A stretch of 64,000 bases of DNA from an uncultured Nitrosospira sp. (GTDB lineage Bacteria; Nitrospirota; Nitrospiria; Nitrospirales; Nitrospiraceae): the NCBI GenBank assembly GCA_900696515.1, contig CAADGK010000093.1, forward strand, positions 1 through 64,000. The letters run 5' to 3'. The notes below the pieces were generated by a model that had not been told where the DNA came from, searched no databases, and saw nothing but the letters and a program-made list of their open reading frames with translations. Below, in pieces: positions 1-64,000 of the stretch. The translations under genes were made by a program, and so were the position numbers. How positions within the stretch are numbered: the stretch's first letter is position 1; each line of letters starts with the position of its first letter.

Positions 1-66
1 AACGCGCCGAAGAGCATTTTGGATCCGTTCCCGGCCCAGGTGCAGAAGGCCAAGAGCGTGTACTAA
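1..66 (+). CDS. C-terminal end of an unidentified protein (partial)
   Basis: The first 66 bases are an open frame that ends in TAA at 64-66 and encodes 21 residues ending in KAKSVY. The gene begins before the window, so its function cannot be read. A strong hairpin 27 bases after the stop supports this being the true end of a transcription unit. Confidence 0.6.
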   Translation, partial: NAPKSILDPFPAQVQKAKSVY

Positions 67-92
67 GTTAGGGTGAGGAGTAGTGAGATCGA

Positions 93-127
93 ACGGCCCG
101 GGGCTCCCACAAGGGGTTCCGGGCCGT
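93..127 (+). terminator. Hairpin terminator after the partial first gene
   Basis: A 9-bp perfect inverted repeat (ACGGCCCGG at 93-101, CCGGGCCGT at 119-127) encloses a 17-base loop and is followed by GTCGTTTC. It lies 27 bases after a stop codon. The T-run is short, so it could also be a processing or stability element. Confidence 0.6.
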
Positions 128-263
128 GTCGTTTCTGAGTACGAGGGGCCTTGGGTGTGACATCATGTGTTGCGGTCGGACGGTGCATTGTTTCTATACG
201 CGTTGGAGGTTAGGTGGTTGATTGTGGGGAGCCGAATAGACTTACGGGGAGAGGAGAGGTCCG

Positions 264-647
264 ATGTCTAGTGAACGAATTTGTCCGAGTTGTAGTGCTG
301 AGAAGGTTCAACGAGTCGGTGACATTATCCGAACGGCTACGTCGAATAAGGTCATCAATGATATCCCCAAAGCATACTACCCTCCAAGAGCCCCTTGGGC
401 CTATCTCCAGGGATTCCTGTTGGGTATTCCCGCAAACGCCGCAGTTATGCTCAGCATGGGGCCGCCGCAAGGGTCAGAATCACAGATGGCGGTGGCGGAA
501 CTTGCCTCGTCGCTTGCTTTTATAGGCGTCTGGGTGGGTTACGGGCGGTTGAAGACGAAGAACTATGGTAAGAAACTGGATGATTGGAAAGAAACGGTCG
601 CATCGAAATTTCTTTGTCATAAATGTAGCCATGCGTTTGAGGGATAG
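264..647 (+). CDS. Small membrane protein with split zinc-ribbon cysteines
   Basis: This 127-residue protein is not assigned to a named family. CPSC near residues 8-11 and CHKC near the C-terminus could form one four-Cys zinc site made from the two ends. Between them lie two hydrophobic stretches (about residues 44-65 and 75-95) that look like membrane segments, so both termini would sit on the same side of the membrane. The start is the ATG at 264, preceded by a GAGGAGAGG ribosome site. It stands alone, with no operon partner. Function is unknown. It could be a membrane-anchored metal-binding adaptor, but that is speculation. Confidence 0.6.
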   Translation: MSSERICPSCSAEKVQRVGDIIRTATSNKVINDIPKAYYPPRAPWAYLQGFLLGIPANAAVMLSMGPPQGSESQMAVAELASSLAFIGVWVGYGRLKTKNYGKKLDDWKETVASKFLCHKCSHAFEG

Positions 648-1046
648 GCCTTTTCTAACAACGGTACTGCGGAAGGCGGTTCCATTGTAAGGACTGTCAT
701 CTGGTCAGGGAGATAGGTTCGCTTGTAGATAGTTGCAAGGGACCCCGAACCTCAATATTTTGTCATCCCCGTGGATCCCACAGTGCTTTAAGGAACAGCG
801 TTGCTGGGTAGCTCTGGTTGTCCGATTTATATGAAAAGTGAACGGGACCAGGAGTAAGAATCAGGCATACCTGTCTGTCAGGGGTTATTATCAGGAGCGA
901 GTGGCGTCACCACTGTCGTCGTTGGCAAGTTCTGTGATCCCGTTGTCCGGATGAATTCCGGCCCGCGCCGCGTAATGCCATTAAAGGGCAGATGTGAAAC
1001 GGTCTGGGCCGGAGATTCTTCTGGCGCTTCGATCAGTGCGAGCTGT
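648..1046. other. Intergenic stretch without a supported gene
   Basis: About 400 bases lie between two convergent genes. The open frames that enter it are out-of-frame readings of the Gly-rich tail of the RRM gene and have biased, low-complexity composition. I see no RNA gene and no convincing terminator. Confidence 0.5.
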
Positions 1047-1367
1047 TTACCAGCGATCGCGCTTTCCACCACGGCCACCGCCACCGCCGCCACCGAAACC
1101 ACCACCGCCGCCCGAACGCTCCATTGGTTTCGCTTCATTGACCGTTAACGTGCGGCCACCCATCTCCGAGCCGTGGAGTGCCGTGATGGCGGCTTGCGCT
1201 TCAGCGTCTGAGGACATTTCCACGAAACCAAATCCACGCGACTGTCCCGTGAACTTATCCGCGATGATCTTCGCAGAGGCCACCGTGCCATGCGCCCCGA
1301 ATGTTTCCGTCAATTGCTGCTCGGTCACCGAATACGGCAACCCACCAACGTAAAGCTTTGAACCCAT
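1047..1367 (-). CDS. Glycine-rich RRM RNA-binding protein
   Basis: A single RNA-recognition motif fills residues 1-80: RNP2 is KLYVGGLPY at about 4-12 and RNP1 is RGFGFVEM at about 44-51. A Gly/Arg-rich tail follows (GGGGFGGGGGGGRGG then KRDRW). This is the architecture of the small bacterial and cyanobacterial RRM proteins that bind single-stranded RNA, often induced by cold. The protein is 106 residues from the ATG at 1365-1367, chosen because AGGAGG lies 8-9 bases upstream; the longer open frame has no such site. It is monocistronic with a long upstream leader. RNA targets cannot be read from the sequence. Confidence 0.9.
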   Translation of the reverse strand: MGSKLYVGGLPYSVTEQQLTETFGAHGTVASAKIIADKFTGQSRGFGFVEMSSDAEAQAAITALHGSEMGGRTLTVNEAKPMERSGGGGGFGGGGGGGRGGKRDRW

Positions 1368-2041
1368 CGTGGGGTCCTCCTGTAATGATGACATTGTCCA
1401 TGACGCGAGAGGACTTCGCAAAAGGAAGGCGCGACCCAAGGGTGGTACTGCGTACTGGGGCTCAGGTTAGACTTCCGATCACAGTCTCGGCAGGCACAAC
1501 ATCGGTGATAGGCCGTCTTGCGCGTGTTTCATGCGAGGCCTGACGCGATGAAACAGGTTTAGTGTATCAAGATGCAACAACAATAGATAGTGTTCCTTGC
1601 TGCGCAGTCCTTCGGACATTCGTTTTGTACAGGGCAGATCCCTCAGCTTGACAGTGAATTGAAGTAAGGACTGTATCCAAAGATATTTCCAGCCGTTTGA
1701 CCGTCAAATGCCCTGCCCCAATGGGAATGCTGAGTCTTCACCCGCATCGTTTGGCCACTTGGCCGTTCCGTTCTCAGGGGATATCGTGATTGCCGCCTAG
1801 TCGTCTCGATTACAGACCGGCGATTGTTTTGAGTTACTGCTTTCGAGTTGAGCCAGGCGTGTGCGGCTTATGGATCTGCCACCAGGCTCGACCAACAAGA
1901 GGCATCGTGCACGTGAACGGTTTTTTCACACTGCCGAACCGTATTGGGGCCTGATATGAGATGTGAGGAGGTCTATTGCTTCGAAGGGGAAACCCCTGCG
2001 GGTAAGCTTTTCACAGACTCAGCCCACATTGAAAGGGCTGG
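1368..2041. other. Long leader and intergenic region upstream of the RRM gene
   Basis: No gene is supported in these about 670 bases between the RRM start and tRNA-Glu. The stretch next to the RRM gene would be its 5' untranslated leader. A small inverted repeat (GTTTCAT at 1526-1532, ATGAAAC at 1548-1554) lies in it. Long structured leaders are common for cold-responsive RNA-binding protein genes, but nothing here proves such regulation. Confidence 0.4.
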
Positions 2042-2116
2042 TGTCCCCAACGGGATTTGAACCCGTGTTACTGCCTTGAAAGGGCAATGTCCTAGGCCAG
2101 GCTAGACGATGGGGAC
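2042..2116 (-). tRNA. tRNA-Glu (anticodon TTC)
   Basis: Read on the minus strand, the sequence folds as a cloverleaf: acceptor stem GTCCCC/GGGGAC, D-loop with GTCTAG, anticodon loop CTTTCAA with TTC at the anticodon, and T-arm with GGTTCAAATCC. CCA is not encoded directly after the acceptor stem. Identity follows from the anticodon and from strong similarity to other bacterial tRNA-Glu genes. Confidence 0.95.
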
Positions 2117-2263
2117 GCGACCGCAAGGGCCAGAAGGAAATGGATACCACATTCAGAGCGGTGCTGTCACTAGGGGAGGTAGCCCGTCTGTAGCGGCGGT
2201 CTGGTTGCCTGAGTTGATCGAGTCTATCCTTGGCCTGAGGGTGAGTGTGCGTGTACTACGGTC

Positions 2264-2827
2264 TTATTTGCTCGAACGGGCATAGAACGGAAGCTCTTCC
2301 TCTATGGCAGCAAGGGGGCGGTGAGCTTGGTCCTTTCGTGAGAGGATTGGTTGAGTCACCGGCCATGGAATTTCCAAGGCCGGATCATTCCAGAGGACTC
2401 CGCGATCATCGTTGGGGGAATAATAGGCCGTACACTTGTAGAGAAAGCAGGCTGTATCGCTGGTCACGCAAAAGCCATGAGCGCATCCAGGGGGAATGTA
2501 CATTTGCTGCAGGGTTGATCCGGATAAGACGATTCCATACCATTTGCCGAAGGTGGGTGATCCCTTTCGGATATCGAGGACCACGTCATATACCGTACCT
2601 TCCAGGGCCATCACAAGTTTCCCTTGGGCATTGGGGTGTTGGAAATGCAGGCCTCGTACGGTGTTGCGAATGGACCGGGAATAGTTATCCTGAACAAAGT
2701 GTTCCCTAATACCTGCTTCGCGGTAGCGCTGCGCATGATAGGTTTCTGCAAAGGAACCACGATGATCTCCCAGAACGGAGGGCTCCAGCACGAGGACGCC
2801 AGGAATGTTGATGGAAGTCACGTGCAT
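2264..2827 (-). CDS. rfbC: dTDP-4-dehydrorhamnose 3,5-epimerase
   Basis: RfbC/RmlC epimerises C3 and C5 of dTDP-4-keto-6-deoxyglucose, the third step of dTDP-L-rhamnose synthesis for surface polysaccharide. The 187-residue length is typical of this cupin family. Visible motifs are GDHRGSFAETY at 20-30, VRGLHFQ at 58-63 with the catalytic His61, and FLYKCTAYYSP at about 128-137 with the conserved Tyr region. It follows an unknown gene with an 8-base gap, so the two are probably co-transcribed. The other rml genes are not in the window, so rfbC is detached from its pathway here. Confidence 0.93.
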   Translation of the reverse strand: MHVTSINIPGVLVLEPSVLGDHRGSFAETYHAQRYREAGIREHFVQDNYSRSIRNTVRGLHFQHPNAQGKLVMALEGTVYDVVLDIRKGSPTFGKWYGIVLSGSTLQQMYIPPGCAHGFCVTSDTACFLYKCTAYYSPNDDRGVLWNDPALEIPWPVTQPILSRKDQAHRPLAAIEEELPFYARSSK

Positions 2828-2835
2828 GACACTGC

Positions 2836-3264
2836 CTACTTCGGATCAGGGTCTGGTCCTGGCTGTAGGCCGGTTGAAGGATCGACGCTTCCTGACGCAT
2901 CGGGATACAATCGCTCCAAGCGGTCTATTAATGGTAGTGCCTCAGGTGTGCTATTCATACGAGGGGCGCTGACCGGATGATCCCAGGTGAGAGTGGAGAT
3001 ATTGGCTTCCTGTAGCAGGGACCGGATCGTAGACGCACAGGCCTCAAGCGTGAGTTCAGTCCCCTCACGAAGATCGAGAACACGATCTTGAGGATTGGTC
3101 GGAGGGGGCTCCGTATGAAGCAGTCTCCAGCAGCGGTCGAAAATTGTTTGGCGAAGCTCTTTGGATACGTTGATGGTCGTCAGATCCGCAGTACACAGTG
3201 CTGATACGAATAAGACAAACTGGAGCTCCGGCATTCCTGGATGCTCAACATCGAGAGACGGCAT
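2836..3264 (-). CDS. Unknown protein upstream of rfbC
   Basis: I do not recognise this protein. From the ATG at 3264 it has 142 residues with a helical middle (KELRQTIFDRCWRLLH) and a Pro-rich C-terminus ending in PGPDPDPK. The frame stays open to 3480, but a longer form would overlap the divergent MoaD-like gene, so the shorter start is preferred; an in-frame GTG 24 bases upstream is an alternative. The tight spacing to rfbC supports a real gene. No signal peptide or membrane segment is seen. Confidence 0.5.
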   Translation of the reverse strand: MPSLDVEHPGMPELQFVLFVSALCTADLTTINVSKELRQTIFDRCWRLLHTEPPPTNPQDRVLDLREGTELTLEACASTIRSLLQEANISTLTWDHPVSAPRMNSTPEALPLIDRLERLYPDASGSVDPSTGLQPGPDPDPK

Positions 3265-3354
3265 CCGCTCATTATCCGTATGGATCACGAGCGAGTCAAC
3301 TGTTGGATCCTTGAGCGGGTTTCGTTGACAAAGCGTAGGAGGGAATAGAGGGAA

Positions 3355-3630
3355 ATGGTGACGATTGCTTTGACCGGACAACTCCAAACTATGGATGGGG
3401 AGTGTGATCTCGCCTGTGAAATCGATCAGGCACTGTCCGTTCGACAGTTGATCCAGCGGCAGGGCGTTCAATTGCGTCATTTACTGCAGTTGTTACGAGA
3501 GAAAAAGGTGCTGGTCACCATCAATAAGCGAATCGCGAGCGAAGATTCGCTTGTACATGACGGGGATGCTATTCGTCTCATCGGGCATGACGGGATGGGT
3601 GGGAGCGGACTTGCTCCTACGCACTTGTAG
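3355..3630 (+). CDS. MoaD/ThiS-like ubiquitin-fold protein
   Basis: The first 80 residues have the size and pattern of the beta-grasp sulfur carriers MoaD and ThiS: a beta strand (MVTIALTG), a helix containing LLQLLREKKVLVTINKR, and the ending DAIRLIGHDGMGG. MoaD and ThiS act through a terminal Gly-Gly. Here GG is followed by seven or so further residues (SGLAPTHL), so it would need trimming or does not act as a carrier. The start has a strong GGAGGGAATAGAGGGAA site. It stands alone, divergent from the rfbC pair and closed by a strong hairpin. Its partner cannot be named. Confidence 0.65.
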   Translation: MVTIALTGQLQTMDGECDLACEIDQALSVRQLIQRQGVQLRHLLQLLREKKVLVTINKRIASEDSLVHDGDAIRLIGHDGMGGSGLAPTHL

Positions 3631-3650
3631 GGTGATGGCGCGCAAATAGC

Positions 3651-3685
3651 GAGGGGATCGAAACAAGTGGGGTTTCGATCCCCTC
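3651..3685. terminator. Bidirectional hairpin terminator
   Basis: A 14-bp perfect inverted repeat (GAGGGGATCGAAAC at 3651-3664 and its complement at 3672-3685) has a 7-base loop. It lies between the convergent MoaD-like gene, ending at 3630, and the HU gene, ending at 3766, and can serve both. Confidence 0.8.
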
Positions 3686-3765
3686 GTGAAACGAGGCCGT
3701 AGGCAGCGGATGGTCAAGCCAGTTGCTGATCAAGCACTGCGGCAACCCCAGGACAGGAACCCGTG

Positions 3766-4053
3766 TTACTTCTTGCCGAGAATCGCGTCCTTGGCTGCCT
3801 TTGCTACACGAAACTTCACCACACGCTTTGCGGGAATCTTGATCTCTGCGCCGGTTTGAGGATTCCGGCCGATCCGCGCCTTGCGGTTGGCCAGCTTAAG
3901 CTTGCCGATGCCGGGTACGGTGAAGACATTCTTGGCCTCACGATAGGCTAAGGCCGCCAGATCATCGAGAATCTGCACCGCCCCTTTCTTCGTGATACCG
4001 GCTTTCCCGGCAAGATGGTCTGCAATTTGGGACTTCGTCATTGATTTGGCCAT
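3766..4053 (-). CDS. hup: HU-family DNA-binding protein
   Basis: This is a 95-residue HU/IHF-family nucleoid protein, which binds and bends DNA as a dimer. It begins MAKSMTKSQIADHLA, has the helical dimer part, and then the arm region GRNPQTGAEIKIPAKRVVKFR with the Pro that intercalates into DNA. A basic tail (AKAAKDAILGKK) ends the protein. The ATG at 4053 is chosen for the AAGGAGG site 7 bases upstream; the longer open frame lacks support. It is monocistronic. Whether it is HU or IHF-like cannot be decided without a tree. Confidence 0.93.
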   Translation of the reverse strand: MAKSMTKSQIADHLAGKAGITKKGAVQILDDLAALAYREAKNVFTVPGIGKLKLANRKARIGRNPQTGAEIKIPAKRVVKFRVAKAAKDAILGKK

Positions 4054-4348
4054 TCGTAAACCTCCTTGAGGGTGGGGAATGAAAGAAAATTTATGGTTCG
4101 TGTGACGCGCCGCGCACAGAAACATTCCGTCCGAGAATTTGGGAGCCCCTGAATGTTCGCTCGTGCTCGCCTTGTGAAAGTCCGCGAGAGTGTAGCCAAG
4201 AGTCGAAAGAGTGTCAACGAGAAAAACGCGCGTCTGCTGCGAAGAAATGCGTACAGAACCCTTGCGGATCCTGCAAATGGAAGGGTACAGTAGGGCTGTA
4301 TGGACTTCACGATCATCGTAAACGGCTCTTGACCTGGGGTCAGATAAG
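4054..4348. other. Divergent promoter region between HU and the next gene
   Basis: About 295 bases separate the start of the HU gene from the next plus-strand gene. It should hold both promoters. I did not find a clear matched -35/-10 pair and see no small gene. Confidence 0.4.
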
Positions 4349-4909
4349 ATGGGTAAAGACCTTCCTGTAATATCCGTAGGTACATCTGGTTCGCCCTCCG
4401 AACAGCCTGACAGCTTTCTCTATTCCCGAGTTTTTTGTCAAAAGGAAAACTCACCTCCCCTCGGCCTGTTGATTGAGTTTCTCAGATCCCGCGGGCAACA
4501 TCCGATCCTGCCGGAAAATCTGGAGGATGGTGTGCTTCAGGAGTGGGCATGGGTTCAGGTCGCATTGGGTTATCACCGGGATCGGAAACCAGTTCAGGTG
4601 TTTTGCGTGCGTGATCGGGGCAGTTATCAAGATGTCTATGAGCAGGAGAAGCAGCAATTCCTGGATGTCCTCACGGCCTATGCCGACGTAGAGGCGCAAT
4701 TGGCGTTGGAGTATGTGAACCGATGCCGATTTATTTTGACGACGCGCATGGTCGAAGACGACGTGACGGATGAAGGCTATGATTTCAATGGCTGGATTCT
4801 TGAATTCTACCAAGAACAGTGCAATGGGATCGTACAGATTGACCGACAAGGGTTCTATTCTCCCAAGGGCGAATTAATCGTCGATCTGTCGAGTTCGGCC
4901 GAGAGTTGA
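4349..4909 (+). CDS. Unknown cytoplasmic protein
   Basis: This 186-residue protein is not recognised. It has no signal peptide or membrane segment. The centre is rich in acidic and aromatic residues (DVYEQEKQQFLDVLTAYADVEAQLA), consistent with a mostly helical soluble fold, and the end DRQGFYSPKGELIVDL looks like paired strands. It stops one base before the YkgJ-type gene starts, so translation of the two is probably coupled. Confidence 0.65.
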   Translation: MGKDLPVISVGTSGSPSEQPDSFLYSRVFCQKENSPPLGLLIEFLRSRGQHPILPENLEDGVLQEWAWVQVALGYHRDRKPVQVFCVRDRGSYQDVYEQEKQQFLDVLTAYADVEAQLALEYVNRCRFILTTRMVEDDVTDEGYDFNGWILEFYQEQCNGIVQIDRQGFYSPKGELIVDLSSSAES

Positions 4910-4910
4910 T

Positions 4911-5525
4911 GTGACGCAGGCGCCGAGCTGGCAATCCTTCCCGTTATTCCAACAAACAGCACAATGGTTTGAACGGGCACACGCGGCTCTGCTCGGAGAG
5001 TTGCCCTGTCGCCGGGGCTGCTTCCATTGTTGTGTGGGTATATTTCCGGTCACGGTTCTTGATCAGCAAGTGATCCGGTTCGGGTTGAGTAAGCTTCCCG
5101 ACTCTCAGCGCGAGCGAATCATGGACACTGCGGAGGACCAGGTTAGGCAACTGACAGCGGGGGTACCGCAGTTACTCTCCAATCGGTTCATGGATCACTG
5201 GCCGGAACAGGATTGCGAACAGGTGATCCAGCAGTTTTCTGCCTGGCCTTGTCCTGCGTTGGAGAGTGACGGAGGGTGTGCGATCTATCAGTTTCGGCCG
5301 CTTGTCTGTCGATCCATGGGCATTCCCCAAGAGGATTCGGGTCTTGTCGACGGCGCTTGTACGGTGCAAACGGCGGTTCCGTTGATCCGACTTTCGCGCA
5401 CCATTCGAGAGGAGGAGAATCGTCTGGCTGCGCGGGAAGCGGAACAGCTTGAGACCTTGCGCGATCAGCAAGGAGCGGCCGGCGAAGAGATGCTCCTTCC
5501 GTTTGCATTCATGCCGGAAGGATAG
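4911..5525 (+). CDS. YkgJ-type cysteine-cluster protein
   Basis: The protein (204 residues) carries the Cys pattern of the YkgJ family, thought to chelate iron or zinc: CRRGCFHCC at about 33-41, and later CPALESDGGCAIYQFRPLVCRSMG. Four or more cysteines in this spacing define the family; the biochemical role is not established. Translation starts at a GTG at 4911, one base after the upstream stop, so it is coupled to the preceding unknown gene. A second YkgJ-type gene lies at 13058-13858. Confidence 0.8.
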   Translation: MTQAPSWQSFPLFQQTAQWFERAHAALLGELPCRRGCFHCCVGIFPVTVLDQQVIRFGLSKLPDSQRERIMDTAEDQVRQLTAGVPQLLSNRFMDHWPEQDCEQVIQQFSAWPCPALESDGGCAIYQFRPLVCRSMGIPQEDSGLVDGACTVQTAVPLIRLSRTIREEENRLAAREAEQLETLRDQQGAAGEEMLLPFAFMPEG

Positions 5526-5593
5526 GCACAAGCGGTCTTGGCCTAGACAGCAGAATTCTCGCTATGCTAAGGTGATCACCCTTGGTTACGGGA

Positions 5594-5670
5594 GCGCCTG
5601 TAGCTCAGCTGGATAGAGCATCAGCCTCCGGAGCTGAGGGCCACAGGTTCAAATCCTGTCAGGCGCACCA
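5594..5670 (+). tRNA. tRNA-Arg (anticodon CCG)
   Basis: A full cloverleaf is present: acceptor GCGCCTG/CAGGCGC, D-arm with TAGCTCAGCTGGATAGAGCA, anticodon loop CTCCGGA with CCG at the anticodon, T-arm with GGTTCAAATCC, and an encoded CCA end. It reads CGG arginine codons. It is followed 41 bases later by tRNA-Lys, probably on one transcript. Confidence 0.96.
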
Positions 5671-5711
5671 AACCGCCGCTTGTGGTCGCAGCGACAATTC
5701 AATACCCGGTG

Positions 5712-5787
<76 letters not shown>

Positions 5788-5822
5788 AATCGAACTTCGT
5801 TCGCACCATGCGCTGCTCTTTC

Positions 5823-5917
5823 AGTGGTGCGTACGGATAAAACATTCCAGGAATCTTCTTCCAACTCCAAATACCAAGCTTTCTCGTGCACTTCTTCTAG
5901 TGGTGCGTACAGATAAA
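5823..5917 (+). repeat. Pair of 19-base direct repeats after tRNA-Lys
   Basis: AGTGGTGCGTACGGATAAA at 5823-5841 recurs at 5899-5917 with one change (G to A), a period of 76 bases. The copies lie in the gene-free stretch between tRNA-Lys and the P450 gene. They may be traces of a small duplicated unit; no gene uses them. Confidence 0.5.
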
Positions 5918-6038
5918 CCTGGCGAGCAAATTTTGCTTTCCTGACGGGCGATCGTGGACGTGTCCTGCTTCCTTTCTTCAAGTCCTAGTGTGACGCACGC
6001 AACTTGTCCAGACAAGATCGTGCACGGTGGTATTAGAT

Positions 6039-7421
6039 CTAAACAGCAGAAGAAACCGGTATGTGCCGAGGCTGAAGCGTCATGTTGATACCGCCTCTGG
6101 GCCGCAAGGTCACCATGAGGTAGGGTTCGACTTTGTCTTGTGCCAGTTCGAGGTCGTAGCGGCTACCGATCAAGGCTAGGAGGAGTGGTCCTTCAATAGA
6201 TGCAAAATGGAGCCCTACGCAGGTGCGCGGTCCCGCACCAAACGGCATATAGGCGTAGCGAGAACTTGGCCGCCCGTTATCCAGCCATCGCTCCGGCAGA
6301 AACTGTTCAGGATTCGTCCAGAAATCAGGATGCCGGTGCAGATTGTAGGTACCGATCAAGACGAAGGCTCCTTCCGGCAGTGACAGGCCGCCGACTGTTG
6401 TAGCCATTGCCGCCTTGCGGTGGACAGCCGGAGCCGGTGGATAGAGGCGAAGTGATTCCTCGAAAATGGCGCGCGTATAGGGGAGGTGCTCCAGGTCCTC
6501 GGCATTGGGGGTTCGCCCGTGGAGCACTCGGTCCACTTCTTTGTGAAATCGGGCCTTGGCTTCGGGGTGAGTCGCTAAGAGGTACCAGGTCCATGCGAGT
6601 GCGTTGGCGGTGGTCTCGTGGCCCGCAGCAAAGATGGTCAACGCTTCATCACGCAGTTCTTGATCGGTCAAGCCCTCACCGGTTTCTTCGTCGCGAGCCT
6701 GAAGCAGTAAATCGAGCAGATCGTCGCGGTGGGCACCGCTCCGGCGCCGTTCAGAGAGTAAGCCATACATCAGTCCGTCCATGAACTGCATCACCGAATG
6801 AAATTCACGGTTGCGTGCCGTCGGCACCCACAACGGGAGGGACAGAGGATTACTGAACGAGTCGAAGGCATACTTGATACTTACTTGGAGAGCGTGACTG
6901 ATTCGGTCGATGTGTTGGGTCATGCTGGTAGTGAACATCGTTTGCGAAATCACCTCGAGAGCAAGCTGCATCATTTCCGCAGCGATGTCGATCGTGTTCC
7001 CCTCGCGGTCTTTCCATGCGGCTAGACGCTGCTCGCCCACCTGAGCCATTCGATCGGCCATCGCTGCCATGCGAGAACGATGAAAGATCGGCTGGATAAT
7101 GCGGCGATGTCGCTTCCAGACCTCGCCTGAACTGGTCACCAAGCCGTTCCCAAGCACCAGTGCAAGGCCATGTGGTTTCTGAGGGTTGTAGACCTTCACA
7201 AAGCGGTCAGATTGTCTGACGAGAATCTCTTCGGCAAGGTCGGGATGGCTGAATAGATAGAACGTCTTCGGGCCCAACCGGAAACGAAGCGCATCCCCGT
7301 GCTGCCTCCACCAAGCCGAGAGGGACTCCAACGGGCGCTGCTTGAATGCACCCAGGTGGCCGAGCAGAGGCACAGCACCGGGCACATCGACAAGAGTGAA
7401 GGAGGGGACAGAGGGCGGCAT
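6039..7421 (-). CDS. Cytochrome P450
   Basis: All P450 hallmarks are present in 460 residues: the C-helix WKRHRR at 102-107, the I-helix oxygen-activating motif AGHETT at 266-271, the K-helix ExxR (E322 to R325), PERW at about 376-379, and the haem loop FGAGPRTC with the thiolate ligand Cys401. There is no membrane anchor, so it is a soluble monooxygenase needing an external ferredoxin or flavodoxin system that is not adjacent. It is closest in style to bacterial CYPs related to fatty-acid hydroxylases, but the substrate cannot be read. It is single, with its 3' side facing a tRNA pair. Confidence 0.95.
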   Translation of the reverse strand: MPPSVPSFTLVDVPGAVPLLGHLGAFKQRPLESLSAWWRQHGDALRFRLGPKTFYLFSHPDLAEEILVRQSDRFVKVYNPQKPHGLALVLGNGLVTSSGEVWKRHRRIIQPIFHRSRMAAMADRMAQVGEQRLAAWKDREGNTIDIAAEMMQLALEVISQTMFTTSMTQHIDRISHALQVSIKYAFDSFSNPLSLPLWVPTARNREFHSVMQFMDGLMYGLLSERRRSGAHRDDLLDLLLQARDEETGEGLTDQELRDEALTIFAAGHETTANALAWTWYLLATHPEAKARFHKEVDRVLHGRTPNAEDLEHLPYTRAIFEESLRLYPPAPAVHRKAAMATTVGGLSLPEGAFVLIGTYNLHRHPDFWTNPEQFLPERWLDNGRPSSRYAYMPFGAGPRTCVGLHFASIEGPLLLALIGSRYDLELAQDKVEPYLMVTLRPRGGINMTLQPRHIPVSSAV

Positions 7422-7719
7422 AATGTGAAGAAAACTATCACACTAGGACAGGGGCAGCAATGAATGGGGGGTATGGTATGACGCGAGGGAAAATCTGAGC
7501 AGAATGGGATGATGGGCTTGAGCATAAGTGGATACAGTTCCCTGGTTTCGTCTGCGATTCACGAAGGTTCTCCCAACCGCAGGAATTCGTCGTTTCCACA
7601 TGCCCGCCCCTTGGGAAACGCCTTCTAGGATGGTATTCTGACTTCATTGGTAACTATTCGTCGTTACTTCCGTTAGCGCACCGAAACCAGGTGAGCGGCT
7701 TATCAGAGCCGCAGGACTT
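7422..7719. other. Divergent promoter region, P450 and YihY genes
   Basis: About 300 bases lie between two divergent starts. I see no small gene and no clear operator. Confidence 0.4.
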
Positions 7720-9066
7720 ATGGCCGACCCCTCACGCACCTCCCCATTTGAAAAACAAAATCTCTGGACGAAAGACTTGGTGAGCATGTCCTGGGCTCGG
7801 CGCTTGGGCACGCAAGTCATTCGGTTGGCTTCCGCTGTCGGCCTAGAGTTCCGTCACCGTCTGCTCGATGCTCGGGCGGCGGGCCTCGTCTTCACCACCT
7901 TACTGTCGTTGGTGCCGTTTCTTGCCGTGACGTTCTCGGTGCTCAAGGCCTTTGACATCCACCACGTGATCGAACCGATGCTGGCTCAACTGCTGGAGCC
8001 GCTGGGTCCGAAGAGTCACGAGATCACGGCCACAATCGTGCGGTTCGTGGACAATATCAAGATCAGCGTGTTGGGGGTTGCAGGGGTGGCCGGCCTTTTC
8101 TATACGACGTATTCACTGATCGACAAGATCGAGCAGGCCTTGAACGTGATTTGGCAGGTCAAGCAGGGGCGTACGTGGGAACGGAAGTTTGCTGACTATT
8201 TAAGCGCAGTTCTTGTGGGACCTGTGCTCGTCATGACCGCATTTGGCTTGTTAGCGTCACTGCAAAGCCATACGTTGGTCCAATATCTTGTGCAAATGGA
8301 GCCGTTTGGGACACTGCTGGTATGGAGCGGTGAGGTCATTCCCTTCTTGATGCTCTGTGCCCTGTTCACCTTTTTCTATAAGGTCATCCCCAACACCCAA
8401 GTCCAGGTCCGGTCGGCAATCGTCGGTGGCGTCTCCGCAGCCGTTCTGTGGATGACGGCTGAGGAGATCTTTGCTAAATTCGTCGCAGCGTCCACCAATT
8501 ACAGTGCGATCTATTCAAGTTTTGCCGTGCTCATTCTGTTCCTCCTGTGGCTCTACACTGGTTGGATGATTGTGTTGATCGGCGCGCAATTTTCATTTTT
8601 CCATCAGTACCCCACGGCGTATTTATCACGCTTGCTTTGGGACCAAGGGACCTACCTTTTCCGTGAAGAGCTTGCACTGAAAACGCTGAGAGTCCTGGGA
8701 CATCACTATCTCAAAGGTGATCGACCGCTGAAGCTACCGGAGTTGTCAGGCGAATTGAATCTGCCCTTGTCCTTGGTGGAGGAAGAGGTTGAGCGGCTCG
8801 TCGAAAATGGGTTTGTCGGGCGTCTGCAGGAACCGGAGGGTGTGAGCCTTATCAAATCACCGGACCTGATCCTTGTGAAAGAGGTCCTGGATTCAGTGCG
8901 CAATGGAATGCCGCCATGGATCGTACCCCATCTCGACAGTACCGATCCGGTGTCTGCTCTCCTACTCCGTCGCGATCAAGCGGTTGAGCGAGCGTTGGTA
9001 GGAGAGACCATCCAATCGCTCATGGAAGATCCATCACCGTCTCGACCCGCTGAATCTCGATCGTAG
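7720..9066 (+). CDS. YihY/BrkB-family inner membrane protein
   Basis: The 448-residue protein has the YihY/UPF0761 architecture: a long N-terminal helical region (ARAAGLVFTTLLSLVPFLAVTFS at about 50-70, typical of the family), then several membrane spans to about residue 300. A soluble C-terminal part of about 150 residues resembles a winged-helix-like domain (LKLPELSGELNLPLSLVEEEVERLVENGFVGRL). The family was once mislabelled ribonuclease BN and is not a nuclease; its transport or envelope role is unsettled. The start is the ATG at 7720. Confidence 0.88.
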   Translation: MADPSRTSPFEKQNLWTKDLVSMSWARRLGTQVIRLASAVGLEFRHRLLDARAAGLVFTTLLSLVPFLAVTFSVLKAFDIHHVIEPMLAQLLEPLGPKSHEITATIVRFVDNIKISVLGVAGVAGLFYTTYSLIDKIEQALNVIWQVKQGRTWERKFADYLSAVLVGPVLVMTAFGLLASLQSHTLVQYLVQMEPFGTLLVWSGEVIPFLMLCALFTFFYKVIPNTQVQVRSAIVGGVSAAVLWMTAEEIFAKFVAASTNYSAIYSSFAVLILFLLWLYTGWMIVLIGAQFSFFHQYPTAYLSRLLWDQGTYLFREELALKTLRVLGHHYLKGDRPLKLPELSGELNLPLSLVEEEVERLVENGFVGRLQEPEGVSLIKSPDLILVKEVLDSVRNGMPPWIVPHLDSTDPVSALLLRRDQAVERALVGETIQSLMEDPSPSRPAESRS

Positions 9067-9123
9067 GATGCCGTCCTCCATGTCTCCTGCTGAGAGCCAG
9101 GCAGAGGCTTCCGGACAGGGGGA

Positions 9124-9624
9124 TTATTCTGCAGGCGTATTCCTGCTCTGGCCGAAGGATCGCACATAGAGCAGGACTTGCCAGGCTTCTTCTTCGGTGA
9201 GGATCAGCGGGACAAAAGGTGCCATCGCGGTGCCGTTGCTGCCGTTTTTCAGGATCCAAAAGAGTTCACCATCGGTTCGAGCTGCCTGCCAATCTCTGTC
9301 AGTGAAATTGCGAGGTAAGGGACCCTTGAGCGTTCCGGGCTCAATGTCCGCTCCTAGTCCCTTACCGTCGTGTCCATGACAGGTGATACAGAAGGCTTTG
9401 CCCTGAAAGAGCTGCTTGCCTCTCTCAAGGGACTCTTGCGTCGGGGAGAGAGGATTCCTCCAGCTTTTGGCCTGTTCGATTTGGTCGGCCGGTACTCGCG
9501 GTTTGAGGACAGCGTCATCAGCTCCCAAGCCCATCGAATGAAAGAGATTCACCGTTGCCACAGTCAGGGCGCACACGAGAAACCTGCGCAAAGGGATTCC
9601 TATCTGTCTCTGTTGGAGGGTCAT
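9124..9624 (-). CDS. Class I cytochrome c, exported
   Basis: An N-terminal hydrophobic signal (about 12-35) precedes one haem site, CITCH at 79-83, and TAMAPF near 132-137 holds the probable axial Met134. The protein is 166 residues, a single-haem periplasmic cytochrome c. Spacing and the LFQGKAFCITCHG opening match small c-type cytochromes of respiratory chains. It may carry electrons in the NXR-to-oxidase path, but the sequence does not show its partner. It is followed in the minus direction by no cotranscribed gene and preceded by the DUF1264 gene 66 bases away. Confidence 0.9.
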   Translation of the reverse strand: MTLQQRQIGIPLRRFLVCALTVATVNLFHSMGLGADDAVLKPRVPADQIEQAKSWRNPLSPTQESLERGKQLFQGKAFCITCHGHDGKGLGADIEPGTLKGPLPRNFTDRDWQAARTDGELFWILKNGSNGTAMAPFVPLILTEEEAWQVLLYVRSFGQSRNTPAE

Positions 9625-9690
9625 TGTTGATCAATGAGACCAGGCCAGCCCTACCTATGCGGACTGGTCCTGGTCTTCGCCTATCCGGTT

Positions 9691-10209
9691 TTACTTGTCG
9701 GAATAACCCGGGAACTTGTGTCCCAAGGATTGGGGGAAACTCACAGTTCCATCGGGGAACTCCTGTCCATGTTGCCACAGTTGGTACACGATACCGTCTG
9801 TACCTGCCGCTATTTCTACGACCTTGGCGGCCTGGTCCGCAGGCATATCCAGGACTTGGACTCGCCCGGTTGCGACCTCCACTTTATGATCGTGGAAATG
9901 CCGGTGCCACTGAATGGCTGGGAGCTTGCGAGTGAGGTCCTTGGCGATGAAGTACTCGACAGCGACTAACGGAGCCTTTGGATCGGTGGATTCGAAGAGC
10001 AGACATTGAAGGATTTTATCTGAAATACCCTTGCAGTAGTGATGGAACGGGCCGCCTGCCGTCCCGTCCGCCATCATATGAGGCGCCTGGACATGAATGT
10101 CGTAGCCGACGGCGGGACCGGCTGGTTCCCCGCTGACGGCTTTTTGTGCGGCAAGGCTGCTACATCCGATGGCAATAAGTGCGAATGCGGCTAAGAGTCC
10201 TTTTCTCAT
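9691..10209 (-). CDS. DUF1264 (oil-body-associated protein-like) lipoprotein
   Basis: The 172-residue sequence begins with a lipoprotein-like signal (LLAAFALIAIGCSS, lipobox Cys at about 16). The rest matches the DUF1264 family, known from plant oil-body-associated proteins and many bacteria: GPAVGYDIHVQAPHMM, the His-rich GPFHHYCKG, and WHRHFHDHKVEVATGRV. The conserved histidines suggest metal or ligand binding, but no activity is known. GAGGAGG precedes the start. It may be co-transcribed with the cytochrome c downstream. Confidence 0.85.
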   Translation of the reverse strand: MRKGLLAAFALIAIGCSSLAAQKAVSGEPAGPAVGYDIHVQAPHMMADGTAGGPFHHYCKGISDKILQCLLFESTDPKAPLVAVEYFIAKDLTRKLPAIQWHRHFHDHKVEVATGRVQVLDMPADQAAKVVEIAAGTDGIVYQLWQHGQEFPDGTVSFPQSLGHKFPGYSDK

Positions 10210-10369
10210 TGGGATACCTCCTCCTCAGTTTGAGGAGCCCTCTCCTAGCCCATCTAGGCAGAGAACGACCTCAGTATGCGCTACGGCATGAGAGCGCGCG
10301 TTGCCGAAAAGGATTCGAATAACTTTAAGAAAAAAGCGCTGCCACACGTAAGGGCAGGTTGGGGGGAAA

Positions 10370-11134
10370 TTACGATGGCAAGACCGGAAAAGAAGACGAA
10401 TCCCCTTTGGTCGGAGTAATGAGTTGCTGCGCCTGTGAAGGAATCTTTCCTTGGGCGTCCATCATTTCAAACATGAGGCAGCACTTCAGCCGCCCGCAGA
10501 CGCCGAGCAGGCGAGGATCATCGATCGGCAGATCCATTTTTTTTGCCTGCTTGGCCGTGACGGGTTTCACATCGGTCAGGAATGACGCGCAGCATAAAAC
10601 CAGACCACAGGTATCGATCCCACCCAATCTCCTGGCTTCTTCACGGACCCCAACCTGGCGCATTTCGATCCGACCACCAAATCGCCGTGCGAGATCACGC
10701 ACGAGCTCTCGAAAATCGATGCGCTCGTCTGCTGTATACACAAAAGTGAGCTGGCGGCGATCCATAGCCCCATAGACTTCAACCAGCTTCAGGCAGATGT
10801 TGAGATCGACGGATTTCGCCTTGCAATAGCCTGTTGCCTCTTCAGAGAGCCGCTCAAGTCGAGTAATGAGCTCAGCTTCCTCAGAGTCGGGCTTACGCAA
10901 GATGGATTTCATGGCCCGCATGGGCGGTGTAAACGGGGCCGAGTAGGGTGCAGTGTAGACGATGCCGTAGGTCACCTCACCGTCGGCCTCGAGTAAGACT
11001 GGGTCGCCATGCGACAAAGCCAGACCATTTGATCCCAACTTCTTGACTTCCCCTCGGTTCCGAATCTTGACGCCAACCAGAGAGACCCATGTCGGCCAGG
11101 GGGTCAGCATGTCTTGGTTCATAGGAGATTCCAT
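10370..11134 (-). CDS. PSP1-domain protein, RicT/YaaT-like
   Basis: The 254-residue protein has the PSP1 C-terminal domain seen in RicT (YaaT) of Bacillus, which with RicA and RicF supports RNase Y-dependent RNA processing and in other species is linked to sporulation or iron-sulfur binding. Visible landmarks are VGVKIRNRGEVKK near the start, RIEMRQVGVREEARRLGGIDTCGLVLCCASFL, and GRLKCCLMFE. The Cys pairs (CCASF, GRLKCC) match the conserved set. Partner genes are not adjacent. The start is unclear: ATGs at 11134 and 11122 are both possible. Confidence 0.85.
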   Translation of the reverse strand: MESPMNQDMLTPWPTWVSLVGVKIRNRGEVKKLGSNGLALSHGDPVLLEADGEVTYGIVYTAPYSAPFTPPMRAMKSILRKPDSEEAELITRLERLSEEATGYCKAKSVDLNICLKLVEVYGAMDRRQLTFVYTADERIDFRELVRDLARRFGGRIEMRQVGVREEARRLGGIDTCGLVLCCASFLTDVKPVTAKQAKKMDLPIDDPRLLGVCGRLKCCLMFEMMDAQGKIPSQAQQLITPTKGDSSSFPVLPS

Positions 11135-11321
11135 ACGGCGATCATACACAATTCCCATGCTTGATGAAAAGGCTTGACGCTGTGGTGGGAGTAAAAGTTT
11201 GACCGATCTCCATGGCGATTGGGGAATCATAAGATATGGATATTACGAATAAAAAATACCAATACGCAGGCTATCTGCTTGTGGTAGGCTAACTCACCAG
11301 GGGAGGAAGAGGGAGTGGACC

Positions 11322-11600
11322 ATGGGGACCATGTTGAAAGAGCGAAAGAAGATGCTCCGAATTCCCAATCAGGTGGTCTTGCCGTTTGGCTACAGAATTT
11401 CGGTTCGGCAGTTATCCGATGCCGAGATGGACAAACGCGATCCCAATGCTGATGGCATCTGGGATGATGATACGAAGACCATTTATGTGCGAAAACGGCT
11501 TCCTGTGACCCGCCGACGGTATATTCTTGCCCACGAGCTCGGCCATGCGTGGTTAGACTGGCAACATCGGTATATGGACGACGGGAAAGCCAGTATCTAG
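11322..11600 (+). CDS. Small zinc-metallopeptidase-like protein (HExxH)
   Basis: The 92-residue protein has HELGHAWLDW at 71-80: His71, Glu72 and His75 form a gluzincin-type HExxH site. The size and motif recall the M78/ImmA-IrrE family but it is much shorter and has no DNA-binding part. The third zinc ligand is not evident, so it may be inactive or a domain working with another protein. GAGGAAGAGGGAG precedes the first ATG (11322); an ATG at 11331 is an alternative. Confidence 0.7.
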   Translation: MGTMLKERKKMLRIPNQVVLPFGYRISVRQLSDAEMDKRDPNADGIWDDDTKTIYVRKRLPVTRRRYILAHELGHAWLDWQHRYMDDGKASI

Positions 11601-11610
11601 GTGTTACCGG

Positions 11611-12081
11611 TCAGTCTTTGGCCAGACGCAGGATGTGTTTCCATTCATCTGAGGTGACAGGCTGAACGGAGAGTCTGGAGCCTTTCTTCAACAGGACCAT
11701 GCCCTTGAGATGAGGGTCTCTTCGCAAGTCGTCCAACGCCAACGGTTTGGGAAAGGTTTTGACATATTTGATGTCGACCATGTCCCATCTCGGTTCGGAT
11801 GGTGTACTTGCCGGATCGTAATGCTTGTCCTTCTTGTCGAATTGCGTTGAATCTGGATAGGCGGTTGTAACGACCTCTGCAAGGCCGACAATTGCTGGGG
11901 GATCAGCGTTGCTGTGGTAGAACAAGACCTGATCCCCGATCGCCATTGTGCGCATATAATTGCGAGCTTGATAATTACGGACTCCGTCCCAGCAGGTCCT
12001 TTTGCCCGGGGCATGCGCGAGGTCGTCGATCGAGAAGGTAGAGGGTTCGGATTTCATCAGCCAATAGTTTCTTGAAACCAT
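11611..12081 (-). CDS. EVE-domain protein
   Basis: This 156-residue protein spans a single EVE domain, a PUA-related fold that binds modified bases in DNA or RNA. The motifs are YWLMKSEPSTFSIDDL at the start, TCWDGVRNYQARNYMR, GDQVLFYHS, and GLAEVV. Eukaryotic THYN1 and bacterial homologues share this layout. Function in bacteria is unsettled. It converges with the metallopeptidase-like gene, with only 10 bases between the two stops. Confidence 0.9.
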   Translation of the reverse strand: MVSRNYWLMKSEPSTFSIDDLAHAPGKRTCWDGVRNYQARNYMRTMAIGDQVLFYHSNADPPAIVGLAEVVTTAYPDSTQFDKKDKHYDPASTPSEPRWDMVDIKYVKTFPKPLALDDLRRDPHLKGMVLLKKGSRLSVQPVTSDEWKHILRLAKD

Positions 12082-12174
12082 TCAAACGCTCCCTTCCATA
12101 TAAGGCTCTCTGGATGCGTTCATCACGGCCAGTGATATGCCGTCACTCATGAGTGGACATGGGTGCTCAGAAAG

Positions 12175-12561
12175 TTATTGCCTTTCCCCTGCGCGAGCCT
12201 CGAGAAAATCGATCAGAGCGTGATAGGTCAACTCCCTCATTTTAGCCTTTCCCTGGCTCCGGCCATCAAGATTGCACTCGAGCCATACACGGTCCGATAT
12301 GTGGGAGAGGCCTTCGTTGCACAGATCCCACATATCATGGAGGAAACTGTGCGGCAAGCCGACCTGTATGCCTTCCGATTCAATGCGGTCGTCCAGTAAG
12401 GCCAGGAGATCTGATATCGCCTGGTCAGGCCGGTACGGTGCTGTTGTAAAGCCAAACTGTTCGTGGGACTGTAGCTCCTGTTCAGCCTGATCAACCAAGT
12501 CGCGCATGTATGTTTTGAGTAAGCCGATAACATGGCCTGAGAAACCTTGCGGTAATTCCAT
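12175..12561 (-). CDS. Unknown helical protein
   Basis: The 128-residue product is not recognised. It is predicted mostly helical, with many acidic residues (LLALLDDRIESEG) and no signal or membrane segment. It follows the EVE gene on the same strand with a 93-base gap. Base composition resembles neighbouring genes. An overlapping frame at 12237-12803 on the same strand is rejected as a shadow. Confidence 0.5.
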   Translation of the reverse strand: MELPQGFSGHVIGLLKTYMRDLVDQAEQELQSHEQFGFTTAPYRPDQAISDLLALLDDRIESEGIQVGLPHSFLHDMWDLCNEGLSHISDRVWLECNLDGRSQGKAKMRELTYHALIDFLEARAGERQ

Positions 12562-13015
12562 GGGCCATTATCGGGCTTCCGGGGGGAAGGAGCAAGTTGA
12601 TCGACTAGGGACGTGGGCTTTCCGGCGAGGCGCCCATTGAGAGGAAGAACTGTCCGCGAGGCCGTAAGGAACGAGGGCGGTTTGGGCGGGGGTACACCTC
12701 GCTGGCTCGGTATGAGCGACGATCTGTCATAGGCTATCTCATGGACGGCAGGGTCGGTGTACCCGCGCAGTATAAACTGTACGCCTTTTCCTAAGACACG
12801 CAAGACCCAAAGATGGCCTTATAAGGAAGTCCATTTGGGGTAGGGTGATTTGAACCGGTAGGATCTGTTGTGCCTGATGGAGAAGACTCCATGATTTCAG
12901 AGAGATCGTGGTGACGAACAGGGTTCACTCGCAACAGGGTGGTATGTCGCGGGGAAGGGCGATACTCCAACGCTCTTGATTCGCCGCACAGACGCATATT
13001 ACTTTCTATGCATAG
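12562..13015. other. Intergenic stretch without a supported gene
   Basis: About 450 bases between the unknown minus-strand gene and the second YkgJ gene. The open frames that cross it have unnatural composition. Nothing recognisable is seen. Confidence 0.4.
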
Positions 13016-13057
13016 GTGCACAAAGATGATCGCTTCCATTCCAATTCAGGTCTGTCG

Positions 13058-13858
13058 ATGACTCCCCAGAGCAGTGAACGCTTCGAGATTTCTCTGAATA
13101 CGTCGGCTGGGCAAATTACCACGGCCGTAGATGTACCAATCGGTTTCGTTCCCGTTACGTCCATCGTGCCTCTGATGAGACGTTTAGGGGAGGAAGCACA
13201 AGCTCTGGAGGTGACACGGTTGTCCGAGCAGGGGCTGGTCCCTTCCTGCCAAAAGGGCTGTGCCGCCTGCTGTCGGATGTTGGTTCCTCTGTCTGCACCG
13301 GAAGCGTTTTCGATCCGAGCGTGGGTTCATTCTCGCCCTGCCGAGCAACAGTCTCGGATCATGGCGCGCTTTGCTGAGACAAAAGTGCGATTGCTGTCCT
13401 CGGGCATTTGGCAACAACTCTCGGAGCTGTGCGAAACGGCCGATCAGTGCAGGGACGAAGATCTTGATGGGGTGAACCGCAAATACTATGCCCTGCGGCT
13501 GGCCTGTCCATTTTTAGAGGATGAAGCCTGCACCATCTATGACGAACGTCCTGCAGCCTGCCGTGAATTGTTGGTCACGTCTCCTGCCGATCGATGCGAC
13601 AACCTTCTCTCGAATCCCGTGGACACCATTCCCGCGCCGTTGCGGATGAGCACGGTTCTGGGGTTGTTGTGGCATGAATTGACCGGTACGTCGACACGGT
13701 TGATCCCCCTGCCGCTGGCCATGGAATGGGCGGAGAACGATGTACGAACGTCTGAACAAGTGTGGAAGGGCCCTGAGTTGTTCGATCAAGCGTTGGATAA
13801 GGTGTGGCGATTTTTGAGTCAATCATTTTCAGGAGATCGCAGGGTATCCGGCGGCTGA
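13058..13858 (+). CDS. YkgJ-type cysteine-cluster protein (second copy)
   Basis: This longer YkgJ-type protein has CQKGCAACC near residues 63-71, then CPFLEDEACTIYDERPAACRELL, and a further Cys in the DRCDNL stretch. These match the Cys set of the family (metal-chelating, function not established). The start is set at the ATG at 13058; an ATG 42 bases earlier (13016) keeps the same frame. It is followed after 41 bases by thrH on the same strand. It is not a close copy of the protein at 4911-5525: only the Cys motifs agree. Confidence 0.75.
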   Translation: MTPQSSERFEISLNTSAGQITTAVDVPIGFVPVTSIVPLMRRLGEEAQALEVTRLSEQGLVPSCQKGCAACCRMLVPLSAPEAFSIRAWVHSRPAEQQSRIMARFAETKVRLLSSGIWQQLSELCETADQCRDEDLDGVNRKYYALRLACPFLEDEACTIYDERPAACRELLVTSPADRCDNLLSNPVDTIPAPLRMSTVLGLLWHELTGTSTRLIPLPLAMEWAENDVRTSEQVWKGPELFDQALDKVWRFLSQSFSGDRRVSGG

Positions 13859-13899
13859 TCGTGTTGCACGTCGGGTCCCTTCGTTAGAGGAGAGTAGGT

Positions 13900-14520
13900 A
13901 TGCATAAGCCCGTTGTTGTGTGTTTGGACTTGGAAGGGGTGCTTGTTCCTGAAATCTGGATCAACGTGGCGTTGAAGACAGGGGTTGATGAATTGAAGAT
14001 GACGACCCGTGAGATGCCGGATTATGACCGCCTCATGAAACAACGGTTGGCCATACTCGATCAGCATGGATTGAAGATCCAGGACATCCAACAGGAAATT
14101 GCCAAGATGGGTCCGTTAGACGGTGCGACCGACTTCATCGCTTGGCTTCGCGAACGCTGCCAGGTGATTATTTTGTCGGATACGTTCTATCAATTCGCTC
14201 AACCCCTGATGCGACAGCTTGGTTTTCCAACGCTTTTCTGTAATCAACTGGAAGTCGAGCCTGGTGGTCGGATCGTGAATTACCACATGCGGATGCAAAA
14301 TCCAAAAAAGCACGCAGTCGCCTCGTTGAAGGCCTTGAATTTCTTCACGGTGGCGGCAGGGGATTCGTACAATGATCTTGGGATGTTAGGCGAAGCTGAC
14401 AAGGGGTTTTTCTTCAGGCCGCCTGAGCACTTGACGAAAGAGTTCCCAGCGTTCCCAGTGACGCAGACCTACGGGGAGCTTCAGGACTGCCTGGTGAAGG
14501 TCGGATGTTTCCCCGCCTGA
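13900..14520 (+). CDS. thrH: Phosphoserine phosphatase / phosphoserine:homoserine phosphotransferase
   Basis: ThrH belongs to the HAD superfamily and removes phosphate from phosphoserine; in Pseudomonas it can also pass the phosphate to homoserine. The 206-residue protein shows motif I DLEGVLVPE with nucleophile Asp10 and Glu12 (the usual DxD is DxE, as known in ThrH), motif II LSDTF, and GDSYNDLGML with the metal-binding acids. GAGGAGAGTAGGT precedes the ATG. This gives the organism a serine synthesis step, or a bypass in threonine synthesis. Confidence 0.92.
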   Translation: MHKPVVVCLDLEGVLVPEIWINVALKTGVDELKMTTREMPDYDRLMKQRLAILDQHGLKIQDIQQEIAKMGPLDGATDFIAWLRERCQVIILSDTFYQFAQPLMRQLGFPTLFCNQLEVEPGGRIVNYHMRMQNPKKHAVASLKALNFFTVAAGDSYNDLGMLGEADKGFFFRPPEHLTKEFPAFPVTQTYGELQDCLVKVGCFPA

Positions 14521-14578
14521 AGAGGAACCTGCTCGTCAAGCGGGCCGAAATCTCCGGCTAGGATGGTTCGGCAGTGCC

Positions 14579-16336
14579 TCAAAAGTTGATCCAGAGCTGG
14601 GCATAACCCCAGTCTTGGCCGACTGCGCGCCGACCGAGATTCTGGCTCACATAGTTTCCCGGAAAGAGGTGACCGTACCCGGCCTGAAACGCAACCATGC
14701 CGTGCATGAAGAAGTGGGTCCAGGCGACGTCAACCTCGTCACCGATGTGGGTCTTGGTATTGCCTGGTTGGGAAAAGACGTAGACACCCTGACTGGCCCG
14801 ATACCAATTGTCTTTCGCATTGGCCAGATGAAGGTTCGTGTACCAGATTTCGATATGATCGTCCGGGGTCAAACGGGCCTGGAAGTTCCCGGAGAAGCTC
14901 ATCATGTTTTTCCATCCCATGACATCCATGTACCCCATATGGATGTGGTTGGTGGGGAAAAAGTTTTCAAAGGTATTGGCCGTCTTACAAGCTCCGTAGG
15001 CTCCGTCTGCTAAGGTGCAATTCGCGCGACCGTCGCCGGATGCATAGTCAAAATTGAATGCAATGCGAGGTTTGCCCGGCAAGTTAAACGCCGTGTAGCC
15101 AATCCAGTTTCTGGTTGCCCAAGCGTTGATGTGCAGACATTTTCCTTCTCCACCGGGATCCCCGCAGAGGCTACTCGCACCGGCGGCGGTGTCTCCCATC
15201 TGGCCGAATTGATAGACTACCTCGCTCGAGAAATCGAAGTAGCCCTTTTTCATGGCAATGCGGTTTCCCACGACATGGCGAGTTTGATTGCCGTGCTTGG
15301 GTGTTCCCAGGCCTTGGAAGGAGACATCTCCCCCTCCAAGGTTATTCTTGTAGTAGATGTAAAAGGGTTCGATGAGAAAGCCAGGTACCGCCTTGATCTG
15401 ATTGTACAGAATAATAAAATCAGCATCGCCGGCCGCGTTTTTCGCCTGACCAGTGCCGCCGATATTGGGGCCGCCGCTTCCAAGGGTGGCACCTTGCAAC
15501 AGATCTGTTTCTGCGGTGCGGAACCAACCCAGGTGCGTATCTATGATGCCGGTTGAATATTGCAGCATTACCCCGTCGAACGACCATCCCGTGTTAGCCC
15601 AATCGAAGTGACCGAAGAGGCTTTGATCTCCAAACACCAAGTATTGGCGACCTGCCTTGAGTCCCAGACCCTGGATCCCGGCAAAGTTGCGAATCAGCAT
15701 GTAACCGGCGCGGATTCCAAGGGTGCAGGTTGGTCTTCCATTAGCGGGGGTCGATCCGCAGGTATGAATTGCCGGGTCTCCATTGTTCCCTGCCCCATTC
15801 GCTCCGACGGGCGTTCCATTCCCGCCCCAGGTTCGTGAGTCGATGAACTCGAGATAGAAATTGACATCCGGTGAAAGGTCATACCCGATCCCCAATCGAG
15901 TCATCTGCTGTACGAATTGGTCGTTTGCTTTGCCGGGAAGGTTGTTGGCAACGAGGCCTGGTGCGTTGCATTGTCCCGCCGCTCCGATACCACCCCCGAA
16001 ACAAACATTGGTCCGATACTCAGGCCTCACGCGCATGTCTGCTCGGATCCAAAGGTTTTTGAGGTTAAAATTTCGCCCGATCTTTGGATCGAATGCTTCG
16101 TATGCTTCTTTTTGAGGAATGCCACGGCCGATAACGATCGGATTGGTGATTTTCTCGCCTTCCGGGAGTTGGAACGCAGCCTGTGCTATGGCATGGCTTG
16201 TCATGAGGCTAACCAGTATTACCAGCTGTACGATGGCTCTCTTGGCGTGTCCGGAATTTTCCCGTGTTTCCATGCTCTGCGATTTCTCCATCATGCGTAC
16301 AGGCAGCTCGGTTCTAACAAGGTCTCTCATCGTCAC
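14579..16336 (-). CDS. Alginate-export-type outer-membrane porin
   Basis: The protein of up to 585 residues has an N-terminal signal (AIVQLVILVSLMTSHAIAQA) and then a long beta-rich sequence with alternating aromatic residues, typical of an outer-membrane barrel of the Alginate_exp family (AlgE-like). It ends in WGYAQLWINF, the terminal aromatic residue needed for barrel insertion. Nitrospira genomes carry several such porins. The start at the GTG at 16336 gives a very long leader; an ATG at 16273 would give a normal one. Substrate is unknown. Confidence 0.8.
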   Translation of the reverse strand: MTMRDLVRTELPVRMMEKSQSMETRENSGHAKRAIVQLVILVSLMTSHAIAQAAFQLPEGEKITNPIVIGRGIPQKEAYEAFDPKIGRNFNLKNLWIRADMRVRPEYRTNVCFGGGIGAAGQCNAPGLVANNLPGKANDQFVQQMTRLGIGYDLSPDVNFYLEFIDSRTWGGNGTPVGANGAGNNGDPAIHTCGSTPANGRPTCTLGIRAGYMLIRNFAGIQGLGLKAGRQYLVFGDQSLFGHFDWANTGWSFDGVMLQYSTGIIDTHLGWFRTAETDLLQGATLGSGGPNIGGTGQAKNAAGDADFIILYNQIKAVPGFLIEPFYIYYKNNLGGGDVSFQGLGTPKHGNQTRHVVGNRIAMKKGYFDFSSEVVYQFGQMGDTAAGASSLCGDPGGEGKCLHINAWATRNWIGYTAFNLPGKPRIAFNFDYASGDGRANCTLADGAYGACKTANTFENFFPTNHIHMGYMDVMGWKNMMSFSGNFQARLTPDDHIEIWYTNLHLANAKDNWYRASQGVYVFSQPGNTKTHIGDEVDVAWTHFFMHGMVAFQAGYGHLFPGNYVSQNLGRRAVGQDWGYAQLWINF

Positions 16337-16518
16337 ACGGATGGGTTGCTGCCTTGATAGCCCAAGGGTTTTCGTACTAAACCAAGGGGGTGAACAGGGG
16401 AGTCAGGCTAGACGACCATCGTCACGGAGATCTTGTTGAGTGAGAACCTGCGAGGTGTTGTGCTGTCGACTGTCTTTCTCCTTCAGTGGATGGTCAAAGA
16501 CGTTGGGATTTCATCCGA

Positions 16519-16818
16519 TCAGACAGGGCCGGATGTCGGCAATGATGCCGGCCCTGTCTCAACCGGCTTCGGCTCGGCCATGATTTCGTCTTCCGCCTCT
16601 TTGAGGGTTGCGTGAAGGTCTTGCTCCACCATTTTGACTTCCTGCTGTATCATGTTGAGCTCCGGCTCGACGGATTTGCGAAGATCCTCGGCCGTATCCT
16701 TAAAGCCTTTGATCGCTTTACCGACTTGCCGACCGACTTCCGGCAGTTCTTTTGGGCCAAACAGGAGAAAGGCGATGATCAAAATTATGAGGATCTCACC
16801 TGCGCCCAGTCCAAACAT
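16519..16818 (-). CDS. TatA/TatB-type Tat translocase protein
   Basis: The sequence of 99 residues opens with a membrane span (GAGEILIILIIAFLLFGPKELPEVGRQVG) and the FGPKELP hinge of the TatA/TatB/TatE group, then an amphipathic helix (KAIKGFKDTAEDLRK) and a long charged tail. Its length lies between TatA and TatB. The Tat system exports folded proteins such as NxrA. TatC is not in the window. An inverted repeat lies in its last codons. Confidence 0.85.
   Translation of the reverse strand: MFGLGAGEILIILIIAFLLFGPKELPEVGRQVGKAIKGFKDTAEDLRKSVEPELNMIQQEVKMVEQDLHATLKEAEDEIMAEPKPVETGPASLPTSGPV
16521..16559. repeat. 12-bp perfect inverted repeat at the end of the Tat gene
   Basis: AGACAGGGCCGG at 16521-16532 pairs with CCGGCCCTGTCT at 16548-16559, loop 15 bases. 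It overlaps the last codons and stop of the Tat gene. There is no T-run on the minus-strand side, so it is not a standard terminator; it may protect the 3' end of the mRNA or be a protein site. Confidence 0.7.
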
Positions 16819-16884
16819 GATTGGCTATTGCGGTAATCGTCTGACGGCGCCCCGTCATTTGTTCTTCCACCAAGGGGTGGACTG

Positions 16885-17169
16885 TTAGCCTTGTTTCATT
16901 TGACTGGGTTGGGTGGTTGCGGGCCCTGCTGATGGAGTAGGTTCCGCATGAACACTGACCTGGGCAGAATGGACAGGCTGAGGCTCGCTCTGTGAAGGTT
17001 GTTCCCCCGGCGTGACATCAATTGCATCGGCCTCATGCACGGATTTCTTAAAACCCTTGATAGCTTTGCCCAGCCCTTCCCCCAATTGCGGCAGCTTTCC
17101 GGCGCCGAAGATGATCAGGACAATAATCAGGATGAGAAGTAATTCCATCCAACCAAATGAACCGAACAT
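16885..17169 (-). CDS. tatA: TatA-type Tat translocase protein
   Basis: The 94-residue protein starts MFGSFGWMELLLILIIVLIIFGAGKLPQLG, the classical TatA membrane span and FGAGKLP hinge, then KAIKGFKKSVHEAD, an amphipathic helix, and a Pro/Gln-rich tail. TatA forms the translocation pore around TatBC. It lies 66 bases before the second Tat protein on the same strand, so the two form a pair without tatC, and follows mnmA by 121 bases. Confidence 0.9.
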   Translation of the reverse strand: MFGSFGWMELLLILIIVLIIFGAGKLPQLGEGLGKAIKGFKKSVHEADAIDVTPGEQPSQSEPQPVHSAQVSVHAEPTPSAGPATTQPSQMKQG

Positions 17170-17290
17170 AGATACCCTCAGCCGAAAAGTGCCACATTCC
17201 CGCCGGTATGAGGAGTGCGGGAGAACTGCCTCTTCCTGATACCAGAGGCTATCCGAAGATTCGGGGACAAGTCAAGCAGAACGGTATCGT

Positions 17291-18379
17291 CTACGAAGGT
17301 TGGAAGGGTTGGATGATACCTCCGCCAAGGACGTCGTCTCCATCGTAGAAGACCGCGGATTGCCCGGGGCTTAAGGCTCGTTGTGGTTGGTGGAATTGGA
17401 CGTGTAGGGCTGATGAGTGTAACGCTGTGAGGGTTGCCCTTGTCGGAGACGATGCATAACGGACTTTCACCTGAACCTCTGGACTGTTGGACGTGAAATC
17501 GGGCGCAAACAGGTTCAGGTCCGCGACGGTGCATGCGGAGTGTATCAATTCATCGGATCCGAGAACGACCGTGTTGGTGGCAGGATGTACCCGATGAACG
17601 TAGAGACGGTGTCCCGCGGCAATACCAAGACCTCGACGCTGGCCCGGGGTATAGAAGGCGATACCGTCATGTTGACCGAGGGGGGCGCCATCCTGGTCAA
17701 CAAATAGGCCGGGTTTTTTTGCGGCTGGGGATTCTTTCTCGATAAAGGTTCGATAATCACCCTGACTCACGAAGCAGATTTCCTGGCTCTCCTTGAGTTC
17801 ATCCACGGGCAGGCCCAATGCCTCGGCTTCTTTCCAGACCGCGGCTTTTTCCAGGCCTCCTAATGGAAAGAGCAGGCGAGGTAGCCATTCCGACCGAAGC
17901 CGATACAGAAAATATGTTTGGTCTTTTCGAACATCTGCCGATCGGGAGAGGACAAAGAATCCGCGGTGGTCATGCAATCGGGCATAATGTCCGGTTGCCG
18001 CATAGTCGAAGTTGCGTTGTATTGCGAGGTCGATGAGGGTCTGAATCTTTACCCGTTCATTACACCGCACGCAGGGATTAGGTGTCGTGCCGGTGGTATA
18101 GCCCTGGATGAAGTCGTCAATGACGGCATGACGAAATGTGTGTCGTGTATCAATGACCTCGTGGGAAATACCGAGCAGTTTTGCAACATGGCGCGCAATT
18201 CCGACTTTACAACAACCACGTTCTTGCCACTTTTTTGATGTGGCGACGGATTCGTCTTCATGTTCCCACACTTGGAGGGTTAGGCCGTGCACGTCATACC
18301 CGTGACGGACGAGTAGGGCTGCAGCGACTGAGCTGTCAACTCCCCCGCTCATGCCCAATAAAACAGATTTCCGCATCAT
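17291..18379 (-). CDS. mnmA: tRNA-specific 2-thiouridylase MnmA
   Basis: MnmA adds sulfur to U34 of tRNA-Lys, Glu and Gln. The PP-loop SGGVDSS at 11-17 activates the uridine with ATP; the catalytic Cys102 is in NPCVRCN and Cys201 is in EICFVSQGD, both conserved, and the GQRRGLG segment is present. The 362-residue length is normal. With mnmG and mnmE at 22231-25575 this window holds the main enzymes for the cmnm5s2U34 wobble modification, here on the same strand but separated. Confidence 0.97.
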   Translation of the reverse strand: MMRKSVLLGMSGGVDSSVAAALLVRHGYDVHGLTLQVWEHEDESVATSKKWQERGCCKVGIARHVAKLLGISHEVIDTRHTFRHAVIDDFIQGYTTGTTPNPCVRCNERVKIQTLIDLAIQRNFDYAATGHYARLHDHRGFFVLSRSADVRKDQTYFLYRLRSEWLPRLLFPLGGLEKAAVWKEAEALGLPVDELKESQEICFVSQGDYRTFIEKESPAAKKPGLFVDQDGAPLGQHDGIAFYTPGQRRGLGIAAGHRLYVHRVHPATNTVVLGSDELIHSACTVADLNLFAPDFTSNSPEVQVKVRYASSPTRATLTALHSSALHVQFHQPQRALSPGQSAVFYDGDDVLGGGIIQPFQPS

Positions 18380-18642
18380 AGGACCGGTATTGTACAGAGA
18401 CTCAAGGGGAAAGGGCTAGACCGCATGAGCGCCGATTGTTGGGATCACAAATCACAACACAACACCGTCACGCATCGTTGACCCTGCGTATAGCTGTCAG
18501 GACTGAGGGTGTTGAAGGGTGGCACCATACAGATGTGGCGGCACGATGAGATCAGCCGGCGTACTTCCCGCTTTCGCAGGATGGCATGTCACGAGGTGAG
18601 TGGTTAGAGCGGTTCATGACGGGCGGGCATGAGGGAGGCCGG

Positions 18643-19086
18643 CTAGAGGCTGGTCGAACGGACCTTTCCACGATAAGTTGCCGTGTCGTGACTATTCTTT
18701 GAAGAGGGCTGCTCATCTACCCATTTAGGGGCTCCCATATCGCACATCCCATGAAAATGAGCTCCGTCTTCGATGGAGATGCCCGGGGTTCGGATATCGC
18801 CGATGAGGATACCGGGTTTTTGGATTTGAATTTTTGCGGTGGCCGTGATGGTGGCGTTGACTTTGCCGCTGGTGATAAGAATGCCTGCGGAGATCACACC
18901 TTTGACGACGGCCTGTTCCCCGATGATCAGTGTCCCGCTGGTATTGATTTCCCCCTCGACACGACCGTCGATGCGAATCGTCCCATCAAAGTTCACGACA
19001 CCCTTAAAGTCCACTCCTTTACTGAGGAAGGTAAAGTTTTCATTCGTCGCGGCATCGGTCCCCTGTTTTTCGCCTATAGCCCACAT
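18643..19086 (-). CDS. Bactofilin (first of two)
   Basis: Bactofilins are small cytoskeletal proteins that polymerise without nucleotide. The 147-residue protein has the beta-helical core of short repeats: GVDFKGVVNFDGTIRIDGRVEGEI, GTLIIGEQAVVKG, ITSGKVNATITATAKIQIQKPGILIGDI. AAGGAG precedes the ATG. The tail (PSSKNSHDTATYRGK) is short and disordered. It is the downstream one of two bactofilin genes next to parAB, which suggests a role in cell shape or in anchoring the partition machinery. Confidence 0.93.
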   Translation of the reverse strand: MWAIGEKQGTDAATNENFTFLSKGVDFKGVVNFDGTIRIDGRVEGEINTSGTLIIGEQAVVKGVISAGILITSGKVNATITATAKIQIQKPGILIGDIRTPGISIEDGAHFHGMCDMGAPKWVDEQPSSKNSHDTATYRGKVRSTSL

Positions 19087-19207
19087 GAGCGCGCTCTACT
19101 CCTTGTGACAAGACCGATGATGAGAGGATGGTCTACCTGGTACATGAGCGAGGAAACATATCCGTCTCGGACGGATGTCCCTCGCTCACCAGCTTGAATG
19201 CCTTGGG

Positions 19208-19699
19208 TTAGACGGTGATCCTCCGCACCGGTAACTCGGTACTGTTCCCAATGGCATGAAGCGTGGATTCTTTGTGAACCGGACGGGCCTGTTGTTCCAT
19301 CTCGAGGGTCCCGTTGAATGAGACCCCTTCTTCCATGGCAAGCATCGGCGTTGTCACTCCACCGTTGATTACGGCCGGCGCGCGCAATTTCATCTTTTCG
19401 CGGGCCGTGATATCGCCTGTGATCTTCCCTTTGCAGACGATTGTTCCGGCCGTGACTTTTGCAGTCAGAACCGCATCTTCACCAACCAGTAAGATGCCGT
19501 CCGTATGAATTTCGCCCTCGAGGGTTCCGTCAATCCGCACGGTCCCACTATACGAGATAGTGCCTTTAAAGACGACTCCTTTACCGACGAAGGCGCTCAC
19601 GTCCTGGCCGCTTTCCGGCCGCGGCGTATCGAGGGCCGATCCTGCGACATCCAGATCAATATCATCGGTGCGCCTGCTATCCTGCTTATCTTTCCACAT
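19208..19699 (-). CDS. Bactofilin (second of two)
   Basis: The 163-residue protein has an acidic N-terminal extension (KQDSRRTDDIDLDVAG) and then the beta-helical bactofilin core (GVVFKGTISYSGTVRIDGTLEGEIHTDGILLVGEDAVL, ... VICKGKITGDITAREKM). It is a paralogue of the next gene, and the two may co-polymerise. The start is the ATG at 19699, because GGGAGGAGG lies 7-9 bases upstream; the longer frame has no such site. It lies 164 bases downstream of the parB stop. Confidence 0.92.
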   Translation of the reverse strand: MWKDKQDSRRTDDIDLDVAGSALDTPRPESGQDVSAFVGKGVVFKGTISYSGTVRIDGTLEGEIHTDGILLVGEDAVLTAKVTAGTIVCKGKITGDITAREKMKLRAPAVINGGVTTPMLAMEEGVSFNGTLEMEQQARPVHKESTLHAIGNSTELPVRRITV

Positions 19700-19863
19700 A
19701 CGATCGCCTCCTCCCACAATGTGGCTGACTCGGCTACGACAAACCGTGCGGTGCCGTGCCGTTATGTCCCATATCGGTTGGTCCGTCGTAGATATTTAGC
19801 GCTTGAACAGGGATGTGGAAAATATGGGTCTTTTAGGAGGGGAGGGTGACAGGGCGACGCGGA

Positions 19864-20712
19864 TTACCCCAGCAGGGTTTCAACGATCCCATCCAGTTCG
19901 TCTGAGGAGAAGTACTGGATCACGACCGTTCCTCCCGGGCCTTGTGGGCGGATGGTCACTTTGGTCCCAAGGCGTTTTTGTAGGCGATTTTCCAAATCTG
20001 TCAATGGACTCGGGCCGGCTGGTCTGGTGAGGATCTTTTTGCCCGCGATCGACTGTTCCACGAGTCTCTCGGTTTGCCGAACCGAGAGGTGAGAGGCTAC
20101 TACCAACTTTGCGATCCGGAGCTGAGTTTCCGGGATGGGCAGACCGAGAAGAGCCTTGGCATGACCGACAGAAAGGGTTCCATCCTCGACCAGGGCCTGC
20201 AGATCAGGAGGAAGCTGGGTCAGACGGATAAAATTGGCGACGGAGGAACGGTCGCGGCCCACCTTGGTGGCGACGGCATCCTGGGTAAGGCCGAATTCTT
20301 TCATCATTCGTGAATAGGCACGTGCGGTTTCCATCGGGTTTAAATCTTCACGTTGGAGATTTTCCACAAGGGCAAGGAGCAAGGCTTCCTGGTCGGTACA
20401 ATTCTTGACAACCGCAGGAATAACGGGAAGCCCGGCGGCTTTCGACGCCCGCCAGCGGCGTTCGCCGGCAATGAGCTCATAGACGCCGTCGCCCTTCCGC
20501 CGGACCATAATGGGTTGGATGACGCCGCTTTCCTTAATAGACGCCGTCAGCTCGGCGAGTTCCTGCGGAAGGAACGTGTGCCGTGGCTGATAGCGATTCG
20601 GCACAATCTGGTCAACCGATATCCGCTGCACATCGGCCATCTCTTCGGTCCTGCCCAGTTTGACGGACGGCAAGAGCGCGTCAAGTCCTTTACCGAGGGC
20701 CTTTTTCTCCAT
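19864..20712 (-). CDS. parB: Chromosome partition protein ParB (CTPase)
   Basis: The 282-residue protein has the ParB box II motif AGERRWRAS, the CTP-binding ParB/Srx domain (GVIQPIMVRRKGDGVYELIAGERRWRA), the helix-turn-helix segment (LTQDAVATKVGRDRSSVANFIRLTQLP), and a C-terminal dimerisation part. ParB loads on parS as a CTP-dependent sliding clamp and, with ParA, segregates the origin region. Its start overlaps the end of parA by 23 bases, so the two are translationally coupled. Two parS sites lie 780-1470 bases upstream. Confidence 0.97.
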   Translation of the reverse strand: MEKKALGKGLDALLPSVKLGRTEEMADVQRISVDQIVPNRYQPRHTFLPQELAELTASIKESGVIQPIMVRRKGDGVYELIAGERRWRASKAAGLPVIPAVVKNCTDQEALLLALVENLQREDLNPMETARAYSRMMKEFGLTQDAVATKVGRDRSSVANFIRLTQLPPDLQALVEDGTLSVGHAKALLGLPIPETQLRIAKLVVASHLSVRQTERLVEQSIAGKKILTRPAGPSPLTDLENRLQKRLGTKVTIRPQGPGGTVVIQYFSSDELDGIVETLLG

Positions 20713-21466
20713 GTGATATAAACTCCTTAGCTAATGATACGTATGACTGTGATCCGGATGAAGCCATGTTGTACAAAATGCCTGGACGACCGTAACTGGG
20801 TGCCTCTGCGAGGGCAACATTGCGAGGGATCACGGCCTGATAGACCTTGTGAGTGAAATGAAATCGTACTTGGTCTGCCACCTGTCTGGAGAGACTGATT
20901 CTGGAATCAAACATCGTAAGAGCAATGCCCTCAATTTCAAGACCAGGATTATAGGATTGACGGACGAGTTCGATGCTTCCGATAAGTCTGGTCAAACCTT
21001 CCATCGCGTAGTATTCACATTGGACCGGGATAAGGACAGAATTGGCTGCCGTGAGAGCATTGATGGTGAGAATACCAAGAGCTGGCGGGCAATCAAGAAA
21101 AACAAAGTCGTAGGTGTTTCGTATTTCCGCAATGAGCGATCGAAGATGATTTTCACGGCCTTCCAGATTAGCCAGCTCAACTTCAGCACCGGCGAGATCG
21201 GCATTGGCCGGCAACAGACTTAGGCCAGAAATATTTGTTTCTATTATAGATTCATGAACAGTACTATTTTTAACAAGACAGCTGTAGGTACTGCTTTTCA
21301 GTGTCCTTTGGTCGATTCCAAGACCACTTGTTGCATTGCCTTGTGGATCCATATCAATCAACAGGACTGCTTTCCCTTCGAGCGCAACCGCAGTTGAGAG
21401 ATTGATCGCAGTGGTCGTTTTTCCAACCCCGCCTTTCTGATTTGCAACAGCGATGACTTTTCCCAC
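20690..21466 (-). CDS. parA: Chromosome partition ATPase ParA (Soj)
   Basis: The 258-residue protein has the deviant Walker A KGGVGKTTT at about 11-19, the switch DMDPQGN, and DCPPALG. It binds DNA non-specifically as an ATP dimer and moves the ParB-parS complex. It sits in the order rsmG-parA-parB, the usual chromosomal arrangement, and is short, as expected of a chromosomal ParA that lacks the helix-turn-helix of plasmid relatives. Confidence 0.97.
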   Translation of the reverse strand: MGKVIAVANQKGGVGKTTTAINLSTAVALEGKAVLLIDMDPQGNATSGLGIDQRTLKSSTYSCLVKNSTVHESIIETNISGLSLLPANADLAGAEVELANLEGRENHLRSLIAEIRNTYDFVFLDCPPALGILTINALTAANSVLIPVQCEYYAMEGLTRLIGSIELVRQSYNPGLEIEGIALTMFDSRISLSRQVADQVRFHFTHKVYQAVIPRNVALAEAPSYGRPGILYNMASSGSQSYVSLAKEFISHGEKGPR

Positions 21467-21487
21467 GAGAAAGCTCCTAGGTCAAGG

Positions 21488-22180
21488 TTATGTTCCACGT
21501 GGAACAGTAACTGAGGAGAATTCACTACGATAGGCAAATACTGAAATAGTTCTGGACCCATGAGCATGTGGCAGGTCAAACGTATAGTCACTCTCGAAAC
21601 TCCAGTCGATAGGGCAAGTAGTTCTGTCCATCGGTTTCGATGAGTAAGTAAATGCCTTGCTGCATCTTTTCAATAAGTTATGTGTCTTGTGAAACATGAG
21701 CGAAGGATTTAGTGCACGAGTGGTAAGGTAATCATATAAAGCTGTGGAAGGATATCTGTTCCTGAATAGTTCAATAGTTCCTTGGAAGATATCAATATTG
21801 TTTAATCGTAAGAGGCCCACAATGAAATGAAGAAAAGCTGATTTCTTGTGAGCTGGCTCGATCAATGTCACGCAAAGATCAGGGCGTACTATTTTTAGAG
21901 GAATTCCTGGAAAACCAGCCCCTGTTCCAACATCCAGAATATGAGACCCGTGCGCAATATTCACGGCTCTTAGTGCCGCTATCGAATCTATAAAATGCTT
22001 GACAATAATGTCCTCATCTTTTGTGATAGCGGTAAGATTGAAGGATTGATTCCAGATCTTAAGTTGTTTCAGATACAGGAGGAATAGTTGAACTTGTGGC
22101 GGATCAACTGTGACCTCAATTGCTTTTGAGCCTTCCAGCAGGAGATGCTCCAGTACCTCACGTTGTTCCACGTGGAACAC
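21488..22180 (-). CDS. rsmG: 16S rRNA 7-methylguanosine methyltransferase RsmG
   Basis: RsmG (GidB) methylates N7 of G527 in 16S rRNA. The 230-residue protein has the SAM-binding motif ILDVGTGAGFPGIPL at about 91-105, and the substrate-side pattern TAITKDEDIIVKHFIDSI. The first residues, MFHVEQ, and the last, VPRGT, are encoded by parS palindromes at each end. Because the ATG is the beginning of the palindrome, the true start may lie downstream in the gene. It lies between mnmG and parA, the usual place. Confidence 0.94.
   Translation of the reverse strand: MFHVEQREVLEHLLLEGSKAIEVTVDPPQVQLFLLYLKQLKIWNQSFNLTAITKDEDIIVKHFIDSIAALRAVNIAHGSHILDVGTGAGFPGIPLKIVRPDLCVTLIEPAHKKSAFLHFIVGLLRLNNIDIFQGTIELFRNRYPSTALYDYLTTRALNPSLMFHKTHNLLKRCSKAFTYSSKPMDRTTCPIDWSFESDYTFDLPHAHGSRTISVFAYRSEFSSVTVPRGT
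21491..21506. promoter_or_regulatory. parS: parS site (in the last codons of rsmG)
   Basis: TGTTCCACGTGGAACA is a perfect 16-base palindrome and differs from the widely conserved parS (TGTTTCACGTGAAACA) by one symmetrical pair. On the minus strand it encodes the last residues (VPRGT) of RsmG and its stop follows directly. ParB is expected to bind here. Confidence 0.9.
22164..22179. promoter_or_regulatory. parS: parS site (in the first codons of rsmG)
   Basis: A second copy of TGTTCCACGTGGAACA, identical to the one at 21491-21506, lies in the rsmG start region and encodes FHVE of the protein. Two perfect parS copies 673 bases apart flank rsmG. Confidence 0.9.
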
Positions 22181-22230
22181 TTACGCTGATACAAAGAGGA
22201 GGTCAATAGAAAACATTATTGACGATGATT

Positions 22231-24120
22231 TTAGGAAAGTTTGATAACGGAACGATGGGTTTGCCGCTTAGATTTGTCGATAGCAACTAACAGCAAAGAA
22301 ATTGCCGCTGGTGTGACTCCAGAAATACGTGAGGCCTGTCCAACGGTCTCTGGCCTTACGCGATTAAGTTTTTCAATGACTTCACGAGAAAATCCAGAAA
22401 CTAAATTGTAATCAAACGAACTTGGTATCAATTTTTTCTCAAATTTTTTAAACTTTTCAACTTGCCGCACTTGCCGCTGTATATATCCCTCGTATTTTAT
22501 TTGAAGCTCAACTTCCTCGGCTATATCATCGCCAACAGGCTGTATGTCAAAAATATTCATAAGCTCATGATAACGAGCTTCCTGCCTTCGAAGTAACTGG
22601 GCCATCGATTGGACTGAAAAGCCATTCTCAAGATAGGTGCCTCGCGTCCTGGAGCTAATCTGTTCTGTAAATGGAGGTCTCATGCCCTGTAGATTTGAAA
22701 TCTCAGATTCGATCAGTTCCCTTTTGCGAAGCAGTTTTTGATACTCGGCTTGGGGGATAAGGCCAACGCCGTATCCGATCTCCATGAGGCGAAGGTCGGC
22801 GTTCCCATGGCGAAGCAGCAATCGGTATTCTGCCCTGGAAGTGAACATCCGGTAAGGCTCATAGGCATCTTTGGTGATGAGATCATCGACTAATACGCCG
22901 ATGTAGGCCTGAGAACGATCCAAAACAAATGGAGGACGTTCTCTGATTTTAAGAACGGCGTTAATTCCTGCTACCAACCCTTGGGCAGCCGCTTCTTCAT
23001 ATCCGGAGGTCCCATTGATCTGACCTGCGTGATAAAGCCCCGTCACCAATTTAGTTTCAAGCGTTCGGTATAGTTGTCGAGGAGGAAAATAGTCGTACTC
23101 TATTGCATACCCAGGCTTAAGTATTTTCGCGTGCTCTAAGCCGGGGATAGTTTTGAGTATGGCGGCTTGAACATCCACGGGGAGGCTTGTTGAGATGCCG
23201 TTTGGATAGTACTCGTTAGAGCTTAGACCTTCTGGTTCGATGAAAATCTGGTGTCGCTCCTTGTCGGCAAAGCGAACTACCTTGTCTTCAATAGAGGGAC
23301 AATAGCGAGGGCCGATGGATTCAATCACACCGCTGTATAGGGGAGATCGATCTAAGTTCTGTCGAATCAGATCGTGTGTTGCCTGCCCAGTATAGGTCAA
23401 ATGGCAAAGAATCTGGTTCCTAGTAATGGCCCGCGTGCGATAGGAGAATGGCGGAGGCGGTGTATCGCCTGGTTGAGGCACCATCACCGAGAAGTCGATG
23501 GTCTCTTTGTCCAAGCGGGGGGGTGTTCCGGTCTTCAGCCGGCCGACCTCGAACCCAAAGTCTCGCATACAATCGGAAAGGTGTTCGGCAGACGCTTCGC
23601 CAGCGCGTCCAGCCGGGAAGTGTTGTAAGCCTATATGGATAAGCCCCTTAAGGAAAGTACCTGAAGTTAAAATGACGGCGTTCGCACCGATGGTTTCGCC
23701 GGAGCCCGTGACAATTCCGGTTACGCTTCCACCATGTACCAGCAAACGATCGACGACACCCTCGGACATCGAGAGTAGGGGTTCCAGCGAGAGTGTCCTT
23801 TGCATCGCATCTCGATACAGCGATTTGTCACACTGGGCTCGCAAAGCTCGCACCGCCGGCCCTTTGCTCGTATTGATAAATCGAAACTGGATACCGGATT
23901 GATCGGTATTGCGGCCCATCTCGCCGCCAAGTGCATCGATTTCCTTGACCAGGTGTCCCTTCGCGATCCCACCAATGGCCGGATTGCATGACATTTGGGC
24001 GATGCGGGAAAGATCCATCGTCAGGAGTAGAGTCCGGGCGCCCATCCGTGCCGAAGCAAGCGCCGCCTCGCAGCCTGCATGTCCACCTCCTACCACGATC
24101 ACGTCGAATGTCTGTGCCAC
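22231..24120 (-). CDS. mnmG: tRNA uridine-34 modification FAD enzyme MnmG
   Basis: MnmG (GidA) with MnmE puts the carboxymethylaminomethyl group on U34 of several tRNAs. The 629-residue length is typical. Visible features: the FAD Rossmann motif [10 protein letters not shown] at about 11-20, [22 protein letters not shown], and the conserved [17 protein letters not shown] and YEGYIQRQ segments. It lies 10 bases before mnmE in the same direction, so the two are co-transcribed. The short leader to rsmG is 50 bases. Confidence 0.97.
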
Positions 24121-24129
24121 GCACTCTCC

Positions 24130-25575
24130 TTACTTGCCGATACAAAAGTCGGAAAATATTCGTTCCAATACATCGTCCGGCGTAACGCTGCCAATAATCT
24201 CTCCCAAGGCATCAGCAGCATCGCGGAGATCAACGGACAGAAGTTCAATCTGCGCGTCCCGCTCGATGGAAGACAAAGTCAGTTTAATGGCCGTGATGGC
24301 CTGATCCAATGCCACACGATGACGAACATTCGTGATGACCACACCGTCATTGGATTCAAACGATTCGGTGAGAAAGCGCGAGGTGATGGCCGTTTTGAGT
24401 TCTTCAAGACCTTCACCGGTTTTCGTGGAAACGGGGAGGATGCGCTGGCGTAAGCGTTCTTCCAAATCATGACAAAAAGATTGCATGGCAACGGGAGTCA
24501 ACACGTCGATTTTGTTCAGGACAACGAGATGCTTGGCTTCCAGCAAAGGGAAAACGAATGCAGGCACTCCAGTCTTCTGAACTTCAACCGCATCAACCAC
24601 CTGGAGAGTTAGGTCCCCTTGCGCTTGTGCGTCCTTGGATCGCTTGATTCCCTCCTGCTCAACCACATCGACCGTCTCGCGTAGACCCGCGGTATCCACC
24701 AATGTGATAGGGAGTCCGTTCCAAATAACTGCTTCTTCAATCAGGTCTCGCGTCGTTCCAGGGACATCGGTAACAATCGCACGGTTGTCACGAATGAGGC
24801 TATTGAGCAAACTTGATTTCCCAACATTCGGAGGGCCTGCGAGTACCACTCGTATCCCATCTCGCAAAGCTCGACCGGTCTGGGCGGTGTCCAGGACCTG
24901 TTGTATTTGATTCGCAATCGCTTCAAGGCTGGTTCTGATCTCGCCTCGAGTGACAAAAGAGATGTCCTCATCCGAAAAATCAATTCCGGCTTCGATCCGT
25001 GCCAGCAGCGATAAGAGGGCGGTCCGTAGTTCCTGCACATACCGTCCTAAATCCCCCCGGAGTTGTCGGTGGGCAATGGCAAGGGCGAATTCCGATTTTG
25101 CCTTGATGGTATCTAAGACAGCCTCAGCCTGGGACAGATCCAACCGCCCATTCAAGAACGCGCGTTTCGTGAACTCACCAGGCTGGGCTAATCGAGCGCC
25201 AGCTGCGATGCAGGATTCACAGACTCGGCGGAGGACGGTCGTACTTCCATGACAATGGAATTCCACCACATCCTCCGCGGTAAACGAGCGGGGCCCTTTC
25301 ATGTAGACCACCAGGCCTTCATCAATGATGTGTTCCCGGGTCATCGCCTGACTTACGCCGCCGGCTGGCTCAGGATGAGGAAACGAGACGATATCGGCAA
25401 GATGGAGCGTATGTGTGGGGAGGGCACCGAGGGATTCGCTTGTGCGAAGTCTTGCAACTTTGGAAGCGATGTCCGCTGCGTTCGGGCCGCTGATGCGGAT
25501 GATCCCAATGCCTCCCTCACCCACCGGGGTTGCAATGGCGCAAATTGTGTCATCAGGCGATCCGTCGATAGGCAC
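24130..25575 (-). CDS. mnmE: tRNA modification GTPase MnmE
   Basis: MnmE (TrmE) is the GTPase partner of MnmG. The 481-residue protein has a folate-binding N-terminal domain, the G1 motif GPPNVGKS at 247-254, G3 DTAGLRE at about 294-300, NKID for G4, and the C-terminal CIGK with the catalytic Cys at 478. Its order yidC-mnmE-mnmG-rsmG-parA-parB is the conserved origin-proximal arrangement. Confidence 0.97.
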   Translation of the reverse strand: MPIDGSPDDTICAIATPVGEGGIGIIRISGPNAADIASKVARLRTSESLGALPTHTLHLADIVSFPHPEPAGGVSQAMTREHIIDEGLVVYMKGPRSFTAEDVVEFHCHGSTTVLRRVCESCIAAGARLAQPGEFTKRAFLNGRLDLSQAEAVLDTIKAKSEFALAIAHRQLRGDLGRYVQELRTALLSLLARIEAGIDFSDEDISFVTRGEIRTSLEAIANQIQQVLDTAQTGRALRDGIRVVLAGPPNVGKSSLLNSLIRDNRAIVTDVPGTTRDLIEEAVIWNGLPITLVDTAGLRETVDVVEQEGIKRSKDAQAQGDLTLQVVDAVEVQKTGVPAFVFPLLEAKHLVVLNKIDVLTPVAMQSFCHDLEERLRQRILPVSTKTGEGLEELKTAITSRFLTESFESNDGVVITNVRHRVALDQAITAIKLTLSSIERDAQIELLSVDLRDAADALGEIIGSVTPDDVLERIFSDFCIGK

Positions 25576-25625
25576 GATCCACCATAGGTGTGACGCTTAA
25601 TCGCATCAGGCCGGATCAAGGAGCT

Positions 25626-27323
25626 TCATTTTAGTTTGCTCGGCTCATCCGTACTCGGAGCCACTGATCGGTTTTTAAAGAAGAACCGGTCTGTGACGAA
25701 CTGCTGAGCGATGGACAACACATTGTTGGTCAGCCAGTACAAAACTAAGCCGGCAGGAAAGTTAATGAACAGGAACGTCATGACGACGGGCAGCATCAAC
25801 ATCATCTTCGCCTGGGCGGGATCCATCGTAGTGGGCTGAATCTTCTGCATCACCATCATGCTGATCCCCATGATAATGGGCAGAATGTAATAGGGATCCT
25901 GAACGGACAGGTCGGTGATCCAGAGACCCAAAGGAGCTTGGCGAAGGTCGATCGTCATGTAGAGGATATTGAACAGGGACACGAACACCGGCATTTGAAG
26001 GACCATCGGCAGACAGCCCCCCACAGGATTCACCTTATGATCGCGATACAGCTTGATCAGCTCCCTATTCAAGCGGTCACGATCATCCTTGAATTTCTCT
26101 TGGAGTGCAGCCACTTTAGGTTGGATAGTCTGCATCTGCTTCATCGATGAGTAGCTCTTGTACTGCAAAGGAACGAATAACAGTTTGATCGCAACGGTCA
26201 ATAGGATGATGGTGACACCGTAATTGTGGGTGTACTCGTTGATGGAACGAAGTACGGAGAAGATCGGTTTGGCGACAGCCCTCACCATGTCCCAGCTGCC
26301 GAATAGAAACCATCCGAAATCAATCGTATCTTCAAGGCGGATATGTAGGTTTTGAAGTGTGTCGAATTCCTTCGGCCCCGCAAATAATTGTAATGCGAGC
26401 GGGGCGCCGGATGGATCGATACCCATGCGAACGCCGGTGGAGACCAGTTTTTCACCCTGCTTCTTCGGCCAAGCGGAGGTACTTCCCTTCGGAATAAGCG
26501 CCGACATGAAGTACTTGTCCTGCAGGGCAGTCCATGCCACTGCGCCTTTGCGTTCGGTGTCGGATTCCGGGGCGTCGGTGTCCAGCTTGTCGTCAATCAA
26601 TGACACTGTTCCAACAGAACCGATGAATCCCTCACCCCACTCCACCACGCCGAAATTGGTGCCCAATTCCACTTTCAAAGGCCCTGTCAGTCCTTTGGTT
26701 GTTAAGCTGATGTCCACAAGATAGCTGTCGGCATGAAAGGTGAACTGCTTCTCAAGGTGTATGTCGGAACCAGGGTTGCCGTAGTGGAATGTGATGTGGC
26801 CGATTGGGTGTTCTCGGTCTAAAGTCGTAAAATCCTGCTCTACCTTGTAAACACTCTCCCTCAATTCCTTGGCAAGTGTCGCATCGTCCGTTGTGACAGT
26901 GAGGGGGTCGGCAAATTTCCCTCCTTGTCGAACGAGCTGGACAAAAGATTTCCCATCAGAGCTGCTGCGATAGCGTTTAAGCTCCCAGCTTGTCAGCACG
27001 GCTCCTCTGGACGTGAACTTGGCACGATAAAGTTCGGTCTCTACCTCAACCGATGCCGCGGCGACGGACTCCATGCGAGCGGGTGGCACCTTGGGATTAT
27101 CAGTACGGGGCGTCCCAGGTGACTCCGGGGTTTTCCCAGCCGCTGGAATTGCCGGCTGGCCTCCGGAACCGGCACCTGGAGCAGAGACTGCTTCATCAGG
27201 GACTGATCCTGCAGAATCTGAGACGGTTGGAGGCGGTAGCAGGCCCAATCCTCTGAGCGCATACTCATATCCAAAGACAATCGCAGCTGAGAGTATTAAA
27301 AAGACAACGAGGCGCTTTTCCAT
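25626..27323 (-). CDS. yidC: Membrane protein insertase YidC
   Basis: The 565-residue protein is of the long Gram-negative type: an N-terminal membrane anchor (VVFLILSAAIVFGYEYAL), a large periplasmic P1 domain of about 300 residues, then the five-span insertase core with the conserved YGVTIILLTVAIKLLFVPL, the hydrophilic hairpin with KDDRDRLNRELIKLYRDHKVNPVGGCLPM, and a short basic tail. The protein inserts and folds inner-membrane proteins. It lies between mnmE and yidD-rnpA-rpmH. Confidence 0.96.
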   Translation of the reverse strand: MEKRLVVFLILSAAIVFGYEYALRGLGLLPPPTVSDSAGSVPDEAVSAPGAGSGGQPAIPAAGKTPESPGTPRTDNPKVPPARMESVAAASVEVETELYRAKFTSRGAVLTSWELKRYRSSSDGKSFVQLVRQGGKFADPLTVTTDDATLAKELRESVYKVEQDFTTLDREHPIGHITFHYGNPGSDIHLEKQFTFHADSYLVDISLTTKGLTGPLKVELGTNFGVVEWGEGFIGSVGTVSLIDDKLDTDAPESDTERKGAVAWTALQDKYFMSALIPKGSTSAWPKKQGEKLVSTGVRMGIDPSGAPLALQLFAGPKEFDTLQNLHIRLEDTIDFGWFLFGSWDMVRAVAKPIFSVLRSINEYTHNYGVTIILLTVAIKLLFVPLQYKSYSSMKQMQTIQPKVAALQEKFKDDRDRLNRELIKLYRDHKVNPVGGCLPMVLQMPVFVSLFNILYMTIDLRQAPLGLWITDLSVQDPYYILPIIMGISMMVMQKIQPTTMDPAQAKMMLMLPVVMTFLFINFPAGLVLYWLTNNVLSIAQQFVTDRFFFKNRSVAPSTDEPSKLK

Positions 27324-27364
27324 GTGGAGAATATACTTTCGTTAATGAAATGAGGCTTGTATCA

Positions 27365-27574
27365 CTACCTGACTGGATCTTCCCCTCCGGGATGGAAAGG
27401 GTGACATTTCAACAGTCGGACACAGGCCAGCCAGAATCCATGCCATGCGCCGTACTTGGCGATAGCGTCCGACGCATAACGTGAACATGACGGATAAAAT
27501 CGACAAGTCGGCCCATACATGGGTGAGATCACCAGGCGGTATCCTTGTAGCAACCATAGGAAAACTCGTTTCAT
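27365..27574 (-). CDS. yidD: Membrane protein insertion efficiency factor YidD
   Basis: The 69-residue protein contains the family signature [22 protein letters not shown] and [20 protein letters not shown]-like end (here [17 protein letters not shown]). The start is the ATG at 27574, 7 bases after the rnpA stop in the same direction; the longer open frame overlaps rnpA and is not used. YidD aids YidC-dependent insertion. Confidence 0.94.
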
Positions 27575-27581
27575 GACAATC

Positions 27582-27974
27582 TCAATCAGGGCGAAGAAGG
27601 CGCATGCGTGCGAGTGCTGTCTTCCAGGCTTGGAGTAAATCCGTCCGTGACGACAAGAGAACATCCCTTTTGGGGAAGACAAGGATTCCACTCCCGGAAA
27701 CCAATTCCGAATAAGAATCTCTCACCAACTCGCTGAACACACGCTTCGCGCGATTGCGTCTGACGGCATTCCCAAATCGTCTGCCAACGACAATTCCAAC
27801 CCGACTCGGCGTATAGGCCATCTTGCAGGTCAGCAGGTTGAAAAGCGCCGTCGAAATTCGTCGTCCATGATCCTTGACGGCTTGGATATCTCGGTGACTC
27901 CTCAAAAAAATATCATCACGCTTGTATGTCTTGGGTATTACCGGACAAGGGGGTGTGCTTTTGTCGTGTCCCAT
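27582..27974 (-). CDS. rnpA: Ribonuclease P protein component
   Basis: The protein subunit of RNase P holds the catalytic RNA and 5' leader of pre-tRNA. The 130-residue sequence carries the family core [27 protein letters not shown] with the RNRAKR motif at about 75-80. It lies between rpmH (113 bases upstream) and yidD, the standard order. The N-terminal 20 residues before the conserved part are unusual, so a later start is possible. Confidence 0.93.
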
Positions 27975-28086
27975 CCGCTCATGACCCCTGGGAAGACTGT
28001 AACTGGTAGGTGGGCGTCCGCTCTACAAGAACGCAAGAGATTGGGGAGCGACACGAAGAACACCTGTGTGATCCGAGACGATGGGC

Positions 28087-28224
28087 CTAGACAGTCAACC
28101 GAGCGCGTCCTTTCGCGCGTCGACGGGCCAGAACCTTACGGCCGTTTTTTGTGCTCATGCGCTTTCGAAACCCATGTTCACGCTTTTTCTTTAAGTTGGA
28201 CGGCTGTTGAAATGTAAACGACAT
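28087..28224 (-). CDS. rpmH: Ribosomal protein L34
   Basis: The 45-residue product [20 protein letters not shown]... ending ARLTV has the L34 signature: TFQPSNLKRKRxHGFRxRM..GR.VL.RRRAKGRxRLT. It is too short for a length-filtered gene list and easily missed. It begins the rpmH-rnpA-yidD-yidC unit on the minus strand. Confidence 0.97.
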
Positions 28225-28643
28225 GGTTCCCCTTTCCTTCCAAACCGCAACGAATCATGATCAAATGAACGGTGGATTATAGGGGAGGCAAAATGGTCTG
28301 TCAATTTCATGGACGTATGGCTCGTGATAGATAGTGAGGACCCCATAATTGTTCTGTCGATCTCTTTATGCTGAGGCGGTTTTGCGTGCACCCACCAGAA
28401 TGCCACAAGATCAAATGAGCCGGGACGATTCTATCAATGATAAGTGTATGAAATCGTAAGAATCGTGATTCACGAACAATGGTCATCAGTGGCACCGGGC
28501 TTGCTCGTTCTTTTAGGTGTGTTAGTATGCCAAAAATCAGAAGTCTGATACGCTGGCCGAATCTACCAAATATCTGACTCATCAAGGAAGACTTGGGAAA
28601 GACTGAACTTTCAGAAGCGAATCCATCAAGGAGGACCAATAGC
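28225..28643. other. Divergent region upstream of rpmH without dnaA
   Basis: About 420 bases between rpmH and a plus-strand lipoprotein gene must carry both promoters. In many bacteria dnaA and the replication origin lie next to rpmH. I see no dnaA here and no clear cluster of DnaA boxes (TTATCCACA). I see no small gene. Confidence 0.5.
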
Positions 28644-29255
28644 ATGGCGAGAAGAGTAGCCCTTGTATCGATAGCCCTCACCCTATCGCTGACGGCGGGG
28701 TGTGCGGACCCACCCACCCAGCAGGTCCAAGAGGCAGAAAAGGCACTGAAAGAAGCACAGGAGAGCGGGGCGGCCACGTATTCTGCGGAAGAATACGCCA
28801 AGCTTGAGGGGACACTGGCGGCCATGAGGAAAGAAGTCTCCGATCAAGAAGGAAAATTCGGACTGTTTCGGGACTACGGCAAAGCGCAACAGCTCTCTGC
28901 TTCAGCCAAGGCAGAAAGTGACCGCATAAAAGCCGCGTCAGTTCAAAAAAAGGAAGAGGCCAAAGCAGCGGCTTTGCAGGCCCAACAGGTCGCAGAAGAG
29001 GCAGTAAGAGCGACCCAAGATCTCGTCGCCAAGGCACCGGTCGGGAAGGATCGGGCCGCGGTGGAAGCGATCAGGAACGATGTTGAAGGTCTGAAGTCCT
29101 TGCTCAAACAGGTTCAGGCATCCATCGACAAGGAAGATTTTCCGGCCGCACAAACTCAGGCCAAGGCCATTCATGATATGAGCCAAGGTGTTTCAACCGA
29201 AATACAAAACGCCCTTGCCAAGGTAGGGAAAGGAAAACCAGGACGGAGAAAATAA
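28644..29255 (+). CDS. Coiled-coil lipoprotein with a DUF4398-like domain
   Basis: From the ATG at 28644 (AAGGAGG at 8-14 bases upstream) the 203-residue product has a lipoprotein signal (VALVSIALTLSLTAGCADP, lipobox Cys). The rest is almost all helix: an Ala/Glu/Lys-rich coiled coil and a DUF4398-like stretch ATYSAEEYAKLEGTLAAM. Such proteins occur next to L,D-transpeptidases and OmpA-like proteins in the envelope, as here. It probably spans or tethers the periplasm, but the function is not known. Confidence 0.8.
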   Translation: MARRVALVSIALTLSLTAGCADPPTQQVQEAEKALKEAQESGAATYSAEEYAKLEGTLAAMRKEVSDQEGKFGLFRDYGKAQQLSASAKAESDRIKAASVQKKEEAKAAALQAQQVAEEAVRATQDLVAKAPVGKDRAAVEAIRNDVEGLKSLLKQVQASIDKEDFPAAQTQAKAIHDMSQGVSTEIQNALAKVGKGKPGRRK

Positions 29256-29262
29256 TCACCGT

Positions 29263-30396
29263 ATGGGGGGTAATCAGACATATCGAACACTGACCGCACT
29301 GCTCTGTATGGCCGGCTTGGTCGGTTGCGTGCAAGCTGTTCCTCCGGATCTGGTTGCCGCCGTTGAAGCCATCGACCGCGATCTCATCGCCCTGCGTGCT
29401 CCCGAAACCGCTCCTGAAGAATATAGCCAGTTCGTTCGACAATGGGCGCTGCTAAAAGCCCGCGCTCAACTAGACGATGACGTGATTCGTTGGCCCTGGG
29501 AATCAAGCGAGATCGAGAGTGATCTCCGCTGGCTCTACATGATGGGCGAGCGTACGGTGTCGGAACTCCACGATCGGCAGATCTCCCAACAGCGTGTCAT
29601 GCAAGCGAAGGTGACGCGCTTGGAGGACCAGCTTCGCACCGTCGCAGCCAAGGTTGAGGCGATTGATGGGCGTATTCTGCTCGGAGAAAAAGGCGTTCAG
29701 ACGGATCTGCTTGTCAAGCAAGCGCGATCGTTTCTTGAACAAAAGGACTACCCGCGAGCCAGGCAGGCCGCGGAGAAAGCCGATCACGCTCTCAAAGCGC
29801 AAGCGTCCTTACTCAGTCAAGAATTAGGGCGTTATGCTGATGAAAGTCGAATTATCTACTGGCAGACTTTGGCCAAACAGACGATTGATTGGTCGCGCAC
29901 GCATCAGGCGACGGCCATCGTGGTAAGCAAGGCCGAGCGAGAGCTGAGCGTCTACAAGGGTGGTCGGAAGGTATTGTCCTACCCTGTTCGCTTAGGGTTC
30001 AACGGCATGCTCGAGAAACAGTTTCAGGGGGACGGGGCGACTCCGGAAGGGCGGTATCGTGTGACCGACAGACGGGGGCCCGGCCAGACGCAGTTCTACC
30101 GAGCATTGGCGCTAGACTACCCCAATGGCGAAGATCGACGGCGTTTCCAGCTTGCAAAGCGGTCGGGGAAAATTTCCCCGTTCAAAAACATTGGCGGTCA
30201 GATCGAAATTCATGGTGCAGACAATGAACGGCTGGCGCAGACTCTCGGGTGCGTGATGCTCGATAACTCCAATATGACGGTTCTCTATGAGAGCGTCCCC
30301 GTCGGCACACCGGTCACCATCGTCGGTGCGTTGAGCAAGCAAAATGCAGTCGCATCGGCATTGGCGCAACTCGACCATGGCAAAGAAGAAATCTGA
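29263..30396 (+). CDS. L,D-transpeptidase (YkuD) lipoprotein
   Basis: The 377-residue protein begins with a lipoprotein-type signal (LLCMAGLVGC). After a helical region of about 190 residues comes the YkuD domain (residues about 215-355). Catalytic residues are visible: the His of EIHG at 317 and the Cys of TLGC at 330. YkuD enzymes make 3-3 cross-links in peptidoglycan or attach lipoproteins to it. It starts 7 bases after the coiled-coil lipoprotein and overlaps the next transpeptidase by 20 bases, so the three form an operon. Confidence 0.92.
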   Translation: MGGNQTYRTLTALLCMAGLVGCVQAVPPDLVAAVEAIDRDLIALRAPETAPEEYSQFVRQWALLKARAQLDDDVIRWPWESSEIESDLRWLYMMGERTVSELHDRQISQQRVMQAKVTRLEDQLRTVAAKVEAIDGRILLGEKGVQTDLLVKQARSFLEQKDYPRARQAAEKADHALKAQASLLSQELGRYADESRIIYWQTLAKQTIDWSRTHQATAIVVSKAERELSVYKGGRKVLSYPVRLGFNGMLEKQFQGDGATPEGRYRVTDRRGPGQTQFYRALALDYPNGEDRRRFQLAKRSGKISPFKNIGGQIEIHGADNERLAQTLGCVMLDNSNMTVLYESVPVGTPVTIVGALSKQNAVASALAQLDHGKEEI

Positions 30397-31045
30397 GCGT
30401 AGACCAATGGGGCGAATCCTTCTTGCCGCGGTTGCGGTCGTTCTCGTCACCATTCTGGCGATGAATGCTCCGACGACGACCGCTCCCACATCCGGTACGA
30501 GTCATGAGATTCAGCCAGCACAAGCTGAAGATAAAGCCTCCCTTCGTGCGCTACAGGCCAGATATAAGGCGCTTTCCAAACAGCTGGCCCAACTCACACC
30601 CACCCAACCTTATATTCTAGTGGATACAGCCCGAAACAGACTCTACGTGAAGCGTCAGGATGAAATCGTGCTTGATGCTATTGCATCGACTGGGAGCGGG
30701 ACGATCCTTGATAAGCCCGGTGAAGGCAATAATCAATGGGTGTTTGACACGCCACGAGGGGAGTTTCTCGTCAAATCCAAATTGACCAATCCCACATGGA
30801 TCAAGCCGGATTGGGCATTCGTCGAAGAGGGGCTTGCCGTTCCACAAAATGCTGCGGACCGTGCCGAACAGGGAGTACTCGGTGACTATGCACTCGGGTT
30901 CGGCAAAGGGTACTTCATCCATGGGACGCTCTATACCAGGCTGTTGGGAAAGAACGTGACGCATGGGTGTATTCGGCTCAACGACAACGATCTGAAAGGT
31001 GTCTACAAACTCGCTCGAGTGGGGACACCGATCATGATCTTTTAA
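30377..31045 (+). CDS. L,D-transpeptidase (YkuD), membrane-anchored
   Basis: The 222-residue protein has one N-terminal span (LLAAVAVVLVTILAMN) as an uncleaved anchor, a short helical stem, then a YkuD domain from about residue 78. The active site is GYFIHG at 178-183 and THGCIRL at 195-201 with Cys198. It overlaps the upstream transpeptidase by 20 bases, and the start at 30377 is chosen because it opens with a usual basic N-region. It would act on peptidoglycan in the periplasm. Confidence 0.92.
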   Translation: MAKKKSERRPMGRILLAAVAVVLVTILAMNAPTTTAPTSGTSHEIQPAQAEDKASLRALQARYKALSKQLAQLTPTQPYILVDTARNRLYVKRQDEIVLDAIASTGSGTILDKPGEGNNQWVFDTPRGEFLVKSKLTNPTWIKPDWAFVEEGLAVPQNAADRAEQGVLGDYALGFGKGYFIHGTLYTRLLGKNVTHGCIRLNDNDLKGVYKLARVGTPIMIF

Positions 31046-31072
31046 GACACTGAGAACGCGCAGACATTACCG

Positions 31073-31711
31073 ATGAACCTCTGCGCCATTCTTCTCCTGC
31101 TCATATTTGCCGCACCGGGGTGGGGAAAGGAGCCCGAAGCCTTTCCCGATCTGAATCCCAACAACCTGCATGAACTCAAGGAAGCGACACGGGTTCTCGA
31201 AGAAGAACTCAAACTAGCGGCCCGTCCGCAGACGTATCTCCTCATCGATCTGGGTGCGAACACGATTCTCATTAAAGGTCGCGGAATCAGTCTTCACCAA
31301 ATCCCCATCGTGACATGGTCGGCAGGACCGCAAGAGGCTCTAAAAGGGGTTCATCGATTAATGGCACGGCCGTCCGTCGTCCGGAGAAAGATCGAGCCAG
31401 GTGGGGGTGTCGAGCAGGAGCCAATTTCTGTCGCGGACATGCCGACCGACTATATGCTGTCATTCACGCCATCCCTGAACGTGACCGTGATTCCCTCCGT
31501 TGCAAACAACGGCCTTCTTCGGGGCGCAGTCTTGCTGGGAAAAGTCGGATGGCACAAAGTAGAGGATTGGGTCGTTCGCCTCTTTACGGAGCAACCTGCG
31601 GAGCCGTCGGCCCATCTGCGGCTGACTCTCACAGCGGACCATGCCCAATCGTTGGCATGGTCTCTTGTCGATGGAATGGCGATTGTCATTCGTCGGTCAT
31701 CAGATAAATAG
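31073..31711 (+). CDS. Exported protein resembling a YkuD domain without the catalytic Cys
   Basis: The 212-residue protein has a signal (NLCAILLLLIFAAPGWG) and then the segment QTYLLIDLGANTILIKGRGISLHQIPIVTWSAG, which parallels QPYILVDTARNRLYVKRQDEIVLDAIASTGSG at the same place in the gene before it. The later HG and HGC motifs are missing. It may be a non-catalytic relative that helps the two active transpeptidases. It is the last gene of the envelope operon and is followed by a hairpin. Confidence 0.7.
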   Translation: MNLCAILLLLIFAAPGWGKEPEAFPDLNPNNLHELKEATRVLEEELKLAARPQTYLLIDLGANTILIKGRGISLHQIPIVTWSAGPQEALKGVHRLMARPSVVRRKIEPGGGVEQEPISVADMPTDYMLSFTPSLNVTVIPSVANNGLLRGAVLLGKVGWHKVEDWVVRLFTEQPAEPSAHLRLTLTADHAQSLAWSLVDGMAIVIRRSSDK

Positions 31712-31712
31712 G

Positions 31713-31747
31713 AAGGCACAGTATCTTGTTCGTGTTGCCTTTTGTTT
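31713..31747 (+). terminator. Probable terminator of the envelope operon
   Basis: AAGGCA at 31713-31718 and TGCCTT at 31736-31741 pair across a 17-base loop and are followed by a T-rich run (TTTGTTT). It lies 2 bases after the stop codon of the last gene. Confidence 0.55.
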
Positions 31748-31822
31748 GACTACTCAATAAGATACGAAACACAAGCCATCACGATCTCAGCAACATCTCG
31801 TTGAGTCAGGAGGTCGATTCCT

Positions 31823-33514
31823 ATGCCCCCAAGTGACAAACTATCGCCTCTGTTCCGCGCAACCGCCCAACCCGTCGTTGACGCATTGAATCGTAATCAG
31901 GTGATCGAAAGGCTCTGGTCAAAAGATCATCGGCTCTGGAAACCAGACCCTAAGGAAATTACTGACCGGTTAGGGTGGTTGACTGTACAGGAACAGATAC
32001 GAGAGCAGCTCGGTCAACTGCAGCGCTGCGTCTCGGCTGCGAAGGAGCTCAAGATCAAAGATGTGGTACTGCTGGGGATGGGAGGGAGTAGCCTCGGGCC
32101 TGAGGTCTTTCGTACAACGTTTCAACCTCAGAAAGGAGCCCCGCGGCTCTGGGTTCTTGATTCAACGATTCCAGGGTGGGTACGCCAAGTTGCCAAGGCT
32201 ATCTCGCCGGCCAGGACCCTCTTTCTTGTGGCGAGTAAGTCCGGGGGAACCATTGAGGTCATGTCGCTCTTCGCACACTTTTGGAAGCTGGTGACGAACG
32301 CGAAGGGGAATCAGGGAGCAAAGCAGTTTGTCGCAATCACTGACCCAGGTACCGGTCTGGAAAAGATGGCGAAAGACTATGGATTTGGTGAGATTTTCTC
32401 CAACCCGGCTGATATCGGCGGGCGGTATTCCGTCCTATCACTCTTCGGGCTGGTTCCAGCAGCATTCCTTGGGGTGAATATTTCTAGACTCCTCGATCGT
32501 GCTGCCGGCATGGCAGAACGATGCAGGTTAGAGCAAGACGTGCAGGCCAATCCCGGCGCCTATCTGGGGGCAGTGATGGGCAGTCTCGCCAAGACGGGTC
32601 GTGACAAGGTGACGGTCATCGCTTCACCGTCACTCACCACGTTCGGACTCTGGGTCGAGCAGCTACTTGCAGAAAGTACCGGCAAGGAAGGGACCGGCCT
32701 CATTCCCATCGCGCAGGAACCGGTCCTGAAACCGAATGCGTATGGAGCCGATCGATTCTTCGTCTATCTCAAATTGAAGGGAGAGAAGAACGCAGCGCTC
32801 GATCAAGCCGTACAGGCATTGGTGAAAGCGAAACAACCGGTGCTTCAGTTCAACCTCCGTGATCACTATGATCTGGGAGCTGAGTTTTTCCGATGGGAGT
32901 TTGCCACCGCCGTGGCTGGCCATGTGCTTGGTATTCACCCGTTCGACCAGCCGAACGTCCAGGAAAGCAAAGACAACACGAGTCGAGTGCTCGACACCTT
33001 TCAATCAACAGGGCGTCTACCGACTCAATCAAATCACCAGCCGAAAGAAGTAGCGAACGCGTTGTCTGGGCTCCTTCAACCGGGGAGCTATCTGTCGGTG
33101 CTTGGGTACACGACTCCCACGCGTCCTCTCGAAGCAGCCGTCGGTCGGCTCCGCCGCGCACTCATGTCCAAATACCGCGTGGCCACGACTTTTGGCTACG
33201 GACCGCGCTATCTCCACTCAACAGGACAACTCCATAAGGGAGGACCGAATACCGGGGTGTTCTTGGAATTAGTGGATCACATGGCTCCCGATCTGCCTAT
33301 TCCTGGTAGGCCGTTTTCATTTGGAACGTTGGCGAATGCCCAGGCGAGCGGTGATCTCGAGTCACTCCGTACACACCATCGGCAGGCCATACGGGTTCAA
33401 TTGGGGAGAAACCCTGTGGCTGTCGTCAATGCCATCGCAGCAGTCGTGACGGGGACTGCTGCGCCTAGCCGGCGCACGGGATCAAAGAAACTTCGCCGGA
33501 AGGCGCGTCGTTGA
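31823..33514 (+). CDS. pgi: Glucose-6-phosphate isomerase
   Basis: Pgi interconverts glucose 6-phosphate and fructose 6-phosphate. The 563-residue protein has the phosphosugar-binding signatures GMGGSSLGPEVF at about 90-101 and SKSGGTIEVMS at about 137-148. The shape of the N-terminal and substrate motifs resembles the Pgi half of bifunctional transaldolase-Pgi proteins more than E. coli Pgi. It opens the pgi-pgl-glk-rpiA operon; AGGAGGTCG precedes the ATG. Confidence 0.94.
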   Translation: MPPSDKLSPLFRATAQPVVDALNRNQVIERLWSKDHRLWKPDPKEITDRLGWLTVQEQIREQLGQLQRCVSAAKELKIKDVVLLGMGGSSLGPEVFRTTFQPQKGAPRLWVLDSTIPGWVRQVAKAISPARTLFLVASKSGGTIEVMSLFAHFWKLVTNAKGNQGAKQFVAITDPGTGLEKMAKDYGFGEIFSNPADIGGRYSVLSLFGLVPAAFLGVNISRLLDRAAGMAERCRLEQDVQANPGAYLGAVMGSLAKTGRDKVTVIASPSLTTFGLWVEQLLAESTGKEGTGLIPIAQEPVLKPNAYGADRFFVYLKLKGEKNAALDQAVQALVKAKQPVLQFNLRDHYDLGAEFFRWEFATAVAGHVLGIHPFDQPNVQESKDNTSRVLDTFQSTGRLPTQSNHQPKEVANALSGLLQPGSYLSVLGYTTPTRPLEAAVGRLRRALMSKYRVATTFGYGPRYLHSTGQLHKGGPNTGVFLELVDHMAPDLPIPGRPFSFGTLANAQASGDLESLRTHHRQAIRVQLGRNPVAVVNAIAAVVTGTAAPSRRTGSKKLRRKARR

Positions 33515-33515
33515 T

Positions 33516-34292
33516 ATGCCTGCGATTCCGGACATCCGCATTGCGGGCTCTGTTCAGGATTGGGCACACCAGGCTGCAGGATTCATTGCGGCCGTCAGCG
33601 AACGGGCGATTCTGACCAATGGTCGATTCATCATTGCTCTCTCCGGCGGATCGACACCCAAGACGCTCTATCAAGTTCTGGCATCGTCCGAGTGGCGCAC
33701 GCGGTTCGATTGGACGAAGGTCTATTTCCTATTCGGCGATGAACGCTGCGTCCCTCCAGACCATCAGGACAGTAATTTCAACATGGCGCAGGCCTCGCTT
33801 TTCCACCCGTTGGCTATTCCGCCAAATCACATATTCAGGATGAGGGGCGAGGGCGACGATCCCTCAGTAATCGCCCAAGAGTACGAGCAGACCATCCGTC
33901 AATTGACCAAGTCTCAGCCGCAGACAGTCCCACGGATAGACCTTGTTCTGCTGGGCATCGGAGACGACGGGCATACGGCGTCGCTCTTTCCTGGAACCTT
34001 AGCCTTACAGGAAACAAAGAAGGTCGTGACCGTCGGGCAAGCCCCCACGGGCATTCGATCCCGTCTGACGCTGACCCTAGGTGTGTTGAATCGGGCTGCT
34101 GTGGTACTGTTCCTCGTGACCGGCAAGGGAAAGGCCGACATGGTCCGTCGGATTCTCGAACCGACATCAGAAGCGGATCGTTCTCTGCCGGCCGCTCGGA
34201 TCATCCCCGAATCTGGCCAGCTGGTCTGGATGCTGGACCAGGCGTCTGCAGAAGGGCTGACAGGGCGACGGCCACAGCAAGGAGAGGCATGA
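33516..34292 (+). CDS. pgl: 6-Phosphogluconolactonase
   Basis: DevB/Pgl hydrolyses 6-phosphogluconolactone in the oxidative pentose phosphate pathway. The 258-residue protein has the GlcNAc-6-phosphate-isomerase-like fold signatures LSGGSTPKTLYQ at about 43-54, FLFGDERCVPP, SNFNMA, and LLGIGDDGHTASLFPG. It starts one base after pgi ends and overlaps glk by 4 bases. zwf and gnd are not in the window. Confidence 0.94.
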   Translation: MPAIPDIRIAGSVQDWAHQAAGFIAAVSERAILTNGRFIIALSGGSTPKTLYQVLASSEWRTRFDWTKVYFLFGDERCVPPDHQDSNFNMAQASLFHPLAIPPNHIFRMRGEGDDPSVIAQEYEQTIRQLTKSQPQTVPRIDLVLLGIGDDGHTASLFPGTLALQETKKVVTVGQAPTGIRSRLTLTLGVLNRAAVVLFLVTGKGKADMVRRILEPTSEADRSLPAARIIPESGQLVWMLDQASAEGLTGRRPQQGEA

Positions 34293-35350
34293 TTCTCGCG
34301 GGGGATATTGGCGGAACAAAAACCAACCTGGCGCTCTATGATTGGACGAACAAGCGTGTGGACCCCATTCGCCTGGAGAGTTTTCACAGTGCCGACTACA
34401 CCTCGCTGGAGGATATCCTGTCGGAATTCCTGAGCCCGCCGGCACCACCGGCGGCAGTGGGCTCGGACCAATCCGATGTCAGCGAGAAACAAGGACCACA
34501 GACCACTTCAGAGACGAGGGTAACAGCAGCGTGCTTCGGCATTGCGGGACCGGTCATCGACAACCATTGCGAGACGACCAACCTCCCCTGGGTCGTGGAT
34601 GGACTCACGATCGCGGATCGTTTTGCAGTTTCCCGCGTGCAGTTGCTCAATGACTTGGAAGCCACGGCGTACGGCATTCTGTGGCTGCGTCCTGATGAAT
34701 TGGAAGTATTAAATGCCGGGAACCCGCCTAAAAAGCGACAAGCGGTTGCCCTGATTGCGGCTGGGACAGGATTGGGCGAGGCCATTCTGTTCTGGGACGG
34801 CAAATCATATCGCCCAATGCCGTCCGAAGGAGGGCATGCGGATTTCGGGCCGAACAATGATCAGGAAATCGAGCTCCTTCGGTATCTGCGGAGCCAATAT
34901 CTCCATGTGAGCTATGAGCGTATTTTGTCCGGGCCGGGGCTCCACGCGATTTATGAGTTCCTCCGCGATACCAGGAAGAATGAGCCGACATGGCTCATGG
35001 AAAAAATAAAGGCCGGCAATCCGGCGGCAGAAATCGCCCAGGCCGGTCTCCAAGGCCAAGCGGAAATCGCCAAGCAGGCGATAGAACTCTTTGCATCAAT
35101 TTATGGGGCGGAAGCCGGGAACCTTGCGTTGAAGGCACTTTCGCTCGACGGGGTGTATGTGGGGGGTGGGATTGCGCCGAAACTCATTACGAAACTCAAA
35201 GACGGGACCTTTATGAAAGGATTCCTGAACAAAGGCCGTTATAAAAAATTGCTCAGTAAGATGCCGGTCAAAGTAATCATGAATCAGCAAACGGCTTTGC
35301 TGGGTGCAGCGTCCGTAGCCAGTGCCCTGTCGCTCAAGCCAGCATCATGA
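34289..35350 (+). CDS. glk: Glucokinase
   Basis: The 353-residue protein is a ROK/bacterial-type glucokinase: phosphate-1 motif LAGDIGGTKTNLALYD at the N-terminus, GTGLGEAIL, PSEGGHADFGP, and VYVGGGIAPK. It phosphorylates glucose from ATP. A Pro/Ala-rich insert of about 30 residues (SEFLSPPAPPAAVG) is extra. The ATGA overlap with pgl and with rpiA shows translational coupling. In a lithoautotroph, glycogen is the likely sugar source. Confidence 0.95.
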   Translation: MILAGDIGGTKTNLALYDWTNKRVDPIRLESFHSADYTSLEDILSEFLSPPAPPAAVGSDQSDVSEKQGPQTTSETRVTAACFGIAGPVIDNHCETTNLPWVVDGLTIADRFAVSRVQLLNDLEATAYGILWLRPDELEVLNAGNPPKKRQAVALIAAGTGLGEAILFWDGKSYRPMPSEGGHADFGPNNDQEIELLRYLRSQYLHVSYERILSGPGLHAIYEFLRDTRKNEPTWLMEKIKAGNPAAEIAQAGLQGQAEIAKQAIELFASIYGAEAGNLALKALSLDGVYVGGGIAPKLITKLKDGTFMKGFLNKGRYKKLLSKMPVKVIMNQQTALLGAASVASALSLKPAS

Positions 35351-36045
35351 TCTCAGACGACCTCGACCAACTCAAAAAATCGGCTGCAACCGAGGCGGTG
35401 CAATTCATCCGCAACGGGATGGTGGTTGGACTCGGAACCGGCTCCACGGCCAAACATATGATCCGAGCCTTGGGGGAGAAGGTTCGGGCCGGTATGAACC
35501 TGAGAGGGGTTCCGACGTCTCAAGAAACGGCGGCGCTTGCCAAACAAGCCGGTATTCCCCTCCTCGAAGCGGACAACCGATGGGAGATTGACGTTGCCAT
35601 CGACGGGGCCGATCAGGTCGATCCACAGTTCAATCTCATCAAGGGTGGAGGCGGCGCTCTCTTAAAAGAAAAAATCGTGGCCTCCTCAGCCAAACAATTC
35701 ATCGTGGTCGTGGACCACACCAAACAAGTCCAAATCCTGGGTGGGTCGTTTCCCTTGCCCATCGAAGTCATTCCCTTCGGATGGGGAAGTACCGCAAGGG
35801 AGATTGAATCGCTCACTAAGAGCCCTGCTGTCTTGCGCGAGCGGAACGGTGGTCCCTTTCTCACCGAAGCCGGCCACTTCATTATCGATGTCCATCTCGA
35901 TCGGATCAGCCAGCCAGGCGAACTCGAGACGGCGCTCAATCTGATCCCTGGCGTCGTCGAAACAGGCCTTTTTGTCGGCCGGACGGATGTGTTGATCGTC
36001 GGTACACCCCAAGGTGTTCGTACGGTGCATGCGCCTGGGAAGTAG
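35347..36045 (+). CDS. rpiA: Ribose-5-phosphate isomerase A
   Basis: RpiA interconverts ribose 5-phosphate and ribulose 5-phosphate. The 232-residue protein shows the signatures VGLGTGSTAKHMIRAL at about 31-46, DGADQVDPQFNLIKGGGGALLKEKI at about 82-108, and VDHTKQV. RpiA also feeds the carbon-fixing and nucleotide routes. It closes the four-gene sugar operon. Confidence 0.96.
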   Translation: MISDDLDQLKKSAATEAVQFIRNGMVVGLGTGSTAKHMIRALGEKVRAGMNLRGVPTSQETAALAKQAGIPLLEADNRWEIDVAIDGADQVDPQFNLIKGGGGALLKEKIVASSAKQFIVVVDHTKQVQILGGSFPLPIEVIPFGWGSTAREIESLTKSPAVLRERNGGPFLTEAGHFIIDVHLDRISQPGELETALNLIPGVVETGLFVGRTDVLIVGTPQGVRTVHAPGK

Positions 36046-36187
36046 CCTGAGGATCAGCAGACGCAACCTTCTCCTGATTTTCCGTCGATACACTCGCTTC
36101 CTTCCGGCCATCCCGATAGCGTATACATTTCTTCCAGCAGCAATCGCCCGTGCCAGGACAAGGACCGGACTCAAAGGTGAACACATC

Positions 36188-38767
36188 ATGCCTGACGAGA
36201 CTCTCACGATCGATCCCTATCGACTGCCACGCCATGTGATTCCGACGCGATACGAGCTACGGCTCGAACCGGATCTCACAACCGCCGTGTTTGCCGGCCA
36301 TGTGACGATCAGCCTTACGGTGCGGCAGATGACACAAACGATTGTCTTGAATGCTGTCGATCTCGTGATCGAGACCGCGCATCTGGCTGGACAGGATGGA
36401 CATCGAATTGATGCGACCACGGAATTGGACCATTCGCTCCAACGGGCGATGATCTCGACTGGGAGGCCAATTTCACAAGGTGCCTGGAAGCTCCATCTCT
36501 CGTTTCAAGGAAAGCTGAATGATCAGCTCCGTGGATTTTATCGGAGTACATACAAAGATCAGTCAGGAACAGTGCAGACGTTGGCCGCCACGCAGTTCGA
36601 GGCGACCGATGCCCGCCGAGCCTTTCCCTGTTGGGATGAGCCTGATTTCAAAGCCGTCTTTGCCGCGACCTTGGTCGTCGACCCACAGCTCATGGCTGTG
36701 TCGAATACCACGGTCCTTTCCGAGTCAACGGAGAACAACAAGAAGGTAATCCGATTTGCCGAAAGCATTACCATGTCGACGTATCTTGTCGCGTTCATCG
36801 TGGGACGGCTTGAAGCGACGGAGCCTGTTTATGTTGGGAAGACACCGATTCGCCTCTGGACGATTCCAGGCAAACAGCCGCTCACCCCATTCGGGCAGGA
36901 TATCGCCGCAGCCTCGCTCAAGTTTTTTGAAGACTACTACGGTATCCCTTACCCCGGAGATAAGCTGGATCTTCTCGCAATCCCTGATTTTGCATCAGGG
37001 GCGATGGAAAACCTCGGCGCGATTACGTTTCGGGAAACGGCGTTGCTCGTGGATCAACGTACGGGAACGCATGCGGAGCGAGAACGTATCGCCGATGTGG
37101 TGGCCCATGAAAACGCTCATATGTGGTTCGGTGATCTCGTCACCATGTCGTGGTGGAACGGACTCTGGCTGAACGAAGCCTTCGCAACCTTCATGGAAAT
37201 GTTGGCCGTTGATGCTTGGAAATCGGAATGGAAACGGTGGGAGAGCTTCAGCGTTGCACGAGCCGCCGCCTTCTCAGTCGACGGGCTGATGAGTACGAGA
37301 CCGATCGAGTACCCGGTGCGCGCCCCTAAGGATGCCGATGCGATGTTCGACATCCTGACGTATGAAAAAGGGGCCTCGGTCCTTCGGATGCTCGAACAGC
37401 ATATTGGGCCGACCATCTTCCGTGATGGGGTGAGACAGTATCTCCGAACCCATGCCTATGGCAATGCCGATACGAAGGATCTGTGGACGTCGTTGGGGGC
37501 AGTGGCTCATCAACCGGTTCCCGAGCTGATGGACGGGTGGATCTTTCAGCCGGGTTTCCCGTTAGTGACGGTGGAACTACAGGGAAGTCAACTGAGGCTT
37601 CGGCAACAACGATTCACCTATCTGTCGCAGGAGTCGACCACGCAACAACTCTGGCAGATCCCGATTCAGATTCGTTTCACTGTCAGAGGTCGTACGGAAC
37701 ATCACAAACTGCTATTAACGGAACGGGAAACAAGTATCGACCTTCCGGCCGGCGTCACCTCGCTTTTTGTCAACGAAGGGGGACATGGATTTTATCGCGT
37801 CCGCCACCAAGGGGTGCTCCTGCAGCAACTCCTTGATCAAGGCCTTGAGCGCCTGGCAGCCATTGAACGATTTGCCCTCGTCAGTGACGCCTGGGCCACT
37901 ACCATTGCCGGGGTGACACCACTGCCGGAGTACCTCCGGCTCACTACCCATTTCAAAAGTGAACGAGACAGGAATGTCTGGGCGGTGCTGCTGGAGTCCT
38001 TCTCTTTCCTGAACCGGATCATTTCAACTGAGGATCGTGCGGCGCTCGAGACATTTGTCTGTACTCGAGTAACGCCAGCAGTCACGGAATTGGGTTGGGA
38101 TCCCAAGCCTGGAGAATCAGATATCACGAAACAATTGCGCGGAGACCTGCTCGGCGCTCTCGGGAAGCTCGGCAATGATCGAAACACTCAACAACAGGCT
38201 GTGGAACGCTATCGGCAATACCGGACCGATCCGACAACCGTAGACGCGAACGTCGTTCCCGCCCTGGTTAGTATCCTGGCGCATACGGGAGACGAAACAC
38301 GGTATGAAGAGTTCTCCGAACGCTATCGGACTGCCTCGACTCCACAAGAAGAGCGACGCTATCTGTTTTCGTTAGCTGCCTTCTCTCATACAGAATTGCT
38401 CGATCGTACGTTGGCTCGGACGATCAACGGTGAAATTCGTACGCAGGATGCGCCATTCATCGTGGGAGGCCTCCTGACGAACGTCTATGGTCGTGAACAG
38501 GCTTGGAAGTTTGTGAAGGCCAATTGGGATCAGATGGACCGACTTTTTCCAAAACAGGGCCTCAGGCGCATGTGCGGAGGCATCGTCGGACTTGCGATTC
38601 CTGAACTTGAACAAGACGTGCAGAGGTTCTTTCACGCCCGCAAAATCGATTTGGGTGGAAAAACTTTGGATCAGTATTTAGAACAACTTCGCGTGGCCGT
38701 CTCCTTCCGTGGGCGGGAGGGGGCGACACTGCGGGCATATCTCCTGCGCCCACCATCAGGAGGCTGA
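36188..38767 (+). CDS. pepN: M1-family aminopeptidase
   Basis: The 859-residue zinc aminopeptidase has the exopeptidase motif GAMEN at about 274-278 and the zinc site HENAH followed by the second Glu in NEAFATF, the M1 arrangement. The C-terminal half is a long helical domain. The start is the ATG at 36188 with AAGGTGA upstream; the longer frame overlaps rpiA and is not used. It degrades peptides in the cytoplasm; no signal peptide is seen. It is 142 bases after rpiA. Confidence 0.95.
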   Translation: MPDETLTIDPYRLPRHVIPTRYELRLEPDLTTAVFAGHVTISLTVRQMTQTIVLNAVDLVIETAHLAGQDGHRIDATTELDHSLQRAMISTGRPISQGAWKLHLSFQGKLNDQLRGFYRSTYKDQSGTVQTLAATQFEATDARRAFPCWDEPDFKAVFAATLVVDPQLMAVSNTTVLSESTENNKKVIRFAESITMSTYLVAFIVGRLEATEPVYVGKTPIRLWTIPGKQPLTPFGQDIAAASLKFFEDYYGIPYPGDKLDLLAIPDFASGAMENLGAITFRETALLVDQRTGTHAERERIADVVAHENAHMWFGDLVTMSWWNGLWLNEAFATFMEMLAVDAWKSEWKRWESFSVARAAAFSVDGLMSTRPIEYPVRAPKDADAMFDILTYEKGASVLRMLEQHIGPTIFRDGVRQYLRTHAYGNADTKDLWTSLGAVAHQPVPELMDGWIFQPGFPLVTVELQGSQLRLRQQRFTYLSQESTTQQLWQIPIQIRFTVRGRTEHHKLLLTERETSIDLPAGVTSLFVNEGGHGFYRVRHQGVLLQQLLDQGLERLAAIERFALVSDAWATTIAGVTPLPEYLRLTTHFKSERDRNVWAVLLESFSFLNRIISTEDRAALETFVCTRVTPAVTELGWDPKPGESDITKQLRGDLLGALGKLGNDRNTQQQAVERYRQYRTDPTTVDANVVPALVSILAHTGDETRYEEFSERYRTASTPQEERRYLFSLAAFSHTELLDRTLARTINGEIRTQDAPFIVGGLLTNVYGREQAWKFVKANWDQMDRLFPKQGLRRMCGGIVGLAIPELEQDVQRFFHARKIDLGGKTLDQYLEQLRVAVSFRGREGATLRAYLLRPPSGG

Positions 38768-39353
38768 TCATGATCAAGCATATCGCCTGTATCATGTATC
38801 TCGTGATGGATGTGGCGTGGGCTAGGAATCCGCCCGAGTAATGCGCCGTTGTTGACCGGACAATCAGAATGGGATGTGATTTCCCTACCGCATGGCCGAC
38901 AACTTTCAGATCCGGGGATATCGATCAATTGGTGCCGGTCCCTACCGGATATTCGAAAAATTTTCTGCTGGGCCTAAGGCAGGTCGACGCCGAGTAAGGT
39001 TTGATCTGCAGTGCTCACAACGCCAGGAAATCCGCCAGATGGAGAAAATAACGCTCTCAAAACTGGTCGACGTCTCGCCTGTCCCGCGCTCCACTGCCGC
39101 ATCTCACAGAGACTGCTGAGCGGAGCCCTGCTTCTCGCTGCCGCGCCGGCCGAGCGAGTGCGGCTCGGCGTTCGTCGTCGGCGTTTGGCTCCGGCGCTTG
39201 TAAGACGTATCCTGGCAGCAACGTCAATGAGAGGGTCCCTCATGACGAATCGGGGGCTCCTGGCATACGTATTAAATCGCTACGCATATGCCCTTGATTG
39301 TCGAACACATCATGGCTCGCTACAATCAAAAGAAATGTTGAGGGGGAAGTCCG
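38768..39353. other. Intergenic stretch upstream of the PilZ gene
   Basis: About 590 bases. No recognisable gene is found; the open frames on both strands have mixed composition. GCCGAGC at 39149-39155 and GCTCGGC at 39163-39169 form a small hairpin. A promoter sits at its downstream end. Confidence 0.4.
39298..39326 (+). promoter_or_regulatory. Sigma-70-type promoter for the PilZ gene
   Basis: TTGTCG at 39298-39303 and TACAAT at 39321-39326 are separated by 17 bases, 28 bases upstream of the PilZ ATG, which has a GAGGGGGAAG site. Confidence 0.5.
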
Positions 39354-39860
39354 ATGTCCGATCTTCGCTGCCCGACGTGCGGGGCGAGCAAAATCAGGCT
39401 CGCGCATCGAAAATCTTTTCCCGATATTCTTCTGGGCGGGTTCACTATATATCCGTTCCATTGCCAGCTCTGCGCCGATCGCTTTCGCATCTTCCTCGGG
39501 CGCCGCACGCCCAATCCTCGTCGCAGTTTCGATCGAGTGGAGGTGTCGTTTCCCGTCTGGTTTCGCCCGACCAGGACCCCGGGCTCTCCTCGGGCCGGAC
39601 AGCAAGGTGTGATCGATAATCTTTCGATTCGTGGGTGTCGGATCCGAACCGCTGCTCCGGTCATCATCGGCTCAAGCCTGGAACTCGAATTTGAGTATTC
39701 CAACGATTCGCCGCCGATCACGATTGAGGAGGCTGTGGTTCGCTCTTCAGGTGGGAAGGGAACGGTCGGTTTGCGATTCACCCGCCTCCATCGAGGAGAG
39801 GAGAGGCGGATCCGGCGCATCATCGACGTATGGTTGCCCGAACTCTTGCTCACCGCCTAG
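39354..39860 (+). CDS. Zinc-ribbon PilZ-domain protein
   Basis: The 168-residue protein has an N-terminal CPTCGASK ... CQLC zinc ribbon (residues about 6-40) and a PilZ domain. The cyclic-di-GMP-binding signature is RRSFDRVEV (RxxxR) near 56-64 and DNLSIRGCRI (D/NxSxxG) near 88-96. It would be a receptor of cyclic-di-GMP; the output is not visible, and no partner is adjacent. Confidence 0.88.
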   Translation: MSDLRCPTCGASKIRLAHRKSFPDILLGGFTIYPFHCQLCADRFRIFLGRRTPNPRRSFDRVEVSFPVWFRPTRTPGSPRAGQQGVIDNLSIRGCRIRTAAPVIIGSSLELEFEYSNDSPPITIEEAVVRSSGGKGTVGLRFTRLHRGEERRIRRIIDVWLPELLLTA

Positions 39861-39932
39861 CGGAATGCCGCACATAATCCTGTGGACGATGCCAACCACG
39901 TGCTGAGACGGAATATGCGGACTGTTGCACGA

Positions 39933-42602
39933 TTATTCTTGCCGGAGCACTGCCAACGGCGGCTGTCCAAGTAGCCGATACGTGCTGAGAAACCCAACGA
40001 GGAGCGTGAGCGTGATTGTTGCAGTCATGCCCATGGCAAGTACGGTTGGTTGAAGGCTCCAGGAAAGATCGAACACGGTTTCCAGGACCGCCCACGAGAG
40101 AGCACTCGCCAGTCCCGTGCCCAATAGCCCGCCCAAGACACCCAATAGAGCATATTCAACGGCAAACGACCAGGCAATCACCGTTCTGGTTGCTCCCAAG
40201 GCCTTGAGAATCACCGACTCATACAAGCGTCGATAGCGAGTCGCCGCCAATGCCGCCGCCATCACGAAGCAACCGGACAGGACACAGAACAGCGCCACAG
40301 CGCGAATGGCCAATGAGAGGCGATCGAGCACCCGTGCGAAACTGTCGAGCATGTCCCCCATGTTGATCGCCGTCACATTCGGAAAGGCTGCCACGACCGC
40401 CTGCTGTACGACGACTTCTTCAGCTGGAGAGACCCGAACGGTCGCCACATACGTATGTGGCGCACCATCGAGGGATCCGGGGGAAAAGATCATGTAGAAA
40501 TTCGTCGAGAAGTTTCCCCATTCCACCTTGCGAATGCTCCCGATCTCTCCCGCCACGGGAACTCCTTGAATGTCTACTTCCATCGTATCTCCGACGGTGA
40601 GGCCGAGATATGCGGCAGCCTCCTCCTCGATGGAAATCAGCGGTTTGGGGAAGGTCTGACCGGGTTTCCACCATTCGCCGGCGACAACCCGGTTATCTTT
40701 GGGAAGCTCCTGCAGGAACGTCAAGACATATTCTCGCGTAAGGTACCACCTTTTCCGCTGCTCCTTTTTGGCCTCGGACTTCTCCTTCTGCTCTTCAGCC
40801 TCGGATGACGCTTCGAGCTTGATAGGGTGACCGTTGATCGCGGCGAGCCGTGATCGAACCAGGGGCGTCAGATGAGGAGCCGGGTCGTTGGTCTGCCGAT
40901 GCATCAGACGAACAAACTCTTCGGTTTGATCGGGCTGAATATCGATGAAGAAAAAGGTGGGGGCATCGGTGGGCCGATTCTCGCCGACCTGCGCGAGGAG
41001 CGACCGTTCGACCAGTGACACGGTCGTGACGACCATCACTCCGATCCCGATGGCAATGGTGATGCTGACCGCTTGGCTGCCGGGTCTCAGCACATTGCCG
41101 AGTGCTTGGCGAATAATGAGCGGGTCAGGCCTGGGCCATCTTGTGAGGGTACGGAGCAGGACGCGAGCTGCAAGCCCCACTAGCAACACCGCGCCGGTAA
41201 AGGCCGCGATGAAGAGCGCTCCCACCTTCCACGAGCCAGCTTGCCACGTTGACAAAAGCGCCAGGCCCAGTCCGATCCCGATTGCCGTGATGGCTTTCGC
41301 CCGGTCACCCGCTCGCCAAGTCTTCCACCATCGGCGCGTGTCCTGACTTGTCGTTGAAGCCATGGGGACGATCTCGCGCCGAAAAATTCTCGCCGGCTTC
41401 ACGTCACGAATAGTCAACAGCGGCCACAAGGTGAACAGCAGTGTGGACAACAGGCCCAAGGCCAACCCCTTCACCAAAGGCCCAAGCGAAATGCTTATCC
41501 CCCCCCCGGCCAATCCCAGTTGATCCAAGAGATCCGAGGCCATCAAGGCGGCAATGATCCATGGCAGCCCTTGCTGGAGCAAGACGCCGATGGCCAGACC
41601 GATCAGACTGCCGGCGAGACCGAGCATCATGGCCTGCAGGGCATAGGTACGGATGATCGTCGGAGAATCAGCCCCGATCGTCTTGAGGATGGCAATGGTC
41701 GGCAGCTTTTCTCGTACGAAGGCATGCACGGAGGTTGCGACCCCTAATCCGCCGATGAACAACGCGGTCAAGCCGATCAGGCCGAGATAACGGGTCAGCT
41801 GGTCTAAGAATTGTTTCAGCTGCGGTTGGGCGTCCTTGTACCCCGACACGCGGGCAGACTCCGATTCCAGGCGGCCCCGTAGTTCATACAGCAGCGGATC
41901 AGCGGGAAGGTTGGACAGGATCTTGACCAGATACCGCTCGCGTATGCGACTGCCCGCCTTCACCAGCTCGGAGGCATGGAGACCTTCTCGAGACATCAAT
42001 ACACGGGGGCCGAGGCTGAAGGCGTTGGCCATACGATCCGGTTCGGTTCTGACTATCGCAGCGATCGAGAAGAATTCCTGACCAATCTTCAGACAGTCAC
42101 CAATCCGGAGCCCCATCTTGATCAAAAGCGACTCCTGGACGACTACTCCAAAAGTGCCCCGGTCGTGACAGCGGCCTGACTGTTGGCCGAGAAACTCGGC
42201 CAGGTTGCCATGGGGTTCCAAGCGAACCGTGCCATAAAGCGGATATCCTGGCTCCACCGCCTTCAGCTCCACGAGCTGTGTCGGCTGCCCGCTTGTGGTG
42301 GAGTCGGCCCTGGCTACCATCGCAATCAGCTCACGCACATGTGTGAGCGATATTCCGCGTGGGTTCAATGACTCCAAGATCGCCTGGCCTTGAGGACTGA
42401 TGGGGTGAGACAGCCGGATCTCAAGATCGCCCCCCAGGAGGCTTCGCGCTTCCTTGTTAATGGTCTTCTCCACGTCCGCTCCAAAGAGCGACACCCCGGT
42501 CAACGCACCGACGCCAATGGCGATGCAGACTAAGAAATAGACAAAGTGCCGCCAAGCCGAGCGTGTCTCACGCCATGCCATGAGGAGCGTGAAGAGAATC
42601 AT
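39933..42602 (-). CDS. ybbP: FtsX-type ABC transporter permease (YbbP-like)
   Basis: An 889-residue FtsX-family permease with N-terminal membrane span (FVYFLVCIAIGVGALTGVSLFG), large periplasmic domains and about ten spans, including GLGVATSVHAFVREKLPTIAILKTIGA and the C-terminal part RYRRLYESVILKALGATRTVI, the repeated FtsX signature. It overlaps the ATPase gene by 4 bases. The order with ybbA and divergent tesA matches E. coli, which makes the YbbAP assignment firm. The cargo is not known; lipoprotein or amphiphile export is likely. Confidence 0.92.
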   Translation of the reverse strand: MILFTLLMAWRETRSAWRHFVYFLVCIAIGVGALTGVSLFGADVEKTINKEARSLLGGDLEIRLSHPISPQGQAILESLNPRGISLTHVRELIAMVARADSTTSGQPTQLVELKAVEPGYPLYGTVRLEPHGNLAEFLGQQSGRCHDRGTFGVVVQESLLIKMGLRIGDCLKIGQEFFSIAAIVRTEPDRMANAFSLGPRVLMSREGLHASELVKAGSRIRERYLVKILSNLPADPLLYELRGRLESESARVSGYKDAQPQLKQFLDQLTRYLGLIGLTALFIGGLGVATSVHAFVREKLPTIAILKTIGADSPTIIRTYALQAMMLGLAGSLIGLAIGVLLQQGLPWIIAALMASDLLDQLGLAGGGISISLGPLVKGLALGLLSTLLFTLWPLLTIRDVKPARIFRREIVPMASTTSQDTRRWWKTWRAGDRAKAITAIGIGLGLALLSTWQAGSWKVGALFIAAFTGAVLLVGLAARVLLRTLTRWPRPDPLIIRQALGNVLRPGSQAVSITIAIGIGVMVVTTVSLVERSLLAQVGENRPTDAPTFFFIDIQPDQTEEFVRLMHRQTNDPAPHLTPLVRSRLAAINGHPIKLEASSEAEEQKEKSEAKKEQRKRWYLTREYVLTFLQELPKDNRVVAGEWWKPGQTFPKPLISIEEEAAAYLGLTVGDTMEVDIQGVPVAGEIGSIRKVEWGNFSTNFYMIFSPGSLDGAPHTYVATVRVSPAEEVVVQQAVVAAFPNVTAINMGDMLDSFARVLDRLSLAIRAVALFCVLSGCFVMAAALAATRYRRLYESVILKALGATRTVIAWSFAVEYALLGVLGGLLGTGLASALSWAVLETVFDLSWSLQPTVLAMGMTATITLTLLVGFLSTYRLLGQPPLAVLRQE

Positions 42603-43375
42603 GAGCGGAATCTTGAGGAGAGCGCAGAGGTTGGATGCCCGGTGCCATAGGGTGGCGTATCGCGAAATGTGCTGTGGGCGATCCCGTCAGTGGATTCTAT
42701 CAGTGACGGCAGGGTGTCGGATTCCATACGCCCATCGCGAAGGGACAGCACCCGTTGCATCGATGCCGCGAGTGCGCTGTCGTGAGTCACAAGGACCAAG
42801 GTGGTTCCGTGATCACGGTGCAATGACAGCAGCAACTCCACGACCTGTGCCCCGGTAGCGCTGTCGAGATTACCCGTCGGCTCATCGGCCAGGAGGATCG
42901 GGGGGCGACAGGCAAAGGCCCGTGCGACCGCGACACGTTGCTGTTCTCCTCCCGATAATTGGACCGGATAGTGCCCCATGCGGTCGGATAATCCGACCGA
43001 GGCGAGTAACTCTGCCGCCCGATCTCCGGCTCGTTTCTCCCGACTCAATTCCAAGGGAACCGCAACATTCTCAATGGCCGTGAGAGTAGGGATCAGATGA
43101 AACGATTGGAAAATGTACCCGATTTTTTCACGCCGAAATTGTGCCATCCGGCTCTCGGTCATGGTCGTGATATCGGTCCCATCCAAAGTAATCGCACCGG
43201 ACGTCGGTTGGTCGAGCCCTGCCATCAGGCCCAATAGCGTCGACTTCCCGCTTCCGGACGGTCCGATAATAGCCACCGACTGTCGAGCCGGAATGATGAA
43301 ACTAATGCGATCGAGAATCGTGACGGATTGCCCCGCCGCGACTAAGGCCATCGAAACCTGTTGTACCGAGATCAT
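42599..43375 (-). CDS. ybbA: ABC transporter ATPase (YbbA/LolD-like)
   Basis: The 258-residue ATPase has Walker A GPSGSGKS, signature [14 protein letters not shown], and Walker [14 protein letters not shown]. It pairs with the FtsX-type permease that it overlaps. The ATG at 43375 is chosen with CAGGG upstream; the longer open frame is not needed. The divergent tesA starts 85 bases upstream. Confidence 0.94.
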
Positions 43376-43459
43376 TCCAACCCTGTATTTCTGCCGGGGA
43401 GACGACAATGAAAGTGATAGTATACTGTTCGGGATGTAGGTGCGAGTGATGAGTACGTT

Positions 43460-44122
43460 ATGCCGCTGTGCAGGATTCTTCTCCTAATCGTGTTCGCCAT
43501 GGTCGCCGTGCCTTGGTACCTTACACCAGCAGGGGCTGCTTCCTCCACGCCGGATACCAGACCGCGTATCGTGGCTTTTGGAGACAGTCTGACGTCGGGA
43601 TTTGGGGTGCCAACCGAGGCGTCATACCCGGCTCAATTGCAGCGACGGCTCGATGCAATCGGCTACACCTATCGGGTGATCAATGCCGGGGTGAGCGGGG
43701 ACACGACAGCCGGCGGTCTGCGTCGTGTGCCGTGGATCCTCAGGAACAAACCAGAGGTGGTCATTCTCGAGCTGGGTGCAAACGATGGACTGAGAGGACT
43801 CAGCATTGAGCAAACACACCACAACCTTCGCGAGATCATCCACCGGTTGAAAGAGGCCGGCGTGGGGATCGTCTTGGCTGGGATGAAATTGCCCCCGAAT
43901 TATGGCCGGGACTATCTTGCACGGTTTGAAGGGATCTATCCATCGCTGGCCAACGAATACCGACTTCCGTTGATTCCCTTCTTTCTTGAGGGAGTGGGCG
44001 GCTCTGGATCCCTCAATCAGGCTGATGGGATTCACCCGACCGCGCAGGGCTACGCGTTGATCGTGGAACAGGTGCTCACGATACTCAGTCCGCTGCTCAA
44101 ATTGCCGGTGAGACGGCAGTGA
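43460..44122 (+). CDS. tesA: Periplasmic GDSL thioesterase/lysophospholipase TesA
   Basis: The 220-residue protein has a signal (LLIVFAMVAVPWYLTPAGAA) and SGNH hydrolase blocks: GDSLTSGFG with catalytic Ser, NAGVSGDTTAGG, LGANDGLRG, and DGIHPTAQGY with Asp and His. TesA is a thioesterase and lysophospholipase of the periplasm. It is divergent from ybbA as in E. coli. Confidence 0.93.
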   Translation: MPLCRILLLIVFAMVAVPWYLTPAGAASSTPDTRPRIVAFGDSLTSGFGVPTEASYPAQLQRRLDAIGYTYRVINAGVSGDTTAGGLRRVPWILRNKPEVVILELGANDGLRGLSIEQTHHNLREIIHRLKEAGVGIVLAGMKLPPNYGRDYLARFEGIYPSLANEYRLPLIPFFLEGVGGSGSLNQADGIHPTAQGYALIVEQVLTILSPLLKLPVRRQ

Positions 44123-44155
44123 GACAGACCGTGCCACGGAAAACAGACAAATCCT

Positions 44156-44177
44156 CCCCGTCTCCGAGTAGACGGGG
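44156..44177. terminator. Hairpin between convergent tesA and a small gene
   Basis: CCCCGTCT at 44156-44163 and AGACGGGG at 44170-44177 form an 8-bp stem with a 6-base loop between two stops. On the minus strand it is followed by a T-rich stretch, so it best fits the end of the 60-residue minus-strand gene and may serve both. Confidence 0.65.
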
Positions 44178-44208
44178 AAAGACTGTCACGGGTTGATCGA
44201 TCGGGATC

Positions 44209-44391
44209 TTAGGACTTCTTAAAAAACGTGTCGTAGACGCCGTAGATGAGAACGATGGCGATCAAGACGTAATACAGGCCGGTGATCCCACTATAATCAG
44301 GAGGCCCTTCCGACACATTTGCCACCGCCGGCAATGCCTGGACCAGTAAGGCCCCGGTGAAGAGTCCCGTTCGTGAAAGTAACTGCTTCAT
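44209..44391 (-). CDS. Small membrane protein, 60 residues
   Basis: A signal-like N-terminus (TGLFTGALLVQALPAVA) is followed by a short loop and one span (GLYYVLIAIVLIYGVYDTFF) with a basic end KKS. No family is recognised. The ATG has GGGGGAAGAGATG upstream. Such small proteins often are subunits or stabilisers of larger membrane complexes; the sequence gives no partner. Confidence 0.7.
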   Translation of the reverse strand: MKQLLSRTGLFTGALLVQALPAVANVSEGPPDYSGITGLYYVLIAIVLIYGVYDTFFKKS

Positions 44392-44511
44392 CTCTTCCCC
44401 CTTCTAAATCCACAGAAGACAAAAAGTGGGCGCATTCTACTGGACATCGGCTCAATGGTGCAAGAGGTACTGCCTGAGGAGAAGAAGGGCAGGGAGAGGA
44501 CCGGGAACTCG

Positions 44512-45423
44512 TCAGGGTTGAGGCGTGGTTTTTACCGAGGCGTGGAGCGTTTCCGCAACTTCCCTGCAGGACATGGCCACCTTGTCGAAGTGAGACCCCT
44601 TCTCTAGAATTTCACGGGCTGCCGTACGGATCTGTTCATCATATTGTGCCACCTCGCTCGTCAACTCTCCAAGCTTTGCGAGGGTGGCCCGATAGGTGTT
44701 CACTTCACGTTCAAAATTCCGTGAGACCGCCTGAGCAGTCTTGAGCTCTGCCATAGAGGCCTGGAGTTGTTGCGTAAGACGTGCAGCATAGGCGTTACGA
44801 TCTCGTAGTTCTGCCTCTAAGGTCACCAGCACGTCCTCTGTTTCCCGTCGGCGATCATCCAAGCTCTTGATTGCCAGAATCCATGCGGAAACTCCTCCTG
44901 CCTCGTCGGTAGGCGACGGGGGGAGCGGCTGCTCTTTTTCAATGGCCTTCATCGCGGGCTGCAACCATTCGACAAGTTTCAGGATCTCACTCAGTGTAAT
45001 ATCGGCAACGGACGACTGCAAGGCCGGAGGTGACGGTTTGTTGGAGTGATGGGTCTGCGGCCGCGACGGGGATTCCGGCTGAGTACTCGACGGCGAACTC
45101 TCTTGATGACCGGCCCATCGATGATATTCCAGCAGGACGGCGATAGAGTGCCGACACAAGGGCTCTTCTGGGACCGAACAGGAGCATGCTGAAACGAGGT
45201 GGCCGTCTTTCAAATGGATCTGCTGCTCATAGAGGCCGGCGTTCCCGATTAGGGTCGACAAGATTCGGGAATCATTCGCGTCCGAGATACGGACCCGCTT
45301 TTCCATCACGTATTGGCGGGCAACGCGAAACGCGGCTGCCTGTGCGATTGATTGGATCATTTGTGGAACCAATAGATTGAGCCGTTCGGCGCTGCAGGGA
45401 ATTCTGTTCGTCATGGCGGGCAT
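44512..45423 (-). CDS. SWIM zinc-finger protein with coiled-coil C-terminus
   Basis: From the ATG at 45423 (AAGGAG upstream) the 303-residue protein has a SWIM-type finger HLKDGHLVSACSCSVPEEPLCRHSIAV with CxCx(n)CxH, then a Ser/Pro-rich linker, and a long coiled coil (EDVLVTLEAELRDRNAYAARLTQQL...). SWIM fingers bind DNA or proteins. No catalytic domain is attached, unlike SWI/SNF SWIM proteins, so it may be a regulatory adaptor. Monocistronic; neighbours give no clue. Confidence 0.75.
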   Translation of the reverse strand: MPAMTNRIPCSAERLNLLVPQMIQSIAQAAAFRVARQYVMEKRVRISDANDSRILSTLIGNAGLYEQQIHLKDGHLVSACSCSVPEEPLCRHSIAVLLEYHRWAGHQESSPSSTQPESPSRPQTHHSNKPSPPALQSSVADITLSEILKLVEWLQPAMKAIEKEQPLPPSPTDEAGGVSAWILAIKSLDDRRRETEDVLVTLEAELRDRNAYAARLTQQLQASMAELKTAQAVSRNFEREVNTYRATLAKLGELTSEVAQYDEQIRTAAREILEKGSHFDKVAMSCREVAETLHASVKTTPQP

Positions 45424-45546
45424 CCTCGATACTCCTTGTAGGGGCATGCTGGCGTCAGTGTGCCCACTGACCCGGAGGCTGTCAAGCAACCTTCCGTAGC
45501 CTGCGCCCATTACCTTAGGGGAGGATTCAACGCGGAGGGAGATGCA

Positions 45547-46551
45547 CTATCTGCACGGTTTGGTGGGGTTCGGTTTTCCCATCGGAGTGAGCCAAATATA
45601 ATCTGCGATGGGATCGTCCATGTGGGCTCGAACGTCTTCGGCCCGGCTTGGTTCGAATGACATCATGTAGACGGTTGTTTGCGTGATCTCACCGGACAGC
45701 CGCCTCGCCACGCGCTTCGGGACGGGGAGCCCATATTGGATGTGTCCGCCCCCTGTATAGCTCAAGATGATGCGACGCAATCCGTCTGTAGCACGACGGA
45801 TTTCTTCCTGTCTCTGGACCAGAGTCTTGGCCATACCCTCATCACGGACCATCGACGCCTCATACATCGTTCGATAGTGCTCCTCTGTTCCGCCGTGGCA
45901 CCGACGCAGTTGATCGATGATTTTGGTGTGGTAGGCGGGATCATCGACAATCTCTTCTCGGGCCATGCCCGATGCCGCCCACTCGGGTTCTTGTTTCACC
46001 GGTTCCAACCCGGATTTTAAGATTCGGCGGATCAGTGGCTTCGGCGGATTCATGGCACGAACCGGCAGCTGCCGCTCGCGAGCAAACGTGACGAGCGGCC
46101 CATAATCGCTAAATTCCCCTCCCCAGTTCTGCTTCCAACGTACCTCCTCCAAAAACTCATCGGACATCGGCTGGACGCCGGAGACATAGGAATCCAAGGC
46201 TTCTTGACCGTCCCACCCGAACATTTCCATGCCGATGGTAGGGTAAATCCGATCCACGAGCAGCTGGTTCAAGACTTTCAATGCGGCTTCGATATGGGAG
46301 GGGTTGTGGTGTTCTTCGCCCAAATAGATAATCTCAGCCTGCTCCAGGGCCTTGATCCATTCAGGAAACGGGACGATGTGGCCCGTTCGGGTATCGATGA
46401 TATGCCAGGGCTGCCATGTCACGGCTGGTTCGACTGCCGGTGAGTCGAGCGGTGGCATGGCACCGCCCGCGGAAGCAATGAAGAGCCAGAACACGAGACT
46501 CAGAGCCAGGACAATCCCCCTACGTCGAGGCAGGGGCAGCAACGCATGCAT
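45547..46551 (-). CDS. ChaN-type (DUF399) exported protein
   Basis: The 334-residue protein starts with an arginine-rich n-region and hydrophobic signal (RRRGIVLALSLVFWLFIASAGG). The core matches the ChaN family of haem-associated lipoproteins: YLGEEHHNPSHIEAALKVL, GMEMFGWDGQEALDSY, RAMNPPK. In Campylobacter ChaN binds haem and may deliver iron. No lipobox Cys is obvious here. Its companion iron-uptake genes are not adjacent. Confidence 0.88.
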   Translation of the reverse strand: MHALLPLPRRRGIVLALSLVFWLFIASAGGAMPPLDSPAVEPAVTWQPWHIIDTRTGHIVPFPEWIKALEQAEIIYLGEEHHNPSHIEAALKVLNQLLVDRIYPTIGMEMFGWDGQEALDSYVSGVQPMSDEFLEEVRWKQNWGGEFSDYGPLVTFARERQLPVRAMNPPKPLIRRILKSGLEPVKQEPEWAASGMAREEIVDDPAYHTKIIDQLRRCHGGTEEHYRTMYEASMVRDEGMAKTLVQRQEEIRRATDGLRRIILSYTGGGHIQYGLPVPKRVARRLSGEITQTTVYMMSFEPSRAEDVRAHMDDPIADYIWLTPMGKPNPTKPCR

Positions 46552-46678
46552 AGGGCACTCCTACCATACTGCGGTTCAGGCGAACAAGCCGCCTTGACGG
46601 CAAAGTTGGCGGCCCACTATGCTGGTTCATCGGGTTAGATGTGTGCGTCCTCACGGTAAACGACCTGTTGCCTTCCCC

Positions 46679-47992
46679 ATGAACTCCGGCGACCCATTCG
46701 AGTCATTTCGCCGTCACATTAGCCGGCAGGCTCACCGTGTTCCTAAACAGTGGGACGCGTCAAGGGGACTGCTCGAAAAAAATGCGTTCATCTCGACGGT
46801 CGATCGTCTCGTCTCCGCCATTAAAGAACAGCCTCTTCCGGACAGCGTGAAAGCGATCTTGCTCCAATTATTTGAGGCGAAACAGCCACAGCGTGTGCAA
46901 GATCTCGACGGAGAGGATCTCAAACGGGTGACGGGTCTTCCGCCTGCCAAAGCCATGCGGGCACTCACCATTGCATTTGGTTTGGTGCCTGCCCCAACTT
47001 CGAAATGGCCGATGAGCGCTCTCTCGGGTGAGGCAATAGAAAGATTGGTGCGTGGCCTCGCCAATCCGTTCGATCTCCTCATGAATGCCGATGTGGCTTC
47101 TGTACTCGATATTGGCGCGGGGGATCTGTCGTTCGCCGAAGAACTCGCCGATCAGTACGGGCCCCAGCTCCATCAGAGCGATCGGCCGCTTATTCTCCAT
47201 GGGGTGGATAGGCTCGATCCGCAATCACAGTTAGGAGGCCCCCTTCATGCCGATCCAGGCAGACTACGCAGGTTGCAACAGAGACAAGGGCTCTCCTTTG
47301 CCTTTTTCGGCCATCAGGACGTATTCAACCTGAAAGAGCTTGACGGGCGTGACCTCCTCGCGCCGCGTTATACCCTGGCCACCTGTTGGGCTCCGGCCAC
47401 ACCGACGTTTGCGTACGAACCGAGTCGGCTTTCGCGTGCGGTAATTCACGAGGAGCTGCAACGGACCAAGGGCGTCTTTCGCCTGACGCGCTTTGGGAAA
47501 GAACCGGCGTTGGAAGTCCTGCACGGGACTCGTGCCCTGCTCTTTCCACCCTGGAAGTTTGATGTCATTGGCCCGCTGGCTCTGCTCCAGCTGCTCGCCC
47601 GGCGAGGCGCTCTCGTGGTGTTGGGTTCAGTGGACGACCAGGTGTTTTGGGAAATCCTGGCCCAGTTGCTGGATGATCCACGCTACCGCCCCCAGGACGA
47701 ACCGTTTCATGCGGCAAACCTTCCCGCCATATTTGGCGGGATCTACGATCAGCTGACGAACCTGCCGATTGGTGCGTCAGTGGTGCTTGCCGATCTAGGA
47801 ACCCTTCGGCGTCAGCTGCCTCCGGCGGATCTGCCGTCGGCTTCCACAGGGCACTCGACCGGGCTCTTTCGCTATGTTCGGATCAGCCGTGGCGCCACCT
47901 TCCCAGGAGTGCCTGCCAGCAGTACCGCGCGCAAGTTTTCGGCCATGACCGAAGAAGTTCCTCCCTGGCTGGTCACGCTGGTTCCGGCGTAG
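46679..47992 (+). CDS. Unknown protein with a methyltransferase-like SAM motif
   Basis: The 437-residue protein contains VLDIGAGDLSFAEELAD, a good match to motif I of class I SAM methyltransferases, at about 143-159. The following loops (ILHGVDRLDPQS) fit motif II. Other motifs are weak and no target-recognition domain is known. It has no signal. The frame allows an earlier ATG at 46619. It lies 124 bases before moxR on the same strand and might belong to the same unit. Function is inferred only at fold level. Confidence 0.65.
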   Translation: MNSGDPFESFRRHISRQAHRVPKQWDASRGLLEKNAFISTVDRLVSAIKEQPLPDSVKAILLQLFEAKQPQRVQDLDGEDLKRVTGLPPAKAMRALTIAFGLVPAPTSKWPMSALSGEAIERLVRGLANPFDLLMNADVASVLDIGAGDLSFAEELADQYGPQLHQSDRPLILHGVDRLDPQSQLGGPLHADPGRLRRLQQRQGLSFAFFGHQDVFNLKELDGRDLLAPRYTLATCWAPATPTFAYEPSRLSRAVIHEELQRTKGVFRLTRFGKEPALEVLHGTRALLFPPWKFDVIGPLALLQLLARRGALVVLGSVDDQVFWEILAQLLDDPRYRPQDEPFHAANLPAIFGGIYDQLTNLPIGASVVLADLGTLRRQLPPADLPSASTGHSTGLFRYVRISRGATFPGVPASSTARKFSAMTEEVPPWLVTLVPA

Positions 47993-48116
47993 GGAAGTCG
48001 ATTCAGCATCGGCGTCCAAAATACGCGATTTATTGACCGTCTTCCGGCCCTTTGCTAGACTTCGAGCGTGTCCGATCACCACGCACTTCTCCAGCATTCC
48101 AGACCCTAATCCCATC

Positions 48117-49058
48117 ATGACTTCTACGGAGACCATCCGGGCCATTCAGGAGAACATTGCCCGGGTGATCAAAGGGAAGCCTCACGTCATCGAGATGAGC
48201 CTCGTCGCACTGCTTGCTCGAGGACATCTCCTGCTCGAAGATGTTCCGGGAGTCGGCAAAACCACGCTGGCCCATAGTCTTGCCCGGTCGCTGGACTGCT
48301 CGTTCAAACGTATTCAGTTTACAAGCGATCTGCTCCCATCCGACATCGTGGGGGTGTCGATTTTCAATCGGCAGAAGCAAGCATTTGAGTTTATTCCCGG
48401 ACCCATTTTTGCCAACATTGTTCTGGCGGATGAAATCAATCGCACGACGCCGAAGACGCAGAGCAGCCTCTTGGAGGCGATGAGCGAAGCGCAGATTTCA
48501 TTCGACAATAAGACCTATCCGCTCAACCCGCCTTTTATGGTCATTGCGACACAAAACCCCGCTGAATATCACGGGACCTTTCCCCTTCCGGAGTCACAAC
48601 TCGATCGCTTCCTGATGCGGTTGCGCATCGGCTATCCGGCTCCGGAAGAAGAGAAGAAAGTTCTGGAACGAGCCTCATCCCTGCATCCGGCTGAGGAGTT
48701 GCTCCCGTTGTTGACCGCATCGGAAGTGGTTCAGCTTCAGGACCAAGTCGACAAGGTCTTTATGGAGGAAAGCCTGACTGAGTATCTGCTGAGCATTGTC
48801 CGGAGTACCAGGCAATCAGAACTCTTATCCCTCGGGGTAAGTACAAGGGGCGCGCTGGCATTAAGCCGTGCTGCAAAAGCACTGGCGCTCGTACGGGGAC
48901 GGAGCTACTGTCTGCCGGACGATGTGAAAGAGCTTGCCCCGATCGTGCTGTCTCACCGCATCATGGTGGCCCGTCAGGCAGGTCTCCACCAACGAAGTTT
49001 TGAACAAGCCGAACGCATCATCCGCGATTTAGTCGACACGATTCCTGTCCCTGTCTAG
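48117..49058 (+). CDS. MoxR-family AAA+ ATPase
   Basis: The 313-residue ATPase has Walker A GVGKTTLAH at about 50-57, Walker B LADEINR, and QNPAEYHGTFPLPESQLDRF, the sensor region typical of MoxR proteins. MoxR ATPases act as chaperones for metal cofactor or multi-protein assembly and often pair with DUF58 and TgpA-type genes, as here. The ATG at 48117 is used. It precedes the DUF58 gene by 41 bases. Confidence 0.95.
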   Translation: MTSTETIRAIQENIARVIKGKPHVIEMSLVALLARGHLLLEDVPGVGKTTLAHSLARSLDCSFKRIQFTSDLLPSDIVGVSIFNRQKQAFEFIPGPIFANIVLADEINRTTPKTQSSLLEAMSEAQISFDNKTYPLNPPFMVIATQNPAEYHGTFPLPESQLDRFLMRLRIGYPAPEEEKKVLERASSLHPAEELLPLLTASEVVQLQDQVDKVFMEESLTEYLLSIVRSTRQSELLSLGVSTRGALALSRAAKALALVRGRSYCLPDDVKELAPIVLSHRIMVARQAGLHQRSFEQAERIIRDLVDTIPVPV

Positions 49059-49099
49059 TTCCGTTCCGGAGTCGGGTAGCCCTCACATCTCGGTGGGAT

Positions 49100-50215
49100 A
49101 TGCCGTTTCAGTTGCCGTCGTTCGCGCATCGGGTCTTTCGTTACCGCTCCACGAGGATCACGTCGGAGGGGCTTCAATTCCTGATCTTCGCGTTGGCGAT
49201 CGGCATCGCGGCCATTAATACAGGGAACAACCTGTTTTATCTCCTCCTGGCCATGATGCTGAGCCTGATCCTGATTTCAGGCATCGCGGCGGAATACTGC
49301 CTGCGACGACTTGAAGTCCGGCGTCACATACCGGATCTCCTTTTTCTGAACTCCCCGGTCACAATCGTTCTGGCGGTCAAAAACAGGAAATCACGACTAC
49401 CCAGCTTTTCGCTGGCCCTGTGCGACGTCGGCGAGGGGCAAGCGGTATTCCCTCAGGTGGACATTCACGCTCTCCCTCCGGGTGTCAGTCGATTGCTCTC
49501 CTACCAATTGATTCCGACACGCCGCGGGAGATTGCACTTGAGCGGTGTTCGACTCAGCACGGAGTTCCCGTTCGGCCTCTTCACGAAACGGGCCTTTTAC
49601 CCGATGGATGACGTGGTCGTGGTGTGCCCGGAGCTTCGGCCCGTGAGCGAGCGTCTCCTCCAGGGGTTGTTCGCGGCGGGATATGAGCAGGCCGTCCATC
49701 GAAGAGGGCACGGCAGTGAGCTGTACAATCTTCGTCTGTACCAAGCAGGCGATGATTCCCGGAGCATTCATTGGCTCACGACGGCACGGACCTCTCAACT
49801 GACCATTCGAGAAACTGAGGCGGAGGAACAGCGTCGAGCCATCATCCATCTTTCAACGAGCGTCCCCGCAAGTCACGACACCATGTTTGAACGCGCGGTC
49901 TCACTGGCCGCGTCGCTGGTCCAGCATCTGGCGCGGCACGGCTATTCCATCCAGCTGCGCGTCGGATCAGAACGTTCTTCATTTGGCCAGGGAGACGCGC
50001 ATGGCCTAGAGCTCCTCCGTATGCTGGCCCTCTGCCAACGCAGCGATCCCACGGCGGAGTCGATGCAGCAAGACGAATGGCCCGACGGTCATGCCGAGAT
50101 CGAGGGAGGGGGCACGGTGGTGGCCGTACAGGCTTGGTGCGGTGCCGGCGCGTGCGAACTCCCTCGTGTCTTGATTGACGGGGAACTCATCCCTGGAGCG
50201 GCCTATGCCACTTAG
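49100..50215 (+). CDS. DUF58 (VWA-related) protein of the MoxR operon
   Basis: The 371-residue protein has two N-terminal spans (about 22-60: ITSEGLQFLIFALAIGIAAINTGNNLFYLLLAMML) and the DUF58 signature GSELYNLRLYQAGDDSRSIHWLTTARTSQLTIRE. DUF58 proteins are the usual partners of MoxR ATPases. Its last 11 bases overlap the TgpA gene. The domain may bind a metal through its MIDAS-like residues, but this is not shown. Confidence 0.92.
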   Translation: MPFQLPSFAHRVFRYRSTRITSEGLQFLIFALAIGIAAINTGNNLFYLLLAMMLSLILISGIAAEYCLRRLEVRRHIPDLLFLNSPVTIVLAVKNRKSRLPSFSLALCDVGEGQAVFPQVDIHALPPGVSRLLSYQLIPTRRGRLHLSGVRLSTEFPFGLFTKRAFYPMDDVVVVCPELRPVSERLLQGLFAAGYEQAVHRRGHGSELYNLRLYQAGDDSRSIHWLTTARTSQLTIRETEAEEQRRAIIHLSTSVPASHDTMFERAVSLAASLVQHLARHGYSIQLRVGSERSSFGQGDAHGLELLRMLALCQRSDPTAESMQQDEWPDGHAEIEGGGTVVAVQAWCGAGACELPRVLIDGELIPGAAYAT

Positions 50216-52409
50216 TCAGGCTCTTCATCTGACCTCGATGTTGCTGGCATCCGCCTCCTTCATCGGATTAACGCTGGGCGCTGGTCTGCCGGAATGGCTG
50301 GCTGTGCTGACCGGTGCAACCCTGATCGCGGTGCTCCTGCGAAACATGGGACTCACGTCCGTCGACCACATCACGACGCAGATGCCCGTGTCATCCATCG
50401 GGTGGAATCTTATCGTGCTGGGCGGATTCGTGGGGTTTTGGATCGATCTGCTGTGGGTCTCCGGTGAACTGCTTCCCGCCGGGCTCCACTTTCTGATGAT
50501 TCTGATGATCATCAAGCTCTTCAATCTCCGGCTTCGTCGTGACTATTTGCACCTCTATGCCATCAGTCTCGTCGCAATGCTTGCCTCAGGATCACTGACA
50601 ACGGAACTGTGGTTCTTCCCGATTTTTGCTGTCTATCTTGTGGCCGGTGTCTGGACCCTGCTTCTGTTCCAGTTGACCAAGACGGCGGAGGCCAGCGGCG
50701 ATGCCTGGATGCCCGCCCCTGCACGACTTCGACAGGAGAGCTACCAGGGGAACGACCGGATCTCGCCCCGGATTTTTTGGATGGCCAACGGGTTGGCGTT
50801 CGGGGCATTCCTCTTCACGGTGGCCATTTTCTTCACCATTCCACGGGTCAACGCGGGGATTTACCAGAAGGGATTCGGGGAAAATATTCGCACCACCGGG
50901 TTTTCCGACAAGGTGAACTTAGGTGCGATTGGATCGATCAAGCATGATCCCAGCGTGGTGATGCGAGTCGAGCTTCTCGGGACCCCGCGGCAAGCCGCCA
51001 GACCGCTCTACATCCGCGGGGTGTCCTTCGACCGGTACGACGGCAAGGTGTGGACGAATCAACTGAGCTATCGACGGAGCTTTATCGAGGAGAGTCCTGG
51101 CACGTTCGGGTTTCGGGGGAAGCGCGGCGTTGTGCGATCCGATTCCGGTGACGCAATACGGCAGAAAATCCTGCTCGAGCCGCTGGATACTCCGGTGCTA
51201 TTCGCTGCCCCGTTCATCGAACGTGTGACCGGTGCGTTCCCCAGTCTCTTCTTTGACCCGGCCGGGGCCGTGTATTTGCCCTTCCCGAGCTCATCGCGAA
51301 TCGAATATACGGTCGTCTCCCGTTCCAACACACTGGCATCTGCGGATCTCGGAACCGGCCCAGGCCATTATCCTGACTGGGTCGTCAGGCATTACCTGCA
51401 ACTCCCCGGTCAGTCCCACCGTATCAATGCCCTGGCCGGAGATCTGACGCAGGGGCGGCACACGCCATATGAACAGGCTGCCGCCATTCAAACGTATTTA
51501 ACCCAAAACTATCGATACAGTTTGGATGCGCCGCTTGCCGCGCAAGATCAACCACTCGAAGAATTTCTCTTCGTGAGAAAAACCGGCTACTGTGAACACT
51601 ATGCGACCGCGATGGTGATCATGCTCCGGACCGTTGGGATCCCTGCTCGCTTGGTGACGGGTTTTCTGGCCACGGAATGGAACGACTACGGAAGTTACTA
51701 TGTCGTCCGGCAGCAGGACGCCCATGCGTGGGTCGAAGTGTATCTGCCGCATTCCGGATGGATGAGCATGGATCCGACTCCCGCGGAAGACAATCGAGGG
51801 TCTGGAGGGAAGGTCTGGCAGGTGTTCGGACCGATCATGGACAACATCAGACTCCAATGGAACCGATTGTTTGTCCAATATAGCGCGGCGGACCAACTGG
51901 CCGTTGTTCGGGAATTAAAGGCGGAGGGAATGTCGGTTCGAAACAAGGCGTTGGATACGGTAACCGCACTATTCGGCACGTTCCTGGCGGTCATGGGCGG
52001 GATCGTGACCCATGATGTGTCACAGATCAGGATCGGACTTCTTGGAGAGATCGTGGGCTTCGTCCTGGCGGGCTTTGCGGTCCTCTTCTGGCTGGGGTGG
52101 GGGCGGCTCCGGGAGGGCTGGAGTCTCTGGAAAACCGACGACGGCAGCGAGCTGGCCATTACACAACTCTATCGCCGCATGAGGACCTATCTCTCCGGGC
52201 AAGGGTTTTCAAGGTCTGCGGCAATTGCCCCGCTTGAGTTGGTCGAGATCACTCGAACAGGCTGGAGGGAAGCCCATACTGCAGTGGCGGCTATCACGGA
52301 ACTCTATTGCCGGACCAGATTCGGCCACAGGCCGCTTACCCAGGAAGATGTGAGACACGCAGAAGACCAACTCCGGCGGCTATTGGAATTACGAAAACCG
52401 CGCGTGTGA
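50205..52409 (+). CDS. tgpA: TgpA-type transmembrane transglutaminase
   Basis: The 734-residue protein has five to six N-terminal membrane spans, a periplasmic transglutaminase-like domain with catalytic Cys in KTGYCEHYATAMVIMLRTVGIPARLVTGF, His in QDAHAWVEVY and Asp in MDPTPAED, and a last span before a cytoplasmic tail. The Cys-His-Asp set is complete. In Pseudomonas TgpA is needed for viability. It closes the MoxR-DUF58 operon and starts at ATG 50205 inside the end of the DUF58 gene. Confidence 0.93.
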   Translation: MPLSQALHLTSMLLASASFIGLTLGAGLPEWLAVLTGATLIAVLLRNMGLTSVDHITTQMPVSSIGWNLIVLGGFVGFWIDLLWVSGELLPAGLHFLMILMIIKLFNLRLRRDYLHLYAISLVAMLASGSLTTELWFFPIFAVYLVAGVWTLLLFQLTKTAEASGDAWMPAPARLRQESYQGNDRISPRIFWMANGLAFGAFLFTVAIFFTIPRVNAGIYQKGFGENIRTTGFSDKVNLGAIGSIKHDPSVVMRVELLGTPRQAARPLYIRGVSFDRYDGKVWTNQLSYRRSFIEESPGTFGFRGKRGVVRSDSGDAIRQKILLEPLDTPVLFAAPFIERVTGAFPSLFFDPAGAVYLPFPSSSRIEYTVVSRSNTLASADLGTGPGHYPDWVVRHYLQLPGQSHRINALAGDLTQGRHTPYEQAAAIQTYLTQNYRYSLDAPLAAQDQPLEEFLFVRKTGYCEHYATAMVIMLRTVGIPARLVTGFLATEWNDYGSYYVVRQQDAHAWVEVYLPHSGWMSMDPTPAEDNRGSGGKVWQVFGPIMDNIRLQWNRLFVQYSAADQLAVVRELKAEGMSVRNKALDTVTALFGTFLAVMGGIVTHDVSQIRIGLLGEIVGFVLAGFAVLFWLGWGRLREGWSLWKTDDGSELAITQLYRRMRTYLSGQGFSRSAAIAPLELVEITRTGWREAHTAVAAITELYCRTRFGHRPLTQEDVRHAEDQLRRLLELRKPRV

Positions 52410-52666
52410 TGTGCTGAGCCGGATCGGGCTCGGTCTCCGGGCCATTTGAGCCGATCAGCACACAATCAAACAAAATAGAGGAGAGAAGGACGCTCAGGAA
52501 GGAGGTTGGAGCGGGAAAACGGCTTTGAACCAAGATCCGTCCTCAGCTCAACCCCGGAGTAATATTTCGTTGACTCCTGCAGGGAGACCGGCCCCCTCGC
52601 ATACACCCCACCAAGGGGGCTCACCCTTTGTCGAGGGTTCAGGTCAACGTTCAAGTGGAAAGTGTT
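52410..52666. other. Spacer with a second, truncated tRNA-Gly 3' end
   Basis: A gene-free stretch between tgpA and tRNA-Gly. It contains, at 52506-52531, a 26-base copy of the tRNA 3' end. The segment between this copy and the tRNA holds no gene. Confidence 0.5.
52506..52531 (-). repeat. Degenerate copy of the tRNA-Gly 3' end
   Basis: The 26 bases match those at 52666-52691 (acceptor stem and T-arm end of tRNA-Gly) with two changes. The copies are direct repeats 160 bases apart. Repeats of tRNA 3' ends are typical attachment-site scars of integrating elements. Confidence 0.65.
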
Positions 52667-52741
52667 TGGAGCGGGAAAAGGGATTTGAACCCTCGACCCT
52701 CGCCTTGGCAAGGCGATGCTCTACCACTGAGCTATTCCCGC
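52667..52741 (-). tRNA. tRNA-Gly (anticodon GCC)
   Basis: On the minus strand: acceptor GCGGGAA/TTCCCGC, D-arm with TAGCTCAGTGGTAGAGCA, anticodon loop TTGCCAA with GCC at the anticodon, T-arm GGGTTCAAATCCC, and an encoded CCA. It reads GGC and GGU codons. Confidence 0.96.
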
Positions 52742-53045
52742 CCGTGCACAACCAGGGGCGGAGTGTACTGACCTCTCCTGGCACTGTCAAGCGGCGATTC
52801 CTTCATATTGCGCCGACCTTATCACCGATCAGCCTGGGCGCGCCCCAGTGGGCTGACTCTGATGTGCTGCATGGTATTCGCCCGAGACTTGAGCTGAGCG
52901 GAATCCCCTCCCTGCCTGAGCTTGAGATCGAATTCAGGATGACCCGTTAATCCGGATTCATCTGCGACCTGGGTGAAGGAGAATCCCATTCCCACAATGC
53001 GATGAATAGTTACTATTTTGTAACGTTATCGTCTGAAGGGAGGAA

Positions 53046-53059
53046 TATTTGTACAAATA
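53046..53059. promoter_or_regulatory. 14-base perfect palindrome upstream of nxrA
   Basis: TATTTGTACAAATA is a perfect two-fold palindrome 385 bases upstream of the nxrA ATG. It has the size and symmetry of an operator for a dimeric regulator. The regulator is not known. Confidence 0.55.
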
Positions 53060-53273
53060 GGCAATTTATCAATAACTTATGCATGAAGTGACCGGCCAAT
53101 CATCTATGAACGTCACGTTTAGTGATACGTATGCTACTCATCAAGAAACCAGACAAGGATCAAAGCTCTCTGTTCCACAAAATAATAAACATTCATGTTA
53201 TTAAGCAGTTAAATAACTTTTCATAGGAGGAAGCAGGTGTTGCCATAAATGGTTTGAATCTTGCGAAGGATTC

Positions 53274-53348
53274 ATGTTGAGACGTTTGATCCATGGTGGT
53301 ATATGTGTGGCCTATTTTTATTTAATGAACTACACAGCGAGAGTCTGA
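53274..53348 (+). CDS. Possible 24-codon leader peptide before nxrA
   Basis: The open frame reads MLRRLIHGGICVAYFYLMNYTARV and stops 96 bases before nxrA. A weak GAAGGAT site precedes it. It has a basic start and a hydrophobic middle like a signal or small membrane peptide. It could be a leader peptide or chance; only conservation in related genomes can decide. Confidence 0.25.
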   Translation: MLRRLIHGGICVAYFYLMNYTARV

Positions 53349-53443
53349 CGGCCCTGTTGAGTGAAAAAGAAACAAGGTTCTATCAGCAATCAATATAAAG
53401 AAAAGCTTCGTTCAAGTTCACTTCACGTGAGGAGGTATTCACA

Positions 53444-56400
53444 ATGTTCTTGTCACGTCGACAATTTCTAAAGGTCTCTGTCGGTACGGTTGCGGCCGCA
53501 GCCGTGGCGGACAAGGTCCTGGCATTGACGGCGCTCCAACCGGTGATCGAGGTCGGGAATCCGTTGGGGGATTACCCGGACCGGTCATGGGAGCGTGTTT
53601 ACCATGATCAGTATCGTTACGATTCGTCTTTTACCTGGGTCTGTTCTCCGAATGACACCCATGCCTGCCGCGTTCGCGCGTTCGTGCGAAACGGGGTAGT
53701 CATGCGTGTGGAGCAGAATTACGACCACCAAACCTACGAAGACCTCTACGGGAATCGAGGCACCTTTGCGCACAATCCGCGCATGTGCTTGAAGGGTTTT
53801 ACCTTCCATCGCCGGGTGTACGGTCCCTATCGTCTCAAGGGGCCGCTCATGCGGAAGGGTTGGAAGCAATGGATGGACGATGGATCACCGGAGCTCACAC
53901 CGGAAACCAAGCGCAAGTATAAGTTCGACAGCCGGTTCTTGGACGACATGCTTCGGGTGTCCTGGGATACCGCCTTTACCTACGCCGCAAAGGCCATGAT
54001 CATCATCGCGACGCGCTACTCCGGTGAGGCTGGAGCAAGGCGGTTACGCGAGCAGGGGTATGCACCGGAGATGATCGAAATGATGAAGGGCGCCGGTACG
54101 CGCTGCTTCAAGCACCGCGCCGGTATGCCGGTGCTCGGGATCATCGGGAAAATGGGCAACACCCGGATGAACGGCGGCATCAATGCGCTGCTGGATAGCT
54201 GGATTCGAAAAGTCAGTCCTGAGCAGGCTCAGGGCGGTCGTTACTGGTCGAATTACACCTGGCACGGAGATCAGAACCCATCGCAGCCGTTCTGGTCCGG
54301 TGTCCAGGGGTCGGATATCGACCTCTCGGATATGCGTTTCTCCAAGCTGAACACGAGTTGGGGAAAGAACTTTGTTGAAAACAAGATGCCCGAGGCGCAC
54401 TGGAAGTTGGAGTGTATTGAGCGCGGGGCCCGCGTCGTTGTCATCACGCCGGAATACAATCCGACCGCCTACCGAGCAGACTACTGGATGCCCCTGCGCC
54501 CGCAATCAGACGGCGCACTCTTCATGGGCGCCATGAAAATTATTATCGATGAGAATATGCACGATGTGGACTTCTTGAAACAGTTCACCGACGCGCCGAT
54601 TCTGATCCGTACGGATACGCTGCAGTACCTGGATCCTCGTGATGTGGTTCCGGATTACAAGTTCCCCGATTTCTCTAAGAGCTACTCCGGCCGTATTCAA
54701 GCACTCAAGCCGCAAGATGTCGAACGGCTCGGTGGGATGATGGTGTGGGATTTAAATAAGAAGCAGGCGGTTCCGCTCCATCGTGAGCAGGTGGGCTGGC
54801 ACTATATGAACAGCGGCATCGATGCCGCGCTCAATGGGACGTACCGGGTCAAGCTCCTGAACGGCCGTGAAATCGACGCGATGCCGGTATGGCAGATGTA
54901 TCTGGTTCACTTCCAGGATTACGATTTGGACACCACGCACCAGATCTGCCGGACTCCGAAGGATCTGATCGTCCGTTGGGCACGCGATTCGGGCACGATC
55001 AAGCCGGCTGCGATCCACAACGGAGAGGGCGTGACGCACTACTTCCACATGACGCCTAACGGCCGTGCAGCAGCCATGGTGCTCATCATCACGGGCAACG
55101 TCGGTAAGTTCGGCACCGGTCAGCATACCTGGGCTGGTAACTACAAGGCTGGTTGTTGGACGGCAACGCCATGGTCTGGTGCAGGCCTTGCGGTTCATAC
55201 GGGCGAAGATCCGTTCAATATCACGCTGGATCCCAATGCCCATGGAAAAGAAATCAAGACCAAGTCCTACTACTACGGCGAAGAGGTTGGTTACTGGAAC
55301 CATGGCGATACGGCGTTGATCGTCAATACGCCAAAGTATGGCCGTAAGGTCTTTACGGGTAAGACGCATATGCCGACCCCGAGCAAATTCCGCTGGGTTG
55401 TCAACGTCAACGTCTTGAACAACGCTAAGCACCATTACGATATGGTGCGGAACGTGGATCCAAACATCGAGACCCTGATCACGCAGGACATCGAAATGAC
55501 GTCTGACGTGAATCATAACGACATCGCCTTTGCCTGTAACTCCTGGATGGAGTTCACTTATCCGGAAATGACGATCACCGTCTCCAACCCATGGGTTCAG
55601 ATCTGGAAGGGCGGAATCAGGCCCTTGTATGACACGCGGAACGATCTGGATACCTTTGCCGGAGTGGCAGCCAAGCTGTCAGAGATGACCGGCGACAAGC
55701 GCATGAAAGATTACTTCGCGATGGTCTACGCGAATCGCGTGGACGTCTATGCGCAGCGCATGCTCGATGCGTCCAGCACATTCTACGGTTATTCAGCAGA
55801 CGTGATGTTGAAGTCGGAGAAGGGGTGGATGGTCATGGTCCGTACCTACCCGCGGCATCCATTCTGGGAGGAAACCAACGAGTCGAAGCCCATGTGGACC
55901 CGCAGCGGTCGATATGAGAACTATCGCATCGAACCGGAAGCGATCGAGTACGGTGAAAACTTTATCTCCCATCGTGAAGGGCCGGAAGCAACACCCTATT
56001 TGCCGAACGCCATCTTCACGACGAATCCCTATTGCCGTCCGGATGACTATGGTGTGCCGATCACGGCACAACACCACGACGACAAAACGATCCGGAACAT
56101 CAAGTTGTCATGGCATGAGATTGTACGGCACTCAAATCCCTTGTGGGAAAAGGGCTATCAGTTCTACTGCGTGACGCCGAAGACCCGCCACCGCGTCCAT
56201 AGCCAATGGTCGGTGAACGACTGGGTGCAGATCTACGAGTCGAACTTCGGTGACCCCTACCGCATGGATAAGCGGACGCCTGGCGTGGGTGAGCACCAGA
56301 TCCATATCAACCCGCAGGCGGCGAAAGACCGTGGGATCAACGACGGTGACTATGTCTATGTCGACGGTAACCCGGTCGATCGTCCGTATCGTGGGTGGAA

Positions 56401-56881
56401 GCCGAGCGATCCCTACTACAAGGTCGCCCGACTCATGATCCGGGCAAAGTACAACCCGGCCTATCCGTACCATGTGACGATGGCCAAGCATGCTCCGTAT
56501 GTGGCGACGGCAAAATCAGTGAAGGGGCATGAAACCAGACCGGATGGACGCGCCATTGCCATCGACACTGGGTATCAGTCCAACTTCCGATATGGTGCGC
56601 AACAGTCATTTACCAGAAACTGGCTCATGCCGATGCACCAGACAGACTCACTTCCCGGCAAACACGCGATTGCCTGGAAATTCAAGTGGGGCTATCAGGT
56701 GGATCACCACGCGATCAACACCGTGCCGAAAGAATGTCTCATCCGCATCACCAAGGCGGAAGACGGCGGGATCGGGGCACGCGGTCCATGGGAGCCGGTG
56801 CGTACCGGATTTACCCCGGGCCAAGAGAACGAGTTCATGATTAAGTGGCTGAAGGGCGAGCATATTAAGATTAAAGTGTAA
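53444..56881 (+). CDS. nxrA: Nitrite oxidoreductase alpha subunit NxrA
   Basis: NxrA is the molybdenum catalytic subunit that oxidises nitrite to nitrate. The 1145-residue protein begins with a twin-arginine signal (SRRQFLK at 4-10, hydrophobic stretch to about 28), so it is exported folded to the periplasm. The FS0 iron-sulfur site aligns with NarG through C67, D71, C75 and C115, with Asp at the second position. The Mo-ligand Asp is best placed at D296 (in DIDLSDMRF). It belongs to the DMSO-reductase family type II, with the Nitrospira-specific length and sequence. GAGGAGGT sits 8 bases before the ATG. nxrB follows after 82 bases. Confidence 0.98.
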   Translation: MFLSRRQFLKVSVGTVAAAAVADKVLALTALQPVIEVGNPLGDYPDRSWERVYHDQYRYDSSFTWVCSPNDTHACRVRAFVRNGVVMRVEQNYDHQTYEDLYGNRGTFAHNPRMCLKGFTFHRRVYGPYRLKGPLMRKGWKQWMDDGSPELTPETKRKYKFDSRFLDDMLRVSWDTAFTYAAKAMIIIATRYSGEAGARRLREQGYAPEMIEMMKGAGTRCFKHRAGMPVLGIIGKMGNTRMNGGINALLDSWIRKVSPEQAQGGRYWSNYTWHGDQNPSQPFWSGVQGSDIDLSDMRFSKLNTSWGKNFVENKMPEAHWKLECIERGARVVVITPEYNPTAYRADYWMPLRPQSDGALFMGAMKIIIDENMHDVDFLKQFTDAPILIRTDTLQYLDPRDVVPDYKFPDFSKSYSGRIQALKPQDVERLGGMMVWDLNKKQAVPLHREQVGWHYMNSGIDAALNGTYRVKLLNGREIDAMPVWQMYLVHFQDYDLDTTHQICRTPKDLIVRWARDSGTIKPAAIHNGEGVTHYFHMTPNGRAAAMVLIITGNVGKFGTGQHTWAGNYKAGCWTATPWSGAGLAVHTGEDPFNITLDPNAHGKEIKTKSYYYGEEVGYWNHGDTALIVNTPKYGRKVFTGKTHMPTPSKFRWVVNVNVLNNAKHHYDMVRNVDPNIETLITQDIEMTSDVNHNDIAFACNSWMEFTYPEMTITVSNPWVQIWKGGIRPLYDTRNDLDTFAGVAAKLSEMTGDKRMKDYFAMVYANRVDVYAQRMLDASSTFYGYSADVMLKSEKGWMVMVRTYPRHPFWEETNESKPMWTRSGRYENYRIEPEAIEYGENFISHREGPEATPYLPNAIFTTNPYCRPDDYGVPITAQHHDDKTIRNIKLSWHEIVRHSNPLWEKGYQFYCVTPKTRHRVHSQWSVNDWVQIYESNFGDPYRMDKRTPGVGEHQIHINPQAAKDRGINDGDYVYVDGNPVDRPYRGWKPSDPYYKVARLMIRAKYNPAYPYHVTMAKHAPYVATAKSVKGHETRPDGRAIAIDTGYQSNFRYGAQQSFTRNWLMPMHQTDSLPGKHAIAWKFKWGYQVDHHAINTVPKECLIRITKAEDGGIGARGPWEPVRTGFTPGQENEFMIKWLKGEHIKIKV

Positions 56882-56906
56882 GAACCGTGAGGGGTGAAGG
56901 GTCAGG

Positions 56907-56928
56907 GGTGAGGAGCGTGCTCCTCACC
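56907..56928 (+). repeat. Perfect hairpin in the nxrA-nxrB spacer
   Basis: GGTGAGGAGC at 56907-56916 and its complement GCTCCTCACC at 56919-56928 form a 10-bp stem with almost no loop, 26 bases after the nxrA stop and 36 bases before nxrB. No T-run follows, so it is not a classical terminator. It may stabilise the nxrA end or adjust the ratio of the two subunits. Confidence 0.6.
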
Positions 56929-56963
56929 TCCCGCCTCACACCTTACACCTAACGGAGGAAATC

Positions 56964-58253
56964 ATGCCTGAAGTATATAACTGGCAGCTGGGACGGAAGA
57001 TGTTGTATCCCTATGAGGAGCGGCATCCCAAGTGGCAGTTTGCCTTTGTCTTCAATATCAACCGCTGCTTAGCGTGCCAGACCTGCAGTATGGCCGATAA
57101 GTCGACCTGGCTCTTTTCAAAAGGGCAGGAATATATGTGGTGGAACAACGTGGAGACCAAGCCGTATGGCGGTTATCCACAGTTCTACGACGTGAAGATC
57201 ACGCAGCTCATTGAGCAGGTCAATCCGGGCGGACAGGTTTGGAACGTCCGAGTCGGACGAAAGCACCATGCGCCCTACGGGGTGTTCGAGGGGATGACCA
57301 TTTTCGACGCCGGGGCCAAGGTCGGCCAGGCCGCGATCGGGTACATTCCGACGGACCAAGAGTGGCGCTTTGTGAACATCTATGAAGATACGGCCACCTC
57401 CATGCGCGCGCTGGTGGAAGGCATCGACAAGACAGGGTTCTCACGCGATGAACCTTGGAAAATGACCGGCAGCAGCTTGCCGGAACATGAGACCTTTTTC
57501 TTCTATCTCCAACGAATCTGTAATCACTGCACCTATCCTGGCTGTTTGGCGGCTTGCCCCAGAAAGGCCATCTACAAGCGTCCTGAGGACGGTATCGTCC
57601 TCATCGACCAGAACCGATGCCGTGGGTACAAGAAGTGCGTCGAGCAGTGCCCGTACAAGAAGCCGATGTATCGGGGCACGACCCGAGTCAGTGAAAAGTG
57701 TATCGCCTGCTATCCCCGCATCGAAGGAAAAGATCCGTTGACCGGTGGTGAGCCGATGGAAACCCGTTGTATGGCCGCCTGTGTCGGAAAGATCCGGATG
57801 CAGAGCCTGATGCGCATCGGAGACGATGGCCTGTGGGCGGAAGATCGTTGGCACCCATTGTATTATGCGATCCGTGTCGAGCAAGTTGCATTGCCGCTAT
57901 ATCCGCAGTGGGGGACAGAGCCAAACGGCTATTACATTCCGCCTCGGCATTCGCCGCGCGGTTACGCTCGCCAGATGTTCGGCCCTGGCGTTGACAATGC
58001 CATTGAAAAGTATCTGGTTCCAAGTCGGGAGCTCTTAGCCGTGCTCCAGCTCTGGAGAGCAAGCCAGCAAATCGTCTTCCGGTACGATGTGATCCCTGGG
58101 CCGAAGGTGTTCGAGACCCAGATTCACGGAAAGCGATTTGAGATGTACAATGACACCGTTCTTGGATTCAATAAGTCCGGGAAGGAAGTCGCTCGTATTC
58201 AGGTGGAAGAGCCGATCTACATCCGGCCAGCTGAACGGGTGACCTGGTTGTAA
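56964..58253 (+). CDS. nxrB: Nitrite oxidoreductase beta subunit NxrB
   Basis: NxrB passes electrons from NxrA through four iron-sulfur clusters. In 429 residues the Cys groups are C35-C38-C41 with D45 in the fourth place, C186-C189-C194-C198, C219-C225-C229 with Y222 where NarH has Trp, and C246-C249-C269-C273. That makes 14 Cys plus D45, exactly the 15 ligands for three [4Fe-4S] and one [3Fe-4S]. There is no signal peptide, so it must be carried across with NxrA. CGGAGGAAATC precedes the ATG. NxrB is used as a phylogenetic marker of Nitrospira. Confidence 0.98.
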   Translation: MPEVYNWQLGRKMLYPYEERHPKWQFAFVFNINRCLACQTCSMADKSTWLFSKGQEYMWWNNVETKPYGGYPQFYDVKITQLIEQVNPGGQVWNVRVGRKHHAPYGVFEGMTIFDAGAKVGQAAIGYIPTDQEWRFVNIYEDTATSMRALVEGIDKTGFSRDEPWKMTGSSLPEHETFFFYLQRICNHCTYPGCLAACPRKAIYKRPEDGIVLIDQNRCRGYKKCVEQCPYKKPMYRGTTRVSEKCIACYPRIEGKDPLTGGEPMETRCMAACVGKIRMQSLMRIGDDGLWAEDRWHPLYYAIRVEQVALPLYPQWGTEPNGYYIPPRHSPRGYARQMFGPGVDNAIEKYLVPSRELLAVLQLWRASQQIVFRYDVIPGPKVFETQIHGKRFEMYNDTVLGFNKSGKEVARIQVEEPIYIRPAERVTWL

Positions 58254-58276
58254 GTCAGCAAGGTCGAGACCGGTAG

Positions 58277-58320
58277 AAAACGGGGTGGAGCTCAGAAAAA
58301 TGGCTTCACCCCGTTTTGCT
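58277..58320 (+). terminator. Terminator after nxrB
   Basis: AAAACGGGGTG at 58277-58287 and CACCCCGTTTT at 58307-58317 form an 11-bp stem with a 19-base loop, with the U-tract supplied by the 3' arm (TTTTGCTTT). It lies 24 bases after the nxrB stop and closes the nxrAB unit. Confidence 0.8.
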
Positions 58321-58564
58321 TTCCAGTGAGTCCCTTCTACCGACAACCATCAATGATGAGCGCTCCTCTCATATGAAATGACCGGTCCACCTGCACGTAT
58401 ACGGCCATCTCACGGATAGAAATAGAGTCTGATTCCCTCCGGCAGACCAGTCTTTCGACTCAGCACTTCCTGAATCTTCTGCACGCTTGACGACCGGCAG
58501 GACCTCCAGTAAAGTTTTAAAAGGAACGTACGACCGCCGCTTATAACCTGGGAGTAACTTCAGC

Positions 58565-58894
58565 GTGACCGTAGGACCGCAGTCGGCTCTCCCATTTGCA
58601 GCACAAGCCATCCCATTCAACGAGTATCTGGCTGCCGGTAAAATTCCAGAGGGCTATCTCGCCAGCGAATATATTGCGCAGCAATTCGTGGAACGGCTTG
58701 TTCACTATATTCTCAGTGTCCCCGCCGGGAACTATTCCATGGGTGAACTCAGCCAGCTTCTGGAACAGCTGGACCCTCGTGCCCAGGTCTTCTTTTTTAA
58801 GAAATTGAAAGAGACCAGTCCGGATTGTTTGAAGGATTTTGCGCCCCTCTATTATGGTTTCATGAACGAATTCGAGTCCCTGCTTTTTACCTAG
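58565..58894 (+). CDS. Small unknown protein downstream of nxrB
   Basis: The 109-residue product has no known family. It begins with a GTG behind GGGAG, and is rich in helix: a first helical part (YIAQQFVERLVHYILSV) and a second (ELSQLLEQLDPRAQVFFFKKLKE). It is soluble and lacks a signal. Codon use looks normal. It follows the nxrB terminator by 244 bases. It could be an NXR assembly or regulatory protein because of place only, but TorD/NarJ motifs are not evident. An antisense frame at 58541-59020 is rejected. Confidence 0.6.
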   Translation: MTVGPQSALPFAAQAIPFNEYLAAGKIPEGYLASEYIAQQFVERLVHYILSVPAGNYSMGELSQLLEQLDPRAQVFFFKKLKETSPDCLKDFAPLYYGFMNEFESLLFT

Positions 58895-59293
58895 CTTCAT
58901 CGCCATCTCCTCGCGACACTGTTCGCCGTGGTTGTCTCGGCAGCTCGCCTGAAGAGCTTCGGACCAGGCTCTCCGCATTCCCATCATTCCCGTAGGAAAT
59001 CCCGACGAGCTTTGATCCATGCGGAGAACCCTCTTGGAAAGGAAGCGTCACCACTGCTTGGCGGGTGCCTGTCCCATCGAGCCGCCAGAGACAAATGTTC
59101 AGATCGCATTACCACTCTCACCGAATCCGAACAGAGGCGCGATTGGCAGAACGAAAATAAGGTAAAAATAGTTGCGAATCAGCCTTAAGCAGGCATGAAA
59201 TGAGCACTTCGGAGGGATTCGGGAGAAAAATTCTCCTTGTGGTAGCAGCAATCTGATGTATAATTGCCCCTCATCTACTGGAAAAGGAGTGTT
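58895..59293. other. Intergenic stretch with one promoter
   Basis: About 400 bases. The small open frames look random. A good promoter sits at 59237-59264, near the next gene. Confidence 0.45.
59237..59264 (+). promoter_or_regulatory. Sigma-70-type promoter
   Basis: TTGTGG at 59237-59242 and TATAAT at 59259-59264 are 16 bases apart, 30 bases upstream of the next gene. TATAAT is a perfect -10 element. Confidence 0.65.
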
Positions 59294-59662
59294 ATGAATC
59301 CATCCCTACAACGAGCGGTTACCAGCTTTTATAACCTGATTTATGAAGCACAAACCTTTGCCACGGCCATGGCACGGATCGATACGGCGGAGCAGGAGCA
59401 CTATGCAGGGCGTATTGAGGGGCTGAATTGGGTCCTTGATCGTTGCCAAGAGCTTGAAGAGATGGATACCAACCTGACCCCATCATCACTTCAACGTATT
59501 TTGGGTGAAGTGAAGTCCGACCTTGAGCATGAGTTGTCGGTTCAACGGCGGGAAAAAGGCCGCCGAGCGGACGGACGTGAGGAGGCACTCAATTTTGTCG
59601 CGGACTATCTGTCCAGTCTGATCACCGCGACTGAAATTGAGTCTGCCAAAACTCCCGCCTAG
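59294..59662 (+). CDS. Unknown helical protein
   Basis: The start is the ATG at 59294 with AAAAGGAGTG upstream, giving 122 residues. It is mostly helical and charged (YEAQTFATAMARIDTAEQEHYAGRIEGLNWVLDRCQELEE), without signal or membrane span. No family is recognised. It has its own promoter. Confidence 0.7.
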   Translation: MNPSLQRAVTSFYNLIYEAQTFATAMARIDTAEQEHYAGRIEGLNWVLDRCQELEEMDTNLTPSSLQRILGEVKSDLEHELSVQRREKGRRADGREEALNFVADYLSSLITATEIESAKTPA

Positions 59663-59850
59663 GACATACGATTTCTCTCCACGGGGCATGCATCAGAAAA
59701 GCCAAGGTGACTGATGGCCCCGTCGAGTCCGGCTCCCTGTTGTCAAGCTCGCCTGTGTGTCTCGGACGTATCCGCGTCGTTCAGCCAGGTCCGAGCATGG
59801 CGGGCTGGTCACGCTTGACCCTGCGACGGGGATTTCGGATAGAATGAACC

Positions 59851-60138
59851 ATGTTTCAATCGCCGCGTAAACCAGGGGTGCCCTGGATACCAGGTCGTCC
59901 ACAGGCTCAACGGAGTCGGCCCCGTTCTTCTCCGGCAGGTCAGCAGGACCAGTTCGGGTCCTTGAATGCCTCACTCCTCTTCTGCCCCCGCTGCCGAGTC
60001 GCAACACCGACGAGAGAGCGGCTGCTGCTCGTCCTTCCCACGGGAAATCTGTACGAATATCTCTGCGCACACTGTGGGACCTCCACCGGGTCAAAGACGG
60101 AGAATCCTGAAAAGCCTGTTCACATCGTCGCACCATAA
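59851..60138 (+). CDS. Small zinc-ribbon protein
   Basis: The 95-residue protein has a basic, Pro-rich N-terminal half and a C-terminal zinc ribbon: LLFCPRCRVATPTRERLLLVLPTGNLYEYLCAHCGTSTG, with CxxC pairs 26 residues apart. It resembles conserved short 'cytoplasmic' zinc-ribbon proteins, without known function. The start could be later in the Pro-rich part. Confidence 0.65.
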   Translation: MFQSPRKPGVPWIPGRPQAQRSRPRSSPAGQQDQFGSLNASLLFCPRCRVATPTRERLLLVLPTGNLYEYLCAHCGTSTGSKTENPEKPVHIVAP

Positions 60139-60409
60139 TCTCTCCCATTCTGACCCAGGTTCGCGTCGCTTGCCGAGGAGCCACGGGCTCACCGAGATCG
60201 GTTTATACGAACCGCTCGTGGACCGCTGAGGAGGTGACGTCACAGGTGTTCCAGAAAGAAATAGGATGTCCATGATCGTGGAAAGCCACTGAAGGTCGAG
60301 CGGCAGGGACCGACTGCCCCTCGCCGGTCCTTTACGACAGGTCTTCAGCGGAATTGCGGCAATCGGGTAGGATACGGAGCCGGAAGGAAAGTCCCTGGTG
60401 GGGAAACAG

Positions 60410-60670
60410 TCACTGAATTTGCGCCAAGGGGATCCCTTCTTCTATCAGCATCACGGGAATATTATTGCGGATGGGATAGAGCAGCGCTCCGTCCTCACGG
60501 ACCAACCCCGCCTCGAACGGTTCGGTGACAGAGCGATTGCCCTTGTTTTTTAATTCACCTCGAGTGACCCAGGAATTCAGCGTGACAATGACGGCATCCT
60601 CGGCCACCGCCACTTTTTGCTTGGTCTCAGGGCAACAGAGGATAGCCAGTAGATCCGGATTGATGTTCAT
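60410..60670 (-). CDS. Trm112-like small protein
   Basis: The 86-residue protein matches the Trm112/UPF0434 group: LLAILCCPETKQKVAV at the N-terminus, LLYPIRNNIPVMLIEEGIPL at the C-terminus. Homologues activate methyltransferases of tRNA, rRNA or release factors in eukaryotes; bacterial roles are not settled. The N-terminal CC at 12-13 corresponds to the first part of the family's Cys set. Confidence 0.85.
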   Translation of the reverse strand: MNINPDLLAILCCPETKQKVAVAEDAVIVTLNSWVTRGELKNKGNRSVTEPFEAGLVREDGALLYPIRNNIPVMLIEEGIPLAQIQ

Positions 60671-60803
60671 GAGATCGATCCTCCATTCGGTTGCAACGCA
60701 TCATCATTGGCTATAATGCCACCAAGTGCAAGAGGGTCTCAAGACCTCTCAAGCAAGGGCAAACTCTGCTAGACTAACGGCAGTGCACGGGAACCGGCGG
60801 GAT

Positions 60804-61412
60804 ATGCTCACCTTCTTTTGGAAAACATGTGTGACCGGGCTTATCCTGCTTGTGCCTGCCTGGGCTACCTTATTGATTCTGTCGACCCTCTTCACGGCCC
60901 TGGATCGTATCGTGGGTCGGTATTTGGTCAATCCGCTTCCTGGTCTTGGCCTAGTGTTCCTCGTTCTCCTGCTCATTTTGGTGGGAATGATCGGCGATCA
61001 TATGATCGGTCGCGGCCTATTCGAAAGACTGGAACGGCGGATCGAACAGATCCCGCTTGTGCAAAGTATTTACCTCACGCTGAAAGGCATGACGGATCTG
61101 GTCAATTTCCGGTCACGCTTCGGGCACAGTCGAGTCGTGGCCTTCCCGTTTCCGCGTGATGGATGTTGGGCCCTGGGGTTTGTCATGGGTACGGCCCCAT
61201 CGGCTCTTCAGGTGGACGCCGCGCGGACGCTTGTGATGGTGTTTGTTCCGACGGCCATTCATCCGTTTACGGGCTACCTGGCGTTCATCCCGGAAACCGC
61301 GCTCAAACCAATCAACCTTCCGGTTGAAGAGGCCATGAAAATGGAGTTCTCCGCCGGATTTTACAGACCCCGGACCGGCTGGCTCGCGACAGCCCCGTCC
61401 GTGCTGCCCTAG
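60804..61412 (+). CDS. DUF502 membrane protein
   Basis: From the ATG at 60804 the 202-residue protein has two spans (FWKTCVTGLILLVPAWATLLILSTLF and GLGLVFLVLLLILVGMIGDHMIG) followed by a conserved cytosolic part (IPLVQSIYLTLKGMTDLV, VVAFPFPRDGCWALGFVMGTAP, TLVMVFVPTAIHPFTGYLAF). This is the DUF502 pattern, also found in plants (COV-like). Function is unknown. It precedes the GNAT gene with a 3-base gap. Confidence 0.9.
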   Translation: MLTFFWKTCVTGLILLVPAWATLLILSTLFTALDRIVGRYLVNPLPGLGLVFLVLLLILVGMIGDHMIGRGLFERLERRIEQIPLVQSIYLTLKGMTDLVNFRSRFGHSRVVAFPFPRDGCWALGFVMGTAPSALQVDAARTLVMVFVPTAIHPFTGYLAFIPETALKPINLPVEEAMKMEFSAGFYRPRTGWLATAPSVLP

Positions 61413-61415
61413 GCG

Positions 61416-61916
61416 ATGGATCAAGCGCCGTTCATCATCAGACCCGCCACGGTGGACGATGTCGAGACTCTCGTGGACTTCAATGCGGCAATGGCTTTGG
61501 AAACCGAGCAGCGCAGGTTGGACCTCGATCGGCTTCGGGCGGGCGCGCGGGAACTTTTGACACATCCTCAGTATGGTTTTTATATCGTGGCAGAAAGCCC
61601 CGGTGAGGGAACCCGAACCGCCGTCGGCCAACTCATGATCACCTTTGAATGGAGTGATTGGAGAAACGGAGTATTTTGGTGGGTGCAGAGCGTCTATGTC
61701 GCACCGGAATGGCGCCGCCGGGGAGCGTATCGAGCGATGCATGAGCACATTGCCGCGCAAGCGAAAAGCGATCCGCACGTATGTGGACTGCGCCTCTATG
61801 TGGAGCATCAGAATCACAATGCCCAGACGGTCTATCGGCGCGTGGGCCTTATTCCGGCCGTCTATACCGTCTACGAACAAGATTTTGTTCTTGGTGGATC
61901 GGGATCCTCGAAATAA
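61416..61916 (+). CDS. GNAT-family acetyltransferase
   Basis: The 166-residue protein shows the GNAT layout: IIRPATVDDVETLVDFNAAMA at the start, QSVYVAPEWRRRGAYRAMHEHI as the acetyl-CoA loop (RRRGAY), and LRLYVEHQNHNAQTVYRRVGL near the end. Substrate is unknown. It starts 3 bases after the DUF502 gene, so co-transcription is likely. Confidence 0.92.
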   Translation: MDQAPFIIRPATVDDVETLVDFNAAMALETEQRRLDLDRLRAGARELLTHPQYGFYIVAESPGEGTRTAVGQLMITFEWSDWRNGVFWWVQSVYVAPEWRRRGAYRAMHEHIAAQAKSDPHVCGLRLYVEHQNHNAQTVYRRVGLIPAVYTVYEQDFVLGGSGSSK

Positions 61917-61932
61917 ACGTGAAGGAGCCGCA

Positions 61933-62316
61933 ATGAGAAGGAGCCGCTGCGTTCTTAGTCTTGTGCTCATCGGTATGCTGTATCAAGGGTGTGCGTTTAT
62001 CCGTGGGAACTACGGAGAAGAATTAGGCCAAGGGGACATCACCACGATTCAGAAAGGCATCAGCACGCGGGCGGATGTGGCGGCGGTCCTGGGCGCTCCG
62101 GATCGAATTGTTGAAGCCAATGGCCGTGAAATATTTCATTACTATCACTACGACATCAAATCCGGGTCGATCCTTGTTTTCTCACGCACCAACATCAAAA
62201 GCGACGACACCTTCGTCATTTTCGATGGCACGGGAATCGTCGAGGAGGTCGTCGCCGGAAAACGAAAAGGTCCGCTGGAGTTTCAATTCTGGCCCTTCGA
62301 CTGGCCTTTCCGCTGA
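61933..62316 (+). CDS. SmpA/BamE-like small lipoprotein (first)
   Basis: From the ATG at 61933 (GAAGGAG upstream) the 127-residue protein has a lipobox LYQGC, then GDITTIQKGISTRADVAAVLGAPDRIVEANGREIFHYYHYD, the SmpA/OmlA-type beta hairpin fold. BamE belongs to this fold, but this protein is probably a different envelope lipoprotein. It starts 16 bases after the GNAT gene. Confidence 0.82.
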   Translation: MRRSRCVLSLVLIGMLYQGCAFIRGNYGEELGQGDITTIQKGISTRADVAAVLGAPDRIVEANGREIFHYYHYDIKSGSILVFSRTNIKSDDTFVIFDGTGIVEEVVAGKRKGPLEFQFWPFDWPFR

Positions 62317-62335
62317 TGCCTTCTCCGGGTTCACC

Positions 62336-62776
62336 ATGTTGAGAACCGCATTGAGTTGGGTGATGCTAGTCCTGGCGGTCACGTCATGGGACGGATGCTC
62401 GCAAGGCCCCGTGACAGTGCGGCGAGTGACGCTTAATCAGACGATCTCCGCCGACGATGTGGCTTTTATCGTGCCGGGGAGGACCGATCTCTCCGCAGTC
62501 GTGGAGAGACTGGGGACACCGAACGAGATGCTCGCTTCGAAAGAGGGCGTGGTCACCCGGTACTACTTCGCGGATGGGAAATACTTCAAAGCGAATTATG
62601 CATGGGGTCTTCGTTTTCTCATGCCCTTCTTTACCCCCGACGTTGATTTGGGGGGCGGCGGGATAGGGAGAGACGTGCTTCAAGTCACGTACGATGACCA
62701 CTGGTTCGTCCGTGATCATGCCTTTTCGTTTCATGCCAATTCGTCGGAATTCGTCGTCTGGCCGTTCAAGGACTGA
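62336..62776 (+). CDS. SmpA/BamE-like small lipoprotein (second)
   Basis: The 146-residue protein begins with a signal (LSWVMLVLAVTSWDGCSQ, lipobox Cys) and has VPGRTDLSAVVERLGTPNEMLASKEGVVTRYYFADG, aligned with the gene just before it. The two appear to be distant paralogues 19 bases apart. Both end in the WPF pattern (QFWPFDWPFR, VVWPFKD). Confidence 0.78.
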   Translation: MLRTALSWVMLVLAVTSWDGCSQGPVTVRRVTLNQTISADDVAFIVPGRTDLSAVVERLGTPNEMLASKEGVVTRYYFADGKYFKANYAWGLRFLMPFFTPDVDLGGGGIGRDVLQVTYDDHWFVRDHAFSFHANSSEFVVWPFKD

Positions 62777-62849
62777 GCGGGCGAGTACGGCTAGGTAGAC
62801 GTACCGTATGAATTGCCCTTGTCTCGCCGGGTCGTTATAATGTCGCCCC

Positions 62850-63704
62850 ATGGGCCAGGGAACGACAGATCCCGCTCCGCGCCGGACACCCGACGACCCC
62901 TCCGCTTCCTATATCCCTGCGGATAAAGACACCGAATTTCTCCAGCGAGACGAGCTCCGTCCCATTCGCATCGGTCTCGAACTGTTGAAGCCGGAACTCA
63001 TTCAAAAAGAAGAACGGATCGAGTCCACCATTGTCGTCTTCGGCAGTGCGAGGCTGCATGAGCCGGTGGTGGCCGAACAGGCGCTCAGGCAGGCTGAAGC
63101 GGAGGCGGCCCGCATGCCGACGGATCCGGCATGCCGGCGGAACGTGGCCATCGCGAAGCGGCAGCTCGAACTCGCCAAATATTATGAGGTGGCTCGAGAA
63201 TTCAGCCGGCTGGTTTCGTCCACGTGCCAGGTCGACGGGCGTTGCGACTATGTCGTGGTCACCGGCGGGGGCCCCGGCATTATGGAGGCCGCCAATCGCG
63301 GGGCCGCCGACGTGAATGCCAAGTCAATCGGACTCAACATTACGCTGCCCCATGAGCAACGTCCGAACCCCTATATCACGCCTCGGCTGTGTTTTCAGTT
63401 CCGGTATTTTGCCATCCGGAAAATGCACTTCCTCATCCGGGCCAAGGCCCTGGTCGCCTTTCCGGGAGGATTCGGCACGCTGGATGAACTGTTTGAAACA
63501 TTGACCTTGCTCCAAACGGGCAAAACCGACAAGGTCCTCGTAGTCCTGGTCGGGCGAGACTTCTGGGAGAGACTGATCAACTGGCAGCTGTTGATGGACT
63601 ACGGGCTGATTGCGCCGGCGGATCTGGATCTCTTTCACTATGCGGAAACGGCCCAGGAAGCCTGGGCGCTGATTGCACGCCACAACGGAGTACCCACCAC
63701 ATGA
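62850..63704 (+). CDS. LOG-family (TIGR00730-like) protein
   Basis: The 284-residue protein has the Rossmann-like LOG core: VVFGSARLHEP, VTGGGPGIMEAANRGA, and FPGGFGTLDELFETLTLLQTGK. LOG proteins release cytokinin-type nucleobases from nucleotides. The N-terminal 60 residues are extra compared with short LOG proteins. The stop overlaps the next start by 4 bases (ATGA). Confidence 0.92.
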   Translation: MGQGTTDPAPRRTPDDPSASYIPADKDTEFLQRDELRPIRIGLELLKPELIQKEERIESTIVVFGSARLHEPVVAEQALRQAEAEAARMPTDPACRRNVAIAKRQLELAKYYEVAREFSRLVSSTCQVDGRCDYVVVTGGGPGIMEAANRGAADVNAKSIGLNITLPHEQRPNPYITPRLCFQFRYFAIRKMHFLIRAKALVAFPGGFGTLDELFETLTLLQTGKTDKVLVVLVGRDFWERLINWQLLMDYGLIAPADLDLFHYAETAQEAWALIARHNGVPTT

Positions 63705-64000
63705 AACTCTCATTTTACGGCGCAGCGCGGTCGGTGACAGGGAGTCGCCATCTAGTGGAGGCTCCGGGGTTCCGGCTCCTGCTCGATTGCGGGATGTTTC
63801 AAGGCCGCCGTCAGGAAGCATACCGAAGGAATCAGGATCTTGGATTCGACCCCAAGTCGCTCGGGGCCGTACTGCTCTCGCATGCGCATATCGACCACTC
63901 AGGGGCCTTGCCGGTGCTTCCGGGACAGGGATTTTCTGGGAAAGTGTACCTGACGAGGGCCTCCGCGGACCTGGCCGGCATTATGCTTGAGGACTCCGCA
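63701..64000 (+). CDS. Metallo-beta-lactamase-fold RNA-processing-type hydrolase (partial)
   Basis: The 100 residues in the window are the N-terminus of an MBL/beta-CASP protein: LSFYGAARSVTGSRHLVE, LLDCGMFQG, and the zinc motif HAHIDHSG at 61-68. Homologues are exonucleases of the CPSF type. The gene is cut by the window end. It overlaps the LOG gene by 4 bases, so the two are coupled. Confidence 0.9.
   Translation, partial: MKLSFYGAARSVTGSRHLVEAPGFRLLLDCGMFQGRRQEAYRRNQDLGFDPKSLGAVLLSHAHIDHSGALPVLPGQGFSGKVYLTRASADLAGIMLEDSA

Follow-up and report, generated by a model that had tools for sequence, protein, structure and literature searches.

A conserved, probably sigma-54-dependent promoter region before the nitrite oxidoreductase gene nxrA in Nitrospirales

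The control of nitrite oxidoreductase in nitrifiers is poorly known, and the nxrA locus described here raises the question of which elements of the DNA immediately before the gene could govern its expression. The window, by which we mean the whole stretch of 64,000 nucleotides analysed, contains nxrA and nxrB, with the nxrA leader lying between a tRNA-Gly gene and the nxrA start at 53444. The features of the locus are as follows.

52667–52741, minus strand: tRNA-Gly(gcc), found by ARAGORN and Rfam, serving as the marker by which this nxrA locus was identified in other genomes
52762–52790, minus strand: predicted sigma-70-type promoter of the tRNA-Gly, divergent, TTGACA-N17-TACACT, from a promoter scan
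53274–53348, plus strand: 24-codon open frame, not conserved
53401–53443, plus strand: conserved ribosome-binding region of nxrA (identity 0.88), with AGGAGG at 53430–53435
53444–56881, plus strand: nxrA, nitrite oxidoreductase alpha subunit, 1145 aa
56964–58253, plus strand: nxrB, beta subunit (4Fe-4S)

The nxrA leader, its palindromes and its small frame

The interval from the tRNA-Gly to nxrA shows no evident protein gene, in agreement with a first-pass annotation that had described the leader as AT-rich and lacking any known gene; the AT-richness holds for the downstream part (GC 0.39 in 53000–53499) and not for the rest, which is at about 0.57 around that part. The first ~50 bases of the leader are the tRNA-Gly promoter, and many relatives share that stretch (query 7–72). 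At the other end, the 35 bases immediately 5′ of nxrA (53409–53443) show strong conservation that is not confined to the ribosome-binding site, and in close relatives the segment TCACATCATGTGA could fold as a small hairpin directly 5′ of AGGAGG, with covariation support absent.

For comparison, 79 genomes of the genus were searched, and a match to the NxrA N-terminus at E ≤ 1e-80 was found in 60 of them. From these we took the leaders of 84 of the 86 matches listed and one further leader (85 in all), and a further search contributed 76 of 78 named loci, giving 161 nxrA upstream regions. These reduce to 124 distinct leaders for which 320 or more upstream bases are available. The same tRNA-Gly precedes 62 of them (tRNA-linked); in the other 62 it is not there or lies outside the available sequence. 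The remaining 19 of the 79 genomes, some of them near-complete assemblies (e.g. G040, G070), have no nxrA match at E ≤ 1e-80, and loss, divergence and sequence outside the data searched are not distinguished.

Three elements had been singled out as candidates for regulation of the enzyme, and all three are present in the window: a perfect 14-base palindrome, TATTTGTACAAATA, at 53046–53059; an imperfect palindrome, GTTATT-N9-AATAAC, at 53197–53217; and the 24-codon frame, ATG to TGA, at 53274–53348. The perfect palindrome is only mildly unusual, because block shuffles yield 4.2 perfect palindromes of 14 bases on average where the window contains six, and at least one occurs in 4.5% of shuffled leaders. 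Its expected conservation was not borne out: only the window's own leader among the 62 tRNA-linked leaders has fewer than three mismatches to TATTTGTACAAATA (0 in one, 3 in six, 4 to 6 in the rest). It is thus private to this genome, and we place it outside the proposed mechanism. Elsewhere in the window an identical perfect 14-base palindrome, GTTCCACGTGGAAC, is present at 21492–21505 and 22165–22178, the copies being 673 bases apart.

The 24-codon frame fares no better, and two others of the same length lie on the minus strand (52732–52806 and 53201–53275). Its ATG is kept in none of ten aligned relatives (one has GTG), and in nine of the ten the frame is frameshifted, stopped or largely or partly deleted. 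Because the transcription start predicted below (~53276) coincides with the ATG, the frame is probably untranslated. A later ATG within a conserved TATATG was also considered, and by-eye translation in several relatives gave no common peptide. The reading in which TATTTGTACAAATA acts as an operator and the frame encodes a leader peptide controlling nxrA has in its favour that both elements exist in the window, but with the palindrome private, the frame disrupted or lacking its start codon in relatives, its ATG at the predicted transcription start and no covariation in the leader that would indicate RNA structure, we regard it as very improbable. A conserved small frame with a ribosome-binding site, as would be expected of a leader-peptide attenuator, was not found in the leader. 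An RNA switch or attenuator was likewise set aside: the only Rfam families in the window at gathering threshold are tRNAs, the leader folds no better than shuffles (z 0.54), and none of 15 pairs in the leader covaries (6 sequences).

A conserved, probable promoter and its upstream elements

The general idea that the leader regulates this central energy enzyme is, by contrast with most of the elements first named for it, well supported by conserved promoter elements, three of which (the dyad GTTAC-N6-GTAAC, GNTAC-N5-CTACTCA and the sigma-54 promoter itself) the first-pass annotation had missed. The elements on which our reading is built are listed here, with positions in brackets relative to the predicted transcription start.

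53009–53024, no strand: GTTAC-N6-GTAAC dyad, a putative enhancer or upstream activating site (predicted –267 to –252)
53067–53079, plus strand: second IHF-like site, TATCAATAACTTA (9/9 to WATCAANNNNTTR), with weaker support
53124–53140, plus strand: second upstream element, GNTAC-N5-CTACTCA (GATACGTATGCTACTCA), conserved (identity 0.82) and proposed as a further regulator site
53199–53211, plus strand: IHF-like site, TATTAAGCAGTTA (8/9), inside the imperfect palindrome 53197–53217
53250–53264, plus strand: predicted sigma-54 promoter, –24/–12, TGGTTTGAATCTTGC (identity 0.98; predicted transcription start ~53276)
53277–53305, plus strand: overlapping sigma-70-like element TTGAGA-N17-TATATG, whose second hexamer is preceded by TGN; conserved within a single branch

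The most strongly conserved of these is TGGTTTGAATCTTGC, which hardly varies among the 11 closest leaders: its mean pairwise identity is 0.98, and the overall value is 0.51. Its core, GG-N10-GC, is present in all 62 distinct tRNA-linked leaders, 114–288 bases 5′ of nxrA, compared with 0–1 of 62 in shuffles, 1 on the opposite strand and 3 in reversed letters. The longer form TGG-N8-TTGC occurs in 57 of the 62, the other five having a different first base, and in a matrix scan 58 of the 62 exceed the 99% shuffle level. Over 83 sites the base frequencies give TGGYWYGAATATTGC. The consensus for sigma-54 –24/–12 promoters is TGGCACG-N4-TTGC, and the window site fits it in GG, GC, the spacing, G7 and TTGC, with TTT instead of CAC at positions 4–6. 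Taken alone, TGG-N8-TTGC is as frequent in the whole window as chance predicts (10 found, 9.96 expected), and the case for a promoter therefore rests on conservation among related genomes. Among the non-linked nxrA leaders a strict sigma-54 site is present in 26 of 62 and absent in 36, and it recurs in Nitrospirales loci whose NxrA is 83–86% identical (e.g. L226, L230–L232, L234, L235, L244). Given this conservation, we conclude with high confidence that the stretch before nxrA is a conserved sigma-54 (RpoN)-dependent promoter region. A second nxrA paralogue, not tRNA-linked (L094, L096, L114), has no sigma-54 site. A NarL-type response regulator, visible by the start of its coding sequence, seems to be located close to it.

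The dyad emerged from an unbiased count of inverted 5-mers. It is exact in 27 of 56 sigma-54-bearing loci, compared with at most three in shuffles, and every one of the 62 tRNA-linked leaders matches it in at least 8 of its 10 positions, 195–265 bases before the TGG (mostly 209–257); its mean pairwise identity is 0.77 against 0.51 overall. The second element, GNTAC-N5-CTACTCA, is matched at 16 or more of 17 positions in 43 of the 62 and was found in 46 of 83 leaders in a positional-enrichment test, and in most leaders carrying it the CTACTCA part is 113–119 bases before the TGG. It is exact once in the window, with three matches in total against 0.33 expected. The one-mismatch copies, both on the minus strand (26148–26164 and 28653–28669), have no strict sigma-54 site beside them. 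The NarL-type heptamer is TACYYMT, and we keep it as a weak lead for the CTACTCA element because only one half fits in most loci.

Between the dyad and the promoter, IHF-like WATCAANNNNTTR sites are enriched 39 and 48–52 bases before the TGG, reaching at least 8/9 at that position in 43 of 83 leaders compared with 7 of 415 background windows, and in only 26 of the 62 tRNA-linked leaders. The WATCARNNNNTTR site between enhancer and promoter scores 8/9 in the window, and it is this conserved site that the imperfect palindrome overlaps. The second IHF-like site is enriched to a lesser degree (20 of 83 leaders compared with 18 of 415 background windows). The IHF consensus appears as WATCARxxxxTTR in the available portion of PMC3897727. 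The conservation and positions of these sites lead us, with moderate confidence, to propose enhancer roles for the upstream elements and a role for IHF. Helical phasing of the sites was also considered, and distances taken by eye fit a 10.5-base period poorly.

Overlapping the sigma-54 promoter region, the motif TTGMRA-N17-TATATG looks like a sigma-70 promoter with an extended –10. It raises the alternative that this element (53277–53305) is the main promoter, the sigma-54 site being secondary or used only under special conditions. The motif is matched at 11 or more of 12 positions in 18 of 83 leaders, always 11–13 bases after the TTGC, and none of 415 shuffles reaches 11; divergent groups retain both TGN and the 17-base spacing. 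However, it is absent in most other leaders (e.g. L066, L069–L073), in contrast to GG-N10-GC in 62 of 62, it was not reported by the promoter scan, and TATATG lacks the final T preferred by sigma-70. TATATG is thus an imperfect second hexamer, and we consider the element unlikely to be the main promoter.

A more general alternative is that the conserved blocks are not a sigma-54 system at all, the dyad and second element binding an ordinary repressor or activator and TGG-N8-TTGC being part of another site. A single repressor dyad at a fixed distance would look similar, but the exact GG-N10-GC spacing, the fixed IHF-like site between dyad and promoter, the long dyad-to-promoter distance that is typical of enhancers, and the sigma-54 activator (bEBP) genes that adjoin other nxrA copies, in the literature as well as in the loci here, all argue against it, and we think it less probable still than a main sigma-70 promoter.

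The best explanation, to which we assign a probability of about 0.77, combines an RpoN promoter, a bEBP at the dyad, a second regulator site and looping aided by IHF. In the mechanism that we infer from the conserved elements, RNA polymerase with RpoN would bind TGGTTTGAATCTTGC (53250–53264) and remain closed; an NtrC-family bEBP at GTTAC-N6-GTAAC (53009–53024) would contact it by looping of the DNA, and GNTAC-N5-CTACTCA (53124–53140) would be occupied by a further dimer of the regulator or by another factor. The loop may be aided by IHF bending the DNA at 53199–53211 and perhaps also at 53067–53079. ATP hydrolysis by the activator would then open the promoter, with transcription from near 53276 giving a leader of ~168 bases that is without a conserved small gene. 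The overlapping sigma-70-like element may give basal transcription in one branch of the genus, to which this genome belongs. Together, the conserved sigma-54 promoter, the enhancer-like sites and a site at which the DNA is probably bent make it probable that a dedicated regulator turns on nxrA, and with it the key enzyme of nitrite oxidation.

Distribution of the pattern and candidate activators

The exact dyad is present twice in this genome, once at the nxrA leader. The other copy is upstream of an open reading frame that we take to be polyphosphate-kinase-like, and since there is no sigma-54 site in the stretch examined there, we attribute it to chance. The combined dyad and sigma-54 pattern matches in 25 of the 79 genomes, nearly always at the nxrA leader; a reversed-letter control gave 12 matches in 12 of the 79. 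The sole other gene matched is an outer-membrane-type open reading frame in two genomes (G065:C1:2315069–2315321 and G066:C20:67135–67387; L169, L164). There a second full promoter architecture, with dyad, CTACTCA element and sigma-54 site, precedes the gene ~42 kb from nxrA, and this open reading frame is, from its upstream sequence, likely to be a second member of the regulon. The sigma-54 and dyad pair was also sought in the nxrC cluster of G003 and G000, and none was found.

The proteins called for by the proposed mechanism are encoded in the genome. There is one copy of rpoN (PF04552 match, 197.9 bits), 22 strong and two weak PF00158 matches to bEBPs, and five HU/IHF-family genes, among them IHF-alpha above the curated cut-off and an IHF-beta-like protein just under it (111.9 vs 115). 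The PF00158 matches all lie outside the window; on its contig the closest one (C93:111129) is ~57 kb from nxrA. bEBP genes adjoin other nxrA copies in the loci compared here, and these regulators were considered as the activator and rejected, their best matches being 37–49% identical among the part of this genome's own regulators compared. Genome G030 is small, 2.0 Mb with four bEBPs, and only two bEBP orthologues are common to this genome (G000), G029 and G030: L126 (AtoC/ZraR-like) and L128 (NtrX-like). Both are widespread, with L126 orthologues (at least 70% identity) in 71 of the 79 genomes and one partial, and L128 orthologues in 73, so distribution does not separate them.

A third candidate is L127, a bEBP beside nxrC–torD that is present in 70 of the 79 genomes; the names nxrC and torD for the open reading frames of G003 are our own assumption from gene order. 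Its orthologue in N. moscoviensis is the response regulator, an NtrC-type activator, of a two-component system contained in the nxrC–torD cluster. That cluster is described as diagnostic of nitrite oxidation in the available part of PMC12342949. No L127 orthologue was found in G030, although the nxrA of that genome carries the same promoter. Our confidence in any one protein is accordingly low: the response regulator beside nxrC–torD is one candidate, with the NtrX-like and AtoC/ZraR-like proteins as alternatives.

Relation to known systems and significance

Promoter regions of this kind are known. The orp promoters of Desulfovibrio vulgaris, as described in the portion of PMC3897727 available, are alike in having a –24/–12 element, an upstream palindromic activator site, one or more IHF sites between them and a sigma-70 promoter in the region. 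They differ from the nxrA leader in that its candidate activator is not beside the gene, its dyad is farther away (about –260), a second conserved element lies between, and the target is nitrite oxidoreductase. A second comparison is with the AioR-dependent aioBA and mcp promoters, for which the accessible text of two papers (PMC5335332, PMC7533571) gives a 16-base AioR box, GTT-N10-AAC, and an RpoN site needed for aioBA. The window dyad fits the AioR box in size, geometry and outer bases, but differs in its inner bases. Arsenite oxidase, in the same partial sources, is likewise an energy-yielding molybdoenzyme of a chemolithotrophic pathway under RpoN. We take the resemblance to AioR to be a likeness in working and not membership.

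Sigma-54-dependent regulator genes near other Nitrospira nxrAB copies have been reported (Mundinger et al. 2019, PMC6606698; strain KM1, PMC7522533, both seen as excerpts), and as far as the excerpt of PMC6606698 extends, no regulator is named near nxrAB_1 or the N. inopinata locus. In contrast to those printed links, it is the promoter itself and its enhancer-like sites that are described here, at the tRNA-Gly-linked locus. The N. moscoviensis orthologue of this locus is nxrAB_1, for which the same excerpt gives an expression of 486 RPKM compared with 13,027 for nxrA_5. The sigma-54 site is absent from the leader of nxrA_5, the most expressed N. moscoviensis copy (L077/L183). A description of a sigma-54 promoter for nxrA was not found in the literature searched, although the older papers of Lucker 2010 and Koch 2015 may mention one; as far as that search shows, a promoter region of known kind is new for nxrA.

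A more far-reaching proposal, which we offer as tentative and rather doubtful, is that an order-wide sigma-54 switch governs nitrite oxidation in the Nitrospirales, comammox members included, with the system adjacent to nxrC–torD (a dCache-HAMP-PAS histidine kinase and an NtrC-type regulator; G000:C77) sensing a nitrite-related signal and activating nxrAB at a distance through GTTAC-N6-GTAAC. A promoter defined precisely, together with two sites upstream of it and a small set of candidate activators, renders the control of nxrA testable. If the proposal is true, a core energy enzyme would be scarcely expressed without its activator, as in the case of arsenite oxidase.
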